Below, piece after piece: positions 1 through 64,000 of a stretch of 64,000 bases of DNA (within the stretch, counting starts at the first letter, position 1; each line of letters opens with the position of its first letter). This DNA is from Caenorhabditis remanei (Eukaryota > Nematoda > Chromadorea > Rhabditida > Rhabditidae): NCBI RefSeq assembly GCF_010183535.1, contig NC_071328.1, forward strand, positions 14,198,001 to 14,262,000. The letters are read 5' to 3'. The notes under the pieces are model-generated. The model was not told where the DNA came from. It saw nothing but the letters and a program-made list of their open reading frames with translations, and did not search any database. A program made the position numbers and the translations under genes.

Positions 1-730
1 TTTTTTTTCTGGCCAGTCCCCCCCCCCCCTCCTCTTTGCACCAACACGTCCATCGAATAACTCACAAGAAGAAGAAATACATTAACGAAACATTCTTTTC
101 TGTGTGTGTGACATGTTCCCTTTCGACTCTTTTGCTCTTTTTTTCCGTTTTTTTAACCTCGAAAAATGAGAAGAGGGACCCCTTAGTGTTGTTGTGTTGT
201 AACAATAACATTTGCACTCCCTTCACCTTTTCTTTTTGAAAACAAGGTTTTTGACTTTTTGAAAGAAATAAGATGAGTTTTTGGATGTAAGATTACTGTA
301 GACAGATTTTTTAGTTACTGTAGAATTGTCAGTGTAACTGTTTGTCAGTGTAATTTTGTCATTGTATTTTAAACATGATTTTTCTCGACTAAAACTCAAT
401 GTTATGAGCTGAAAATTATACCAAAATGTAGATCTCGACGAGTTCTATGTTTGTGACAGAAAATTTTAAGATCGTAATTTTTTGATTCTATTCATTTTTT
501 AGGCCCAAGAAGTTTTATACTGCAAATATCTGATTTTTGCCTATTTTCAGTGTTTTTCAAAGGTTTTTGAAGTTTTTGGCATTAAAATTCAACGAGTCCC
601 GTATTATATCAAAGACAAAGAACTCGCTGAAATTTAGGTCTAAAATAGAAAAGTTTTCATTTTTAGTGAAAAATAGCTCAGCTTTGACCCCCTCCCCTTT
701 GCCATTAATTTTCAAATTTACATGATTCTT
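1..730. other. AT-rich intergenic stretch, no gene seen
   Basis: Begins with poly-T and a C tract (about 19-29), then CT-rich sequence without a convincing exon. Around 300-360 there are several TTGTCAGTGTA-type units (also near 2.83, 7.38, 11.5, 14.1 and 15.7 kb). At about 395-470 there is a decayed piece resembling the arm of the GC palindromes at 14951 and 15931 (shared GTAGATCTCGACGAGTTCTA). Confidence 0.5.
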
Positions 731-925
731 GTAGATCAAAACCGGGGCTACATTTTTGCAGTTGGCAACTTTCCAACTTTTGAGATACGCGCCTTTAAGT
801 TTGCCTTCTGTGCTCGCGCGCCCTAGCAGGTACCTATTTTTAAAGGCGCATATCTCAAAAGTGGGCGGAGCTATCAAAAAGTTGTCAACAACAAAAATGT
901 AGCCCTGATTTTAATCTACAAGATG
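731..925. repeat. Pal-A palindromic MITE, full copy 1
   Basis: Pal-A is the dominant repeat of the left half. Its left arm starts near TAGATCAAAACCAGGGCTAC, runs through a short T-rich segment and TTTTGATAGCTCCGCCCAC, then a TTTGAGATA step. A purine-rich core related to GAGAGACGCAGAGAAGCGAG follows, and then the reverse complement of the arm, ending at GATCTAC. Typical copies are about 250-270 bp. This copy lacks most of the GACGCAGAGAAGCGAGAC core. No target duplication is obvious, so the superfamily is not assigned. Confidence 0.8.
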
Positions 926-967
926 AAATAAATTAAACACAGACAAAATCAAAAATTTACAAAAATT

Positions 968-1040
968 GACGCCAAGCGGGATCGAACCCTGGTACTCATG
1001 CTCATAGTGGTGCACCTTGACTAAGACCTTCTCGGCCAAA
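968..1040 (-). repeat. tRNA-like unit (B-box GGTTCGATCCC)
   Basis: Read on the minus strand there is an A-box-like TTGGCCGAGAAGG, then a spacer, then GGTTCGATCCCGC, which matches the Pol III B-box consensus GGTTCGANNCC. The acceptor stem does not close, so this is a tRNA-derived repeat (SINE-like), not a working tRNA gene. Related units lie at 2166, 2500, 3901 and 19449. Confidence 0.55.
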
Positions 1041-1202
1041 TTTTTGCTAAAAATGTGGTTTCTGGCATGGAAAATTAGGGTTTGAATAAATTATTACGCC
1101 AGAAATGAAAATTTCCGGTTATTTTGATGTAAAAATCATATTTTGGCGTTAAAAATGACTAATTTAGGCAGTTTTTTTTTTCAATTTTTGTCAAATTCCG
1201 AC

Positions 1203-1292
1203 TTTAAAGGCGCACAACTCTAAAGTGGGCGGAGCTATCAAAAAGTTGTCAACTACAAAAATGTAGAGCTAGTTTTGATCTATAAGAAAAAT
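1203..1292. repeat. Pal-A half copy (right arm)
   Basis: Only the GTGGGCGGAGCTATC to TTTTGATCTA arm is present. The opposite arm and the core are missing. Confidence 0.7.
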
Positions 1293-1937
1293 GTAGTTTT
1301 GAAAAACTGGGCCAAAAACGAAGGTCGTGACGGGATCTTATAGTAAGTCAATTCAAAATTCTGACAATTTCACAATTTGCGCCTTGAACAGAACACGCCC
1401 ACACATCTGGATAAAGACGAGAAGAGAGAGGATAAACAATAGCGAATGAAATATTTGGGTACCCAAAAAGAAACAAAAACTCATCCCCATATTTCCTCTC
1501 GCCTCACTGCTCTCCCCTCCCTGGCTCCAGAATGCACTATTTGATTGGATTCCATTGGGGGAGGGGGCTCCCAAATGTCTAAAAAGGGGCGAAACGAGGA
1601 GAAAAATGTTTTATGAGGCTCCCCCTCTTCTCTCCCATTTTTTGACCTACTTTAGGTCTTGAAGAACACTAAAAAAAAACTATTTATGAGCAGCAATTTG
1701 ACCTCCGTCTTGGGGTATTAGCCGGATTAGTCATTTTCTTATTTTTATTTTTGTCTTAAGTGGATAAACTGGTGTCTAAATGCGTAAACTAGGGATTTGT
1801 TGTGTTTTGGAAAGGTGTTGTTATACTAAGAATGGGAGAGAGCGGATAAGGTGCGCCAGACGAAAATCTGTTAACTTAGAGAGCCCCCGTCAAGACGCAA
1901 TTTTTCGGTCAGATTTTTTAAAATTTACAATATTATT
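1293..1937. other. Unique sequence, no gene recognised
   Basis: Contains a pyrimidine-rich block (about 1490-1640) and a short GGTGCGCCAGA motif at about 1850 that resembles the clustered motif at 6046-6640. No splice-consistent exon was found on either strand. Confidence 0.4.
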
Positions 1938-2018
1938 GTAGATCAAAACCAGGGCTACATTTTTCCAGTTGACAACTTTTCGATAGCTCCGCCCAATTTT
2001 GAGATATGTGCTTTTAAA
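1938..2018. repeat. Pal-A half copy (left arm)
   Basis: Left arm only. It is followed about 150 bp later by a tRNA-like unit. The same arm-then-tRNA-like order recurs at 2281 and 2500, so the two were probably spread together. Confidence 0.7.
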
Positions 2019-2165
2019 GTTGAAAATTCGTGAAATTTGAGAAAAACCGGTTTTTTACGCAAAAATATGATTTTAACATCAAAATAACCGGAAAATTTCA
2101 TTTCTAACGTTAAAACTGTTCCAACATCTAACTCTCCATGTCGGAAATCCCACTTTAGCAAAATC

Positions 2166-2243
2166 CAAATTTGGATAAGAAGGTCTTGGTCAAGGTGCAC
2201 CACTATGAGAATGGGTCCCAGGGTTCGAACCCGCTTGGGGTCA
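2166..2243 (+). repeat. tRNA-like unit (B-box GGTTCGAACCC)
   Basis: Contains AAGGTGCACCACTATGAG and a perfect B-box-type GGTTCGAACCC. It is about 80% similar by eye to the unit at 968 in opposite orientation, and is followed directly by a TCAATTTTTGATT-type tail. Confidence 0.55.
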
Positions 2244-2280
2244 ATTTTTGATTTTTTTGTTTTTAGTTTATTATCATCTT

Positions 2281-2672
2281 GTAGATCAAAAACAGGGCTG
2301 CATTTTTGTAGTAGACAAATTTTTGATAGCTCCGCCCATTTTTGAGATATACGCCTTTAAAATTGGAAATCGCTTAAATTAGTCATTTTAACATCAAAAT
2401 GTGATTTTTTTATCAAAACAACCTAAAAATTCCATTTTTGACATTGAAAACTATTCAAAACTCAATTTTCCATGTCGGAAATCATGTTTTTAGCAAAATC
2501 CAAAAGATGCACCACTTTGAGAATAGGTACCAGGGTTCGATCCCGCTTGGGGTCAATTTTTGATTTTTTTGTTTTTAGTTTATTATCATCTTGTAGATCA
2601 AAAACAGGGCTGCATTTTTGTAGTAGACAAATTTTTGATAGCTCCGCCCATTTTTGAGATATGCGAATTTAA
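2281..2672. repeat. Tandem pair of Pal-A half arms with an intervening tRNA-like unit
   Basis: The stretch from the tRNA-like 3' end (GCTTGGGGTCAA) through the Pal-A arm is repeated almost perfectly: arms at 2281-2365 and 2592-2672, with a B-box GGTTCGATCCC unit at about 2500-2553 between them. This is a direct duplication with a period of about 310 bp. Confidence 0.7.
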
Positions 2673-3446
2673 ATAATGTGATTTTTTGAATTTTAGTGAA
2701 AATTTATCCAAATTTGAATTTGCCTCCAAGTCTAGTGGAGCGCGTTTATTTTCAGTATCACAATTACGGATCCTAAGCCACTACTACCCTTTTTATACCG
2801 AATTAATAAGAATATAGGAATTTTGGTCAGTGTAGTAATTTTGTCAGTGTAGTTTGTCACTGTAATCGGTTGGTCAGTGTGATGGCCAAGTTGTCGAATT
2901 CTAGGCCACGACTACGTTTTTTATATAGATTTCAATAGTACATCTGTTCTAAACACCACACTAAACACTCTTATTCTTTGTTTATTATTTGGCGCCTCTC
3001 TTTTCGTTTAAAAGAAGACAAAGATGATGATGTAAGCATTTCTTTCCTCCCACAGAATATTTCATTCCTTTTTTTTGTTTCGAAATGGAGAGCTACCACT
3101 TCTTTTGTTAAAAAAAAGAAGTTCGGCACACCTTTTTCCTATTCAATAGGCCAAAGAATTCGCTGTTATTTGTTGAATTTGTGTTTTGAAAGCGCTTCCT
3201 GTTTTTTTTGGAAATTTGGAAAATTGGTTTTGACCTACCTGAATAAGGGTTATGCAGCCCATTTTCAAAAATTTTGAGCATTTTTATAGAGAAAACCGGT
3301 TTTCACACCAATATACCAAAAAAAACTTGAGAAAACGGTCGATTTTAGATTGGAATCTCAATTTTCTCAAATTTTTGACCCTTGATTTGAGATTCCGTCA
3401 CGAGTTCCCCATTAAGCCAAATTTAAAAATATTATATTTTTCTTCT
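2673..3446. other. No gene recognised; TTGTCAGTGTA-type units
   Basis: At 2826-2890 there is a cluster of TTGGTCAGTGTA / TTGTCAGTGTA units followed by TTCTAGGCCACGACTAC, the same sequence found inside the inverted-repeat arm at 14115-14210. The remainder is AT-rich without coding character. Confidence 0.4.
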
Positions 3447-3697
3447 AGATCAATACCAGGGCTACATTTTTGTAGTTAACAACTATTTGATAGCTCCGCC
3501 CACTTTTGAGATATGCGCCTTAAAAAATGGTAGCTATGCGGCGCGAGAGTTTGGGAGACGCAGAGAAGCGAGACACCCTCCTCGTTTCGCACGCTCTCTC
3601 GCCTCGAAATCTTTAAAGGCGCGTATCTCAAAAGTGGGCGGAGCTATCAAAAAGTTGTTAACTTGAAAAATGTAGCAAATTTTTTGTAGATCATTTT
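3447..3697. repeat. Pal-A full copy 2
   Basis: Both arms and the core are present (GGGAGACGCAGAGAAGCGAG, then CTCGTTTCGCACGCTCTCTC). The right arm ends with a variant containing TTTTTTGTAGATCA. Confidence 0.8.
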
Positions 3698-3900
3698 TGT
3701 AATTTACAATTTTAATGTACATTCTCTCCTTAAGCAGTTACAGTCAGAAAAAAGAGTGCCCGATGCACCCCATATGGTGGACTATACATATTCACATTTA
3801 ATGCCCAAAATGTATGGTTTTGAGAAGAAAATTGCAAAAAATACGGTTACAAACCATGAAAGCCCGTAAAAAACCCATTTTTCTGCACTTTTCGAAAAAC

Positions 3901-3979
3901 GCGTCCGGATGGCCGAGTGGGATTTCTGGCGAATCGTGTCCCAAGCAGAGTACCGGGGTTCGAGTCCGCTTGGTGGCAA
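3901..3979 (+). repeat. tRNA-like element with Leu/Ser-type A box
   Basis: GGATGGCCGAGTGGG resembles the A box and D-arm start of Leu/Ser tRNAs, and GGGGTTCGAGTCCGC fits a T-arm/B box. The segment before TGGCCGAG does not pair with the sequence after the T-arm, and the T stem has mismatches. It is a tRNA pseudogene or tRNA-derived repeat; a working tRNA is unlikely. Confidence 0.5.
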
Positions 3980-4122
3980 ATCTTTTATTTTATTTTTTTA
4001 TTTTTGTGTCAATTGTTTCTAGGAGGTCAAAACTATGTATATACAATATCTCGGGAATAAGTTACTATTTTTCGGTTCTCTGTGTCTCTTCCCTTCCTTT
4101 CTCTCTCGCCCTCTTAGGTCTT

Positions 4123-4212
4123 TATTTTTGAGCGCTTGTATCTCAAAAGTGGGCGGAGCTATCAAAAAGTTGTTAACTGCAAAAATGTAGCTCTAGTTTT
4201 GATCTACAAGAT
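4123..4212. repeat. Pal-A half copy (right arm)
   Basis: Starts in TTTTTGAGCGCTTGTATCTC and ends at TTTTGATCTACAAG. A short CT-rich remnant of the core precedes it (about 4080-4115). Confidence 0.7.
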
Positions 4213-4998
4213 GAATGTAATTTCAAAAAATTGGTGTAAAAATGGAGGACGTGACGGGATCTCAAAGTTGATCGATTTTCACTAAAATTCAAAATTTTCA
4301 CTTCCCAACTCTTCGAGATTCCACTCTCTCATCTGTAATAAATAATTCAAGAGTTGAGTTTTATGACATTTTTCAACGATTCTAACACATTTTCAACTTA
4401 AAAATTCCACTTTTTTTCATTCTACTCATACTAAATTTGACGCCCCAAAAGTATCATCATCGTCCTCGCGAAAAAGTTGCAAAATGAGAAGATTCTCCTC
4501 TTCTCAGAATCCGTAATAAGTAAGAAGAAGGACGACACCACTTGATTTCTGAGCACAGAGCTCCGTGAGCTCTGCGTGGGTCCCCCCGCCGACAGGATGC
4601 TCCTGGAGGGGGGGGGGGGGACGAGATATCTCGTGTTTCAATATCTTCTGGAGACCGCCCGTGTCTAAAAACGGAATTTCCGGTTGGTTTATGAGGTTTA
4701 TGGGTGATACTTTGGGGGTTGTTTTATATTTTACTTTTTTGGGTTGATCTTTAAAAAAATTTCGAAAAATTTTTTTTTCGAAATATTGTTTTTCGAAAAA
4801 TTTCAGATTTTGACTGTAATTCAGTAAACATGCTATAACTCTAGATAAGATCTTGGTATATGAGAAAACATGTGTTTCGCTACATTTCCCCTCTTTTAAG
4901 CTGAAAAATATGGTGCATTTTGAGAAAAAAAGCTCAACTTTGACATCCCGTCACGATCTCCATTTTTACCCCAGTCTTTCAAAGTTATACTTTTCTTG
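4213..4998. other. No gene recognised
   Basis: Contains a G tract of about 12 at 4608-4620 beside GAGCTC-rich sequence (4556-4580), then several AT-rich runs of TTCGAAAAA. No exon with acceptable splice sites was seen. Confidence 0.4.
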
Positions 4999-5155
4999 TA
5001 GATCAAAACCAGGGCTATAATTTTGTAGTTGACGGTTTTCCTATATCTCCGCCCACTTTTGAGAAATGCGCCTTTAAAGATGGTAGATTTTTGACGCGGG
5101 AAGGAGAGGAGGGACGAGAGACGCAGAGAAGCGAGAGTGTCTGATTTCTCTGCCG
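4999..5155. repeat. Pal-A, left arm plus part of core
   Basis: Left arm, then GACGAGAGACGCAGAGAAGC. The right arm is missing. Confidence 0.7.
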
Positions 5156-5371
5156 TCTTTATTTTTGTTCATTTTTGGATTGAATAGTTACAGAAAATCA
5201 ATAAAAGCAACATTTTTCGGTTATTTTCAAAATAAAAATCAAAAAATATGAAGAAAAACGGATCAAACTAATGCCAAACTACATTCTTTTTTGTAGAAAT
5301 GTCTCTTAACTTTGACACATTGTAACTCCGTCTCCGTGTATCATTCACCATTAAATTTACATTTTTCTTGT

Positions 5372-5637
5372 AGATCAAAACAAGAGCTACATTTTTGTAG
5401 TTGGCAACTTTCTTCTAGCTATTCACGCTCATAAGATAAACGCCTTCAAAGATTGTAGCCTAGTTGCCAGAGGTAGCGAGGGAAAGGGGAGACGCAGAGA
5501 AGCGAGACACCCTCCTCGCTTCGCACGTTCTCTCGCCCTCCCAGGTACCTAACTTTGAGCGCGCATATCTCAAAAGTGGGCGGAGCTATCAAAAAGTGGT
5601 CAACTACAAAAATGAAGCCCTAGTCTTGATCTACAAG
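5372..5637. repeat. Pal-A full copy 3
   Basis: The left inner arm has diverged (TTCTAGCTATTCACGCTC in place of the usual GATAGCTCCGCCC). The core and right arm are standard. Confidence 0.8.
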
Positions 5638-6045
5638 AAAAATGAAGAAAATTTAAATAATAGTTCAAAATCAAAAAGTTACAAAGTGTCAAAATTTGGT
5701 GTTTTTTTCAATTTAAAAAAAAAGAATTTTCTAGAAAATCTTCACGTTCCCACACTAAATAAATACTTCCTCATTTCTTTTTCTTCTTCTTTTTCGAAGA
5801 ACACGGATTCCCTTATAATATTTAATAGTTCTCACACATACCCGATTATTAGTACAAACACATCCTTATTTTTCTCTTTTTTTTGTTTTTCTATAAAAAA
5901 ACACAAAAATATTCAAATATTTACAGCATTTGGCCAAGGGGAGCCCCTCCTTGAATAAATGAGTACTTCCCCCCGTCTGTTCCTCTTTTTATTCAAGTCG
6001 ACCCATCCATTTTTCGCATTTTTCCAACAAAAAAATTAGATCCTG

Positions 6046-6640
6046 GTGCGCCTTCAGCGCATTTCTCAGCAATTTCGATGCCCCGGCTGGCGTGACGTTG
6101 GCGCGTTTCTCAGCTTGAATGTCTGAAAAGGAAAGATCTGGCGTACCTTCGGCGCGTTATAGAAATCACCGGAGGATGGGGTGACGTCGGCGCGTGTGAA
6201 AGAAAAAGAAGCTTAGGTTCCATTTCCATGAATCTGGGGCACCTTCGACGCGTTTCTTGTCAGAAAATTTGAATTTTCCCGCCATTTTTCACCTTATTTT
6301 CAACAATTTCCTTGAAATTCTCCACTTTTTCTATATTATTCACCAAAAACGCGCCAAAGGCACGCCAGCCTTGTCCAACCACAAGAACCGGACTTATACA
6401 CTCTCACTATCACTACTTTTCCTGTTTCCCAATTGCGCCGACGGCGCGCCAGGTTAGTGAAACCGCTACAAAACGCGCCGACGTCACCCCAGACTCACAT
6501 CCTAACGTGATATTTAAAACGCGCCGAAGGCGCGCCAGTACAACCGGTTTTTTCTTTCCAGACGTCAAGATGAGAAACGCGCTTAAGGCGCGCCAGACAT
6601 AGTAAAACGAAGTGCGCCAACGTCACGCCAGCCTCCGAGA
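6046..6640. repeat. Cluster of GC-rich 19-20 bp motifs in two mirrored blocks
   Basis: Left block (about 6046-6260) has repeated CTGGCGTGACGTTGGCGCG-type units. The right block (about 6345-6640) has the reverse complement form, such as CGCGCCGACGTCACCCCAG and CGCGCCGAAGGCGCGCCAG. Units are spaced roughly 45-70 bp apart by otherwise unique AT-rich sequence. Isolated copies occur near 9095, 16705, 18035, 19630 and 19720. Confidence 0.65.
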
Positions 6641-6649
6641 CACCGGAAC

Positions 6650-7069
6650 CAAAATTAATTATTACCGCGCCGTCCGGCCCGCGTTTTCTCACATTTCGAA
6701 TAAGTTTTTTTTTGTTGGTATTATTTATTTTTTAGAAACGAAAAGGGGGTGTCTAAGGGGATGCACGTTTAATCTTTGAATTGTTCCCCTTTTTCTTTTG
6801 TCTGGAACGGAATCTGGAATTTTTTTTTTCCTGATTCATATTATCACCTGCTGTTCCCTGTTCCGATTAATTACGATTTTGTTCTGATGAAAACGACCTA
6901 ATTGCTGTCTAAAAAAGTCTGAAAGTGTATGTAAGTGCGCTCTATTATGATAATTTAGAAAAGCGCGGAAATCCGGCGCAAATTGTGATAAATTTGTTTT
7001 TCGTGAAATTTACAATCCCGTCGAGACCTTCATTTTTATTTCTATTTAAAAAAAAGTATATTTTTCTTG
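6650..7069. other. No gene recognised
   Basis: AT-rich. Around 6925 the string TAAGTGCGCTCTATTATGATAATTT (described, not a gene) resembles the terminal inverted repeats seen at 26335 and 26690. Confidence 0.35.
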
Positions 7070-7296
7070 TAGATCAAAACAAGGACTATATTTTTGTAGT
7101 TGACAACTTTTTGATAGCTCCGCCCACTTTTGAGATATGCGTCCTTAAAGACAACCGTCTTGTTTCTCTGTGTCTCCCCCCCTTTACCGTCCTCTCGCGC
7201 CTTAAAGCTACCATCTTTAAAGGCGCATATCTCATAAATGGGAGGAGCTATCAAAAAATTGTCAATTACAAAAATGTAGCCCTGTTGTTGATCCAC
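7070..7296. repeat. Pal-A full copy 4
   Basis: Shorter than typical. The core is in inverted order relative to most copies (TTTCTCTGTGTCTCCCCCCC first). Confidence 0.75.
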
Positions 7297-7837
7297 AAGT
7301 AAAGTATAAATTTGAAAAGCTGGGATAGTAAAGGAAATTGTGACGGAATCTCAAAGTTGGCGAACTTTTACACTGACAATTATGTGTTACAGTGACAAAC
7401 TACACTGACAAAATTTCCTATTTTCTTATTAACTCGGTATAAAATGGGTAGCCGTGACGGGGATTGTACCACAATTTTTTCAAAGTTTCTGCTCATTTCC
7501 GTCCCCCCTTTTCCCCTTTAACGACCCCCCAATTTCTTCTTCCGTTCTTTTTCCTCCATCCCCCTCTCCATGTGACCTTTTATTACATTTTCCAATCAGT
7601 GGAAATGGAACAAGTTGCAAAAAAAAAGAAATGACGAATGCTTTCAAGATAATTAGAGACTGACTAGAAAAAGGGAAGAAAAAAATACTTTTTTGAATTT
7701 CTTTTTTGAGGGAAAAAGCGCCTCCTTCAAAAAAGGCGAGGTGAGGTTACTATACTTAAGGAGAGATAGGTCGATAATTTTAGACCCCGTCACGACCTCC
7801 ATTTTTATCATAATTTTTTCAAAATTACGTTTATCTT

Positions 7838-8070
7838 GTAGATCAAAACCAGGGCTACATTTTTGTAGTTGAAAACTTTTTGATAGCTCCAAAAATTTCA
7901 AAATTTATATTTGCAAATTTCGAAAAATATGGAAAACCTACTGAACGTTCCCCCTTTTATAATATTTTGTCAACAAATTTAAATTTATGTTGTAGATCAA
8001 AACCAGACCTTCATTTTTTCAGTTGAAAACGTTTTGATAGCTTCACCCACTTTTAAGATATGCACCTTCA
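7838..8070. repeat. Two Pal-A left half arms in tandem
   Basis: Arms at 7838-7895 and 7992-8070 in the same orientation. The second is highly diverged. An (ATT)n run follows at about 8122-8148. Confidence 0.6.
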
Positions 8071-8463
8071 AACAGCAATTCTTAAAACCTGAGGTTCCCT
8101 TCTCCATTGGGAACCCGTTTCCTTATTATTATTATTATTATTATTCGTGACTAATACTTCTTTTCCAAAAAAAAGTTATTTTTGATCTACATAATTGACG
8201 TCTCGACTAATGGAAAAGAAAAGGAAGAAAAGCTGTGGAGGTCCAAAATACGGTTATGAATAATTCATTTAGAGAGTCGAGGAATAGATGAAAGCCGTGT
8301 GGGAAGTTATAGTTAATAGAAAAATAAAAATAAAAACAATAAGATAATGGGTCTAATTCAAAAATAAAGACTAATGGGTGAGAAGTCTCTTGAAAATACC
8401 AATTTTCAAAACGCAGTGACGCTATTTTTTGTTGAGAGATCACAATTTATTTTATATTTATCT

Positions 8464-8735
8464 TGTAGATCAAAACCAGGGCTACATTTTTGTAGTTAAC
8501 AACTTTTTGATAGCTCCGCCCACTTTTGAGATACACGCGCTCAAAGATAGGTACCTAACAAGGCGAGAGAGCGTGCGAAACGTGGAGCGCGTCTCGTTTC
8601 TCTGCGTCTCCCCCTTCCCTCGCTTCCTCTGGCAACTAGGTTACCATCTTTAAAGTCGCATATCTCAAAAGTGGGTGGAGCTATCAAAAAGTTGTCAACT
8701 ACAAAAATGTAGCCCTGGTTGTGATCTACAAGATA
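8464..8735. repeat. Pal-A full copy 5
   Basis: Standard full length, core GAGAGAGCGTGCGAAACG then TTTCTCTGCGTCTCCCCC. Confidence 0.85.
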
Positions 8736-8991
8736 GATATAAAATTGAAAAATTTTGCATAAAGGTTGTACACACCAAAACTCAAAAATTATTTTCTTGT
8801 TTTTCCTGCTAGAATTTCAAAATTTCGAAGCTTGTTTACCAATTTCAGTTTAGCTGAACAAAATTTATAGTGTTTTTCTGGAATTTTAAATGATAGCGAT
8901 GCGAATATTCTGGAACGGATACGTTTTTGGTCTATTGGTGACCGAAATTTGCAGAATTTTCTATTTTTGAAATTTTCTATTTAAATTCATT

Positions 8992-9075
8992 TTGTAGATC
9001 AAAAATAGGGCTACATTTTTGTAGTTGACTACTTTTTGATAGCTCCGCCCACTTTTGAGATACGCGTCCTTAAAA
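8992..9075. repeat. Pal-A half copy (left arm)
   Basis: Left arm followed by TTACGCGTCGCAGGTGCGCCAG, which resembles one unit of the 6046-6640 motif. Confidence 0.65.
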
Positions 9076-9388
9076 GGTTTCTATGATATTACGCGTCGCA
9101 GGTGCGCCAGAATATCAGATTCCCAAATTCTCGATCACCCTGGTGTTGTAATGCTTCATTTTTTTTTAACATTTTTAGTATTTCTGTGTCTATTCTGGTT
9201 ATTTTTGGTTTTTGAAATCTTAAAATTAGACAAACTTCTTCATCATTATCAAAAACATCTCTTTCCTTTCTGTCTACGAATTTTTCTTTCTGACTTTTTC
9301 TGAGAAAACCTTTTTTTGTTTATGTTCTTCTTATCGTTTTTAATCTTTTATTATATTCACTGCTCAAAAATCTGAAGATTAGACACCC

Positions 9389-10174
9389 CACAGTCTCCCA
9401 GCCTCCGAAAACGAACTGCAAGGAAATATTTGATCTACCCTCATGAAACGAAAATTTTGAGAAATTAGCAGGACTACAAATTTATTTTTTGATTTTTAGA
9501 GTAAAGCTCCAAGTCAGGAATGATAAAATTCAAGTTTTAGAATTATTCAGAAAGCATTATCCAACCATTCAATCCAAAAAATCCTGGTTTTATATATTAT
9601 TTCAGGTCGAAAAGGCAATTTTTCATTTTGATTTTGGAAAAATCTACGGGATTTGTTTATTTCTCAACATTATCTAACGAATGATAGCTCAAAACGTGCT
9701 CTGGAGATTTGTACACATTTTTGTAGGACGGTTTTTCAATTTGCTCATTAGTTTTTGAGAAATCGATCAAATTCCGAATTTTTTTCAATTTTTTGTTATT
9801 TTCTCGAAAACTAATGAGCAAATTGAAAAACCGTCCTACAGAAATGTGTAAAAATTTCCGGAGCACGATTTGAGCTATCATTCGTTGGATAATGTTGAGA
9901 AATGAATAAATCCCGTAGATTTTTCAGAAATCAAAATGAAAAATTGCCTTTTCGACTTGAAATAATATATGAAACCAGGACTTTTTGGATTGAATGGGTA
10001 AATAATGCTTTCTGAATAATTCTAAAACTGAAATTTTCTTACTTCTGACCTTGAGCTTTACGCTAAAAATTAAAGTAACAACGTTTTAGACCTGCTAATT
10101 TCTCAAATTTTTCGTTTCATGAGGGTAGATCAAAAATTTCATTGCAGTTCTTTTTGGGAGCCTGGGAGACTGTG
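9389..10174. mobile_element. Foldback element of about 0.79 kb
   Basis: The left arm from CACAGTCTCCCAGCC is matched by the reverse complement ending GGGAGACTGTG, and pairing continues to a centre near 9785. Each arm is about 390 bp with scattered mismatches. The hexamer CACCCC flanks both ends and may be a target duplication. No protein is encoded; a non-autonomous DNA transposon is the likeliest reading. Confidence 0.7.
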
Positions 10175-10275
10175 CACCCCCCAACAAAAGTAATAATGAC
10201 CTAAATTTGGTCAAGTTTGAGAGCCCGTCACAAATTAGATTTTTATCCCAATTTTTTAAATTTATATTCATTTTG

Positions 10276-10542
10276 TAGTTCAAAAAAAGAGCTACATTTT
10301 TGTAGTTGACGGTTTTTCTCTAACTCCGCCCACTATTAAGATACAGGCGCTCAAAGACAAGTACTTGAGAGGGCGAGAGAGAAAGGAGGGGGAGAGACGC
10401 AGAGAAGCGAGACGCACTCCTCGTTTCACACGCTCTCTCTCGCCCTTGGAGGTACCTATCTTTGAGCGCGTGTATCTTAATAGTGGGCGGAGTTAGAGAA
10501 AAACCGTCAACTACAAAAATATAGCCCTGGTTTTGATCTACA
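10276..10542. repeat. Pal-A full copy 6
   Basis: Inner arms show TCTAACTCCGCCC on the left and GGGCGGAGTTAGAG on the right, a coordinated change in both arms. This suggests the copy spread as a palindrome or was homogenised within itself. Confidence 0.85.
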
Positions 10543-10870
10543 CGACGATAGCAACATTTTTACAAATTGACTGATTTTCAGTATCGAACCAGCTCTTCGA
10601 AGTTGACCAATTTTCAACTGAAATTACTTTTTTTTTCTTTCTTTCTTTTCCAAGTGACCCACAAATTGTGATGAATCAAGGGGAGTTCCCAAGGACATCT
10701 TCCAAGTCAACTTTTCATCCCGGATTAAAAAGATGCCTGAGGCATATTCCGATTTATCTTGAGGTTTTCAGTTTTTCGCATGACGTGAATTGGAGCTATT
10801 CACATTCTAGTTATTTGTGTTCTAGTTCATCTAACTGTACCTAGTCAGAGCGATTTTAAGACATGGAAAC

Positions 10871-11572
10871 CGTTGATTAGATAATTAAGTAATTAGTAAT
10901 TAGGTGACTCAAGTCCCTCGGCATCCAGTATCGAAATAAGATGAGTATTCTAAGTTGAACATCGATGTATGAAATAATTATTAGTGTCTACTGTAGCAAA
11001 ATTGCATCTACAGTAATCAAGGGTTACTGTACTTAGTCAGAGTTATTTTAAGACATCGAAACCTTTGTAAAAATGTTGTCACATCAAATCACATTACTGC
11101 TTTTTCAACAAAATTTGAGTCATCTCAGATTTTTGAAATTGAGGTTGTTTTGACATGAAGCAGACTAATAGGAAGTTATGTATTCTTCTTTTTTTCAGAT
11201 TTTTTTTCGATTCTTGACATATTTTTACATGAGGGTCTTATAACTGTACCAGAGTCTGCGGTTTTAGAAATGAAACTGAAAATTTGCTGAGAATCGCAAA
11301 AATCGGGTTTAGAAACCTCGAAAATCAAGTTTTTAGCTCCAATATTATGTTTTTAGGCTGGATCTGAAAAAATCTGGAAAAATGAGATTTCTCAAAAAAT
11401 AAATTTCTGACTGAAAATTTGCTGAAATTTTTTTAAGACGGAAACCATCTTAAGATGGGGGAATTCGTGGCCTAGAATCCGTCAACTCGGCCATCTTACA
11501 CTAACCAACCGATTACAATGACAATCTACACTGACAATCTTACACTGACCAAATTACTACAACGACCACTAA
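10871..11572. repeat. Left arm of a 0.7 kb long-range inverted repeat
   Basis: Reverse complement of 14115-14832 with mismatches and small indels. Landmarks are TGACTCAAGTCCC at the outer end and TTACACTGACCAAAT at the inner end. It contains CTACACTGACAATC units related to those at 300, 2826 and 7370. Confidence 0.7.
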
Positions 11573-12366
11573 TAGGGAGTTATGTGCATTTTTATACCTT
11601 ATTTTTAGATTTACTTGACATATTTTTACATGAGGACCTTATAACTGGTGCGGAATGCGGTTCTCCTCTCATCGATCTTCCACAGCTTGCTACAGTATCC
11701 CTAGACTACCTGCCCACTGTAACTCCAGCTACAGTAATCCTATCAGCCTTCCTTAACTACGGTATCCAACATAACTTTCTTACCAAAGTACAGTAAGCTT
11801 TCTTCCTACCGTACCTCACCAAAGTACAGTAACCAAAATGTTTTTTTCGTAGATCAAATCACAACCCCTTTTTTTTGTTTTGAGATTTTGGCTTCCCCTC
11901 TCTCTTATTCTCTGATTTCCTTTCTTTTTTCGTCTAACGACGTCACATAACATTTTTTTTCGTTTTTATTTTTATTTTCTCCGAAAATTTTCTCGATTTT
12001 ACGAAATTTCATTTAGTAAAGTGAACTGACCTACCGTACCTTTTTATTATAGCCTTGTAGATCATAAAAAATGCGTTTTTTCAAATTTCATTTCACTAAC
12101 TCAGTCCCCCATCCCCTTAATTGACATCCTGGTAGGTCATAAAGCGGACTACTGTACTTTTTTTCAACTTGGCAATATACAAGCAATATCTGTAATTGAG
12201 GGAATTCTTGAGGGAATTAGAATAATTGGAAAACATGAGGAGAAGTACTTACAAATTACCAGAAAAAGATTATATAGATAGGGTTGCTGGGGAAAATTGA
12301 CCAACTTTGACGCGTTGTAACTTTATTATTTTTAGGTAAAACTAAAAATATTTTAAGTTTACCTTG
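11573..12366. other. Interior of the long inverted repeat; partial direct duplication, no gene
   Basis: 11573-11655 repeats, in the same orientation, part of the left arm (TAGGGAGTTATG, then TTGACATATTTTTACATGAG, compare 11170-11245). Beyond it the sequence is AT-rich and no coding exon was found. Confidence 0.45.
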
Positions 12367-12632
12367 TAGACCATGTCAAGGTCTACATTTTTGTAATTGA
12401 CCACTTTTTGATAGCTCCGCCCCTTTTTCAGATATACAATCTCAAAGATAGGTACCTATAGAGGCGAGAGAGTATGCGAAACGAGGAGTGCGTCTCGCTT
12501 CTCTGCGCCTCCCACCCTCCTTTATCTCTTGGTCTTTTAGGTACCTGTCTTTGAGCGCGTGTATCTCAAAAGTGGGTGGAGCTATTAAAAAGTTGTCAAC
12601 TACAAAAATGTAGCCCTGGTTTTGATCTATAA
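12367..12632. repeat. Pal-A full copy 7
   Basis: Full length, left end diverged (GTAGACCATGTCAAGG), right arm standard. Confidence 0.8.
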
Positions 12633-13133
12633 GATAAATTTAAAGTATTTTTAGTTTTAACTAAAATAATATAGTTACAAAGCGTCAAAGTTGGCCTTTT
12701 TGAAAATAATGACCGAATGCCCCTAAATTTAATCTTCTTGTTGTCTAAAATTACTAAACCTACGTAAACCACCACCCAAAACAAAAAGAAGAAAAGTTAG
12801 CCTAGAAATGTGTCACCCTCTCCTTTATTATTTTGCATTCTTTTCAATCTCCCTAACAAATCGTGATTATTCAAATATTGTTCATGCGGTCTCACTTCTT
12901 CTATTTTTCTTTTTAATAATATGTATATGTCTGGCAACAAGAATATATACGAGTCGTTGATTAAGAAATGTGGAGAAGGTATGAGTAATCTATGGGAAAA
13001 TGTGAGAAAACTGCAAGCGTTAGTGAAAATTTCCCTTCAAAAAAACTCCTATAATCTCAAAAAAAAACTCTAATTTTAACTTTTTGTAACTTCATATTTT
13101 TTCAACAAAAATCTTCAAAATTATATTTTTCAT

Positions 13134-13405
13134 GTAGATCAAAACCTGGACTACATTTTTGTAGTTGACAACTTTTTGATAGCTCCGCCCACTTTTGAGA
13201 TATGCGTCTTTAAAGATGGTAACCTAGTTGCCAAAGAGACTGAGGGAAGGGGGAGACGCAGAGAAACGAGACGCCCTCCTCGTTCCGCATACTATCTCGT
13301 CCTGTTTGGTACCTATTTTTGAGCGCGTGTATCTTAAAAGTGGGCGGAGCTATCAAACATTTTTCAACTACAAAAATGTAGTTCTGGGTTTGATCTACAC
13401 GATCA
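13134..13405. repeat. Pal-A full copy 8
   Basis: Full length, core GGGGGAGACGCAGAGAAACG. The right arm has a T-rich variant ATCAAACATTTTTCAAC. Confidence 0.85.
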
Positions 13406-13569
13406 TAATAAAATTTTTGAAAATTGACTGATTTTTAGTACCGTACCACCTCTTCAAAGTTGACAAATTTTAAACTGAAATTTATGATTTTTTGAAATTT
13501 TTTTTTTAAATCGCAATACAAAATAAGCTCTTATGCTGTTCATAGCGGTTTTCAAAAACTTGACGCAGA

Positions 13570-13722
13570 GAAAACAGACACTCTCGCTTCTCTGCGTCTC
13601 TCCCCTTCCCCTCCCTCTCGTCCCGTAAAGCTATCATCTTTAAAGGCGCATATCTCAAAAGTGGGCGGAGCTATCAAAAAGTTGTTAACTACAAAAATGT
13701 AGTTCTAGATTTGATCTACACA
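13570..13722. repeat. Pal-A core plus right arm
   Basis: Retains a core in the order CGCAGAG ... TTCTCTGCGTCTC and the full right arm. The left arm is absent. Confidence 0.75.
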
Positions 13723-14114
13723 TTCTCTAATTCAGATCCCGTCTCTCTCTGTCACGGAATAGACAATACCTCATTAGTGCGAGAGTATCCTTATACTCAT
13801 TTCTTGATACATATCATATTCTGCTTCTCAAATAACTTCTTTTTTGCACATCCCCTCATCTCGTATTCGTTTTTACTCATTAGAGACGACATGTCATCAG
13901 ATTTTTATGAAAACGAGAAGGGGGGAGGAGCTAGAAGAGTATTTTGTATTCTCAGATGATGTGGGGTTCTTTTTCTATATTTTGTTATTTTTGAGGGCTA
14001 GAATTCAGTTATTTTGGCATAGGGCAAGTCTCTTATACGACAAATAGTGTTGACGGATCCTAGGTCACGACCGCTTTTTTTTAAATATCAAATTGATAAG
14101 AATGTAGGAAATTT

Positions 14115-14832
14115 GGTCGTTGTAGTGATTTGGTCAGTGTAAGATTGTCAGTGTAGTTTGTCACTGTAATCGATTGGTCAGTGTAAGGTGGCCGAGTTGA
14201 CGGATTCTAGGCCACGAATTCCCACATTTTAATATGGTTTCTGCCTTAAAAAATTTCAGCAAATTTTCAGTCAGAAATTATTTTTTTTTTAAATCTCTTT
14301 TTTTCCAGATTTTTCCAGATTTTCAGCCTAAAAAACATAATATTAGAGCTAAAAACTAGATTTTCGAGGTTTCTAAACCCGATTTTTGCGATTCTCAGCA
14401 AATTTTCAGTTTCATTTCTAAAACCGCAGGCTCTGGTACTTTGCCCGGGCGCTCCTTTTGGTTATAAGACCCTCATGTAAAAATATGTCAAGAATCGAAA
14501 AAAAAAGAAATATTCATAACTCCCTATTAGTCTCCTTCATGTCAAAACAACCTCAATTTTGAGAATCTGAGATGACTCGAATTTTGTTGAAAAAGCAGTA
14601 ATGTGATTTGATGTGACAACATTTTTACAAAGGTTTCGATGTATAAAAATAGCTTTGACTAGGTACAGTAACCCTTGATCATTGTAGATGCAATTTTGCT
14701 ACAGTAGATTTTGCTACCAATAATTATTTCATACATCGATGTTCAACTTAGAATACTCATCGTATTTCGATACTTTGGAAGCCTAGGGACTTGAGTCACT
14801 TAATTACTAATTACCTAATTACCTAATCACTG
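14115..14832. repeat. Right arm of the 0.7 kb long-range inverted repeat
   Basis: Reverse complement of 10871-11572. The arms are separated by about 2.5 kb that includes two full Pal-A copies, so either an element carried or acquired an interior or two copies inserted in opposite orientation. Confidence 0.7.
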
Positions 14833-14950
14833 ATCTTAACTTTTAGTCTTTAAGACGCCATCCCTATCATAATTTTCTGTCATTTTCACTCATAAAATCT
14901 GCTTTTTTAAAACAATTTTTCGCTTACATTTTTGATTTTTTCGTGATTTT

Positions 14951-15289
14951 CATACTTGTCAACCGGGCCGGCGCGTAACTCGCGTCAAACTCAATATTAT
15001 GAGCTGAAAAATATACCAAAATGTAGATCTCGACGAGTTCTAAGTCCGTGACCTACTACGGGCCGGATGGCTATTCGTTAATGTGACGCGGGCCGGGCTA
15101 GAATGCCTTTTTTACCCATTTTCGCGATTTTTGACACTTTTTCCCGTCCCGCGGCACATTAACGAACAGTCATCCGGCCCTAAGTGGGTCACAAACATAG
15201 AATTCGTCGAGATCTACATTTTGGTATATTTTTCAGCTCATAATATTGCGTTTTAAGCGAGTTACACGCCGGCCCGGTTTGCAAGTATG
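14951..15289. mobile_element. GC-ended palindromic MITE, copy 1
   Basis: Runs from CATACTTGTCAACCGGGCC to its near reverse complement ending GCAAGTATG, palindromic throughout, with a centre near GACACTTTTTCCCG. Same family as 15931-16298. No clear target duplication is preserved. Confidence 0.75.
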
Positions 15290-15930
15290 AAATAGTGTAC
15301 CGTGGAAAATAAGCCTTAGTCTGCGACTGGCCGTGTGATAGCTCCGGTAGACGCTAAACCTAAAACTAGTTCATCGAATTCGGATTTTGCACATAATTTT
15401 TTTAAAGCACACTTCTTCTGACCTGCTCCGAGAGAATACACAATCCTCCGGAATAGACCAATCCCATATGTTTTGTTGCTCTCTCCTACTCATCTCTGAG
15501 CTAAGAACTCATTTAACACATTAGCCTCTCTCTTCTTCTTTTCGAAAAGTCAATGTTATTCCAAAACGACATTCGTCAAAAGGGTACAAAAAAGTTTATT
15601 TCTGTCTGAAAAGTTATTTTAAGAATGGAGACTATAGAAAAAATGTGTTGTACTTAAAAACTATGAAAAACAAAATTGTCAGTGTAATCAGGCCACTGTA
15701 GTTTGGTCATTGTCATTGTAAACCCCCTCCCCCCCCCCCAAAATCCTAAAAGCTACCACAGTATTTTCACGTATTTTTGAAAATCGCACATTTCCGTGTT
15801 TTCGCTAGTTTTTTAACTTCTCCCCTATTTTAGCGAGTAGAATCTTGACAATTTGTTCCATAACTACTAATTAAGACTTTCTTAACAAGAATTTACAAAT
15901 ATGAGTTTGTTATGTCATATCAGCTTAACG

Positions 15931-16298
15931 CATACTTGCCAACCGGGCCAAAACGGGCCGGCGCGTAACTCGCTTCAAACTCATTATTATGAGCTGAAAA
16001 TATATCAAAATGTAGATCTCGACTAGTTCTATGCCCGTGACCCACTACGGGCCGGGTGTCTATTCGTTAATATGCCGCGGGCCGGGAAAAAGTGCCAAAA
16101 AACGCGAAAATGGCCAAAAAAGCCATTCTAGCCCGGCCCGCGGCATATTAACAAATAGACACCCGGCCCGTAGTGGGTCACGGGCATAGAACTCGTCGAG
16201 ATCTACATTTTGGTATATTTTTCAGCGCATAATATTGAGTTTTACGCGAGTTACGCGCCGGCCCGTGTCGGCCCGTTTCGGCCCGGTTGACAAGTATG
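15931..16298. mobile_element. GC-ended palindromic MITE, copy 2, with 8 bp target duplication
   Basis: Termini CATACTTG and CAAGTATG are flanked by GCTTAACG at 15923-15930 and again at 16299-16306, a perfect 8 bp direct repeat. Eight-base duplications are typical of the hAT superfamily (established knowledge), so a hAT-type MITE is inferred. The arms pair along nearly their whole length. Confidence 0.85.
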
Positions 16299-16306
16299 GC
16301 TTAACG

Positions 16307-17065
16307 TGTATCTCAGTCTGTTTTAATTATATTTTGGACAGATTTTAGAACCGTTTGAAAGCCCTCTGATTCCAGATAATTGAAATTGAAATTAGATGGT
16401 TCGCTTTTCTAATATATTGTTGCTAGAACCTGAAATCTCACACCGTTATTTCTCTTCTGTCATTTAACTTCTGAAATTCGACGACTAACCGAATTCCTCT
16501 TCTCTTAACCGCCCCCCCCCCTTTTTCCAAAATGTTCTTCTTTTTTCGTTTTCAATTGTTGTTGTAAATAAGATCGGTCCTCCGGGGAATTTTATGAGGA
16601 ATTCATTCTCATTTTTCACAATTCCCCCCTCTCTGGTTCAACGAGAAAAACCAAAAAAAGTTATAAAAAGAATCAACAACAAGGAACTTAGGGGGCGTCT
16701 TGAGAGTGTGGCTGGCGTGCCGATGGCGCGTTTTCTGGGACTATGACTAAGGTCTGATTTTCAGAAGGTGGCTGGAGAACTGAAAAAATAATTAGAAAAA
16801 TTCATTTGATTTCATGGAAATCTCACGGTACGATGACTCAAGAGAGTCCGTAGATCAGAGAACTCATTGGGGTACTGTAGTTTTACCAATAAAATGACGT
16901 CAGGAAAACCCTGATTTTACAAAATTGTCCAAACTTGACGTTCTGTAACTTTGCTAGTAAAATGTTTTATTAAAAATCATCAATTTTAGTTAAAAATTGG
17001 TCAACTTCCAAGAGCTGGTTCGGTACTAAAAATCAGTCAATTTCACAAAATCCAATTATGATCTT
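16307..17065. other. No gene recognised
   Basis: AT-rich with a C tract at about 16510-16520. One GC motif unit (GGCGTGCCGATGGCGCG) lies at about 16713. Confidence 0.4.
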
Positions 17066-17332
17066 GTAGATCAAAACCAGTGCTACATTTTTGTAGTTGA
17101 AAGTTTTTTGATAGCTCCGCCCACTTTTGAGATACAAGCGCTCGAAGATAGGGTACCCATGGAGGCGAGAGAGCGTGTGAAACGAGGAGTGCGTCTCGCT
17201 TCTCTGCGTCTCTCCCCCTCCTTTCTCTCTTGGTCATTTAGGTACCTATTTTTGAGCGCGTGTATCTCAAAAGTGGGTTTAGCTATCGAAAAGTTGTTAA
17301 CTTCAAAAATGTAGCCCTGGTTTTGATCTACA
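17066..17332. repeat. Pal-A full copy 9
   Basis: Full length. The right arm has GTGGGTTTAGCTATCG in place of GGGCGGAGC. Confidence 0.85.
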
Positions 17333-18147
17333 AAATGAATGTAATTTTAAAAAATTTGGTATAAAAGGAAAAGCGGAACGGGATGTCAAAATAAGGTCTC
17401 AAAATTTGAGAAAATTGAGATTTCAAGCCTAAAATCGACCGTTTTTTTTTCAAATTTTTTAGTATTTTAATGTAAAAATCGGTATCTTCTTTAAAAATTA
17501 TGTTTTTTTCACAATATTTCTTGTTATTTTGGTATAAAAACAGGGTTTTTCTTCAAAATTGTTGGATTTTCAAGCAATTATAGAGGCCACCCCACCACGT
17601 GTGTGTGTGTGCCTAAAGAAAAATTGGGAGAGAGTATCAAAGCTTAATCCGCTCTAAGCGGGAAAGAAGAGTACTATTGGATTTCACCCGGGGCCCCACA
17701 CTTCCTCTTCTCCTTTCCCCCCGTTTTTTTCTTCTTTTTTCGAGACGTTTTCCACGTCATACCCACCATGTCCATTGGCTTCTTCACTTCTTTTTTCCAC
17801 TCATTTTCACATTTTATTTTCTCTTTTTTATTTCTTATTTTCCATTTTTTTCTGCAATTGACACCATTCTCCTCATCTCCCATAGCTTCCTCCTCCTCCT
17901 TCATTTTTCGAAAAGGGGGCGTGGCTTACTACGGCGGAGAATAGGCTCCGCCCCCCACTTTTTGAAGCGACACCGAGAGAGAAGACACTTTTGGGTTGAT
18001 AACCAACCGGGCGGATTTCATTCTTTTCATTTTTGGGTTGGCGTGACGTTGACGCGTTTTTTTTGCTGAAATCTTTTTTGTCAAGTTTAAGATCCCGTCA
18101 CGACCTCCATTTTCTATCCAATTTTTTTTCATTTTAAGTTAATTCTG
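17333..18147. other. No gene recognised; pyrimidine-rich block
   Basis: 17690-17900 is strongly C/T-rich. Long open frames here on both strands reflect composition, with no splice sites or conserved motif. A GC motif unit lies at about 18035. Confidence 0.4.
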
Positions 18148-18225
18148 TAGATCAAATTTAGATCTCTATTTTTGTAGTTGACACCTTTTTAATAGCTCCG
18201 CCCCCTTTTTGAGATATGCGCTATT
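18148..18225. repeat. Pal-A half copy (left arm)
   Basis: Left arm only, with AATTTAGATCTCTA at the outer end. Confidence 0.6.
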
Positions 18226-18458
18226 GAAAAAGTTGAGTTTTTCAAGTTAGTTTAGCTGAAAAATTTGGCTTTTTAATCTCAAATTTTGAATTTCTAGTAG
18301 TTTTTGTTCAATTTGATTATTCTCTTTTAAAAAAGCCGCAAAAATCAGTGATTTTCTGCTATTTTTTGCAATTTTTAGTTGAAAAAACCGAGGTTGGATT
18401 TGAGATTCCGTCACAGCTTCCCTTTTATTCCAATTTTTTCAAATTTACATTTTTCTTG

Positions 18459-18717
18459 TAGATCAAAACTAGCTCTTCATTTTTGTAATTGACAACTTTT
18501 TGATAGCTCCACCCACTTTTGAGATACACGCGCTCAAACGTATAGAGCGAGAGAGCGTGCGAAACGAGGAGTGCGTCTCGCTTCTCTGCGTCTCTCCCCC
18601 TCTTCTCCCTCTCGCTCGGCTAGGTACTTATCTTTGAGCGCGTGTATCTCAAAATTGGGCGGAGCTATCAAAAAGTTTTCAACCACAAAAATGTAGCCCT
18701 GATTTTGATCTACAAAA
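18459..18717. repeat. Pal-A full copy 10
   Basis: Full length, standard core. A (TGAC)n microsatellite follows at about 18992-19017. Confidence 0.85.
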
Positions 18718-19212
18718 TGAATGTAAATTTGAAAAATTGGGATAAAAGACGAACTCGTGACGAGATGTCAAACTTGATCCATTTTTTGAAGGTTTTTCAA
18801 TTTTTCTTTCAATATTTTCTCATTTTTATCCTTTCCCTTCCAAGAAAAAAGATAACCCGCCAAAAAATTTTCTCCATTTGCATAAAAAACTCGAGACGCG
18901 TTCTTTTTTCTTCTCCGTCAAGAGTTTGTTGTTTTTTTTTCGTTTTCCGTCTTCTTCTTCTCAAGAGTAATTTAATTCACAAGTTTTTGGGGTCTGACTG
19001 ACTGACTGACTGACTGAAAAAGAGAAATTTCACAGTGAATAGAGGGATAAATTTATGGAGAAAAAGGGGGGATTAGGTCAGGAAGAATAGCGGTAAATCT
19101 TATTTTTCCCGCCCGAAAAGTTCACAATTCTTCCCGATTTTTTGATTCATGGAGGTAAGCCACAGTAGCCCCCCGAAAGGGGCGGAGCTTATTTTGTTTA
19201 ATATTTAACTTG

Positions 19213-19635
19213 TAGATCAAATTGAGATCTCCATTTTTGTAGTTGACAACTTTTTTCTAACTCAGCCCACTTTTGAGATATACGCGTTTAAAGTTGGAAA
19301 TTGCCTATATTAGTCCTTTTTATCGCTGAAATCTGATTTTTGTATATCAAAATAACCGTGAAAAAACGATTTTTGACATTAAAATTCCCTCAAAACTGTA
19401 TTTTCCATGTCAGAAAACCGGTTTTTGACAAAATCTGAGATTGGTTTAGTAGTTGTTGGTTAAGGTGAGAACTATGAGAATAGGTACAAGGGTTCGATCC
19501 CGCTTGTGGTCACTTTTTGTGAATTTTGGATTTTTTCAGTTTTTGATCTATTTGGTCTTGTAGATCAAAACTAGAGCTACATTTTTGTAGTTTACAACTT
19601 TTTGATAGCTCCGCCCACTTTTGAGATCGCGCCGC
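19213..19635. repeat. Two Pal-A left arms flanking a tRNA-like unit
   Basis: Left arms at about 19213-19290 and 19560-19628. Between them at 19449-19512 is a unit with AATAGGTACAAGGGTTCGATCCC (exact B box GGTTCGATCCC). This repeats the arm, tRNA-like, arm layout of 1938-2672. Confidence 0.6.
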
Positions 19636-19871
19636 AGGCGCGCCAGGCTAATCTTTTCCAACACCTTCCATACCTCATTTTCCTCCATTTTTTGGATTTT
19701 AAAAGATTTTTGTCTGAAACCGCGCCGTCGACACGCCAGCTTCCGTCTGAATCCCCTCTAATCCTTTTCCTTTCGAAAATTTTCCAATTTCCTCTTTTGT
19801 CTCCGTATACACATCCGGTCATTCGCAATTTCCGCTTTTTTATCCTGTTTCTATTTTCAAATTTTATATAA

Positions 19872-19885
19872 TTTTTAGTTTTCAG
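19872..19885 (+). promoter_or_regulatory. Probable trans-splice (or upstream intron) acceptor of the DMSR gene
   Basis: TTTTTAGTTTTCAG ends 37 bases upstream of the ATG at 19923, a spacing and sequence typical of spliced-leader acceptors in Caenorhabditis. A cis intron to an undetected upstream 5' UTR exon cannot be excluded. Confidence 0.5.
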
Positions 19886-19922
19886 AGACTACGGTAACCA
19901 AGAGTGATCTACAAGAACAAAA

Positions 19923-22900
19923 ATGAGTTGTATGGGTCTCAACTCGACGGAGCTGCAGGAGGCGAGGGACTATTTTAAGCAGGTGGGGATACAAATTTTG
20001 TCTGAAAATGATAAAAATGCAAAAAAAAAATGCAAAAAAAACGGGTTTTGGACGCTCAAAAACCGCATTTTTTGGGTCCAAATTAGTCAACGATTGGCCT
20101 GTTTCAAACATTTATATCTTTTTTATTTTCGATTCGAAGTTTTCAAAATTATATTTTTCTTGAAGATTAAAACCAGGGCTACATTTTTGTAGTTGACAAC
20201 TTTTTAATAGCTCCGCCCATTTTTGAAATACACGCGCTTAAAGATTGGTAACTAAGAGGGCGAGAGGGTGGGAGACGCAGAGAAGCGAGACGCCCTCCTC
20301 GTTTCGCACGCTCTTTCGCCCTTTTAAGTACCTATCTTTGAGCGCGTGTATCTCAAAAGTGGGCGGAGCTATCAAAAAGTTGTCAACTACAATAATGTAG
20401 CGCTACTTTTGATCTACAAGAAAAATATAAAACTGATAATTTTAGTGTGAAGTAAGAGGTCTAGACGGGCTCTCAAAGTTGAATGATTTTCAAGATATTT
20501 TTTTCAAAATTTCTAAGTAAAAACCGGAAGTGATAGGTTCCCATCACCAGCTCATTGATCTCTCTTTTCTTCTTATTTTTCAGTTTTTTTTCTCATCATT
20601 TCCATATTAAACGAACTGGAAAAAGAGTAAGAGAACAAAACGTGTGTCTATGGGAGAAAACATGATTCAGACCTTCGATAATTAATGTATATTTTGTGTT
20701 TTCGAAATATGCTGTGTGAACCAAGTCAGAAAAATAAGGTGATAATGAGATGAATAGCGAAAAAATGTGAAAAAATATGAAAAAAATATAAGAAAGGAAC
20801 CTTGAAATAGGGGTGAAAACTTGCCAATCTTTTACACCCCCTATCTGTTTCCGGATTCGACTTACTTATAAAATTTTTCAATGAATGTGTAGATCAAAAC
20901 CAGGGCTACATTTTTGTAGTTGACAACTTTTCGATAGCTCCGCCCACTTTTGAGATACAATCGCTTAAAGATTGGCACGTGAAGGGGCGAGGGAGCGTGC
21001 GAAGCGAGGAGGGTGTCTCACTTCTCTGCGGCTCTCTCCCTCTCGAGCGGATAGCGACCACCTTTAAAGGCGCATATCTTAGAAGTGGGCGGAGCTATCA
21101 AAAAGTTTTCAACTACAAAAGTGTAGCCTTATTTTTGATCTACAAAAAGAATATAATTTTGAAAAGTTTGAGTAAAAAATGAGAACGTGACGGGATGTCA
21201 AAGGCAATCTATTTTTTGATCTGAAAACAAGACGCAATTTTCGCTAGAAATATTGTTTGCTGGCCTAACTTTTTCACTTTTGGCAGTTTCTAGGTTACCT
21301 ATCTCATAGCTAGAGGTTCCCAAATATATTTTTGCTCTCTGAACAAGTAAATTGTTCTCTTTTTCAATGGTTTCGTCCCTCCTAAAGAAGAAAAGTGTAG
21401 AAATTGAATCATCTGACGATGCAACGACTGAAAAGAGAAAAAGAACACGGACACACAGGGGGTGTCCAATTGAGTTTACTCTCTCTCTCTCTCTTCTTTT
21501 TGTGCGGAGAAAAGCATCGTCCTTTTGGGACATTTTAGGGAAAGGGGATTAGTAGTGAGAGGAGGAGGTGTAGATCAAAAAGTTTTAGGGCCTAGAAATC
21601 CAAAATGAGAGATTGGTGGCCTAGAAACGCCCTGTAAAAGTTAGGCCACGCTCTTTCAGCCGCTCTCTTTAAGAAGATGGCCTAGAATCCCAATTTCTGA
21701 AAAATTAGGTCATCCAGGAACCTCTAGATGGGAGATTGGTGGCCTAGGAACCCAACTGGTGGCCTAGAAACATAAAGGTTCTGGGATGGCCTAACTGGAG
21801 TTTTCTAGGCCACCATCAAAATTTTTGTGTTAGAACAAACAAAAATAGAATTTAAACTTTTGGAACACATGGCGAGAGTAAAGAACATGGTTTTTTTCTT
21901 TTTTTCTCGCCTTTTTTGATAAACAATAGGGACTAGAAGGACAAATTGAGGGTTGTGGGGGATTTTCTTAGAAAAAAAAATGGAAAAATGAGAAAAAAAA
22001 TGTGATGGAATTTGAGAAGAATGAACTAATTGCTTGAGGGGGATGAGAACATGATACTAATTATTACTGGATTGAGGGATTCGAGAAAACATCTAAAAAT
22101 CAATCATTTTCACTATGGACTATTAATATTTAAAAAAACTAAAAAATTCCAAGAAAAGTTTTTTTTCGAAAATTTTTTTAAAGAATTTTTTTTTGAATTT
22201 TTGACAACATTTGATAAAACCCATGTTGCTTATCCAATTCCAAAAATTATATAAAAATGTACCTTTGGTTTTGATCTACATTTTCACCTCAAAAACTTTC
22301 AAAAAAATTTCCCTTGCCAACTTTAACCGGTCATATCTCCCCAGAGTCGATTTCTACAGAAAAGGTGCCAACTGCAAAAATGATTTGCATAAAATTTTCT
22401 ACATTTTATCAATTGAAACCTTTTTGATAGCTCCGCCCACTTTTGAGATACGCGCCTTTAAAGATTGGAAGGCGAGAGAGTGTGCAAAACGAGGAGGGCG
22501 TCTCGCTTCTCTGTGTCTATCCTCCCTCTCGCCGCCGAGCGCTACTTGAGTTGCAATGTTTGAGCGCGTGTATCTCAAAAGTGGGCGGAGCTAGAGAAAA
22601 ACTTTAAACTGCAAAAATGTAGCCCTGGTTTTGATCTACAAGATGCTTAAAATTTTTTTTAATTCTGCTTAAAAATCAAAAAGTTACAGCACTTCAAACT
22701 TGAGCAATTTTTTCAAAAAAAAAGTTTTTTTTTCGAAATTTTTGAAATTTTCGAAAAATGTTTCCAGCTCCTTCTCCCATTCACCGCCTCGTTCACAATG
22801 TTTCACAACTACATCTACGTCTTCCTGTGCGTCGTCGGAGTCTTCGCCAACATCTCGATCGTCGTCGTGCTCCTCCGACCGGCGATGCGAAAGTCCCCAT

Positions 22901-25900
22901 TCAATTTGTTTCTCGTCGTGATCGCCGTGTGTGACGCCAGTCTTATGGCCACCTACTTGGCATACAAACACGTCGAACTGTGCCATCCGTGGTATTTCTC
23001 GTTTCCGTGGGCGATCTATACGAAATTCTACGCGATTTTCTCGGTTTTCGTCCATTCGTGTAGTTTGTGGCTTACGGTGAATATGGCCATTTTGAGGTGA
23101 GTTTTGAATTTTGAGCTGCAAACGCGCAAACTAATTTTTAAGCCTAAACCACTGATTTTTAGGCTTAAAAACTTCGAAAAATTGATTAAGTTTGACCCTT
23201 TATAACTTTTTTAGATTTTACCCAAACTTTTTTATATTTACATTTTTCTTGTAGATCAAAACTAGGGCTACATTTTTGTAGTTGAAAGTTTTCTGATAGC
23301 TCCGCCCACTTTTGAGATATGCGCGCTGAAAGATAGGTACCTCCGAGGGCGAGAGAGTGTGCGAAACGAGGAGGGCGTCTCGTTTCTCTGCGTCTCTCCC
23401 CCTTCTTTCTCTCTAGCGCCGTATAGCTACTTTCTTTGAGCGGGTGTATCTCAAAAGTGGGCGAAGCTATCAAAAAGTTGTCAACTGCAAAAATGTAGTC
23501 CTGGTTTTGATCTACAAGATGCTTATAAAATTTTTAAAATTTGCTCGAAAATAAAAAAGTTACAGTACTTCAAACTTTTCCTTTTTTCATAATTTTTTGA
23601 TGCAGATTCCTCGTCCTCTACCGTGGAAGCCGCTCGGAAACGCGAATTCCACAATGCAATGGTTTTGGCGCTGCATTTATCGCAATCATCCTGGCATTCG
23701 GTATCGCCTGCATCGGATGTCTGCCAATATTCATTCGATACCGTATCATCGAGGGAGAAGTTGGCGCTGTGCCAGATTTATGTTTGGAGGGAAAATATTC
23801 AAATGACTGGGCGCCCACTGACATGATACGCTTCTACGGATTGAGTCAACCGCTTTGGTGGAATTGTGATTGGGAGAGGATTAATTATTGGATGGCTGGT
23901 AAGTTTGACTATCTGTAACTTTTTTGCTTTTAGTCTAAAATTTTCAAATTTATATTTTTTTGTAGATCAAATCAAGGGCTACATTTTTGTAGTTTATGGT
24001 TTTTCTCTAGCTCCGCCCACTTTTAAAATACACGCGCTCAAACATTGCAACTCAAGTTGCGCTCGGCGACGAGAGGGTGGAGAGACGCAGAGAAATGAGA
24101 CACGCTCCAGGCGCTTATCTCAAAAGTGGGCGGAGCTAGCAAAAAGTTTTCAACTGATAAAATGTGTGAACTTTTATGTAGATCATTTTTGTAGTTGACA
24201 ATTTTTTTGTAGAAATCAATTCTGGAGAGATACAACCGGTTAAAGTAAGAAAAGCCTTTTTTGTAGTCATTTTTTTGTTTTTGATCTACACTGGCAAATT
24301 AATTAAAATTTTAGACTCTAATCTGTCAAAACAAGGGAAAAAACAAAACCATTAACCGCCTAGCTTACCGAAAAGGCTCAAAATTTTTTGGTGTACAGAA
24401 AAATTAAAAATTGACCAAAACATATGAAAAATTAATTGGGAAAAAAATGAAAAGAAATGAGTCATTTTGAAAAACAATGGGGAAGAGGGGAGTAAAAAAA
24501 TGAGCTTTACCGAACTCTAGAATGTTTTGTCAGATTTCTCACTTGCTAACTTTGAGCGGTCATATCTCTCCAGAATCAATTTCTACAAAAAAGGTGTCAA
24601 CCTCAAAAATGATCTACGCAAAATTTCACACATTTTATCAGTTGACAACTTTTTGATAGCTCCGCCCACTTTTAAGATACACGCCTTTAAAAATTTCGAG
24701 ACGAGAGAGTGTGCGAGACGAGGAGTGCGTCTCGCTTCTCTGCGTCTCTCCCCCTTCTCACCCTCTCACCCTTTCATGTATCTATCTTTGAGCGCGTGTA
24801 TCTCAAAAGTGGGCGGAGCTATCAGAAAATTGTCAACTACAAAAATGTAGCCCAATCGATCTACAAAATGAATGTAAAATGTTTAATTTTGGAATGAAGT
24901 AAAAGGTCTAGACGGGCTCTCAAAGTTGGGGAATTTTCAAGATTTTTTTTTTGAAAAAACAAATTTTGCAGCCCTAATTCTGAAACTCATCCCGTGCCTC
25001 CTCCTCACCATCTTCATGACTCTCCTCGTCCGAATGCTCATCGAAGCCCGCGAAAGACGGTCCCGACTGTGCGGTGGAATGGGAAATGGAAACTCACAAG
25101 CGGAACGGACGACGGCGATGCTCACCGGAATCGTCGCCATCTTTTTGATCACCGAATTGCCACAGGGAGTGCTGACGTTTGCCGCCGGCGCCAACCCACG
25201 GCTCACTTTTTTGACACTTCAAATGAATAATGTATTTGATCTACTCTCGCTGATCAATAGCGCCGTCAATTTTGTGCTTTGCGCCCTAATGAGCCATGTT
25301 TTTCGGAGGTAAGCTTGGAGCCCGATATCTCAAAAGTGGGCGGAGCTATCAAAATGTTGTTAACTATAAAAATGATATTCAGGAAATTTAGCACATTTTT
25401 GTAGTTGACCACTTTTTGATATCTCCGCCCACTTTTGAGATATGCGCGATCAAAAAATTTGTGTAGATCAAATTTTATTTGTCCTATTTTCCAGAGAATT
25501 CCTCCAAACATTTGGTGTTTGCTGCCCACAATCATCGGAGAATCACAGTGGAGCGCCGATCAATAAGACATCGAACCGATCGGTAGGTCAAAAACTAAAA
25601 TTGTGAAAAAATGGACCCAAAAAACAATAAAAGTATAATTTCCAAAAAATTGTGTAAATTGGCCAACTTGGAGAGCTTGTAAAATGTGATTTTTTAGTTT
25701 AAAAATTAAAAATTTTAATATTTTCAAGTAGATCAAATCCAGAGCTACATTTTTTCAGTTGACAACTTTTTAATAGCTCCGCCCACTTTTGAGATACACG
25801 CCCTTAAAAATAGTAACCTCAGAGGGTGAGAGAGTGTGCGAAATGAGGAGGGTGTCTCGTTTCTTTGCGTCTCTCCTTCTCCTTGCCTTCTCGCTATAAT

Positions 25901-26244
25901 GCCAATCTTTGAAGGCGCATATCTCAAAAGTGGGCGGAGCTATCAAAAAGTTTTCAACTACAAAAATGTAGTCCTAGTTTTGAGCTACAAGAAAAATATA
26001 ATTTTGAAAGGTTTGAATAAAAAATGAAAAAGTTGTGAATCTTTGAAATCGGCCAAAGTTTGGCAAATTTTGAAAATTTTTTTCAATATTTTTCAACGAA
26101 TTTTTGAAAAATATTCCTTTTTTTCAGATTCTCTCCACATTCAGCAACATTGCCAAACCAAAAACGTCGAAGAAAAATGGATTCCTTCCAGTTCCCACTA
26201 ATTGTCCGGACGACAAAAATACCGTTCAATTGGCCATGAATTAG
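19923..26244 (+). CDS. DMSR-family (myosuppressin/FMRFamide-like) seven-transmembrane receptor
   Basis: Rhodopsin-type GPCR for an RFamide-like neuropeptide, acting at the plasma membrane of neurons or muscle (family inference). Exons as read: 19923-19982, 22768-23096, 23606-23898, 24972-25308, 25495-25582, 26128-26244. They sum to 1224 bases, or 407 residues, with phases agreeing at every junction and TTTCAG-like acceptors. Exon 1 gives a short N-terminus with an N-S-T site at residue 7. TM1 is about 32-56, TM2 66-86, TM3 104-128 (SLWLTVNMAILR, with R130 in the DRY position), TM4 149-172, TM5 229-250, TM6 276-298 with TELPQG at 288-293, and TM7 313-333 with LLSLINSAVNF. Candidate extracellular disulphide cysteines are C92, C189 and C217. 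The W-x3-F-x2-IF...H...WLTV and TE-PQG/LINSAVNF patterns are hallmarks of the DMSR group. Every intron contains Pal-A sequence. Exon 1 is the least certain part: its donor is GTGGGG and intron 1 is 2.8 kb. Confidence 0.85.
20163..20420. repeat. Pal-A full copy 11 (DMSR intron 1)
   Basis: Full length, left end AGATTAAAACCAGGG, core GGGAGACGCAGAGAAGCG. Confidence 0.85.
20888..21147. repeat. Pal-A full copy 12 (DMSR intron 1)
   Basis: Full length. The core is shortened to CACTTCTCTGCGGCTCTC. Confidence 0.85.
21580..21825. repeat. Degenerate GGCCTAGAA repeat cluster
   Basis: At least seven TGGCCTAGAA/GGCCTAACT-type units in both orientations within 250 bp, inside DMSR intron 1, at irregular spacing. 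Related CTAGGCCACGA strings occur next to the TTGTCAGTGTA units at 2.9 and 14.2 kb. Confidence 0.55.
22395..22642. repeat. Pal-A full copy 13 (DMSR intron 1)
   Basis: Left end replaced by TACATTTTATCAATTGAAACC. The right end is followed by TTTTGATCTACAAG. An isolated right-arm end lies just before it (about 22250-22282). Confidence 0.8.
23251..23517. repeat. Pal-A full copy 14 (DMSR intron 2)
   Basis: Full length. It occupies just over half of the 509-base intron. Confidence 0.85.
23964..24190. repeat. Pal-A full copy 15 (DMSR intron 3)
   Basis: Left arm has TTTCTCTAGCTCCGCCC, and the right arm AGTGGGCGGAGCTAGC pairs with it. Outer right end diverged. Confidence 0.8.
24605..24866. repeat. 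Pal-A full copy 16 (DMSR intron 3)
   Basis: Left end like copy 13 (CACATTTTATCAGTTGACAAC). The right end has lost part of the outer arm (AGCCCAATCGATCTAC). Confidence 0.8.
25321..25472. repeat. Compact Pal-A-derived intron body (DMSR intron 4)
   Basis: Intron 4 (25309-25494) is almost wholly made of Pal-A arms in outward order: GTGGGCGGAGCTATC ... then ... GATATCTCCGCCCAC. The purine core is absent. The repeat begins about 12 bases after the donor. Confidence 0.75.
25730..25992. repeat. Pal-A full copy 17 (DMSR intron 5)
   Basis: Full length, core GAGTGTGCGAAATGAGGAG. Confidence 0.85.
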
Positions 26245-26334
26245 ATCTGAATTTCTCTTTTTTCTGCTGCCTAGGTGCCCCTTTCCTAGTATTAATTGTA
26301 AATTTTCTTTTTAATTCAATTTCGTGTGGTGAGT

Positions 26335-26692
26335 AAGCGCGCTCTATTGATAATTTGATAATCTCATGGAGGCGAGACGCCTACTTCAGATTGCCATAAC
26401 TTTTGTTATAGTAATCCAAATTTAAATTTCAAAAAAGTAAAATATAGAAAACTTTCCGCTATACATTTTTGCAGTTGACAACTTCTCGCTATCTTTGAGC
26501 CCTGCCGAGTTATAAGCATTTAAAGTTTTGAGAGACGCAGACAACGAGACACTCTCGTCGTCTGCGTCTCTCTAACCCTCTCCATTCTCATTTCTTGCAG
26601 TTTTTTTGCGAATTTTCGCCGGTTTTTTGGTTGTTTTTCCGAAATTTAAAATATTTTATCAATAGAGCGCACTTTCACCCATCCCGTCATAG
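26335..26692. mobile_element. Possible TIR element downstream of DMSR
   Basis: GAGTAAGCGCGCTCTATTGAT near the left end is matched by ATCAATAGAGCGCACTTTCACC at the right end (26658-26682). The interior has GAGAGACGCAGACAACGAG and its complement, a distant relative of the Pal-A core. Likely a related non-autonomous DNA element, not a gene. Confidence 0.5.
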
Positions 26693-27154
26693 ATGATATC
26701 AATCACACGAGTGTGACCCGTAGAAACTTTTCTTCTCCCGATGCCAAGAAACTCCGCCCACTTCCTTGTAGAAGCCACGCCCCTTCTCACCCTTTTTCTG
26801 TATAATTTATGAATCAGTTTTATGAATTCGTTTTGATGTAACTGTAAATAAAAATTTGAAAAAAAAAATTTGAAAAAAAAATTGGAAAAAAAAAGGAAAA
26901 ATAGGAAGGGATAGGGTTGGAGGATAAGGGGGATTGGCTGAGGGACTAAAAAATTGGTGGGGAGGGAAAAACCGTCTTGAATTAACAAAAAATATCTAAA
27001 AATTAATGAAAAAAGGACGATTTGATGGTAAGTAAAACGGAAACCAACAAAAAAACATGTTAAAATATCGATTTTCAGTGAAACATAGCTCAACTTTAAC
27101 CGACTGTCGTACCTTTGGCTTTTGTCGAAAATTTACAAAATTACATTTTTCTTG

Positions 27155-27421
27155 TAGACTAAAACCTGGGCTACATTTTTGTAGTTGACAACTTTTTGAT
27201 AGCTCCACCCACTTTTGAGATATGCGTCTTTAAAGATGGTGGCTATATGACGCGAGAGGGAGAAGAGGGGGAGAGACGCAGAGAAACGAGACGCACTCTT
27301 CTTTTCGCACGCTCTCTCGCCCTCTTTGGTACCTTTGTTTGAGCGCGTGTATCTCAAAAGTGGGCGGAGCTATCAGAAAATTGTCAACTACAAAAATGTA
27401 GCCCCGGTTTCGATCTACAAG
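27155..27421. repeat. Pal-A full copy 18
   Basis: Full length, core GGGGGAGAGACGCAGAGAAAC. Confidence 0.85.
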
Positions 27422-27634
27422 AACTATATACTTTTAAAAACTTTGAGTAAAAAATTAAAAGTTACAAAGAGTCTAAAATAGCTTTTATTTTCAACTGAAA
27501 ATTGCAAAAATGGGTGAAAATATGCTAATTTTTGGTTATTCAAACGAAATTTGTGTATACAATTTGAAATTGAGTGAAATGAGATTATTGATTTGAAGGA
27601 AAATATCGAAAAATGTTACTTTTCTGGCGAAAAG

Positions 27635-27784
27635 TTACAAAAACTTGGTAGCCGCAAAGAATCCGCCAACAATGATGAGAATGATAAAGATGAGAACGGT
27701 GAGCTCGTTTCCAGTGGATTTATGGGATTCGGCATACTCGATTTGGGCATTTTCAGCTACATTGACGACGATATGACCAGTCAT
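27635..27784 (-). CDS. Small single-pass membrane protein (49 aa), hypothetical
   Basis: I do not recognise this protein. The ATG is at 27784 and the TAA at 27635-27637. The first 27 residues are hydrophilic (starting MTGHIVVNVAENAQ), followed by a hydrophobic segment at about 28-46 (LTVLIFIILIIVGGFF) and the end ATKFL. This looks like a tail-anchored or very small type I/III membrane protein. The strongest support for a real gene is the acceptor TATTTTCAG on the minus strand about 22 bases before the ATG, typical of an outron/trans-splice site, together with coding-like codon use in otherwise AT-rich DNA. The next copy of Pal-A starts only 156 bases upstream of the ATG. It is too short for most ORF filters. 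The alternative is a last exon of a longer gene, but the in-exon ATG and complete ORF favour a single-exon gene. Confidence 0.6.
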   Translation of the reverse strand: MTGHIVVNVAENAQIEYAESHKSTGNELTVLIFIILIIVGGFFAATKFL

Positions 27785-27939
27785 TTTGGTTGGGAGATGG
27801 GTTGACTGAAAATAGAAGGGGGTGGTGGTAGATCAAAAAACAAATGAACTGGAGAAGAAAAGTGAACATTGATCGTGTCAAAGTTTGACATCCCGTCACG
27901 AGCTAGCATTTTCCCTAACTTTTCAAAATTACATTCATC

Positions 27940-28195
27940 CAATAGATCAAAACCAGGGCTACATTTTTGCAGTTGATAACTTTTTGATAGATCCGCCCAC
28001 TTTTGAGATAAGCGCCTTTAAAGATGATAGCTATTCGACGCGAGAGGGGAGGGGTGTGGAGAGACGCAGAGAAGAGAGACGCTCTCTCACTCGCACGCTA
28101 GGTTGTCACCTTTAAGCGCGCATATCTCAAAAGTGGGCGGAGCTATCAAAAAATTGTCAACTACAAAAATGTAGCTTTGGTTTTGATCTACTAGG
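27940..28195. repeat. Pal-A full copy 19, last in the window
   Basis: Full length, core GGAGAGACGCAGAGAAGAGAG. No further Pal-A is seen to the right of this point. Confidence 0.85.
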
Positions 28196-28399
28196 AATAT
28201 TTAAATTTGAGAACGTTTGGATGAAAAATAACATCTAGACGGACTGTCAAACATGAAAACCAGGAAAAAAAAATTATGGGTTTTGTCTGCAGGGAAAACA
28301 AATGACTGGGTCTGTTGTACCGTTGATTCCTCGACTTTGTTACGGCCCCCTATGCGTAGCGGTTGCGTCGCGGCTGTGGAGTGCACGATCGAACCCTGT

Positions 28400-28551
28400 A
28401 CTACCATTGCGCACACAGCCGATCAGCTATTTTCCCATAGACATCTATGGTCTCGCCACGAAACGTAGTCGATCTTCCATTCCCAGATTCTATTTACACA
28501 TCTCATTACTCCTTGTCGTTTCTCCTCATCCCTCCACACCCGTCTCTGTCG
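28400..28551 (+). promoter_or_regulatory. F-box family upstream region (single copy of conserved motif)
   Basis: Contains CCATAGACATCTATGG, then GGTCTCGCCACGAAACGTAG, then TTCTATTTACACATCTCATTACT. This order is found upstream of the other F-box members. Promoter role is inferred from position and conservation only. Confidence 0.45.
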
Positions 28552-29550
28552 ATGGATGTTTTACCTGTCCTCCGTCTGCCTCAATTGGTTCTGTGCGAGG
28601 TTATCAAATCATTGAATATCGAGAGAAGTGAGTTTACCTAATCAACATAACGTGACTTATTTTTTCCCCTATTACCAGAATCACGCTCTCCTTCTGTTTC
28701 AAGAAAGTGTCTATTCAAATCAATAATGCTCGTTTGTACTCTCAAAAGGTTATAGTCAATCTGGGCAGGTTATACCAAAAAATCGAAGTTTTCTCTGAAA
28801 TAAACAAAGATTCATTTGAAAAGTTCACTCATTTCAACTATGGAATAATCAACAATCTTGATATCCAACAGTGTCAAATTGAAGGTCTTACTGTGTCTGT
28901 GATCTTCATCCTCAAAGGAATCAAAACTTTCTGGAATAATCATCGAGAAGGATTTCTATCTGTCATTCGGAATCTATTGAAGATGTTCCAATGCAAAATT
29001 TCAGCTGATATTAATTACTACATATAACTGTTATTCATATCAATCAACACTTTCTGAGTTATTTGATGTGCAAGTAGTGGAATTCAAAACGCTCACTATT
29101 GAACTTAAAGGATCAAAGGATGAAAAATTGTTGTGGAAACGAATAATCAGTAATTTTTGGCAGGTCGAGGATCTTAGAATCTTTTCCGTTGCTAATTCTG
29201 GTTTCATCCCAGTTTTCACTTCATGGCCGCAGAAGATTAATATCAGAAATTCCTATTGGTTCACTTTGGAAACAATTTTGGCGTGCACTTCCACTACAAT
29301 TTTACTCGGAAGGTCTCGCTTGGAAAACAAGGATTTGGATGTGATACTTAGGAAGTGGAAGGCTGGAGGGTTTTTGACTCTAAAACGTCTCACGATTGAT
29401 AGTCGAAACTTCACAGGAGATGGAGAACAGATTTAGAAAATGAATTGGAGGGAATTATCCGGAAAGGTTATCAAAACTGATGATGGTTCAAAGAAAGCAG
29501 CTATTAGGCATGGTTTTGGTAATATTAGAATGTCTGTGACTCCATTTTAA
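28552..29550 (+). pseudogene. F-box/FBA gene, degraded (member 1)
   Basis: Family plan: exon 1 encodes an F-box core (PVLRLPQLVLCEVIKSLNI here), then a donor GTGAG, a short intron ending TTACCAG, and exon 2 encoding the FBA region. Lesions relative to intact members: one base is missing just before the donor (ATCGAGAGAA versus ATCGATGAGAA), which puts exon 2 out of frame; a TAA and frameshift follow at about 29023; and a TAG occurs at 29434 (GGAGAACAGATTTAG). Readable FBA segments remain, such as MFQCKIS, VFTSWPQ, WFTLE and LRKWKAGGF. Intact relatives would be SCF substrate adaptors that bind Skp1 through the F-box; this copy should not make one. A second copy of the terminal about 95 bases follows at 29567. 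Confidence 0.85.
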
Positions 29551-29566
29551 TAAATATCATGTATTG

Positions 29567-29664
29567 AAACATCCGGAAAGGTTATCAAAACTGATGACGG
29601 ATCGAAGGAGGCGACTATCAGAATGATCGGTGGATGTATTGAAATGTCTGTAACTCCATTTTAA
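29567..29664 (+). pseudogene. Duplicated F-box 3' end fragment
   Basis: Repeats the last coding bases of member 1 (TCCGGAAAGGTTATCAAAAC ... ATGTCTGTAACTCCATTTTAA) with changes. A tandem partial duplication, or the remains of another deleted member. Confidence 0.75.
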
Positions 29665-29747
29665 TAAACATAACTTTACATATTGAAATGAGAATTTTGA
29701 AATGAACATTTTTATTCAATTTTGTTAACTCGTCTGGAATATGGAGT

Positions 29748-30000
29748 GTTTGAGGAGGGCTACCGGCGTCGGTTGTGGGGGAGAATTATGTTGCTCTTGC
29801 GGAGTCGGAGCTGGACTACCAGAAGCCAATGGAAGCCCAGGACAAGCGGAGCTGATGCTTCCCAATAGGCTTCATCCGCAGCTGACCACTGCTTCCATTG
29901 TCCATTAATGCCAAATGGACCGTCAAGACCATCAGTAGGCCCAGGAGCTCTGCGAAACACATTACCATCTAGAGGCGGAGAATCACCAGGGTCATAAGAA
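29748..30000 (+). pseudogene. Collagen gene fragment A
   Basis: Read on the plus strand with small shifts, Gly-X-Y-like codons appear: GGA...CCA-rich text giving GLPEANGSPGQ, then NGPSRPSVGPGALRNTLPSRGGESPGS and TAA. The same order, including the GALRNT/GAIRNT segment and the TAA followed by GAAAA, occurs on the minus strand at 55150-55545, so both derive from one cuticle-collagen source. Frameshifts and missing glycines show it is dead. Confidence 0.65.
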
Positions 30001-30083
30001 AATGTGGTACCTGATTGACGGCTGAACGACGGTTGAAGAACCGCGGGTTGGTCAGTGGTAACCGAATGGTGGTTCAAGGTGTA

Positions 30084-30342
30084 CTGTCGAAAAAATAAAG
30101 TTTCGACAAAGATTTTCAAAAAAAAATTTTGCGGGCTGAAACACGCAAGCGCATGAAGTTGTGGGCGGAGCTTATACTGTAAGCATAATTAAGCGGCGCG
30201 GTTCTAAATCCAGTTGTTTTTTTAACAATTTAAGAACCGCGCCGCTTGCAGTTTAAGCTCCGCCCACAACTTCATGCGCTTGCGTGTTCCAGCCGCGAAA
30301 TTTTTTTTGAAAATCCTTGTCGAAGCTTTATTTTTTTGACAG
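30084..30342. mobile_element. Palindromic MITE with TA duplication (Tc1/mariner-like)
   Basis: Termini CTGTCGAAAAAATAAAG and its near complement ending TTTTTTTGACAG, both bordered by TA. The inner arms AACACGCAAGCGCATGAAG and AGCGGCGCGGTTCT pair with their complements around a centre near 30220. Non-coding. The TA duplication suggests Tc1/mariner mobilisation (inference). Confidence 0.75.
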
Positions 30343-30791
30343 TACGCCTATAGTGATTCTAACAAGCTCTTATAGACACGCCTGTAAGGTAATGACTTGT
30401 TAGGGGTCCAAACTTTGCCCTCGTTTTTCTCGAATACCAGGCCTCGAGGGCAAAAACTGAATATATATTTAAAATAAGCGTATTCTCAGCTTTCCAACAA
30501 TATAGGTCAGGTCCTATAATTTCCACGGTCTATTGGAGGCTTTCCCTAGTTAGAGAGCCTAAAAAAATGTTCTCTCTTTTTAGACATGAGAACGGAGTGA
30601 AAACAAAAATCCTCACTTCCGAGTGTCGAATTCAGCTGCTTTATCATGTTCAATTAACTTTGATTTATTACCATCAATTTGATACTGTCGAAGCAGATTC
30701 TGCCTGAAATGCTTGCTACTGATTTTCAAAAAGAGTTAACGAAATTGAATAAAAATGTTTATTCTAGAAGTATCATATCAATATGTTATGT
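30343..30791. other. F-box 3' flanking sequence, no gene
   Basis: 30600-30790 resembles 54520-54660 (TACTTCCG/CACTTCCG, then AAATTGAATAAAAATG / AAATTGAATATAAAAG). It is therefore part of the duplicated F-box unit. 30343-30600 is unique AT-rich sequence. Confidence 0.45.
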
Positions 30792-31770
30792 TTATTTGAA
30801 TGGAATCACAGACATTTCAAAACTACCGTGACGAAAGTTAATAGTTGCCTTCTTTGATCCATCATCAGTTAGAAGAACCACTCCGTTTAATTCCCTCCAA
30901 TTCATTCCCAAAATCTGTTCATCATTTTTTGTGGACCACAGGCTATTAATCGCCAGACGGTTTAGATTCGGAAATCCTCCGCTCTTCCACTTCTTGAGTG
31001 CCCCATCCAAATCCTTGTTTCCCACATGAGACCTGTCGAGTGTAATTCTGGTGCAAGTGCACGTCGACAGAGATTCCAGAGTGAACCAATCGGATTTCAT
31101 GATTGTAATATTCTGTGGCCATGAAGTGAAAACTGGTCGAAAATGTCTAAAATCAAAATAAGGAATGGATAAGATTCTAAGATTCTCAACCAGTTCTAAT
31201 TTACTGGATATCTGATTCCACAACAATTTTTGATCTTCTGATCCATCAAATTCAATAGTGAACGTCTTGAATTCCTGTTGTAGATCATACAACTCAGAAA
31301 CTACTGGTTGATATAGACCACTATGATAGTTATCACTAATTGAAATCTTGCATTGAAACATCTTCGATATATGTCGAGTAACAGTTAGAAATCCTTCTCG
31401 ATAATTTTTCCAGTATATTGTGATTCCGTTAGTATAACATGCGATAAAAAATTGTTGAGTTTTTGAATTGAAAGTTTTCCTGGGATCTTGCCGAATGGAG
31501 ATTTCAAATGGCTCTTTGTAGTTTTTAGAGGACACTTCAATTTTTTGGTATAACCCGCCCAGATTGACTGTAATATTTTCAGAGTACAAACGAGCATTAT
31601 TGATTTGCATGGAAATTTTCTTGGAGCAGAAGGAGAGCTTGATTCTGGAAATAAAGAATGCTTAGTCATGTTAGGGTAGATAGGTATACTCACTTCTCTC
31701 TGATACTCAACGATTTGAATACCTCGCACAGGACTAATTGAGGAAGACGGAGGAGGGGAAATGGAGGCAT
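30792..31770 (-). CDS. F-box/FBA protein, intact (member 2)
   Basis: Likely substrate-recognition subunit of an SCF ubiquitin ligase; nematodes carry large, fast-evolving families of this type. Exon 1 is 31770-31694 and encodes MPPFPLLRLPQLVLCEVFKS, the F-box helix that binds Skp1. The intron is 31693-31645 (GTGAGT ... TTTCCAG). Exon 2 is 31644-30792 and begins IKLSFCSKK, completing the F-box, then the FBA region (landmarks NNARLYS, FWK-like YWKNYREGF, MFQCKIS, VFTSWPQ, WFTLE, CTCTRITL, LKKWKSGGFPNL, DDGSKKATI). Total 309 residues with no internal stop. It stands head to head with member 3 over a 310 bp gap. Its C-terminus is of the MSV-type (EMSVIPFK). No substrate can be inferred. Confidence 0.85.
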
Positions 31771-32080
31771 CGACGGGTGGGGGAGGGACGAGGAGAAACG
31801 ACAGGGAGTAATGAGAGGAGACTGAGGAGTAACGCGGTAGAATCTGCGGTGGGAGGAGTGCCTGCGTTTCGTGGCGAGACCACAACAAGTCGTATGGGAA
31901 GGATTGATCGACCCGAGTATTATCGTTGCGCACACAGTCGCTCCGTCATTTTTCCATCTAAAGTCTCGCCACGAAGCGCAGGCACTCCTCTATTCCCACA
32001 TTCTATTTACACTCTCCTCAGTCTCATCTCATTACTTCTTTCTCCTCATATCCACTCCATTGTCTTCTATCTCTGCCCCA
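31771..32080. promoter_or_regulatory. Divergent promoter region between F-box members 2 and 3
   Basis: Holds TGCGTTTCGTGGCGAGACC at about 31864 and the reverse-oriented GTCTCGCCACGAAGCGCAG at about 31965, with GTTGCGCACACAGTCG between. Mirror symmetry fits a duplicated two-way promoter. Position-based inference. Confidence 0.5.
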
Positions 32081-32814
32081 ATGTCTTCCCCATTTCCCCT
32101 CCTTCGTCTTCCTCGATTGGTCCTGTTCGATGTATTCAAATCATTGAGTATTTTAGAGACCGATTAACCTAACAGTTAGTTCTTCCACTATTTCCAGAAT
32201 CAACCTCTCCCTCTGCTCCAAGAAAATTTCCACTCATATCTATAATGTACGCTTGTACTCTCAAAAAGTCATAGCCGATCTGGACATCCTAAACCAAAAT
32301 ATCAAAGTTCACTCTGAAAATAACAAAGAGACATTTGAAATCTTCACTTATCCTGATTCCTGGAGTAGTCAAAATGGTAGTGTACCAGTTATTACTATCC
32401 CAACAGGAATCAAAATATCCTGGAAAAAACATCCGCAACGATTTCTATTTGTTATTCGACATCTATTGAAAATGTTTCATTGCAAGATTTCAACTACTAT
32501 TGATCACCAAAATAGTGATTTATATCAACCAGTAATTTCTGAGTTGTTACAACTACAACTAAAATTTAAGAAGCTCAGTATTTCCCTTGATGGTTCAGAA
32601 AAACGAAACATGTTATGGAATCAGATTTCCAGTAATTTGGGGCTGGTCGAGGAAATCTCATCTATTGATGGTCCTATTTTCACACCAGTTTTCACTTTCT
32701 GGCCACAGAATACTAGTATCACGAGTTCCTATTAGTTTTTATCTCTGTTGACGTGCACTTGCGCTAGAATTACACTCGACTGGTCACGTTTGGGAAACAA
32801 GGATTTGGATGAGA
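32081..32814 (+). pseudogene. F-box/FBA gene, 5' portion (member 3), split by Helitron
   Basis: ATG at 32081 gives MSSPFPLLRLPRLVLFDVFK. The donor region has changed from AAGTGAG to ACCGATT, so normal splicing of the short intron (acceptor at about 32198) is lost. A TAG replaces the conserved Trp of the xWFTLE motif at about 32733. The coding sequence breaks at 32814 within the DLDE codons and resumes after the Helitron at 50274, where the joined reading (DLDEI then FKNWKAGG) is in frame. The insertion was therefore precise, and removal of the Helitron alone would not restore this copy. Confidence 0.85.
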
Positions 32815-33270
32815 TCTTTATCTTTACTAATAATATTGAACAGATCTGTTTGTAAGTCCGTATGTCGCCAACTCTAGCGCCCTCTGTACTGAACCGTTTG
32901 TAATGAAACTTAGACAGATCGCTTGGAAATTTGTCCCTGATAATGCCCGAATTTTCATTTTTCAAAAATTTCAAATTTGACGTCTTCTAGAGACGATACC
33001 GATTTCAACGGTAAATGGCATTGAGAAAATGAGAAAAGATGTGTCCCGACAGGGTGGTGAAGGCTCAAATTATCAACCTGATACTACTGGCTCGGTTGTT
33101 TCTTGACTGCATTCTCGAAAGCGCCTCGGCCGCGCGTGTTTGGTGTAGCGGTCTACGCAGATGACTCTCACGCAGGGGGCGATGAGTTCGTTCCCGCCAG
33201 GTCGGAAAATTTTTTTGCTTTTTTATTTTGATAAGAACATAGACAGCCAGTATATGAAAGTTGTAAATAA

Positions 33271-33274
33271 CTTC
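33271..33274. repeat. Target-site duplication (left) of the retroelement
   Basis: CTTC immediately before the 5' LTR, repeated at 49180-49183 after the 3' LTR. Confidence 0.8.
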
Positions 33275-33706
33275 TGTGAAAGGGTAGAACTCAGACTATG
33301 TCTGCCTTCTTCCTTTTCTCTAACCTCTCTTCTCTAGGCGTCTCAACACAAAGAGGAAGAGTCGGAGAAGACTGGCTCCGCCCCTTTTCACATGGAAGGG
33401 AGCGTCGCCTCTCTTCAGTTAGTCTAGCTGGATCCTAGCCCAAGCATGTCACCTAGCTTGGGGTGAGTCCCCGTCCTACTGTACCTCGGCAGGACTGGGT
33501 CTCACTAGGATCCTTAGGCCCCTATATATATTACTCACCCTTTATTCATTATACCTTATTACTCATTCATATTACTTGCTTATATAACCTCTACATAAAC
33601 CTATAATCATACACATATAATTAACCCTACTCCACTTTCAATAAGCCCGAGGAATCAGGTGAAGGTTGAGCAACCAGAAGGGGTTCTGGAGCGATCCCCC
33701 TTCACA
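33275..33706 (+). repeat. 5' LTR (432 bp)
   Basis: TG...CA ended. A TATA-like CCTATATATATTA at about 33520-33533 and AATAAG at about 33640 are candidate core promoter and poly(A) signals. Same sequence as 47159-47339 joined to 48929-49179. Confidence 0.9.
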
Positions 33707-33720
33707 TGGAGGTCCCACCA
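33707..33720 (+). promoter_or_regulatory. Candidate primer-binding site
   Basis: TGGAGGTCCCACC starts directly after the LTR, and TGG pairs with the CCA end of a tRNA. The tRNA is not identified. Confidence 0.5.
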
Positions 33721-36337
33721 ATCTTTTCTTTACTCTTCCTATCTGAAAGAGATACTAATATTCATACTATACTACTGTGAACTAATATTTTACTACACCA
33801 ACTGGAAACTCGTGTCGTTATCAGAGTTCAAATGGAAGTTCAAGTAGGTCTCATCGACTTTCTGAGAATGTGGTTGCAAACATATTCCAAGAAAGGTCCA
33901 TCAGCTATGGTGAGGCACAGGTATGCGAATTAGATGAGGACGATATCAATCGTCACAACTCCCTTTTAATCCTGAAACAGTGGCTTAGGAGTACATTCTG
34001 TAGCTCCAGTTTAAGATCAGGAAATATAGTTATTATGTGTGTATTTATTGGAAAATCATACTATATTGGGAAGGAAGTATATTGAAATACATTCTTTAAA
34101 AATCTCTCGTTAAAAATCTCTCATTAAATCTCTCTATTAAAATCTCTCTATTAAATCTCTCTATCAAAAATCTGTCATAAAATCTCGTTTCTTATACTAA
34201 CATAGTTAACTGGTCATTAGGTAATTTAAGAGTATTAGGAAGTAGATAAAATAAGCATTTTATCAAGATTGAGAAGTTCCTAACTAGTGACTAAAACAAC
34301 CCAACTTCCCACCCGAAATTCCAAAAATCTACCAAGAAAAGTCCAGTCAGAAAACAACATTGAGACCGTAACATTACGGTACAGGAGTGTATTGTTGGAG
34401 GGCTTAGTTCAAATCGGTTCAGAGACGATCGAACATAGCAATCTTTAACGTTAAAATTCACACCACGAGACTCGTCTAGATATAGTAAGAAGATAAGAAT
34501 CAGACGATTCCGGTTAAGCGTCATAAAACGAAATGAACTAACCAAGTCTCGGAGTTACTGTAATCTACTGAGTGCAGTCATTAAGAATGGAAAAATGACA
34601 TATATCTCAGGCTGAAAGTGAGGTCAATATATCCTTAACCAATTCCAGACCGTGACAAAAAGGGTCATAGAAATCTAGAATGTTAGAATTGTTAGACCGA
34701 AGAACAGTGCTATCATGCTAGATAAAAAGAAATAAAGTAAATTGTTATGGGAAAGTTAGAGATGCATTTCCGTCCTCGAAGTAATCGACATTTATAAAGC
34801 TATTGCTCACTGAAGTACCATAATACTCTCCTTGATAGCACCCGGAGACCTCTAGACAGGGATGACGGAAACATTAATTTGTAAAACCTGGAAGGAAATT
34901 ACTGCCTGGCTTGACTCAGACTCGCAGGAAAAGTATTTCGCTAGAGTGTTAGAAGGATCCGCATACCATGTAGTGATAACCTGTCACGGCCGTCAGGCTC
35001 ACTAACGTAACATGGATGTTTAAAAATTGAAGAATAATAAGAATAATATAAAATAGTTAATTTCTCCATGTTCTTTGAAGGGTCTGACCAAGAAAGGAAA
35101 TCCATGAATCCTAGGCAGACTATATGATTAGCAGAACCCATCTGCCCTTATTTTTTCGCCACAAGCGCGACAGCTACAGAGCTATATTATGATAAAACAG
35201 TTCGATTATAGATTCTAGATAGGAGTATGTTCTGTGAGAGTCAGAATCTACTAGGTTAGACACGCACGAAATAGCGTTGCGAACCCGGAGACATGTTGCT
35301 GACTAGAAGAAGAAGAAGGACTACGGTAGAAAGATCAGAAGTGCAGCCCGTGGGGTATAAATAATGCATCGTCACGAGCAAAAGCTACAGTAGGACGTCG
35401 AAACGACGCGAAACGAAATTAGGAGGAATTCAAGTGTAATTCCCCGGAGTGTGCAACATTTGTGAATAGAAGATGACGGGAAAAGGGGGGAAGCGAAAAG
35501 AAATAACAGGCGGGTCGGAGAGGCGTAGATTATAATTTACGATTGTCAGGCGATATACGAAAATTGTATACAATTGTATATGCGACAGCCGCTGGCATTT
35601 GGCATTCTGGCAGACAGCTGTCGTGGAATTGAGGAGCAATGAGACACTGGGGGGGCAAAGCCACTCAAGACCACCAGAGGAGGTCAGGCCACGCCCACGG
35701 ACTACGGTAGAAGGGGAAGGAGTATAAAAGGGGACCAGTCTACGGAAAACGGTCATTTCACCCACTCCTTTCTACAAAACCCTTACCACCTAAAATCCAT
35801 AAATTTTCCAGAAAACTTGGAGAATTAGTGACTGGTAACCCCACTCACGCCCAATCGCAGCATCTAGCTCAACAGCTCACGGCTAACGCAAACAACCGCC
35901 CAACTGCCCAGCCAACAACTACAACTACCAACGCAACCCGAGAAGCATCCAACTGAAGTTGAAGTTAGTTTCTTTTCCATTTTTTTTTGGGGCTAGTCAC
36001 AATTAGAATTAGTTTAGGAAAACTTCTCAATCCAAATCCAAAATCCAAAATCAAAAACATCAAAATCTCTCAATTCTCGTGAGCCCATTGCTCAACTCTC
36101 TCATTTACTCTCTCTCATCTCTCTCTCTCTCTCGCTTCATTACCTAGTTGGTCCATCAAAGTCGAAAACTTCATCTCTCTCTCTCTCATCATCATAAATT
36201 TATCGTGAAAATCCTACGTTCCGTTCGAAAGTTGTCAAATTTAGTCGTCTTTCTCACTCTATCTGCGTTATATAAAACCATCTACTGCGCCAAAGTAGCT
36301 CCAGCATTTTAAAGTTGATAACCACAGACGCACCTAG
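33707..36337 (+). other. Retroelement leader, no confirmed coding
   Basis: A 2.6 kb segment between PBS and Gag. It has a degenerate AAATCTCTCTATTAA tandem repeat (about 34098-34190, period about 15). At 35726-35733 GAGTATAAAAGGGGACC is a good TATA box, followed by an acceptor-like TTTTCCAG at about 35811 and a CT-rich tract at 36105-36190. This could be an internal promoter plus 5' UTR exon for the Gag-Env message. Short ORFs here have no recognisable domain. Confidence 0.45.
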
Positions 36338-39300
36338 GAGGCGTACAAAAATTCAAACCTGTGGAACAAAGACCCTGAAGAACGCGAACAAGTTAGGCAA
36401 CAGGCAAAAGTAGATAGGGAAGCTCGTGCAAAAAGACGAGAGGAACTTGCTGATATCCAACGAGACATCTCTCCTAATCCTCTCGCTGAAGAGTTAGCTA
36501 GGGAAGAAGAGAACCAGGCTACGTTCCAGCGCATCAGAAATACCATTAGGAGAGCAGCGGTCACAGTGAGAAGTTTAGGGAATAGTATCCGGCGGACGGA
36601 AAACAACCAAGACCCGAACCCGACCGAGAGCCCTGAAAACTTAGCATTAGTGCCATACTCGGTGCCCATAGCGGAACAAGTAAAGCTACTTCAAGACTTA
36701 CGCTTTAGAACTCTTCATCCCATCCAGACTCCAACAAGAGTTATTATCCCCGCGAATTCTCCTTTAGCCTCATCGTCACGGTCAGCACAGTTTTTCACAC
36801 CAAAAGGCTCTTTTTCATTAAGGAATAGGGGGCAGTCAGCACCAACGAGCACGACTACTGCGGCACCGAGTGTAGAAACAGTTCCAGTTACTGTAACTCA
36901 GCCACAGGCTCAAGGGAATAACCCTCTAGTAGATACTCCACGAACCACAGGGGTATACCGATTTATTCCGAAAGTCTTTCGTAAAAACTACTTCTTTAAG
37001 AGCAATAAACTCTCAAGGAATCCCACACCAAAGGGTACTGAAAATCATCTGTCTGCATCTAGTCAACCTTCAGTAGTAGTAGTACCACAAGGTCTTCAAG
37101 TAACCAAGACGGTGATTAAGGAAGAACCTAGGGAATCGGTACCAGAAATGGCTAAGAAAGAGTTATCGGAAGATCTGAAGTGGACGGATCTAGCCATACC
37201 GGCAGAAACAGACACTCAGAAAGCGCTTAGAGCGGTAGCAGGCCATGTTCCTAAGTTTAACGAAGGCAACACGGCTGCCTTGCGCAGATGGCTAGTTGAG
37301 TACCGTTGCGCGTTACATAACCTCAACATCAAACAAGAGGCCGGCGCAAAGATTATGCCATTTTTCCTTGAGGGGTTAGCGAAAAGTAGGTTCAACCAGT
37401 TACGTCAAGAGCAAACTAACACCTGGGACAAACTAGTTGAGAACCTAATCGCTTTTGAAGTCCCTGGGGATCGTGAACTTGCGCAACAAGAGATAACGAC
37501 CCTTAAACAAGGTCGGCTGTCAATTGCGGAGTACGCGCGAAAACTGAAGACGTTAGGTGAGTATGCCTATGAAGGCATGCCGGAGACCGTGCGGGATGGG
37601 CTGTTGGTGAACCATTTTATGCATCACGCAGCAAGCCACATCCGCAGGAGACTCCTCAGGATGGATAATCCGCCGAAAACGTTAGAGGAACTTATCCGCA
37701 GAGCGGAAAAGTTCCAAAGACTTCATGATCTGGAAGAATTAGAAAAGGATGATGAGCTAGTCGCAGCAATGACCCAGCTAATGCGCACTAGGGAAGATAG
37801 ACCGCAGGAGTCAAACTTCCGTCCTTTTTACCGCAATCCACCAGCGCCACCTCGTGAGGAAAATAGGGAATACCAGCAGGGTAGAAGGGATTGGAAATCA
37901 AATAAGCCGCGTTACCCTCCTAGAGGCAGAGGCGGTCCACCCCAAAACCCACCCAGAAGGTTCCCAGAGACAAGGCCTCCAGGTAGATTCCGTGAAGAAC
38001 GTCCACCAAGACCAGACAACCGTCAGGAAAGACCTCGAGAAGAGTCTTACCGTAACTCTCGAGGAGAAGGAAGCGCAGCGAAGCGTCTTCTCGCTTACTT
38101 GACGATAGCTATGACACTAGTAGTACCAGCACTGGCAGGCAAACCACAGATATGTGGATTCCAACAGGGAGGAAACATGTTCGTTCCACCTTCTATTCTT
38201 CCTTGTGAATCTCCGCGTACGTCCATTGTCTCTACCCGGGCGGATTTATTTGAACTCCGCACGGACCCAATGCGACAGATTGCGCACGCCTGTTATAAAC
38301 AAGTGTTCAAAGTGTCCACCTTTTCGATCTTTAGAATCTATTCCACCGCTCAAATGACTGATCGGGGATCGAGCACGTTCCAACAGGTTCGAACCCAAGA
38401 ATGTCGCGAAGCCGTTAGATCTAAACAGTATGCGGGTAAGGACATGACAGAAGGTCCTAAAGGAGTTTACCGCTCAGCTAGTCTTGGGGAAAATGCCGAA
38501 AATTATACGGCTTGGTTCGGAGGAAAAGAGGTCGAGCACGACGAATTCACAATAGTTGTAGGAGAGGTGGCATCTTTTGACGGTGAAGCTACCATTTCAA
38601 CGTTAGGAGATACCTCAAAATGCTCGTACCCTTCTGGAAGTTGCAAAACGGCTGAATCCACCATAGTATGGACGGAAAGTTCCCCATACAGAGCTTGCAA
38701 GTACCAGAAAATGACCTCGGTTGATGCGTTTATTACGGATAAGCATATAGCAGTTCCCGAACTTAAGATGTTCTCTACTATTTCTCAGGATATGCGATTT
38801 ACGCAGTTAGAGTCAAAAGGTTGTTTAGCGGGTAACGTATATTTTACGGATGACGGGAAGATGTTATCTTTCCCAGAATTACCCTCGGATCTCTGGATCC
38901 CGGACTATGTGCGGATGAAACAAGAGCATCACCGACAGAAACGGGTAGCCTATCTCAAATTGGGAGGTCCAAACAACACCACCATATCCATTAGCCTTGG
39001 AGAAAAGTTCGCGACTCCGCTAATCTACAAGTATTTTAAAGTAGATGCCCTAGAAAAGATACCCCAATTTGACACGGATCCCATTACGAATCCGGCTATC
39101 CTAGCTGATATCAAAGCGTTCGGAGTAACAAATGAGTTACTCAGGGATAGGGCAAAGAAATATGATCAAGAACGTAGAAACTCACTCGGTTCACAATTGA
39201 TTGTATTAAAGTGCATTCGAATTCGTCAATACTGGTATCGGGAATTCACGAGAATTCAAAAGCTATCTGGGGAAAGAACGGAGAAGGATGCAGAACTGCT

Positions 39301-40594
39301 AACTGCAATGGAAGAGGAGTTGGTAAACGTATTCGATGAACTCCTAGATTTGGAATTTGGGAAAAGTAAACGGAATCCAGGAAACTTTCCGGAAGGATAT
39401 CGAGTACCACGGGTTGACGAAAGCAAGGTACAGAGTATGGAACATATAGAACCATACATCGAGGCTCCATACCAACCACCACCACCTTCCACGTCAACCA
39501 CCACAACTACGACAACGACGACAACGACAACAACAACGATGAAACCAAGAACGGTACAACCAGCGACAACGACAAAAGTCACACCTACCACCACCTCGAC
39601 TCAAGCACCCACTACCACTAGGAAACCAGTTGTTATTCCACCCACCACCACTACAACTGAGAAACCAATTCCCTATTATGAGGACATAGTACCACCAGAA
39701 AACCGAAATGTGTATTTTGAAAAACCTCATAGTAATCCATTCCATAGTCCAGCCAAAGATATTTTCATGCAAACTTGCGCAAATCAACAGGAATCGACCA
39801 TTTTGTTTCTCACTCTATTAAATATCGATCCCACAGCAGCAATAAGACAGTTGTTCAAAAGAACGGACATCGCTGCTAGGAAAGCTGGCCAGGGTTTACT
39901 AATCTCACAATGTAGACCTGTAGAACCGGAGGAGGTTTATTGGAATAGGAGGATTAACGACACATGTTTTGATCTAGTCCCAATGTTGGTGGAAGGGAAA
40001 ATTTGGTTCTTATTAGAGGGTACTGACGATTTAGTAGCCGATTCAGGCTCAGTAGAGTGCAAGCGTCCTATGATCACTGGGAAAATTCACGTAGAAGGCG
40101 AAACTTGGAAAAACGAGCAAGGTACCGAAATGTGGGTACAAACACTCAATAGACCAATCCGTAGAACCGCCAGCCAATTCTTGTTCCAAGCGCCAGCAGT
40201 GATAGGAAATGATCTTCTCGGCCCAGGAACATCTTCAGCGGCCAACGAAGAATTAAATAAAATCTATCGTAGGAGGGTAAATAATATTACTTTCCGTCTG
40301 TTGGAGGAAAACATTGTTAAGGCAAAAGACTACATAACCACTAAAGTCAAAGTCCATAAGGACAAGGTAGCCAATACTTTAGATGAGTTATGGAATAGCA
40401 CCGGAAAGAAAGTATTTTCTGCGATCAAACATGTAATTTTCAATGTTTGGATGTTTATTTTAGTAATCATCGCTCCAGTGCTATTTATAGTCATTCTAGT
40501 GATAATCCTCTATGTATACTGCAAATTCCGATTGTCAAGAAGAGCTGCATCTGCAACAGCAAATAGGTTGATTGAGATGGCAACTAGACAGTAA
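36338..40594 (+). CDS. Gag-Env fusion polyprotein of the retroelement
   Basis: The frame is open from 36338, after TAG at 36335. It has no ATG until about 37148, so translation may start at a non-AUG codon (GTG at 36566 is the first commonly allowed one) or be supplied by splicing. Numbering from 36566: the matrix-like N-terminus is Pro/Thr/Ser-rich; about 217-410 is a Ty3-type capsid domain; about 418-507 is Arg/Pro/Gly-rich and probably nucleic-acid binding, with no CCHC knuckle. A signal-peptide-like hydrophobic segment at about 508-524 then starts an envelope glycoprotein with many cysteines and N-glycosylation sites. A furin-type RQKR lies at about 790-793, a Thr-rich mucin-like stalk with poly-Thr at about 972-1035, a transmembrane helix at about 1292-1318 and a short basic tail. 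Env normally follows pol, so its place here is odd. The glycoprotein family is not assigned. Viral entry is a family-level expectation, not shown. Confidence 0.85.
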   Translation, partial: EAYKNSNLWNKDPEEREQVRQQAKVDREARAKRREELADIQRDISPNPLAEELAREEENQATFQRIRNTIRRAAVTVRSLGNSIRRTENNQDPNPTESPENLALVPYSVPIAEQVKLLQDLRFRTLHPIQTPTRVIIPANSPLASSSRSAQFFTPKGSFSLRNRGQSAPTSTTTAAPSVETVPVTVTQPQAQGNNPLVDTPRTTGVYRFIPKVFRKNYFFKSNKLSRNPTPKGTENHLSASSQPSVVVVPQGLQVTKTVIKEEPRESVPEMAKKELSEDLKWTDLAIPAETDTQKALRAVAGHVPKFNEGNTAALRRWLVEYRCALHNLNIKQEAGAKIMPFFLEGLAKSRFNQLRQEQTNTWDKLVENLIAFEVPGDRELAQQEITTLKQGRLSIAEYARKLKTLGEYAYEGMPETVRDGLLVNHFMHHAASHIRRRLLRMDNPPKTLEELIRRAEKFQRLHDLEELEKDDELVAAMTQLMRTREDRPQESNFRPFYRNPPAPPREENREYQQGRRDWKSNKPRYPPRGRGGPPQNPPRRFPETRPPGRFREERPPRPDNRQERPREESYRNSRGEGSAAKRLLAYLTIAMTLVVPALAGKPQICGFQQGGNMFVPPSILPCESPRTSIVSTRADLFELRTDPMRQIAHACYKQVFKVSTFSIFRIYSTAQMTDRGSSTFQQVRTQECREAVRSKQYAGKDMTEGPKGVYRSASLGENAENYTAWFGGKEVEHDEFTIVVGEVASFDGEATISTLGDTSKCSYPSGSCKTAESTIVWTESSPYRACKYQKMTSVDAFITDKHIAVPELKMFSTISQDMRFTQLESKGCLAGNVYFTDDGKMLSFPELPSDLWIPDYVRMKQEHHRQKRVAYLKLGGPNNTTISISLGEKFATPLIYKYFKVDALEKIPQFDTDPITNPAILADIKAFGVTNELLRDRAKKYDQERRNSLGSQLIVLKCIRIRQYWYREFTRIQKLSGERTEKDAELLTAMEEELVNVFDELLDLEFGKSKRNPGNFPEGYRVPRVDESKVQSMEHIEPYIEAPYQPPPPSTSTTTTTTTTTTTTTTMKPRTVQPATTTKVTPTTTSTQAPTTTRKPVVIPPTTTTTEKPIPYYEDIVPPENRNVYFEKPHSNPFHSPAKDIFMQTCANQQESTILFLTLLNIDPTAAIRQLFKRTDIAARKAGQGLLISQCRPVEPEEVYWNRRINDTCFDLVPMLVEGKIWFLLEGTDDLVADSGSVECKRPMITGKIHVEGETWKNEQGTEMWVQTLNRPIRRTASQFLFQAPAVIGNDLLGPGTSSAANEELNKIYRRRVNNITFRLLEENIVKAKDYITTKVKVHKDKVANTLDELWNSTGKKVFSAIKHVIFNVWMFILVIIAPVLFIVILVIILYVYCKFRLSRRAASATANRLIEMATRQ

Positions 40595-40639
40595 AGAGGA
40601 ATTAATCATGTAGATTACGACGGGGGTCAGCGCGTCTAT
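40592..40639 (+). promoter_or_regulatory. Single in-frame UAA between Gag-Env and Pol
   Basis: CAG TAA AGA closes the first ORF, and the following 15 codons up to the pol ATG at 40640 are open in the same frame. Stop readthrough could give a Gag-Env-Pol fusion. Reinitiation, or splicing of a separate pol message, are the alternatives. Confidence 0.5.
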
Positions 40640-43600
40640 ATGGCAGCTGACATCAATGATGAATACCCCATCCCAGGAGTTTACTCCGTTCTTCATCGTA
40701 GAAATAGAGGACACTTGCCAGTGATAAAGATAGAGATGAACGGGAAAATAGTTCATGCATTACTGGATACGGGAGCAGGTATCAGCTATCTTCCTGTTTC
40801 CCAGATTAGGCCAGAAGACTTGGATGTAGGAAAAGAACAACAGGCCCGAGCGGCTAATGGTTCAGTTATCAGATTCCTAGGAACAACATCGCAGAGCATA
40901 AAGATAGGAGAAATCGAGGTAGACCAAACTCTTTTGGTATCCCATGATGAGGACTGTCCTTCAGAAATTCTTCTTGGAGTAGATTTCATTCGGAACATGA
41001 ATAAATTAGGACATCCGGTGTCATTCGACATGTTAAAGAAGGAAGTTCAGATCGGAACAGAAATTTCTCTAGTCTGCAATGTTGAGTTAGCTCCTGAAAG
41101 GGAAGAGATTAAAGTAGCGGTTAGTCATAATTGCACGGTTAATCCAACCTCGGAGGCAATTATTCCAGTTAAATTAGTGAACTATAGGAAGGAGTTCGGT
41201 ACGGAGTTCATGATTTCGGATAATAAAAAGGAATCGGAACAAATCTACGCTATTGCCAGATCAGTTGTGTCAACAGATCAGGAAGGGAAAACTTTCTTAC
41301 AACTAGTTAACCCATCCGCGACCCCAATCAAATTATTTGCGGGGCAGGCACTAGCCACGGCAACGATCTACGAACAGATTTGGGAAGACAGCTATACGCC
41401 ACCAGAGGCAGACTGGACAGCTAAACTCCCGCTCATGCCGAAACCGACACCTCTGGACTACAAACCGTCTAACGAAATCGATCTTAAAGATTCAATCTTT
41501 ACCGAAGAGCAGAGAAGTAGACTTAGGAACATAATAGATAGGCACCCGAAGGCATTTGTAGGTCCAGATGGCGTCTTAGGATGTTACAATGGAACGATAC
41601 GACATCGGATAGATTTTGTCAAAGATGCGAAAATGCCAGCGCCTAGAAATTATAGAGTTCCACTTGAGAGGAGACATGAAGTAGAAAAACAAGTTAGGGA
41701 AATGGAATCTCAAGGGATAATTCGACCGTCATCGTCACCTTTTTCGGCTCCTATTGTAATGGTTCGGAAAGCAGATGGAGAATCTTGGAGATTCTGTATT
41801 GATTTTCGCCAAATTAATAACATCACCGAACCAGTCCAATCCATCCTTCCTAACCTCCAAGAACTTCTAGATGTAACGGCTGAAAACGCAATTTATACCA
41901 CTTTAGATTTTGCGTCGGGGTTTCATCAGATTCCGTTGGAGGAAGAGCATTGCGAGAGAACAGCGTTTGCGTCATTTATGGGCGTATACGAATACGTCCG
42001 CATGCCGATGGGATTGAAGGGAAGCCCAGGGACATTTCAAAGAATCATGCATAAGCTAATTAAACCTTTGAGAGCTAGAGTCTTTTGTTATATTGATGAC
42101 ATCATCACCACTTCACCAACTCCAGAACAGCATTTGGAGGATATTGAGGAAATTCTTACTATGGTTGAAGAATCGGGAATGAAATTAAAACCCAGTAAGG
42201 CTAAATTTGGACAAGATAAGATTAAATTCTTAGGGTTTATTGTCTCAGCGGAAGGTATCCATCCGGATCCTGAAAAGACAGTAGCAATCACGAACTACCC
42301 AAAACCCAAGAATGTAACGGAAGTTAGGGCATTCCTAGGCTTAGCATCCTTTTATCGACGATTCATCAAAAACTTCTCCAAAATCACCACACCACTCACG
42401 GAGCTGACAAAGAAAGACTCCGAGTTTCTTTGGGGAGTCGAACAGGAGAAAGCCTTTGAACAACTGAAATTGGCTTTGGTATCCAGTCCAGTTTTAGCTG
42501 CACCTAAGTTGGGGTTTCCATTTGTTATTGAAACAGATGCGTCTGGAAAAGGCGTTGGAGCAGTACTCATGCAAGCCCGAGATCGGGAAAGTACTGATTT
42601 TCGAGTCATAGCATATGCATCTCGTGTTTACAACAAACACGAGAAACGCTATCCAGCTATTGAATTAGAAGCCTTAGGTCTCATCTTCGCGGTAACTAAG
42701 TTTCGTCCGTATATAGATGGTGCAGAAACCACCATCATCACTGACCATTCTCCCTTAAAGGCGTTACTTTATCGCACTGATCTTCAAGGTAGACTCGCTA
42801 AATACCAAATTATTCTCCAAGAATATAACGTCACGATTGTCTACAAACCGGGGAAAACAAATGTTGTGGCAGATGCATTGTCGCGGCATCATCCTCTTAT
42901 CAATGCAGTAATTCCTCTATGGGTTGATCTGAAAACCATTAAAGCAGAACAACAGGCAGCACCGGAACTTGAGAAAATCAGGGACATGTTCGGAAATTTC
43001 GAAAACCGAGATGGAGTGATCTACAAAAATAACGTAGAAGGCATCCCTGTGGTTTGCTTGCCAAAGAACACCCAGTATGGTCAAACTCTGGCTGAAATGG
43101 TACACGGATCGTTAGAAGAAGGTGCTCATCTTGGAAGAGATAAGACCCTCCATAGAATTAAGGAAATTGCGGTTTGGCCCGGTCTAGAAGCGACAGTTAG
43201 GAAGATTGTGGCAGCTTGCGAAATTTGTCAACAAACTAAAGATTCTACAAAAACCCGCACTCAAGCAGTTCTTCATGAGTTAGAAGAAATATCACAGCCT
43301 TTTGAGAGAGTACATTGTGATTTCATCGGTCCATTAGCAGAAACAGAACGTGGAAACAAATATATTCTAGTCTTTACGTGTGCATTTTCAAAATTCGTCA
43401 TAGCAGAGCCAACGGAAAACCAATCGTCGATGTCGACTATTAGAACGATTGCGGATAGGCTATTTGCGAGATTCGGAATACCGAAAGTTTTGGTCTCCGA
43501 CAGAGGAACGAATTTCTTGTCAAAAACTACGCAGCTTTTCTTGCAGTCCAAGAATTGCGAACATCGGACTAGCACACCGTATCATCACTCAGCTAACGGG

Positions 43601-44206
43601 CAGGTCGAGCGAGCTAACCAAACTATTGAGGGGTTATTGCGTCCCCACACTGCTGACGGCTGCTGGGATGTCTATTTGCAAAAAGTTGTCCACGCCTATA
43701 ACACTTCTATTCACGCCACGACACGTAGAACACCTTTTGAAATCGTCCACACATTCAAACCAGGTTCACCGGTAAAGAATGCGTTAAATCGAAAAGGCGG
43801 AGAAGTTATTTCTGAAAAATGTTTAGACGACCCTCGAAAGGAGGAGGAAAAACAACCGGATAAGCACGCAGAAGTCTTAGAGTATGAAGCGTACAAAAGA
43901 GAAATACTTAAAAAGGCTCATGAGAGAGTAAAAGATATTCTAGCGGAAAGGACCGCCGAGAGAAATAGAAAATTCAACCAGAAGCCTACGATAAACGATG
44001 TAAAATTTGAAATTGGCGAGAAAATCCTATTAAGAAAGGGAAAATCGGATAAATTGAGCCCACCCTTTATCGGACCATTCGAAATTACTGGAATCCGAGA
44101 ACCTAACTTGATTATAAAAGGCTTCGGAAGAGCTACGAGAAGCGGCGAAGCCAAGGAATCTGTGGTTCACAAAAATAGGTGTAAACTTTTCATTGAGAAA
44201 TCGTAA
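40640..44206 (+). CDS. pol: Pol polyprotein: protease, reverse transcriptase, RNase H, integrase
   Basis: 1188 residues from ATG 40640. Aspartic protease has DTGAG at 43-47 and ILLGVDF at 110-116. Reverse transcriptase spans about 330-600, with the catalytic Asp in TLDFASG (D423) and a YIDD box at 484-487. RNase H is about 625-750, with candidate catalytic D633, E677, D702 and D745. Integrase has an HHCC finger (H822, H830, C860, C863) and catalytic D894, D954, E990 with 35 residues between the last two, the classical DD35E. A GPF/Y-like module (PPFIGPFEIT) lies at 1141-1150. All key residues are present and there is no frameshift, so the enzyme set looks functional. The PR-RT-RH-IN order assigns the element to Ty3/gypsy (Metaviridae). 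It copies the RNA genome and integrates the DNA. Expression relative to Gag-Env is discussed at the preceding stop. Confidence 0.95.
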   Translation: MAADINDEYPIPGVYSVLHRRNRGHLPVIKIEMNGKIVHALLDTGAGISYLPVSQIRPEDLDVGKEQQARAANGSVIRFLGTTSQSIKIGEIEVDQTLLVSHDEDCPSEILLGVDFIRNMNKLGHPVSFDMLKKEVQIGTEISLVCNVELAPEREEIKVAVSHNCTVNPTSEAIIPVKLVNYRKEFGTEFMISDNKKESEQIYAIARSVVSTDQEGKTFLQLVNPSATPIKLFAGQALATATIYEQIWEDSYTPPEADWTAKLPLMPKPTPLDYKPSNEIDLKDSIFTEEQRSRLRNIIDRHPKAFVGPDGVLGCYNGTIRHRIDFVKDAKMPAPRNYRVPLERRHEVEKQVREMESQGIIRPSSSPFSAPIVMVRKADGESWRFCIDFRQINNITEPVQSILPNLQELLDVTAENAIYTTLDFASGFHQIPLEEEHCERTAFASFMGVYEYVRMPMGLKGSPGTFQRIMHKLIKPLRARVFCYIDDIITTSPTPEQHLEDIEEILTMVEESGMKLKPSKAKFGQDKIKFLGFIVSAEGIHPDPEKTVAITNYPKPKNVTEVRAFLGLASFYRRFIKNFSKITTPLTELTKKDSEFLWGVEQEKAFEQLKLALVSSPVLAAPKLGFPFVIETDASGKGVGAVLMQARDRESTDFRVIAYASRVYNKHEKRYPAIELEALGLIFAVTKFRPYIDGAETTIITDHSPLKALLYRTDLQGRLAKYQIILQEYNVTIVYKPGKTNVVADALSRHHPLINAVIPLWVDLKTIKAEQQAAPELEKIRDMFGNFENRDGVIYKNNVEGIPVVCLPKNTQYGQTLAEMVHGSLEEGAHLGRDKTLHRIKEIAVWPGLEATVRKIVAACEICQQTKDSTKTRTQAVLHELEEISQPFERVHCDFIGPLAETERGNKYILVFTCAFSKFVIAEPTENQSSMSTIRTIADRLFARFGIPKVLVSDRGTNFLSKTTQLFLQSKNCEHRTSTPYHHSANGQVERANQTIEGLLRPHTADGCWDVYLQKVVHAYNTSIHATTRRTPFEIVHTFKPGSPVKNALNRKGGEVISEKCLDDPRKEEEKQPDKHAEVLEYEAYKREILKKAHERVKDILAERTAERNRKFNQKPTINDVKFEIGEKILLRKGKSDKLSPPFIGPFEITGIREPNLIIKGFGRATRSGEAKESVVHKNRCKLFIEKS

Positions 44207-44503
44207 CGGCTGAGAGAATCGGAAACTTCCAACTTACTACGAATTGTTTTGTTAATTCCTGAAATATACTTATATATATATTCGTAATATACTCTTATCA
44301 CTTTTAAAGTGATGCATTTATAGGAATCTTACCGAAAATACCTAATAAACCGTAATGTAAAAATACGTGTTAAAGACCAATGTTAGTTCAAGAAAATAAG
44401 AAACGAGAGACAGTAAATATGGGAAAAGAAGGCGAAAACATTCAGAGATAGGCATTCGGGGTTCCACAAGCCAGATAGTTAACTAAACTAGTTCATTTTT
44501 AAG
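44207..44503 (+). other. Spacer between pol and the accessory ORF
   Basis: AT-rich, with ATATACTTATATATATATTCG at about 44262-44285. No ORF or clear acceptor directly before 44504. Confidence 0.4.
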
Positions 44504-45289
44504 ATGCCGATCGCAAAACACCTTCATCCGGAAACCCCTCAGGAAAACGTAACCCGTTTTAATGCCGTGGTATTGATACAACACCACGGATACACTTTGA
44601 TGTATTCAAAGAAGTTCGGGAAACAGCTTGTGACTATGGAGGAGTCTGCAGGTCCCCAACAGCCGGGGTCGGTCTTCCACATAATAGTTTTTGAGAAAAA
44701 CTATACTCCTGGAAAGCACCACCTCAACAATGCCAATTGTACGGGGTGGAACATTGAGTTGGCGCCAGAACAGTCAAGAATCGAGGCAAAGTACCTGCCT
44801 AGCCTCGAGGCTCCCGGCCATGGTGAAGTAGTTCTACGAATCCTTTATTCCGACCCATGGATGGTCACAGGACGGATAGGGGATTTCAAAAATGAGATCA
44901 TCCCATTTGAGGTGATCTCAATGGACCAATGGCTCCTTCAGGAGAAGGACGCAGGAGGAATGGTAGCCATTGAAGTACAGGTGGCACTCGACGGGCTTCT
45001 CATGATTGGCGGAAGCCGATTGGACCGCCGGATCCGAGATCCAGTTTCGAAGGCCCAACAGGAACGAGGAGAGATCATCGGGCGGACTGAAATAAAATAC
45101 ATAGAACAAACAGGATTGGATAGGATTCTAATGTCAACGCATCCGTTCTTGTTCAATTACGAAGAGAACAAGGAAGAAACCAAAGCAAAAGAAGAACCAT
45201 CGGGAGAAGGAAACGACGACGAGGAGAATGATATCGACTCGATCGCCGATGAATTCGAATTCATCGAAACCGAAGACACCGAGGAGTAA
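44504..45289 (+). CDS. Accessory acidic protein of the retroelement (261 aa), unknown
   Basis: I do not recognise a domain. ATG at 44504 follows a 297-base gap after pol. The first about 200 residues look globular and soluble, with mixed hydrophobic/charged text, one N-glycosylation-like NCT, and no signal peptide or membrane segment. The last about 45 residues are strongly acidic (runs of E/D, ending EFEFIETEDTEE). Codon composition matches pol, and the ORF is intact between a young pair of LTRs, arguing that it is maintained by the element. Possible roles are inference only: a regulatory or host-interaction factor, or a chaperone for the basic Gag tail or the basic ORF at 46532. It does not resemble the Gag, Pol or Env parts. 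Confidence 0.75.
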   Translation: MPIAKHLHPETPQENVTRFNAVVLIQHHGYTLMYSKKFGKQLVTMEESAGPQQPGSVFHIIVFEKNYTPGKHHLNNANCTGWNIELAPEQSRIEAKYLPSLEAPGHGEVVLRILYSDPWMVTGRIGDFKNEIIPFEVISMDQWLLQEKDAGGMVAIEVQVALDGLLMIGGSRLDRRIRDPVSKAQQERGEIIGRTEIKYIEQTGLDRILMSTHPFLFNYEENKEETKAKEEPSGEGNDDEENDIDSIADEFEFIETEDTEE

Positions 45290-45829
45290 ACACCACCGAT
45301 CTTTCTCTCCGACCAATCCACACTTACTTATTTCCTCCGTTCTATTCATAAGATTGCTAAGAAAGGAGAAAAGCCTACAATATTTCGAGGAAAATATATA
45401 TACGAATCAGTTTTGGGAAAAAAAAAGGCTTTTCTCGGAACTTTCCCTATTTTAATCCCAAAGTTGTCGCAAATCAATGATATTTAATCAATTAGAAAGG
45501 AATAAATATTGGCCGAGAAGTTTCGCAATGAGTCTTGAGAGTAAAAGAGAGTTGAGAGTATAGAGAGTCGGGTTATATCTGGAAATCCCTGAAAGAGTTA
45601 TTGAAATAATTACGGGATGAATTCCCCGTTATAACGTTAACGATAAATCAATACAAAAACGTAAACGGATTTATTCAATGAGATCTTTTACATGACGGAA
45701 ACCCGTATAACAAAAATGACAACAAGAACAGAAGAATCAGATAAAACAATGAGAACACAAGATTTTTCGGGAATCTAAACAAAACCCATGGGAAAACTTT
45801 TGGAAAGAAAACAAGAAAACGATCGATTT
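45290..45829 (+). other. Non-coding retroelement segment
   Basis: AT-rich with no long ORF. It ends at the 3' border of the antisense EGF gene fragment. Confidence 0.4.
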
Positions 45830-46238
45830 TTAGACCAAGTTCTCCAAATACTCCTTGATTTTCTTCGGTGCGGTCTTCGCTTTGCTCGAAATCTCATCCA
45901 GCCCGCCGATTCGGTCTCCATTTTTCGAACGGAAGTACCAGACAATGGCCCCACAGCAACCGAGAAGGGAGAAGAGAACGAGCAGCGATACGAGAAGAAT
46001 GGACCCTAAAAGAAACGGGAATGAAAGGTGAAATGGAATATGCCAACTTACAGAAGTCACTGGCGTCTTCGGAGGCGGCGACGACGGCGGATGTGGTCTT
46101 CTCGACAACAATTTCACACATTTTACCGGCGAATCCTTCGCGACATTGGCACTCTGGGCCAGTCGGCGAGGCGTAACAGCCGCCTCTCCCAGAACACGAT
46201 CCGGGACACATCGCTGACATCATTCTTTGCATTCTGTT
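45830..46238 (-). pseudogene. Captured host gene fragment: EGF domain plus membrane segment, antisense in retroelement
   Basis: Two exons on the minus strand: 46238-46052 and 46005-45830, with a 46-base intron 46051-46006 (GTAAGTTGG ... TTTCTTTTAG). The first exon is preceded by TCGATTTTTTCAG, a third splice signal. The encoded C-terminal part has a six-cysteine EGF module (CPGSC ... GGC ... ECQC ... KMC), a linker, then a hydrophobic helix (LLVSLLVLFSLLGCCGAIV) and a basic cytoplasmic tail of about 47 residues ending EYLENLV and TAA. This is the 3' end of a type I membrane protein gene. Upstream exons are missing, because retroelement sequence replaces them beyond about 46520, so it is listed as a partial gene even though the surviving exons are undamaged. 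The parent gene is not recognised. Because introns survive and the orientation is opposite to the element, it was probably picked up through an element transcript that read the gene backwards. Confidence 0.75.
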
Positions 46239-46531
46239 CTGAAAAAATCGATAAGTTTACGAGGAAAACGGAAAGTTTATCGGAAATTGAAGGAAAAAAC
46301 CGAGGAAAAAACGAGCGAAAACTCGATAAAAAACTAATAAAAATAGAATTAAAAACAATTCTAAAATTCAAATCGACGTTAGCGCAATGGAGCGCATTTG
46401 CACCTCATTTCGTCAAAATTAGCGCGGAAATTCAAATTCGGTTTTTGGCGAAAGAAAATTTCGAGAAAACGGGAAAACGAATAGAATCGAGAAATTCCCG
46501 AGGAAATTATAATTTTTTTTTCTTTCTGCAG

Positions 46532-46979
46532 AAACTTCGATCGATCACGAGTGACCTTCCGGAAGAGGACTGGGAAGTGGCCAATTCGACAACGCAGCCC
46601 TATTCGACGACGAAGCCCAATTCGCCGAAGCAGTCCACAACGCCAAAGAAGCCCGATCAGGAACCGAGCTCAACCAAATCGGATCACGAAGCCATGGCGC
46701 GGGAATAAGCACACGGAAGGGAGACAGTGGAAGAAAAACGGAAACGGACAACGCCCGGGATTCGGACGAGGAAAACAACAAGGGAGCTGGAGAGCTGGGA
46801 ATGGAGAACCGATGCCTCGACAGCCGGGATACCCAATGATGGTAATGAACCCTACCCCCTTCCCCAGCACAAATCCATCGTTTATTGCTCCTCCCCACCC
46901 AATCCAGTATATTTCTCATCCACCAATGCCTCATTATTTCCCACACCCCACCCCACCGCAGCAGCAATATCATTACTAA
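46532..46979 (+). CDS. Basic RS/RG-rich ORF at the 3' end of the retroelement
   Basis: Starts at a strong acceptor (TTTCTTTCTGCAG, AG at 46530-46531), so it looks like a 3' exon without its own ATG. In this frame about 149 residues are encoded: a basic part with repeated RSPIRR-type units, an RPGFGRGKQQG-type RG segment, then a Pro/Met/His-rich tail ending QQQYHY and a stop. The composition suits RNA or nucleocapsid binding, which could matter because Gag lacks a zinc knuckle; this is inference. A second frame over 46532-46708 is also open (ends SDHEAMARE), so which frame is used is uncertain. No upstream donor was identified. Confidence 0.45.
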
Positions 46980-47145
46980 ATTACATTTAATCATGAATTG
47001 TATGCTATGTTTTATATTTCCCCCACAACCCAGACCTTCTTTTGTATTTCAAGATACCCACCCAATATAACCAACTTTAAGGCCTAAGGTAATTTCTTTT
47101 AGTAATTACGTCTTCTCCTCTTAGTGTCCGGGACGGCCACATTTT

Positions 47146-47158
47146 AAACCGGGGGGGA
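47146..47158 (+). promoter_or_regulatory. Polypurine tract
   Basis: AAACCGGGGGGGA directly before the 3' LTR, the expected plus-strand primer position. Confidence 0.6.
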
Positions 47159-49179
47159 TGTGAAAGGGTAGAACTCAGACTATGTCTGCCTTCTTCCTTT
47201 TCTCTAACCTCTCTTCTCTAGGCGTCTCAACACAAAGAGGAAGAGTCGGAGAAGACTGGCTCCGCCCCTTTTCACATGGAAGGGAGCGTCGCCTCTCTTC
47301 AGTTAGTCTAGCTGGATCCTAGCCCAAGCATGTCACCTACAGTACCGCTCAAAAGTATATTAACTTTTTGTTTTTTGATCATAACTTATCTCAAATAGGT
47401 CCGATTGAGCTGAAACTTTGGGAAAACATTTATTGTAGAGTTTTTAATATATTTACACAAAATTTGGGTAAAAAATAATGTTCCAAAAGTTTTTTGCACA
47501 ATTTTCGAAAATCTCAAAAATGCGAAAAAATGGCATATTTTTGTTTAAATGATCAGTGTATCGAACACAGGTTGTAGAAACAGTGTTTATGATAGTTTTC
47601 CGTAAGACATAGTCTAGTTCTTCAATTTTTGAGTACTGGTCCGCAATCTTAGGCATGCTTTCCATGTATCCCATTCCGACAAAGTATGGTAATTGAGACA
47701 TTTGGAGTTTTGAAGTTCGAACTACTGTAAAATAGTTTATTTTCGTAGAAAACAGTAGCGGTTTACCCGAAACTATTCAAAAAACGATAAAGAACAATTT
47801 AAAAATAACCCGATCCTGATACAAGCTTTCAATCAGTTTTTGGAGACGTTCAAACGTCAACTAGAGGTTCTCCGGAATGACAATCTGACACGTTCCGGAT
47901 CGAAATTTCATAATTATCTGGAACCCTTGTCATCAAAACTTCAGACAATTATTATTTCAGTATTTGTCAATATTCTGAACCATATACTGAAGCACAAATT
48001 TGTAATTGAGAGCTGTGCCATTCTCTGCAAATTAGTAAATGGCATTTCAAAAAACTCAAAATTTTTTAATTCTTTTTTTTCTCAAGAATTAGTGTCTAGC
48101 TGATTATTTTTTAGTTTTCTACATCAGAAAAAGACTTCAATAGATTTCTAACAATTAAAAACCTATTGACTCACGTTTTATTATATTTTCATATTGTAGG
48201 CAAAAACTGCAGTTAGAACGTGGATACTGCGTAGTTACTTTTTAGTGTGCACATACTTTCAAACAAATTTGTGCTTCAGTATATGGTTCAGAATATTGAC
48301 AAATACTGAAATAATAATTGTCTGAAGTTTTGATGACAAGGGTTCCAGATAATTATGAAATTTCGATCCGGAACGTGTCAGATTGTCATTCCGGAGAACC
48401 TCTAGTTGACGTTTGAACGTCTCCAAAAACTGATTGAAAGCTTGTATCAGGATCGGGTTATTTTTAAATTGTTCTTTATCGTTTTTTGAACAGTTTCGGG
48501 TAAACCGCTACTGTTTTCTACGAAAATAAACTATTTTACAGTAGTTCGAACTTCAAAACTCCAAATGTCTCAATTACCATACTTTGTCGGAATGGGATAC
48601 ATGGAAAGCATGCCTAAGATTGCGGACCAGTACTCAAAAATTGAAGAACTAGACTATGTCTTACGGAAAACTATCATAAACACTGTTTCTACAACCTGTG
48701 TTCGATACACTGATCATTTAAACAAAAATATGCCATTTTTTCGCATTTTTGAGATTTTCGAAAATTGTGCAAAAAACGTTTGGAACATTATTTTTTACCC
48801 AAATTTTGTGTAAATATATTAAAAACTCTACAATAAATGTTTTCCCAAAGTTTCAGCTCAATCGGACCTATTTGAGATAAGTTATGATCAAAAAACAAAA
48901 AGTTAATATACTTTTGAGCGGTACTGTAGCTTGGGGTGAGTCCCCGTCCTACTGTACCTCGGCAGGACTGGGTCTCACTAGGATCCTTAGGCCCCTATAT
49001 ATATTACTCACCCTTTATTCATTATACCTTATTACTCATTCATATTACTTGCTTATATAACCTCTACATAAACCTATAATCATACACATATAATTAACCC
49101 TACTCCACTTTCAATAAGCCCGAGGAATCAGGTGAAGGTTGAGCAACCAGAAGGGGTTCTGGAGCGATCCCCCTTCACA
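47159..49179 (+). repeat. 3' LTR, split by a foldback element
   Basis: LTR bases 47159-47339 and 48929-49179 (plus one TA) join to a sequence I cannot distinguish from the 5' LTR. The break is at CACC-TA-GCTTGG. Confidence 0.9.
47340..48926. mobile_element. 1.59 kb foldback DNA transposon in the 3' LTR
   Basis: TA at 47338-47339 and 48927-48928 flank termini CAGTACCGCTC and GAGCGGTACTG. Arms 47340-48002 and 48264-48926 are 663 bp each and almost identical. The loop is about 261 bp. Each arm carries the same 82-codon open frame (minus strand 47701-47453; plus strand 48565-48813) differing at one residue seen; no transposase is recognisable. TA duplication points to Tc1/mariner-type mobilisation. 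The shape recalls Tc4, but Tc4 uses a TNA target, so this is a different family. Confidence 0.9.
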
Positions 49180-49183
49180 CTTC

Positions 49184-50273
49184 GTTACAGTCGAGATCAA
49201 AATGGGTAAATAGGTACCGTTTTTTGGCACTATTCACTCTGATAGCAGTTAACAATAAGAATTTCTTCCGCAGCTTCGCGGGGAAGGGAGGCGGCATTGC
49301 CGCCGATCAGTAAAGAATTTTGAAAAGAAGTACTTTGGGTGCATTATACTTATGAAGAGGCAAATAAATGGAAGAACACTACTCAAGAAGTGATGGTGAT
49401 TTGTGAATAAGGGACTTTTTTAAAGCTCGGATACCTTCAGAAAAGTAATGAATTCTAGGATGAGAGTTTATTAAAACAGGGTATTTGTTTGCCATATTCA
49501 GAGGAGGGAAACGGCGTCGCCACCGATAAGTCAAAAATTAAAATTTTAGATCTGAATGTGAATGACCACTCGCTTTTTAGTGAGGGAAGACCACTTTTTT
49601 CCCCCGCCATACCTGCTCCCCGTTGGGAAAGAAGGTGGTGTGAGGAAGAGTTATCAACTTCCAGTTCATCTGTAGGAGTATTGTGAAATAGTTTCAGTGA
49701 AGGTAGCTCCGGTCCATACTCCTTCAGGATCGAAAAAAGAAATTATGATGTAGAAGTATAAGAGAGAGGAACTGGAGAAAACGTTTTCCTCTGTTACGTA
49801 TCCTAAGATTCGAGTTTACCATTTGATCTCGCCTGATCGTTTTCAGCGAACGTATGGGTTTGTTATAACTAATTGTTTTATTTTTTGTTACTGTGGGGAG
49901 GGAGGCGGCATCGCCACCGATCAGTCAAAAAATTAAAAATTGATATCGGAATGATCACTCGCTGTTTGAGGTGGCAAAACGAAGAGTGATCAAGTTCCAG
50001 TTCTTCTGTAAGATTATTTTGAAACAAGGATAACATACGAAGAAAGCTCAGATTGGTAAATCCGAAATCCGTTCATTCTAAATTCTATATTCCATCTGGA
50101 AAAAAAAGTAGTTGGGAAATTTTGTAGAATTGTGGTCTAAAAATGAGAGGTTTTACAATTGTGTTTTGTCGGAACGGACTGCTCAGCTAAGAAGCGCCGC
50201 AGGCGCTGTAAAACTGAAAAGGGTGGTGTAGGAAAGGAGGTTGAGTCGCCGTTAGGCGACGTAAACCGACTGG
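49184..50273 (+). repeat. Helitron right part with internal repeated units
   Basis: Three partial direct repeats around GGGAGGCGGCATTGCCGCC / AACGGCGTCGCCACCGAT / GGAGGCGGCATCGCCACC at about 49287, 49505 and 49911, each followed by GATCAGT/GATAAGTCAAAAATT. No protein domain. Ends in the hairpin and CTGG. Confidence 0.65.
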
Positions 50274-50476
50274 TATTCAAGAATTGGAAGGCTGGAGGTT
50301 TTCCAAATCTCGAACGTCTGAAGATCATTAGTCCAAGTATTACAAATTATGGATCGAAGATTTTGGGCAAGCATTTGAAGGTACAATCCGGGATGGTTAT
50401 CCAACCTGATGATGGATCAAAGAAGGCAGCTATTTGGCATGGTTTTGGTAATATTGAAGTGTCTGTAACTCCATTT
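50274..50476 (+). pseudogene. F-box/FBA gene, 3' portion (member 3)
   Basis: Continues member 3 after the Helitron: KNWKAGGFPNLERLKI, DDGSKKAAIW, VSVTPF. The normal TAA is lost because a solo LTR begins within the stop codon region. Confidence 0.85.
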
Positions 50477-50835
50477 TGTCATGCCCTGTGAATCACTGTA
50501 GAACACGTTGTGCTCCTTACGTTAAGTCACGGGACAAAGATCTAGACAACATGTTCCCCATTCCAAACTCACCAACTGTCGTTACTTCACACAGAAAACA
50601 ACACCCCTCATTCTCATCTCCCCACTATTTCGTTACAGTAGCCTTTCTCTAGAACTTTCTATGTATTGACGTAGCTCCTGTGTGCCACTGATAAAGTCTA
50701 CTATTTAACCCTAGCTCCCAATCACTCGAGGTAGGATTCCTTATCATGTGTTAAGAGATGATGATGTTTCATTATTCTATCTATGAATAAATAATGTCTA
50801 TTCTAATCGCTACACCGAAGTCCCCTTCCATTACA
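50477..50835. mobile_element. Solo LTR (359 bp) with ATTT duplication
   Basis: Runs from TGTCATGCCC to CCATTACA. ATTT occurs at 50473-50476 and 50836-50839. Joining the flanks gives CTCCATTT then GAATAAA..., matching the intact F-box 3' ends (CTCCATTTTAATAAA). No internal region remains, so LTR-LTR recombination removed it. Family differs from the 33275 element. Confidence 0.85.
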
Positions 50836-51306
50836 ATTTGAATAAATTGAACATTACATATTAAAATGATAATAGAGCCTGAAAAACAGCTGAATTTTAC
50901 TTTCTCAGGTCCACTGGGACGAGATAATTAAAATGTTAGGATTCCTAATGCTCAAAACTTGCAGAGCATTTCACTTTTCAATTTACGCCCTCCGCCCCCC
51001 TGCGCTCTCCAGGCCATGGAGGAATTGTTGGAATGAAAGTGGTTACTCTAATAAATTCTGAAATAGCTACTACGCAGTGACCTTTCATTAAATAAAGATA
51101 AAAAATGAAAGTAAAAAAAAGTGTGAAATGGGAAAAAAGATGACTAGGCGCTCCCGTCCTGTCTTTTTTTAATGAGAGTGGCGGAGGATGAATGTGAAAA
51201 ACAGGGGAAGAGACATAATAATATCGATTCGATTTGATTAAATTCTTTTGATATAAAAGACGATGTTGATTTTAAGAAACAGAAAAAGTACATTGAGTTT
51301 TGTATA
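50836..51306. other. Intergenic between F-box members 3 and 4
   Basis: F-box 3' flank for the first 40 bases, then unique sequence. No gene seen. Confidence 0.4.
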
Positions 51307-52284
51307 TTAAAATGGAGTTACAGACATTTCAATACTCCGGGTGCTAAGTTTAAATGTTGCCTTCTTTGATCCATCATCAGTTTGGAGATCCTTCCTCCGC
51401 AATTCGAATGGGCTCATTCCCAAAATTGTCGATTCATTAACTGCAATAAATTTACTATGTATCATCAGACGCTCTAGATTCGGGAATCCTCCAGCCTTCC
51501 ACTTCCTGAGTATCTCATCCAAATCCTTGTTTCCCAAATGTGACTCCTCAAGCTTAATTGTAGTGCAAGTGCACGCCATAAGATATTCCAAGGTGAACTA
51601 AGCGGAACTCATTATATAAATATTCAGCGGCCATGAAGTGAAAACTGGTTTGAAGTCAGGATTAACAATAGACGTGATACTAAGATCTTCAACCAGTAAA
51701 TATTTACTGAGTATCTGGTTGAATAACAAGTTTTGATCTTCGGATCCTTTAAGGTTAATAGTGAGCATCTTGAATTCCGGATGCAGATCAAACAACTTTG
51801 AAATTGTTGGTTTTAATGAATCACTATTATTGTGACTAATATGAGTCGAAATTTTGCAATGAAACATCTTTAATAGATGTTGAATGACAGATGCAAATGT
51901 GATTCTGATAGAGATAGAGGTATCCCTTACAGTACAACGTGCGGTAGGAAGCTGTTGATTATCTGAATTGAGACTTTTCCCGGTATGAGTAAAGATAGCA
52001 AATGTATCTTTGTTATTTTCAGAGTAAACTATGATTCCTTGGTGTAACATGTCCAGATCAACTATAACTTTTTGAGAGTAAAAACGAGCATTATTGATTT
52101 GAATAGAGATTTTCTTGGAGCAGAGGGAGAGCTTGATTCTGGAAATAAATAAAAAACTATTTTGGTTAGGTTAATAATACTAACTCACTTCTCACCGATA
52201 CTCATTTTTTTAATACCTCGCACAGGAACAACGAGGAAGACGGAGGAGGGGGAATGGGAAAGACGAAGACGATGAAATGAGCAT
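51307..52284 (-). pseudogene. F-box/FBA gene, degraded (member 4)
   Basis: Exon 1 from ATG 52284 reads into the F-box core PFPLLRLPR and then loses one base (CGTTGTTCC versus CGATTGGTTC), which shifts the frame to a stop. Exon 2 (from about 52136) is open through the first FBA part, but TAG replaces the conserved Trp of the xWFTLE motif at about 51600. The remainder (CTCTTIKLEESHLGNKDLDE ... MSVTPF) is intact to 51307. Member 3 has a TAG at the same Trp codon. It is head to head with member 5. Not expected to produce a functional adaptor. Confidence 0.85.
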
Positions 52285-52724
52285 GAGGAGAAATGGAGTA
52301 ATGAGATGCGACTGAGGAGTAGAAGAGTGTAAATAGAATTTGTGGTTGGAGGAGTGCTCTGCGTTTCGTGGCGAGACCACACCATCTGTCATAGATGTCT
52401 ATGGGAAAAAAATTGTAGTATTGGAGTCGATCAATCCGTTATTCTTCCCATAGACATCTAAGGTCTCGCCACAAAACGCAGACACTCCTCCAACCACAAA
52501 TTCTATTTACACACTCCTCCGTCTCATCTCATTGGAAAATAAGGGACTGGGTCAGTTGTGCCCGCACTATCGATTTACTAAAACATCCCGATCCTCAGCG
52601 TAGCGGTTGCGGCGCGTCTAAGTCTCACAACCTCACCAAATCAATAAAAAAGACGTTCTCACCTCATATCCGCCAGTCATTTCTCCCTATTTCTCATCCC
52701 CAAACGTCTTCTATCTCTGCCCCA
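52285..52724. promoter_or_regulatory. Divergent promoter region between F-box members 4 and 5
   Basis: CTGCGTTTCGTGGCGAGACC at about 52361 and GGTCTCGCCACAAAACGCAG at about 52462 in mirror orientation, with CATAGACATCTA on both sides. Confidence 0.5.
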
Positions 52725-53732
52725 ATGCCTTCCCCATTTCCCCTCCTCCGTCTTCCTCGATTGGTTCTGTTCGAGGTATTCAAGTCATTGAGTATTGGAG
52801 AAAAGTGAGTATATCTAACTAGCTTAACCTGAAAAAAACTATTTTCTATTTCCAGGATCGAGCTCTCCCTCTGCTCCACTCAAATCTCCACACAAATCAA
52901 TAATGCCCAATTCTACTCTCAAAAAGTTATAGTGTGTCTGGACATCTTAACCCGAAAAATCAAAGTTCACTCTGAAAACAACAAAGATACATTTGACATC
53001 TTCATGTATCCTGATTTATGGAGAAGTCACAATTCGAATACTCATCAATTATCTATTGCACGTGGTACTGTACCTGTAATACCCCACACGAAAGGTATCA
53101 GTGCATTTTGGAAGAATGATCGAGAAGAATATCTATCTGCTATTCGGTATCTATTGAAGATGTTTCAATGCAAGATTTCTATTAATATGAAACACTATAG
53201 TAGTGGTTTATATGGAGCAACAATTTCAATGTTGTTTGATCTACAAGTGGAATTCAAAAAGCTCAGTATTTCGCTTAATGGATCAGAGGATCAGAATTTG
53301 TTGTGGAACCAGATATCCAATAAACTTGGACTCGTTGAGGATCTTAGAATCACATCTACTTTCAACACTGATTTCATACCAGTTTTCACTTCATGGCCAC
53401 AGAATATTACTATCACGCGTTCCCATTGGTTCACTCTGAAATCTCTTCTGGCGTGCAGTTGCACTACAATTACACTCCCGTGGTCTCATTTGGAAAACGA
53501 AGATTTGGATGAAATACTCAAGAATTGGAAGGCTGGTGGATTTCTGAATCTAAAAAATCTGCGTGTCGAAAGTCAAAGAATTACAAATAATGGAACAACT
53601 ATTTTGGGAATGAGTCTATCGGAACTAGACGGGAAGGATATTCAGACAAATGATGGATTAAGGAAGGCAACTATTAACACTGGTTTTCAAATGTTTCAAA
53701 TGTTTTTTCAAATGTTGATTTATTCACGTTAA
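52725..53732 (+). CDS. F-box/FBA protein, intact (member 5)
   Basis: Predicted SCF substrate adaptor. Exon 1 is 52725-52804 (MPSPFPLLRLPRLVLFEVFK), the intron has donor GTGAGT and acceptor TATTTCCAG, and exon 2 is 52856-53732. Total 318 residues. The F-box is completed by IELSLCSTQIS. FBA landmarks: ENNKDTFDIF, FWKNDREEYLS, MFQCKIS, VFTSWPQNITI, HWFTLKS, EDLDEILKNWKAGGF. The C-terminus differs from the MSVTPF type: it ends FQMFQMFFQMLIYSR. That ending is shared with members 8 and 9. No lesions. Positions may be off by one base. Confidence 0.85.
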
Positions 53733-54662
53733 TAAATATCATTCTTGCTAAGTTGATTTGATAGATTCCATATGATTAAATTTACATTCATTTTGTAGAT
53801 CACAAGCACTTTTTAAGGTGACGCGGACTTTTCTATAAATGGAACCCCGTAGAGATCGAGTTCCTTGAAAACCTGTAAATCCTTTACTAAATTCTGCTTA
53901 CAAGACTTCTGAAATTTTACATCAAAGGTCTAAAAGTAAGGCCGATTTTAACCATTTTCTCGCTTCTTTCTGGGAAATCTACAATCTTTGACCCTTGAAG
54001 CAGAGCTTGAACCAATATATAAGTTTTCGAGGATGCTCTTTCAATCTCTACAGTACAATAATTTAGGCTTATATTCATGTAACTTATGTCCAAACTGCGC
54101 TATTGGGCAGCACTGCGGAATGGTAGCGGCATTTGAAGCGCAGTCCTCTTTATTTTCCGCGTGGAAGCCGCCCATACCTAGCGCCGCCTGCTTCAACTCA
54201 TGCCAGTAGATGCCCATTACCGCGCATCACAGGGAATAAGAAACAGGGAAAAATAACTCTGGTATCAGTGGACATTAAAAAGTCTCCACTTCCGACTTCT
54301 GTTTGTCAAATTCAGCTTATTGTTCAGGTCCACTGATAGCAGATGAGTCATTTTTATATTCGAAGGGTAAAAAGAGTGGCCCAGGAGAAGTCACGAATAT
54401 ACAAAATGTCTTCGGCCACGAGGAAAAGATTGGAGAGCGCATGCGATTAGTACCAGATAAGAGATTTATTTTGCTCGAAGGCTAGTTATATGTTTAATAC
54501 AACAAATTAACTTAATTGTCAGTTTTATACAGTCGAAACAAATTTCATTTCCGTTTTTACTTCCGCACAGACTCTTCTCGCAATTCTAACTGGTTTTCAA
54601 AGACAATCAACAAAATTGAATATAAAAGTTTATTATAGAACTCTCATATTAATAAGTGATGT
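53733..54662. other. Intergenic between F-box members 5 and 6, no gene recognised
   Basis: 54120-54240 is richer in GC, but open frames there have no start, splice or domain support. The last 140 bases resemble 30600-30790 and belong to the F-box duplication unit. Confidence 0.4.
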
Positions 54663-55142
54663 TCATTCAAATGGAGTTACAGACATTTCAACTCTACCGT
54701 AACCAGTGTTAATAGTTGCTTTCTTCGATCCGTCATCATTTTGAATAACCTTCCTGTCTAATTCCCTTATATTTATTCCTAAAATTGTCGTTTCATTATT
54801 TGTAATAAGATCACTATGAATCTCCAGATATTCTAGATTCGGGAATCCTCCTGCCTTCCACTTTCTAAGTATCTCATCCAAATCTTTGTTATTCAGAAGG
54901 GAATTAAAAATTGTAATATTAGTTCAAGGGCACGCAAAAAGATAATCAAGCGTGAACCAGTACGAGCTGTGGATTGTGATCTTCTGTGGCCATGAATTGA
55001 AAACTGGTATGAAATCAGCATCGCAACAAGACAAGATTCTAAAATCATCAACCAGTTCAAAATTATGCGAAATCTCGTTCCACACAAGATTATAATCTTC
55101 AGATCCATAAGGGTGAATATTGAGAATCTTGAATTCCTGCTA
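54663..55142 (-). pseudogene. F-box/FBA 3' half (member 6), 5'-truncated
   Basis: Readable from QEFKILNIHPYGSED through NSWPQKITI and YWFTLDYLFACP. TGA then replaces a Cys/Thr codon in the CTCT motif (about 54925). The remainder to 54663 is intact (NNKDLDEILRKWKAGGF ... EMSVTPFE). The 5' half, including the F-box, is replaced at about 55142 by a collagen fragment. Confidence 0.8.
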
Positions 55143-55149
55143 CAGCAGT

Positions 55150-55545
55150 CTTACAAAATTCGTAATGTCATTGGCAACTGCAAGGTTTCCTGGTGCTCCT
55201 GTTGCCCCTCGTTTTCTTATGGCCCTGGTGGTTCTCCGGCTCCAACTGGTCGTGTGTTTCGTATGGCTCCTGGGCCTCCTCGTGGTCGTAGTGGTCCAGC
55301 GTTTCCGGTTGGTCCAGCTGGTCCTGATGGGCAATCGAAGCAGAAGTGACCGGGAGCCTCTTGGGAAGCATCGGCTCCGGCAGTCCATGGATTTCCAACA
55401 GCTTCTTCAGTTCCTGGGTTTCCATCAGCTCCTGCCGGTCCTGGTGGTCCAGCGGTCTCTACTCCGTAAGAACTTCAGGGTCCTCCTTCACCACCGCCGC
55501 CTGTAGCGTATCCAGTTCCACCTCCTCCAGCACCTCCAGCGACAT
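55150..55545 (-). pseudogene. Collagen gene fragment B
   Basis: On the minus strand, codons GGA CCA dominate: a Gly-rich lead (GGGTGYATGGGGEGGP, then TGA), GPPGPAGADGNPGTEEAVGN, a cysteine pair (HFCFDCPSGPAGPTGNAGP) typical of cuticle-collagen Cys knots, GGPGAIRNT, then TAA. Lacks the N-terminus, has an internal stop and missing glycines. Same source as fragment A at 29748, in opposite orientation. It replaces the 5' half of member 6. Confidence 0.75.
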
Positions 55546-55810
55546 ACCTCAGAGTTTTGGTCATCGTTTTAGCTCCATTGTTTGAGATTTTCTGGATATT
55601 AGTCATCAGACGTTTCAGATTCGGTAACTCTCCAGCTCTCCGTTTTCTGAGTATCTCATTCAAATCTTGATTTCCCAAATGAGTCTTATAGCAATATCAA
55701 GTGAAGAACATGTGCAGGTCAAGTGAGTGCCCAACGTCAGCAAGGATGAGTTCGTCGTGATGTGAATTCTCTGTCTTGGAAGAAATTTTGAAATAAAAGT
55801 TGTTTTTCTT
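55546..55810 (-). pseudogene. F-box/FBA fragment (member 7)
   Basis: Contains NQDLNEILRKRRAGELPNLKRLM and, upstream in shifted frames, matches to the PRQRI...HHDELIL-like part of member 11 (CCAAGACAGAGAATT versus CCAAGACGGAGAATT). It is closer to member 11 than to the other members. Broken by frameshifts and joined directly to collagen fragment B. Confidence 0.7.
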
Positions 55811-55886
55811 GTAAGTTTATAAACTCTAAAACAGATTTTTATTAAACAAAGGATGAAAAAGCACCAGCTAGTAAGAATGGTATTTA

Positions 55887-57041
55887 TTAACGAGAGAATA
55901 TATATATTTGAAACATGCGATGACCAGTGTAAATAGTTGCCTTTTTTGATCCATCATCATTTTGGATAACCTTCCCGGCTAATTCCTCCAACCTTATTCC
56001 CAAAATATGTTCTCCATCATCCGTGATCATCAGGCTATTAATCGTCAGACGTTTGAGATTCGGAAATCCTCCAGTCTTCCACTTCTTGAGTATATCATCC
56101 AAATGCTTGTTTTTCAGGTGAGAATCCTCAAGTGTAATTCTACTGCAAGTGCACGCCAAAAGAGATTCCACAGTGAACCAATCGAATCTCCTGACACTGA
56201 TCTTCTGTGGCCATGAAGCAAAAACTGGTCTGAAACCAGGATTAACAACAGATGAGATGCTGAATTCCTCAACCAATTCAAAATTATTGGATATCTGATC
56301 AAACAATAAGTCTCGATCTTTTGATCCATTAAAGGGAATATTGAGCATCTTGAATTCCTGCTGTAGATCAAACAACATTGAAATTATTGGTTGATATAAA
56401 TCACAATTACAGTAACTAATAGTAGTTGAAAATTTACATTGAAACATCTTCAATAGATGCGGAATAACAGATAGAAATCCTTCTCGATAATTCTTCCAGA
56501 ATGTTTTGATTCGTGTTGGGATAGAAATACCTCTTACAGTAAAACATGCAAGAGAAAATCTTTGAACATTTAAATTGTTGTTATATCGTTAGGTGGCAGG
56601 AGAGTGGAGTATAAATAACCATTTATTACATAAGGAATAACCGAAAACTATTAGTTCTCTCGGCTTATATGGGCAGATCTTCTTGCCACGTATGACCTCA
56701 GGGTTAGGCGATCACTAGGCTAGGCCATGCTAGTTCACGCCACAACAATTGTGACTTGTCCAGGAATCTGGACAAATGGAGATTTCAAATGAATTTTTGG
56801 AATTTTCAGAGTGAACTCTGATTTTTTAGCCTAAGCAGTCATAACTTTTTGAGAATACAAACGAGCATTATTGATTTGGGTAGAGGTTTTCTTGGAGCAG
56901 AGGGAGAGTTTGATTCTGGAAATAGAGAATAATTAGTCAGGTTAGGTTAGATAGATACACTCACTTTTCACCAATACTCAACAATTTGAATAGATCACAC
57001 ATCACCACTCCAGGAAGACGGAGGAGGGGAAAGGGAGGCAT
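55887..57041 (-). pseudogene. F-box/FBA gene (member 8) with 10-base deletion and solo LTR
   Basis: Exon 1 from ATG 57041 gives MPPFPLLRLPGVVMCDLFK. Exon 2 starts at about 56920. A deletion of about 10 bases near 56845 (GTTAT-GACTGC versus GTTATAGTCGTTCTGGACTGC in member 9) shifts the frame into TAG. A solo LTR at 56579-56748 then interrupts the coding sequence. The 188 codons from 56453 to 55887 remain open and end MFQIYIFSR, the alternative C-terminal type. Expression of only this C-terminal part is unlikely to give an SCF adaptor. Confidence 0.85.
56579..56748. mobile_element. Solo LTR (170 bp) with ATTGT duplication
   Basis: From TGTTATATCG to CGCCACAACA. ATTGT lies at 56574-56578 and 56749-56753. 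Removing it restores TTTAAATTGTGACTTGTCC, matching member 11 (TTTGAATTGTGTCTTTTCC). A separate LTR family from the 359 bp one. Confidence 0.85.
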
Positions 57042-57289
57042 CGACAGAGACGGGTGGGGAGGATTGCTCGGCCCGAGGCGGCCGCAGACATGCGAGTGGC
57101 GAACCAATGCTGGCTAAACGACCGCCAACGGGCCTACGTCGGTCCGTTACCGGTCAGGAAAACCAGGAAAAATGGATTTCCGAAATCCATCTTCAAAATC
57201 ATTGCTAAGTTTGACTTTCAAACGGTGAAGGTCGGTGCGTTTAGGAATCCGATATGGCAAGTTAGGCAATGTTGACTTTAGTTAGTTGG

Positions 57290-57575
57290 TTCAAACCCAT
57301 GTGGGGACGTGAAAATTGTTTCTCTTCGCCAGATTCAGAAAAAAGTAAAGGAGTAAGGAATCGAAATCGTACCAGAAAAGCAGCGATTTTACAATTGTGA
57401 TTTATCGGAACGGATTGCTCACAGCTGACAAAGAATACCAACAAGTTAAGAAAAATAATACGATCCAGAAGTTTGAGATAATTCTTAGACCTCGATAGTT
57501 TCGGATGCTGTAACAAGTAGAAGAGAGGTGTAGAAAAAAAAGTTTAGCCGCCGTTAGGCGACGTGAACCGACTGG
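57290..57575 (+). mobile_element. Helitron 3' end, copy 2
   Basis: Ends GCCGCC-GTTA-GGCGAC hairpin, then GTGAACCGACTGG and host T at 57576. The stretch TTACAATTGTGATTTATCGGAAC matches the same position in the 50273 copy. The 5' end was not identified; the element may begin anywhere after about 57062, where F-box promoter homology stops. Confidence 0.8.
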
Positions 57576-58467
57576 TATATCAACATTTCAAAAAACATTT
57601 CAAAAATTTGAAAACCAGTGTTAATAGTTGCCTTCTTTGATCCATCATCTGTCTGAATTTCCTTTTCCTGCAATTCCAATGGAGCCATTCCCAAAATAGC
57701 TGTTCCATTATTTGTAATTCTTTGACTTCCGACACGCAGATGTTTTAGATTCGGTAATCCTCCAGCCTTCCAATTCTTGAGTATCTCATCCAAGTCCTGG
57801 TTTCCTAAATTAGACAGCTCGAGTGTAATTCTAGAGCAAGTGCACGTCAAAACATATTCTAAATTAAACCAATAAGATCTCCAGATATTAATTGTTTGTG
57901 GCCACGAAGTAAACACTGGTCTGAAACCAGGATCAGGAACAGATGAGATTTTAAGATCCTCAACCAATTCAAGTTTTTTGGATATCTGGTTCCACAACAA
58001 GTTATGATCTTTTGATCCTGTAAGGAGAATAGTGAGCTTCTTGAATTCCACTTGCAGATCAAACAACATTGAAATTGTTGGTTGAAATAAATCACTATTA
58101 TAGTTATTACTGATTGAGATCTTGCATTGAAACATCTTCAGAAGATACCGAATAACAGATAGAAATCCTCCTCGATGATTCTTCCAGAATGTTGTGATTT
58201 CAAATGTCTCTTTATTATTTTCAGAGTGAACATTGATTTTTTCGTTTAAGCAGTCCAGAACGACTATAACTTTTTGAGAGTAAAAACGAGCATTATTGAT
58301 TTGAGTAGACACTTTCTTGGAGCAGAAGGAGAGTTGGATTCTGGAAATACGGAAGAAATTAGTCAGGTTAGATAAATAAAATTAACTCACTTCTCTCCGA
58401 TACTCAATAATTTGAATATCTCGCACTGAACCAATCGAGGAAGACGGAGGAGGGGAAGGGGAGGCAT
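57554..58467 (-). CDS. F-box/FBA protein (member 9), shortened, stop codon from Helitron
   Basis: Exon 1 58467-58391 encodes MPPLPLLRLPRLVQCEIFK. The intron is 58390-58341, and exon 2 58340-57554. Total 287 residues, open throughout. Relative to members 2, 5 and 10, about 30 residues are missing in frame between ENNKETFEI and FWKNHRGGF, removing the ACYT/SIACC segment. The C-terminus is the FQIFEMFFEMLIY type, but its last residues (QSVHVA) and its TAA are encoded by the reverse complement of the Helitron 3' end. The stop lies in the hairpin loop. Whether the protein is stable is unknown. F-box and FBA landmarks (VFTSWPQ, YWFNLEY, LDEILKNWKAGGLPNL) are all present. It is head to head with member 10. 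Confidence 0.8.
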
Positions 58468-58905
58468 TGGCAGAGACTGGTGGGGAGGGACGAGGAGAAA
58501 CGACAGGGAGTAATGAGATGTGTAAATAGGGGATCTGAGGTTGGAGGAGTGCCTGCGTTTCGTGGCGAGACCACAAAAATATTTATTTTCCAATGAGACT
58601 GAGACAGAGGAGTAGAAGAATATCAATAGAATCTAGGATTGGAGGAATGCCTGTGTTTCGTGTCGAGACCAGAACAAGTATTATGGGAAAATCACGGAGT
58701 CACTGTGTGCGCAATGGTAATACTGTGGTCTATCGATCCGTCATTCTTCCCATAGACCATCACAAAACGACAGATGGTGTGGTCTCGCCACGAAACGCAG
58801 ACACTCCTCCAATCCCGGATTCTATTTACACATTCCTCAGTCTCATCTCATTACTCCCCTCTCCTCATTCTCCTTCTCATTCCATCGTCTTCTATCTCTC
58901 CCTTA
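58468..58905. promoter_or_regulatory. Divergent promoter region between F-box members 9 and 10
   Basis: Three copies of the conserved motif: TGCGTTTCGTGGCGAGACC at about 58553, a variant TGTGTTTCGTGTCGAGACC at about 58652, and GGTCTCGCCACGAAACGCAG at about 58781 facing the other gene. The extra internal copy suggests the region was itself rearranged. Confidence 0.5.
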
Positions 58906-59870
58906 ATGTCTTCCCGATTTCCCCTCCTCCGTCTTCCTCGATTGGTTCTGTTCGAGGTATTCAAAGCATTGAGTATCGATGAGAAGTAAGTTTACAATAT
59001 TAACCTAACCTGATTAATTATTTCCCTATTTCCAGAATCAAGCTCTCCCTATGCTCCAAGAAAATCTCCACTCAAATCAATAATGCTCGTTTGTACTCTC
59101 AAAAAGTTATAGTCGCTTTAGACTTGTTATACAAAGAAATCAACGTATACTCTGAAAATAAGAAAGATACACTTGAAATCTCCATTCATCCAGATCCCAG
59201 AAAAACTCTCAATTCAAGTACTCGACAATTTTTTACCGCATGTTATACCAAAGGGATCACAATATTCTGGGAGAATCATCGAGATGGATATCTATCTGTT
59301 ATTCGACATATGTCGAAGATGTTTCAATGCAAGTTTTCAATTAGTAAAAACTTCAACAGTGATATATATCAACCAGTAGTTTCTGAGTTGTTTGATCTAC
59401 AACAGGAATTCAAGACGTTCACTATTGATCTTAATGTATTAAAAGATCTAAAGTTGTGGGACCATATATCCACTAAATTTGGACTAGTTGAGTATCTTAA
59501 AATCTCATCCTTTGTTAATTCTGATTTCAAACTAGTTATTACTTCCTGGCCACAAGAAATTATTATAATGAGATCCGATTGGATCACTTTGGATTCTCTT
59601 TTGACGTGCACTTGCACTAAAATTACACTCGGAGAATTGGGAAACAAGGATTTTGATGAGATACTCAAGAAGTGGAAAACTGGAGGATTCCCAAAACTCA
59701 AACAACTGAAAATCTATAGCATGAGGATCACAAATAATGTAGAACATATTTTGGGAATGAATTTTTGGGAATTATCCAAGAAGGTTATCCAAACTAATGA
59801 TGGATCAAAGAAAGCAACTATTAACACTGGTTACGGTAGAGTTGAAATGTCTGTAACTCCAGCTGAATAA
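58906..59870 (+). CDS. F-box/FBA protein, intact (member 10)
   Basis: Exon 1 is 58906-58985 (MSSRFPLLRLPRLVLFEVFK, ALSIDE), donor GTAAGT, acceptor CTATTTCCAG, exon 2 59036-59870. Total 304 residues without lesions. The best donor in the family (GTAAGT). FBA landmarks: IFWENHRDGY, MFQCKFS, SELFDLQQEFKTF, TSWPQEIIIM, DWITLDS, CTCTKITL, DEILKKWKTGGFPKL, DGSKKATINTGYGRVEMSVTPAE. In the SWPQ region VITSWPQ replaces the usual VFTSWPQ. Predicted to bridge Skp1 through the F-box and a substrate through FBA. Confidence 0.85.
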
Positions 59871-60228
59871 TCACAACTTAATGTACTCTCTCGCCTTCTT
59901 CGAAAATTAACTTCGTCATCTATATCAAATCGACTCCATATTAATATTCACTAAATCTGTTCCCCTGCTTTCCACATTCCTTTCCCGCTCCTCTCAATAA
60001 AAAAGATATGACGCCTTATCATCTGTTTCCCATTTCTAATGGCCTTATGATTTTTCGCTCCTTTTGTTACTTTTATTATTTATCTTTATTTAATGAAAAG
60101 TATGATTTTGAGGTTTTTCTTGCACTCACACCAACACATCGACACCAGGAAACTCAGTCGGTAAATTTCGCCAAGTCCTGGCCCAACTTTGCGTAAATTC
60201 CATTTTATTCCTCCGTCATTGTTTTATG
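59871..60228. other. Intergenic, no gene recognised
   Basis: Downstream of member 10. The only notable sequence is CTCAATAAAAAAGATATGACG at about 59994, a possible poly(A) signal. Confidence 0.4.
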
Positions 60229-60573
60229 CCAGTCGGTTTACGTCGCCTAACGGCGACTAAACCTCCTTGCGATGCAGATGCACCCACGTGATCCATGCGG
60301 TCAGGAGCGGCCGGGGCGAGGAAAGAAGAGCCGACGCCTTGCCGACCGTCTCTCCTCCTTTTTCCGCTGTGGATTCCCCTATGCTTTATCAGTGTTTCTG
60401 GCTCAGAAGACGTTATTTTGAGAATTTTGAAAAAAGAAAAAGACGGGCATCATTAAGAGAAAATTTCTGATCTTTTGGTCCAACTTTGAAGAAAATCGGT
60501 CCAGTAGGAAGGGTGGTAGGATCGGAGACAGATAAATAAACATACAGCCGTTTGCGTTTGTTAATAGTAAAGA
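60229..60573 (-). mobile_element. Short Helitron copy 3, reverse orientation
   Basis: Minus-strand 5' end TCTTTACTATTAACAAACG at 60573 (host A before it), and 3' end GTCGCCGTTAGGCGAC hairpin (60257-60242) then GTAAACCGACTGG at 60229. Only about 345 bp. The following base is C where T is expected, a small departure from canonical insertion. Confidence 0.75.
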
Positions 60574-61716
60574 TTTGCCTTTTTCAATATAGAGGTGTGA
60601 CTATTCTTCCTAGCTAGTTCTTCGTGATTTTGATGTAGTAACTGGAGTACTGCTCCTTCATCAAACCATAAAGATGTTGTTTTCGGACAAAAAGTCCGCA
60701 AGAGGAATCCAACCACCGTCTACAAATTAAAACTACCAATTTGCTACCGGTGCGCTCAAAATTCGACATGAACCTTTTAGCAGTCGTCCGGTATTAGTCA
60801 CGATAGTCCAGGACGGCGATCAGTGGGTTTTCGAAAAGTTTGAAATCCTCCATCACCGAAAACCACAATTAATTTAATCGTTTGTCATTTCTTTCTTCGA
60901 TATATGCAATTTCTTAAGGTTTTCTGTTCTAGCTATTCTCATTTTTTTTCTTTTTATATTTTTGCATTATCATCAATCGTTTTTGTTGAGAAAATTGAAA
61001 AATTGAGAAAACGAGAAAACCTTTGAAATTTAAGAAGTCTCGTAAGCAGATAAGAAAAACGGATTTATAAATTTCCACGGTTGCTCTTTCGATTTCTACT
61101 GTTTGATTTCAATAGCATTGTAAGAAAAGACCCCCTCAAACTCAGGATGTACTGTTTGTGTAATCTACAGATTAAATATAAAGAACTGCGACTATGTCAA
61201 TCGAATCAATTTAGTGAGAATGAAAACATCAATAAAAAACAAGCTTATATAGGATTTTTGACCATTTTTGATGAGAATTTGAAAAAATGTCGGAAAATTT
61301 TGTGAAAAAATAGTGCACATTTTTTGGCTCCGGGCGATCGGGCCGGGCCGGGCCGGGCCGGGCCGATATTCTGCAAGTCTGGATTTTTTCATAGAATAAC
61401 GTTTGGGTGTCTGTGAGTTCATATTTTTTGAAATTTTTTTTGCGATAAACCAGAATATCGTTTCGTGGCGAGATCACATTGTAAGTAGAGGTTTATAAAA
61501 TAAACAACGAACTGTTAGTGCGTACAGTACCTTCTTACGCTCGATAATTGTCTTTGCTGCCGTATCCTTAAGGATTAATGGAACTTGTAAGGTGCGTTGG
61601 TACTTCCATTGCTCCAAAACCATCTCATTTCCGTGAAAAATAGTAACAAACTTATTTATTGTTAAAGAGCGGCAAATATTATAATATGAAAAAGGTATAG
61701 TCGAAAAACCAAAAGT
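60574..61716. other. Intergenic, no gene recognised; short GC repeat and F-box promoter remnant
   Basis: A five-fold GGGCC/CCGGG tandem run at about 61338-61366. CGTTTCGTGGCGAGATCAC at about 61461 is a lone copy of the F-box promoter motif, implying a lost family member here. Confidence 0.45.
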
Positions 61717-62607
61717 TCAAAAGTTTAGATCAATCAGTAGTGTATACATTACGAGATAGTTTCCCCGAAGGTGAACCTTAGCAGTCTTTGATCCATCATC
61801 GGTTCGAATCGTGAGTTGGCCTTCCCATTCATTCGGAACCATTTCTAGAATAGGATCTCCATTCCGTTTGAATTTGGTACTACCGATTTCTAGGTATTTC
61901 AGATTAGGTAACCCTCCAGCTTTCCAATGTGTGAGTATATCATCTAACTCCTTGTTTTCCAGATTAGTTTTTGCGATATCAATATAAGAGCATGTGCAGG
62001 TGAAGAGAATGTCAAGAGTGAGCCAGGATGAGTTTGACTCGATGATAATTCTCCGTCTTGGCCATGGAGGGAAGGTTGGAATGAAAGTGGAGGGAGGGAG
62101 AAAGTTCGTAGATAAAATTTCTAGTCTTTCAACCAATCCCAAATAACTGAAGATGTGATTCAGCCACTTATGATCTACCGTCTCGTGCAGACCAACAGTG
62201 ATAGTCCCAAATTCCTGTTGTAGATCAAACAATTCAGTTAGTATCGGTTGGAATGATTCTTGTCTCCAACAATACTGTCCTGTTGATATCTTGCATTGAA
62301 ACATTTTCAATAGATGTCGAATGACAGATAGAAATCCTTCTTCTTGATTCTTCCAGAATGTTTTGATTCCTATTGGGATAGAAACAGCATTTACAGTACA
62401 ACATGCGATAGAAACTTGTTGAGCATTTGAATTGTGTCTTTTCCCGGAATCTGGATACGTGAAGATTTCACAATTATCTTTGTCATTTCTAGAGAGAACA
62501 CTGATTTGTTTTCTTAAGTTCAGAACGACTACAACTTTCTGAGAGTACAAACGAGCACTATTGATTTGAGTGGAGATTCTCTTGGAGCAGATGGAGAGTT
62601 TGATTCT
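61717..62607 (-). pseudogene. F-box/FBA gene without its F-box exon (member 11)
   Basis: Exon 2 is complete: after the TTTCCAG acceptor at about 62609 it reads IKLSICSKRIST..., then 277 open codons from 62550 to 61717 (landmarks FWKNQEEGFLS, MFQCKIS, LTELFDLQQEF, PPWPRRRIIIE, WLTLDILFTCTCSYIDI, LDDILTHWKAGGLPNL, DDGSKTAKV). The end LVMYTLLIDLNF is unlike the others. Upstream of the acceptor the intron start and exon 1 are gone. Most diverged member. It could still give an FBA-only protein if transcribed from elsewhere, but is listed as a remnant. Confidence 0.75.
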
Positions 62608-62734
62608 GGAAATAGAGAATAATTAGTTATGTTGGGTTCAGGCTCGGCTAGTTTTGTGGGCAAAAACTTTAGGGAGTCATCAAAGTGTTTTCAAGTTGTC
62701 AAATGAGTGCATTGCACGGTACAGTTGACAACAA

Positions 62735-63450
62735 TTAGTTTGAATAACCATTCTGTCCAACTCCCTCAAGTTCATTCCCAAAATCGTCGTTCCATTATTT
62801 GTAATATTGTGACTAAGGATCTTCATGTACTCTAGATTCGGAAATACTCTTCCACTTCCTGAGTATCACATTCAAATCCTTGTTTTCCAGGAGAGACCCC
62901 TGGAGTGTAATTCTAGTGCAAGTGCACGTCAAAACATGTTCCAGAGTGAATCAATCCGAATTCATGATACTAACTTCTTGTGGCCATGAAGTGACAACAG
63001 GGCTGAAACCAGGATCAGAAATAGAGGAGTCAGAAATTACTGGAAATCTGGTTCCCGTTGTAGATGAAACAACTCAGATATTACTGAATGATAAAAGCTC
63101 CAATAAAAACTACTATGAATTGAAATCTTGCATTGAAACATTTTCAATAGATGACGAGTAACCGTTAGAAATCCTTCTCTATCATTCTCCCAGAATTTTT
63201 CGATTTTTATATGGTAGGACATCACAGATACAGTAACCCCTTCGATTCGACACTGTTGCAAATGCGGATTGTGGTAAATTCCGATGTTGAAACTCATGGA
63301 GATTTCAAATGTATCTTTGTTATTTTTAGAGAGAACTCTGATTTCTTGCTTTGAGATGTCCAGATTGACTATAACTTTTTGAGAGTATAAACGAGCTTTA
63401 TTGATTTGAGTGGAAACTTTCTTGGAGCAGAAGGAGAGCTTGATTCTGGA
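62735..63450 (-). pseudogene. F-box/FBA gene, degraded, no exon 1 (member 12)
   Basis: Exon 2 begins at the acceptor near 63446 and has frame breaks: the region 63037-63297 is open (FWENDREGFLTVTRH, MFQCKIS), but near 63040 the SELF... segment loses sequence and the frame shifts. The DLDE-KWKAGG part has a deletion (ACTCTTCCACTTCC). Upstream the intron joins directly to promoter-side sequence (AGACGAAATAATGAGGAGAAG), so exon 1 was deleted. Confidence 0.8.
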
Positions 63451-63454
63451 AATA

Positions 63455-63769
63455 CGGAGATAGAAGACGAAATAATGAGGAGAAGGGAGTAATAAGCGGA
63501 GACTGAGGAGTAGAAGAGTGTAAATAGAATCTGCGGTTGGATGGATGCCTGCGTTTTGTGGCGAGACCTTAGATGCCTACGGGAAGAACAACGAATCGAC
63601 TGTGTGCACATGTACACCGATCGGCCCGTCATTCTTCTCGTAGACATCGACGACTATTGTGTGGTCTCGCCACGAAACGCAGGTACTCCTCCATTCACAG
63701 ATTCTATTTACACATCTCATTACTCCCTTCCTCTTCATTCTCAATTCATCGTCTTCTATCTCTGCCCCT
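63455..63769. promoter_or_regulatory. Divergent promoter region between F-box members 12 and 13
   Basis: CTGCGTTTTGTGGCGAGACC at about 63548 and GGTCTCGCCACGAAACGCAG at about 63662, mirrored. Same spacing (about 110 bases) as in the pairs 2/3 and 4/5. Confidence 0.5.
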
Positions 63770-64000
63770 ATGTCTTCACCATTTCCCCTCCTCCGTCTTC
63801 CTGGATTGGTTCTGTGCGAAATATTCAAATCATTGAGTATCGGTGAGAAGTGAGTTAACCTTATCAACCTAATCTGACTAATTCTTTAAATATTTCCAGA
63901 ATCAAACTCTCCTTCTGCTCCAAGAAAACCTCTACTCAAATCAATAATGCTCAATTCTATTCTCAAAAAGTTATAGTCGATCTGGACATGTTAAGCCACA
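63770..64000 (+). CDS. F-box/FBA gene, 5' end, runs off window (member 13)
   Basis: Exon 1 63770-63849 encodes MSSPFPLLRLPGLVLCEIFK and SLSIGE, donor GTGAGT, acceptor TATTTCCAG. Exon 2 starts at 63900 (IKLSFCSKKTSTQINNAQF), open to the last base. No lesion in the visible part. Whether the gene is intact beyond the window is unknown. Confidence 0.8.

What the first reader, a model, noticed from the sequence alone, without database searches (positions are those of the whole stretch)
36338..44206. Retrovirus-like element with Gag-Env-Pol order, envelope fused to Gag
Seen: in one uninterrupted frame, a Ty3-type capsid and Arg-rich tail run into a signal peptide, an RQKR site, a Thr-rich stalk and a C-terminal membrane helix, and pol follows. 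Known: in env-bearing Ty3/gypsy elements and retroviruses, env is normally 3' of pol. Inference: the envelope was gained by insertion at the gag 3' end, or moved there, which would need an unusual expression strategy (signal peptide internal to a polyprotein, or a spliced env message).
Basis: partly seen in the sequence, partly recalled or inferred. Interest (0 to 1): 0.88.

Follow-up and report, generated by a model that had tools for sequence, protein, structure and literature searches.

The report
Worm retroelement with envelope inside Gag-Pol
A retrovirus-like element in a Caenorhabditis worm genome carries a herpesvirus-gB-like envelope protein between its capsid and its enzymes in one reading frame, and distant relatives in the same genome share this order, so it is an evolved layout and not an accident.

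Summary
The window holds a Ty3/gypsy element with identical LTRs and a 4-bp target duplication (33275-49179; host Caenorhabditis remanei by nearest named proteins). One frame encodes Gag, a signal-peptide-like stretch, ectodomain, RQKR, Thr-rich stalk and membrane helix; Pol follows in frame after one stop. A profile of env from the window and seven divergent relatives hits 55 PDB sequences, 54 of them herpesvirus gB (best E 5.5e-07): very probably a class III fusogen. In 28 env-bearing loci of this genome gag was detected upstream in 25 and protease downstream in 26; protease or RT upstream in none. Gag and Env share an ORF in 23 of 25, Env and PR in 24 of 26. Env is under strong purifying selection (dN/dS 0.05-0.09). 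RT sequences separate from Cer1-like elements; the two of those read upstream lack env. No splice site is conserved around env, so I favour one membrane-threaded Gag-Env-Pol polyprotein; no RNA or protein data were available. Nine of nine close copies lack the window's stop. Some lineages also carry a conserved antisense EGF-like membrane-protein gene. gB-like env and env-in-polyprotein have precedents in nematode BEL/Pao elements; this order was not found in my paper searches.

The parts
33271..33274 (.). target-site duplication CTTC, left copy (right copy 49180-49183)
33275..33706 (+). 5' LTR, 432 bp
   Evidence: relatives by DNA search
33707..33724 (+). candidate primer-binding site (TGG..., directly after the LTR; primer tRNA not tested)
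   Evidence: sequence
36338..38080 (+). Gag part of the Gag-Env frame; first ATG 37148; Retrotrans_gag match 37349-37585; Arg-rich tail; no CCHC match
38081..38137 (+). internal signal-peptide-like stretch ending in a small-x-small motif (by eye)
38081..40591 (+). Env: class III (gB-like) glycoprotein region, 837 codons
38933..38944 (+). RQKR furin-type site
39488..39661 (+). Thr-rich stalk (32 of 58 Thr)
39710..40066 (+). stretch matching PF24664 (and, inside it, gB)
40454..40510 (+). C-terminal membrane helix, followed by a short tail
40592..40594 (+). in-frame stop between Env and Pol; absent in 9 of 9 close relatives read
40595..44206 (+). Pol: PR 40724-40996, RT 41765-42244, RNase H 42518-42826, integrase core 43295-43585
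44504..45289 (+). ORF3, 261 aa, no Pfam match; relatives 3' of pol in two other elements
46052..46232 (-). antisense gene, exon 1: ATG + six-Cys EGF-like domain (TTTTTTCAG just upstream of the ATG)
46006..46051 (-). antisense gene, predicted 46-nt intron (GTAAGT...TTTTAG, phase 1)
45830..46005 (-). antisense gene, exon 2: membrane helix, short tail, stop
47151..47158 (+). polypurine run (GGGGGGGA) before the 3' LTR
   Evidence: sequence
47159..49179 (+). 3' LTR in two pieces (47159-47339 and 48929-49179; the TA at 47338-47339 is repeated at 48927-48928), split by a nested TA-flanked element with 667-bp inverted arms

Best explanation
This is a young copy of a Ty3/gypsy (Metaviridae) lineage that carries a gB-like class III envelope gene between gag and pol. 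The element makes one Gag-Env-Pol polyprotein that is threaded through the ER membrane: Gag stays in the cytosol, the internal signal peptide sends the Env ectodomain into the lumen, signal peptidase and a furin-type protease cut there, the C-terminal helix brings the chain back so that PR-RT-RH-IN lie in the cytosol, and the retroviral protease frees Gag and Pol. This resembles flavivirus-type capsid-glycoprotein-replicase polyproteins (recalled) more than retroviral expression. Shown: order, open frames, homology to gB, selection on Env, the RT split. Inferred: translation as one chain, topology, cleavages, particle release and membrane fusion. The window copy has a stop between Env and Pol, so it would give Gag-Env with little or no Pol.
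For: Of 28 env-bearing loci, gag was detected upstream of env in 25, PR downstream in 26, PR or RT upstream in 0; gag and env share an ORF in 23 of 25, env and PR in 24 of 26. Single frames from gag through RT in L014, L016, L017 and L046; open frames of 2622 and 2426 aa at C4:2725300 and C4:4105812. PF24664 and gB match 8 of 8 members of alignment A2; 54 of 55 PDB sequences hit by the A2 profile at E up to 1 are herpesvirus gB, best 5.5e-07 (entries named BALF4, GP110 and ORF8 read as gB from memory); 12 Cys invariant in A2. Env dN/dS 0.05-0.09 for the window against 6 of 7 copies compared (against L045 dS is saturated). RT tree: 9 env-bearing rows on one side, 10 Cer1-like on the other, 100/100. 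Best acceptor before the signal peptide is below or within 0.3 of the shuffled mean in 11 of 12 loci. R-x-K/R-R lies mid-protein in 12 of 13 loci. L004, L006, L007 and L009 have lost most of RT to IN and keep gag-env-PR open.
Against: No RNA or protein data. Both structure predictions failed (mean pLDDT 34.2 and 30.9), so the class III assignment rests on profiles over about 80-120 residues. Signal peptides were judged by eye; of four divergent loci scored for hydropathy only L017's passed my 1.9 cut-off. In Cer1 the CERV C-terminal part lies in the polyprotein frame and is yet made from a spliced mRNA (PMC10309623, passages). Some splice scores exceed shuffles: acceptor before env in L028 (8.4 against 6.9) and slightly in L045, L017, L021; donors before env in 6 of 13 loci by 0.3-0.7, with the same AGGTAGATT in window, L001 and L045; acceptors before PR in L006, L009, L016. 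An EM survey lists 0.0 for germline particles in two C. remanei strains (PMC3315495, passage of its table). Equimolar Gag, Env and Pol would be unusual.
Confidence: 0.7

Rival explanations
1. Env is expressed from its own spliced mRNA, as in retroviruses, and the shared frame is a by-product, like CERV in Cer1.
For: Cer1 makes CERV by splicing from the polyprotein frame (PMC10309623, passages); a strong donor-like site AGGTGAGTA lies in gag at 37556; L028 has a good acceptor 256 nt before its signal peptide, and L016 and L022 have an in-frame ATG 1 and 5 codons before theirs.
Against: No acceptor shared across lineages: 11 of 12 loci are below or within 0.3 of the shuffled mean; the last in-frame ATG before the signal peptide is 38 or more codons upstream in 10 of 12.
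Confidence: 0.18
2. Env is an alternative intron: the unspliced RNA gives Gag-Env, and excision of env gives Gag-Pol.
For: Donor-like scores before env exceed the shuffled mean in 6 of 13 loci, and L006 and L009 have TTTTCAG near the env 3' end.
Against: Donors are below the shuffled mean in 7 of 13, acceptors exceed it by more than 0.1 in only 3 of 13, and no locus has both; frames through both junctions are mostly kept open.
Confidence: 0.07
3. The env domain no longer serves infection; it is a membrane anchor or cell-surface protein that helps germline particles stay on membranes. (About expression it is compatible with the main reading.)
For: Position inside the polyprotein would give one Env per Gag; copies lacking RT-IN keep it.
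Against: Strong purifying selection, and furin-type sites, glycosylation sequons and cysteines kept in divergent lineages, fit a working fusogen; neither role was tested.
Confidence: 0.2
4. Assembly artefact or a chance join of two elements.
For: None found.
Against: Identical LTRs and TSD, the same junctions in public proteins and in divergent elements.
Confidence: 0.01

Closest known systems
Cer1 (C. elegans Ty3/gypsy) and Cer1-like elements of this genome
   Same: Ty3/gypsy pol, gag and pol in one frame without a stop, a further ORF 3' of pol (Cer1: PMC10309623, passages); RT of the Cer1-like rows 38-41% identical to the window's
   Different: No env; CCHC gag joined to PR in the two loci read (L043, L044, by reading the translation); separate side of the RT tree. 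No named Cer1 sequence was compared
Tas element of Ascaris (BEL/Pao) with gB-like env
   Same: Nematode retroelement with an env said to have weak similarity to herpesvirus gB (PMC9094657, passage)
   Different: BEL/Pao; env said to be downstream of the polyprotein (PMC7642597, passage). The two papers disagree: one gives the herpesvirus-like env to Tas, the other to Cer-7. Sequences were not compared
Atlas virus of hookworm (BEL/Pao)
   Same: Env inside a single long retroelement polyprotein in a nematode (2828 residues, PMC9094657, passage)
   Different: Order Gag-Pol-Env, class II phlebovirus-like Gc, BEL/Pao
Anakin (mosquito BEL/Pao with chuvirus glycoprotein)
   Same: Retroelement that captured a glycoprotein from a virus group of the kind PF24664 is named for
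   Different: BEL/Pao, insects (PMC7642597, passages); no sequence comparison made here
Errantiviruses and retroviruses
   Same: LTR element with furin-type site and membrane anchor in Env
   Different: Env 3' of pol and from a spliced mRNA in simple retroviruses (PMC10309623, introduction passage); errantivirus layout recalled

Membership tests
Metaviridae (Ty3/gypsy) | LTRs with TG..CA ends and short target duplication | tested here: met
Metaviridae (Ty3/gypsy) | PR-RT-RH-IN order with Pfam domains of this kind | tested here: met
Errantivirus / retrovirus layout | env 3' of pol | tested here: not met
   PR downstream of env in 26 of 28 loci, PR or RT upstream in 0 of 28; ORF3 3' of pol has no Pfam match
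Errantivirus / retrovirus layout | Env from a spliced mRNA | tested here: inconclusive
   no conserved splice site, consensus recalled, no RNA data
Cer1 group | RT falls inside the Cer1-like clade | tested here: not met
   split 100/100; rows called Cer1-like from the tree and two upstream regions, no named Cer1 sequence included
Cer1 group | CCHC fingers in Gag | tested here: not met
   no zf-CCHC match in the window Gag; L026, a distant env-bearing locus, has one
Class III fusion proteins (gB/PF24664) | profile homology to gB | tested here: met
   (alignment); the window alone is 0.6 bits below the PF24664 cut-off
Class III fusion proteins (gB/PF24664) | trimeric class III fold with bipartite fusion loops | tested here: inconclusive
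   structure predictions failed
Belpaoviridae with Env (Atlas, Tas, Cer7) | Gag-Pol-Env order | tested here: not met

The most novel reading that the evidence does not exclude
A distinct class of Ty3/gypsy retrovirus-like elements in Caenorhabditis makes a membrane-threaded Gag-Env-Pol polyprotein with a gB-like class III envelope, and some of its lineages also encode, on the opposite strand, an intron-containing EGF-like membrane protein that may act as attachment or host-signalling partner of Env.
Probability: 0.58. Interest if true: 0.9.

Novelty: new variant of a known kind. Interest (0 to 1): 0.8.

Why it matters
In the layouts I know and found in print, Env sits at the 3' end of retroelements, often made from its own message. 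Here a varied set of elements keeps it between Gag and Pol, mostly in frame and under strong selection. That would be a different solution to making Gag, Env and Pol from one RNA, and a class III fusogen in a Ty3/gypsy lineage. It gives a testable system in a laboratory nematode for how retrotransposons become retroviruses. The antisense gene with an intron is a second, separate puzzle: antisense orientation would keep its intron in the genomic RNA (inference).

Tried and rejected
Both structure predictions were unusable because the permitted alignments were shallow (3 and 5 sequences; and 63/85); no fold search was run. All 3 protein searches found only C. remanei proteins; two of them scored only the 7993 top candidates, so absence elsewhere is not shown. 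Viral-contig scans with the window env and with A2 found nothing confirmed. Single-sequence PDB search of Env gave six weak unrelated hits; the profile was needed. Spliced-env and env-as-intron ideas were scored with a simple recalled consensus against the mean of mononucleotide shuffles only. I found no element of this RT side without env, so insertion or move stays open. Papers: searches showed no account of this order, and 82 none of the antisense gene; listings, abstract starts and passages were seen, no whole text, and the library lacks most subscription papers.

Rows left out: of 40 PF24664 places (a lower bound) 25 were examined and 15 not; L003, L011 and L012 came from the LTR search. 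L005, L010 and L013 (LTR neighbours) had no env match. L040 and L041 (of 14 RT stretches) had no match to the window's RT and were left out of the tree. L042 counts as env-bearing on a weak PF24664 match nearby (E 0.05) and its near-identity to L039; its env was not read. Several loci are near-duplicates (L001/L002, L006/L007, L011/L012), so counts are not independent events. Profiles were built from some of the loci they were run on; gag in L014, L017 and L022 rests on that home-made profile (no gag Pfam match; L017 also has a tblastn match). In the antisense-gene scan a membrane helix in exon 2 was a selection rule, and no chance control was run. In one search the printed residue numbers of basic sites are offset by a script slip; only motifs are used.
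Full report
The element. The host is C. remanei by its nearest named proteins (89-90% identity; genome 130.5 Mb). Window 33275-49179 is an LTR element: LTRs of 432 bp identical to each other, TGTGAA..TTCACA ends, CTTC duplicated outside. The 3' LTR is interrupted by a nested element with 667-bp inverted arms flanked by TA. Identical LTRs suggest a recent insertion.

What the frame encodes. Gag (Retrotrans_gag E 3.6e-11, Ty3_capsid E 0.0044) runs in one frame into a region with a signal-peptide-like stretch, RQKR, Thr-rich stalk and membrane helix, up to TAA at 40592-40594; pol follows in the same frame with PR, RT, RNase H and integrase. The first ATG is 37148, where proteins P0001 and P0002 also begin; codons 36338-37147 are open without ATG and may belong to an upstream exon (inference).

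The middle region is a class III type envelope. Alone it gives PF24664 at E 2.2e-06 and gB at 9e-04, both under the curated cut-offs. I aligned the window env with seven others from this genome, 19-34% identical to it (A2): 12 cysteines are invariant, all 8 members match both Pfam families, and the profile finds 55 PDB sequences at E up to 1, of which 54 are herpesvirus gB and one a MYB protein. The match covers a helix and the start of the next segment (in the printed alignments ...I.PT...R...AKR.G....VSQC). Structure prediction could not add to this.

It is a family, not an accident. LTR DNA search found copies and relatives; the PF24664 search found 40 places, of which 25 were examined. In 28 env-bearing loci including the window, profiles place gag upstream of env in 25 (not L011, L012, L015, where only the 3' part of env was found) and PR downstream in 26 (not L003, which ends with its contig, nor L027); PR or RT upstream of env was found in none. 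Gag and Env share an ORF in 23 of 25 (not L018, L026); Env and PR in 24 of 26 (not the window, L018), although in L008, L015, L019 and L022 the frame then breaks inside PR. L014, L016, L017 and L046 are open from gag through RT. The window's stop is absent in 9 of 9 close relatives; open copies therefore exist. L004, L006, L007 and L009 lack pol residues about 395-1098 and keep gag-env-PR open, over 1632-1633 codons in three and 1547 in L009; they look like non-autonomous copies that could still make Gag, Env and protease (inference). L008, L011 and L012 also have large pol deletions.

Selection and origin. For the window, env dN/dS is 0.09 against L001, 0.08-0.09 against L004, L006, L007 and L009, and 0.05 against L008 (dS 1.2); gag in the same six comparisons gives 0.08-0.19, higher each time. 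Against L045 dS is saturated. Within the non-autonomous group env values are 0.23-0.33 on few changes, which may mean relaxation. RT: nine env-bearing rows and ten others form the two sides of one branch, 100/100. For two of the ten (L043 and L044 lie upstream of L035 and L029) I read CCHC gag running into PR without env; the other eight were not read upstream, but their places do not appear in the PF24664 search. The tree is unrooted and L016 is a long branch. The simplest reading is one gain or move of env.

How it probably works. The best acceptor in the 300 nt before the signal peptide is below or within 0.3 of the shuffled mean in 11 of 12 loci; L028 is well above. For excision of env, donors are below the shuffled mean in 7 of 13 loci and 0.3-0.7 above it in 6, acceptors clearly above in 3, never both in one locus. 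Signal peptides end in a small-x-small motif (by eye) and 12 of 13 loci have R-x-K/R-R mid-protein (L028 lacks it). One signal peptide in and one helix out would leave Gag and Pol both in the cytosol, so a single Gag-Env-Pol chain is topologically consistent. This is inference; Cer1 shows that a shared frame can coexist with splicing (PMC10309623, passages). Spiked 80-nm germline particles were seen in C. japonica, while the same table gives 0.0 for two C. remanei strains (PMC3315495, passage).

Other genes. ORF3 (44504-45289) has no Pfam match; relatives at 29-30% lie 3' of pol at C4:4108550 and C40:101205, and others elsewhere. On the opposite strand, 46232-45830, there is a predicted two-exon gene: six-Cys EGF-like domain, 46-nt intron, membrane helix, short tail. 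A search with the EGF stretch found 14 other places at E up to 0.001; by position 13 lie antisense to an identified element gene and one (C1:12395514) is undetermined (read). Of 8 loci read, 7 have the same layout: acceptor-like sequence before the ATG, six cysteines, intron of 44-50 nt in phase 1, membrane helix; L053 is disrupted. They fall into three groups (window/L047, L048, L049-L053). dN/dS is 0.09-0.41 for exon 1 and 0.19-0.52 for exon 2 in five pairs; against a purely coding signal, the intron is also conserved (0 of 46 differences between window and L047, while exon 2 of that pair differs strongly), which hints at recombination. Its role is unknown to me; attachment or host signalling are guesses.

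Known relatives. Nematode BEL/Pao elements with atypical envelopes are published: Atlas has a Gag-Pol-Env polyprotein, and Tas (PMC9094657) or Cer-7 (PMC7642597) is said to have a herpesvirus-like env (passages). So neither a gB-like env nor env within a polyprotein is new by itself. New, as far as my paper searches reach, are the Gag-Env-Pol order, its spread across a Ty3/gypsy radiation, and the antisense EGF gene. On recounting I lowered the main confidence from 0.72 to 0.70 and the novel reading from 0.60 to 0.58, because of the donor scores and the EM line.

Noticed in passing
45830-46232 (minus strand); L047-L053: Predicted spliced antisense EGF-like single-pass membrane protein gene near the 3' end of the element, same layout in 7 of 8 loci read; 13 of 14 other genomic matches lie antisense to an element.
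   Followed up: partly
44504-45289: ORF3, unknown protein 3' of pol with relatives in other elements; may be a counterpart of Cer1's CERV region (not tested).
   Followed up: partly
L004, L006, L007, L009: Elements with most of RT to integrase deleted but gag-env-protease kept open: possible non-autonomous passengers.
   Followed up: partly
L017, L022, L023: Two protease-like profile matches downstream of env, the second before RT; the second was not checked with Pfam.
   Followed up: no
36338-37147: Open, ATG-less stretch before gag, kept in close copies; a related stretch lies on the other strand in L011 and L012.
   Followed up: no
47337-48929: Nested TA-flanked element with 667-bp perfect inverted arms inside the 3' LTR.
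   Followed up: no
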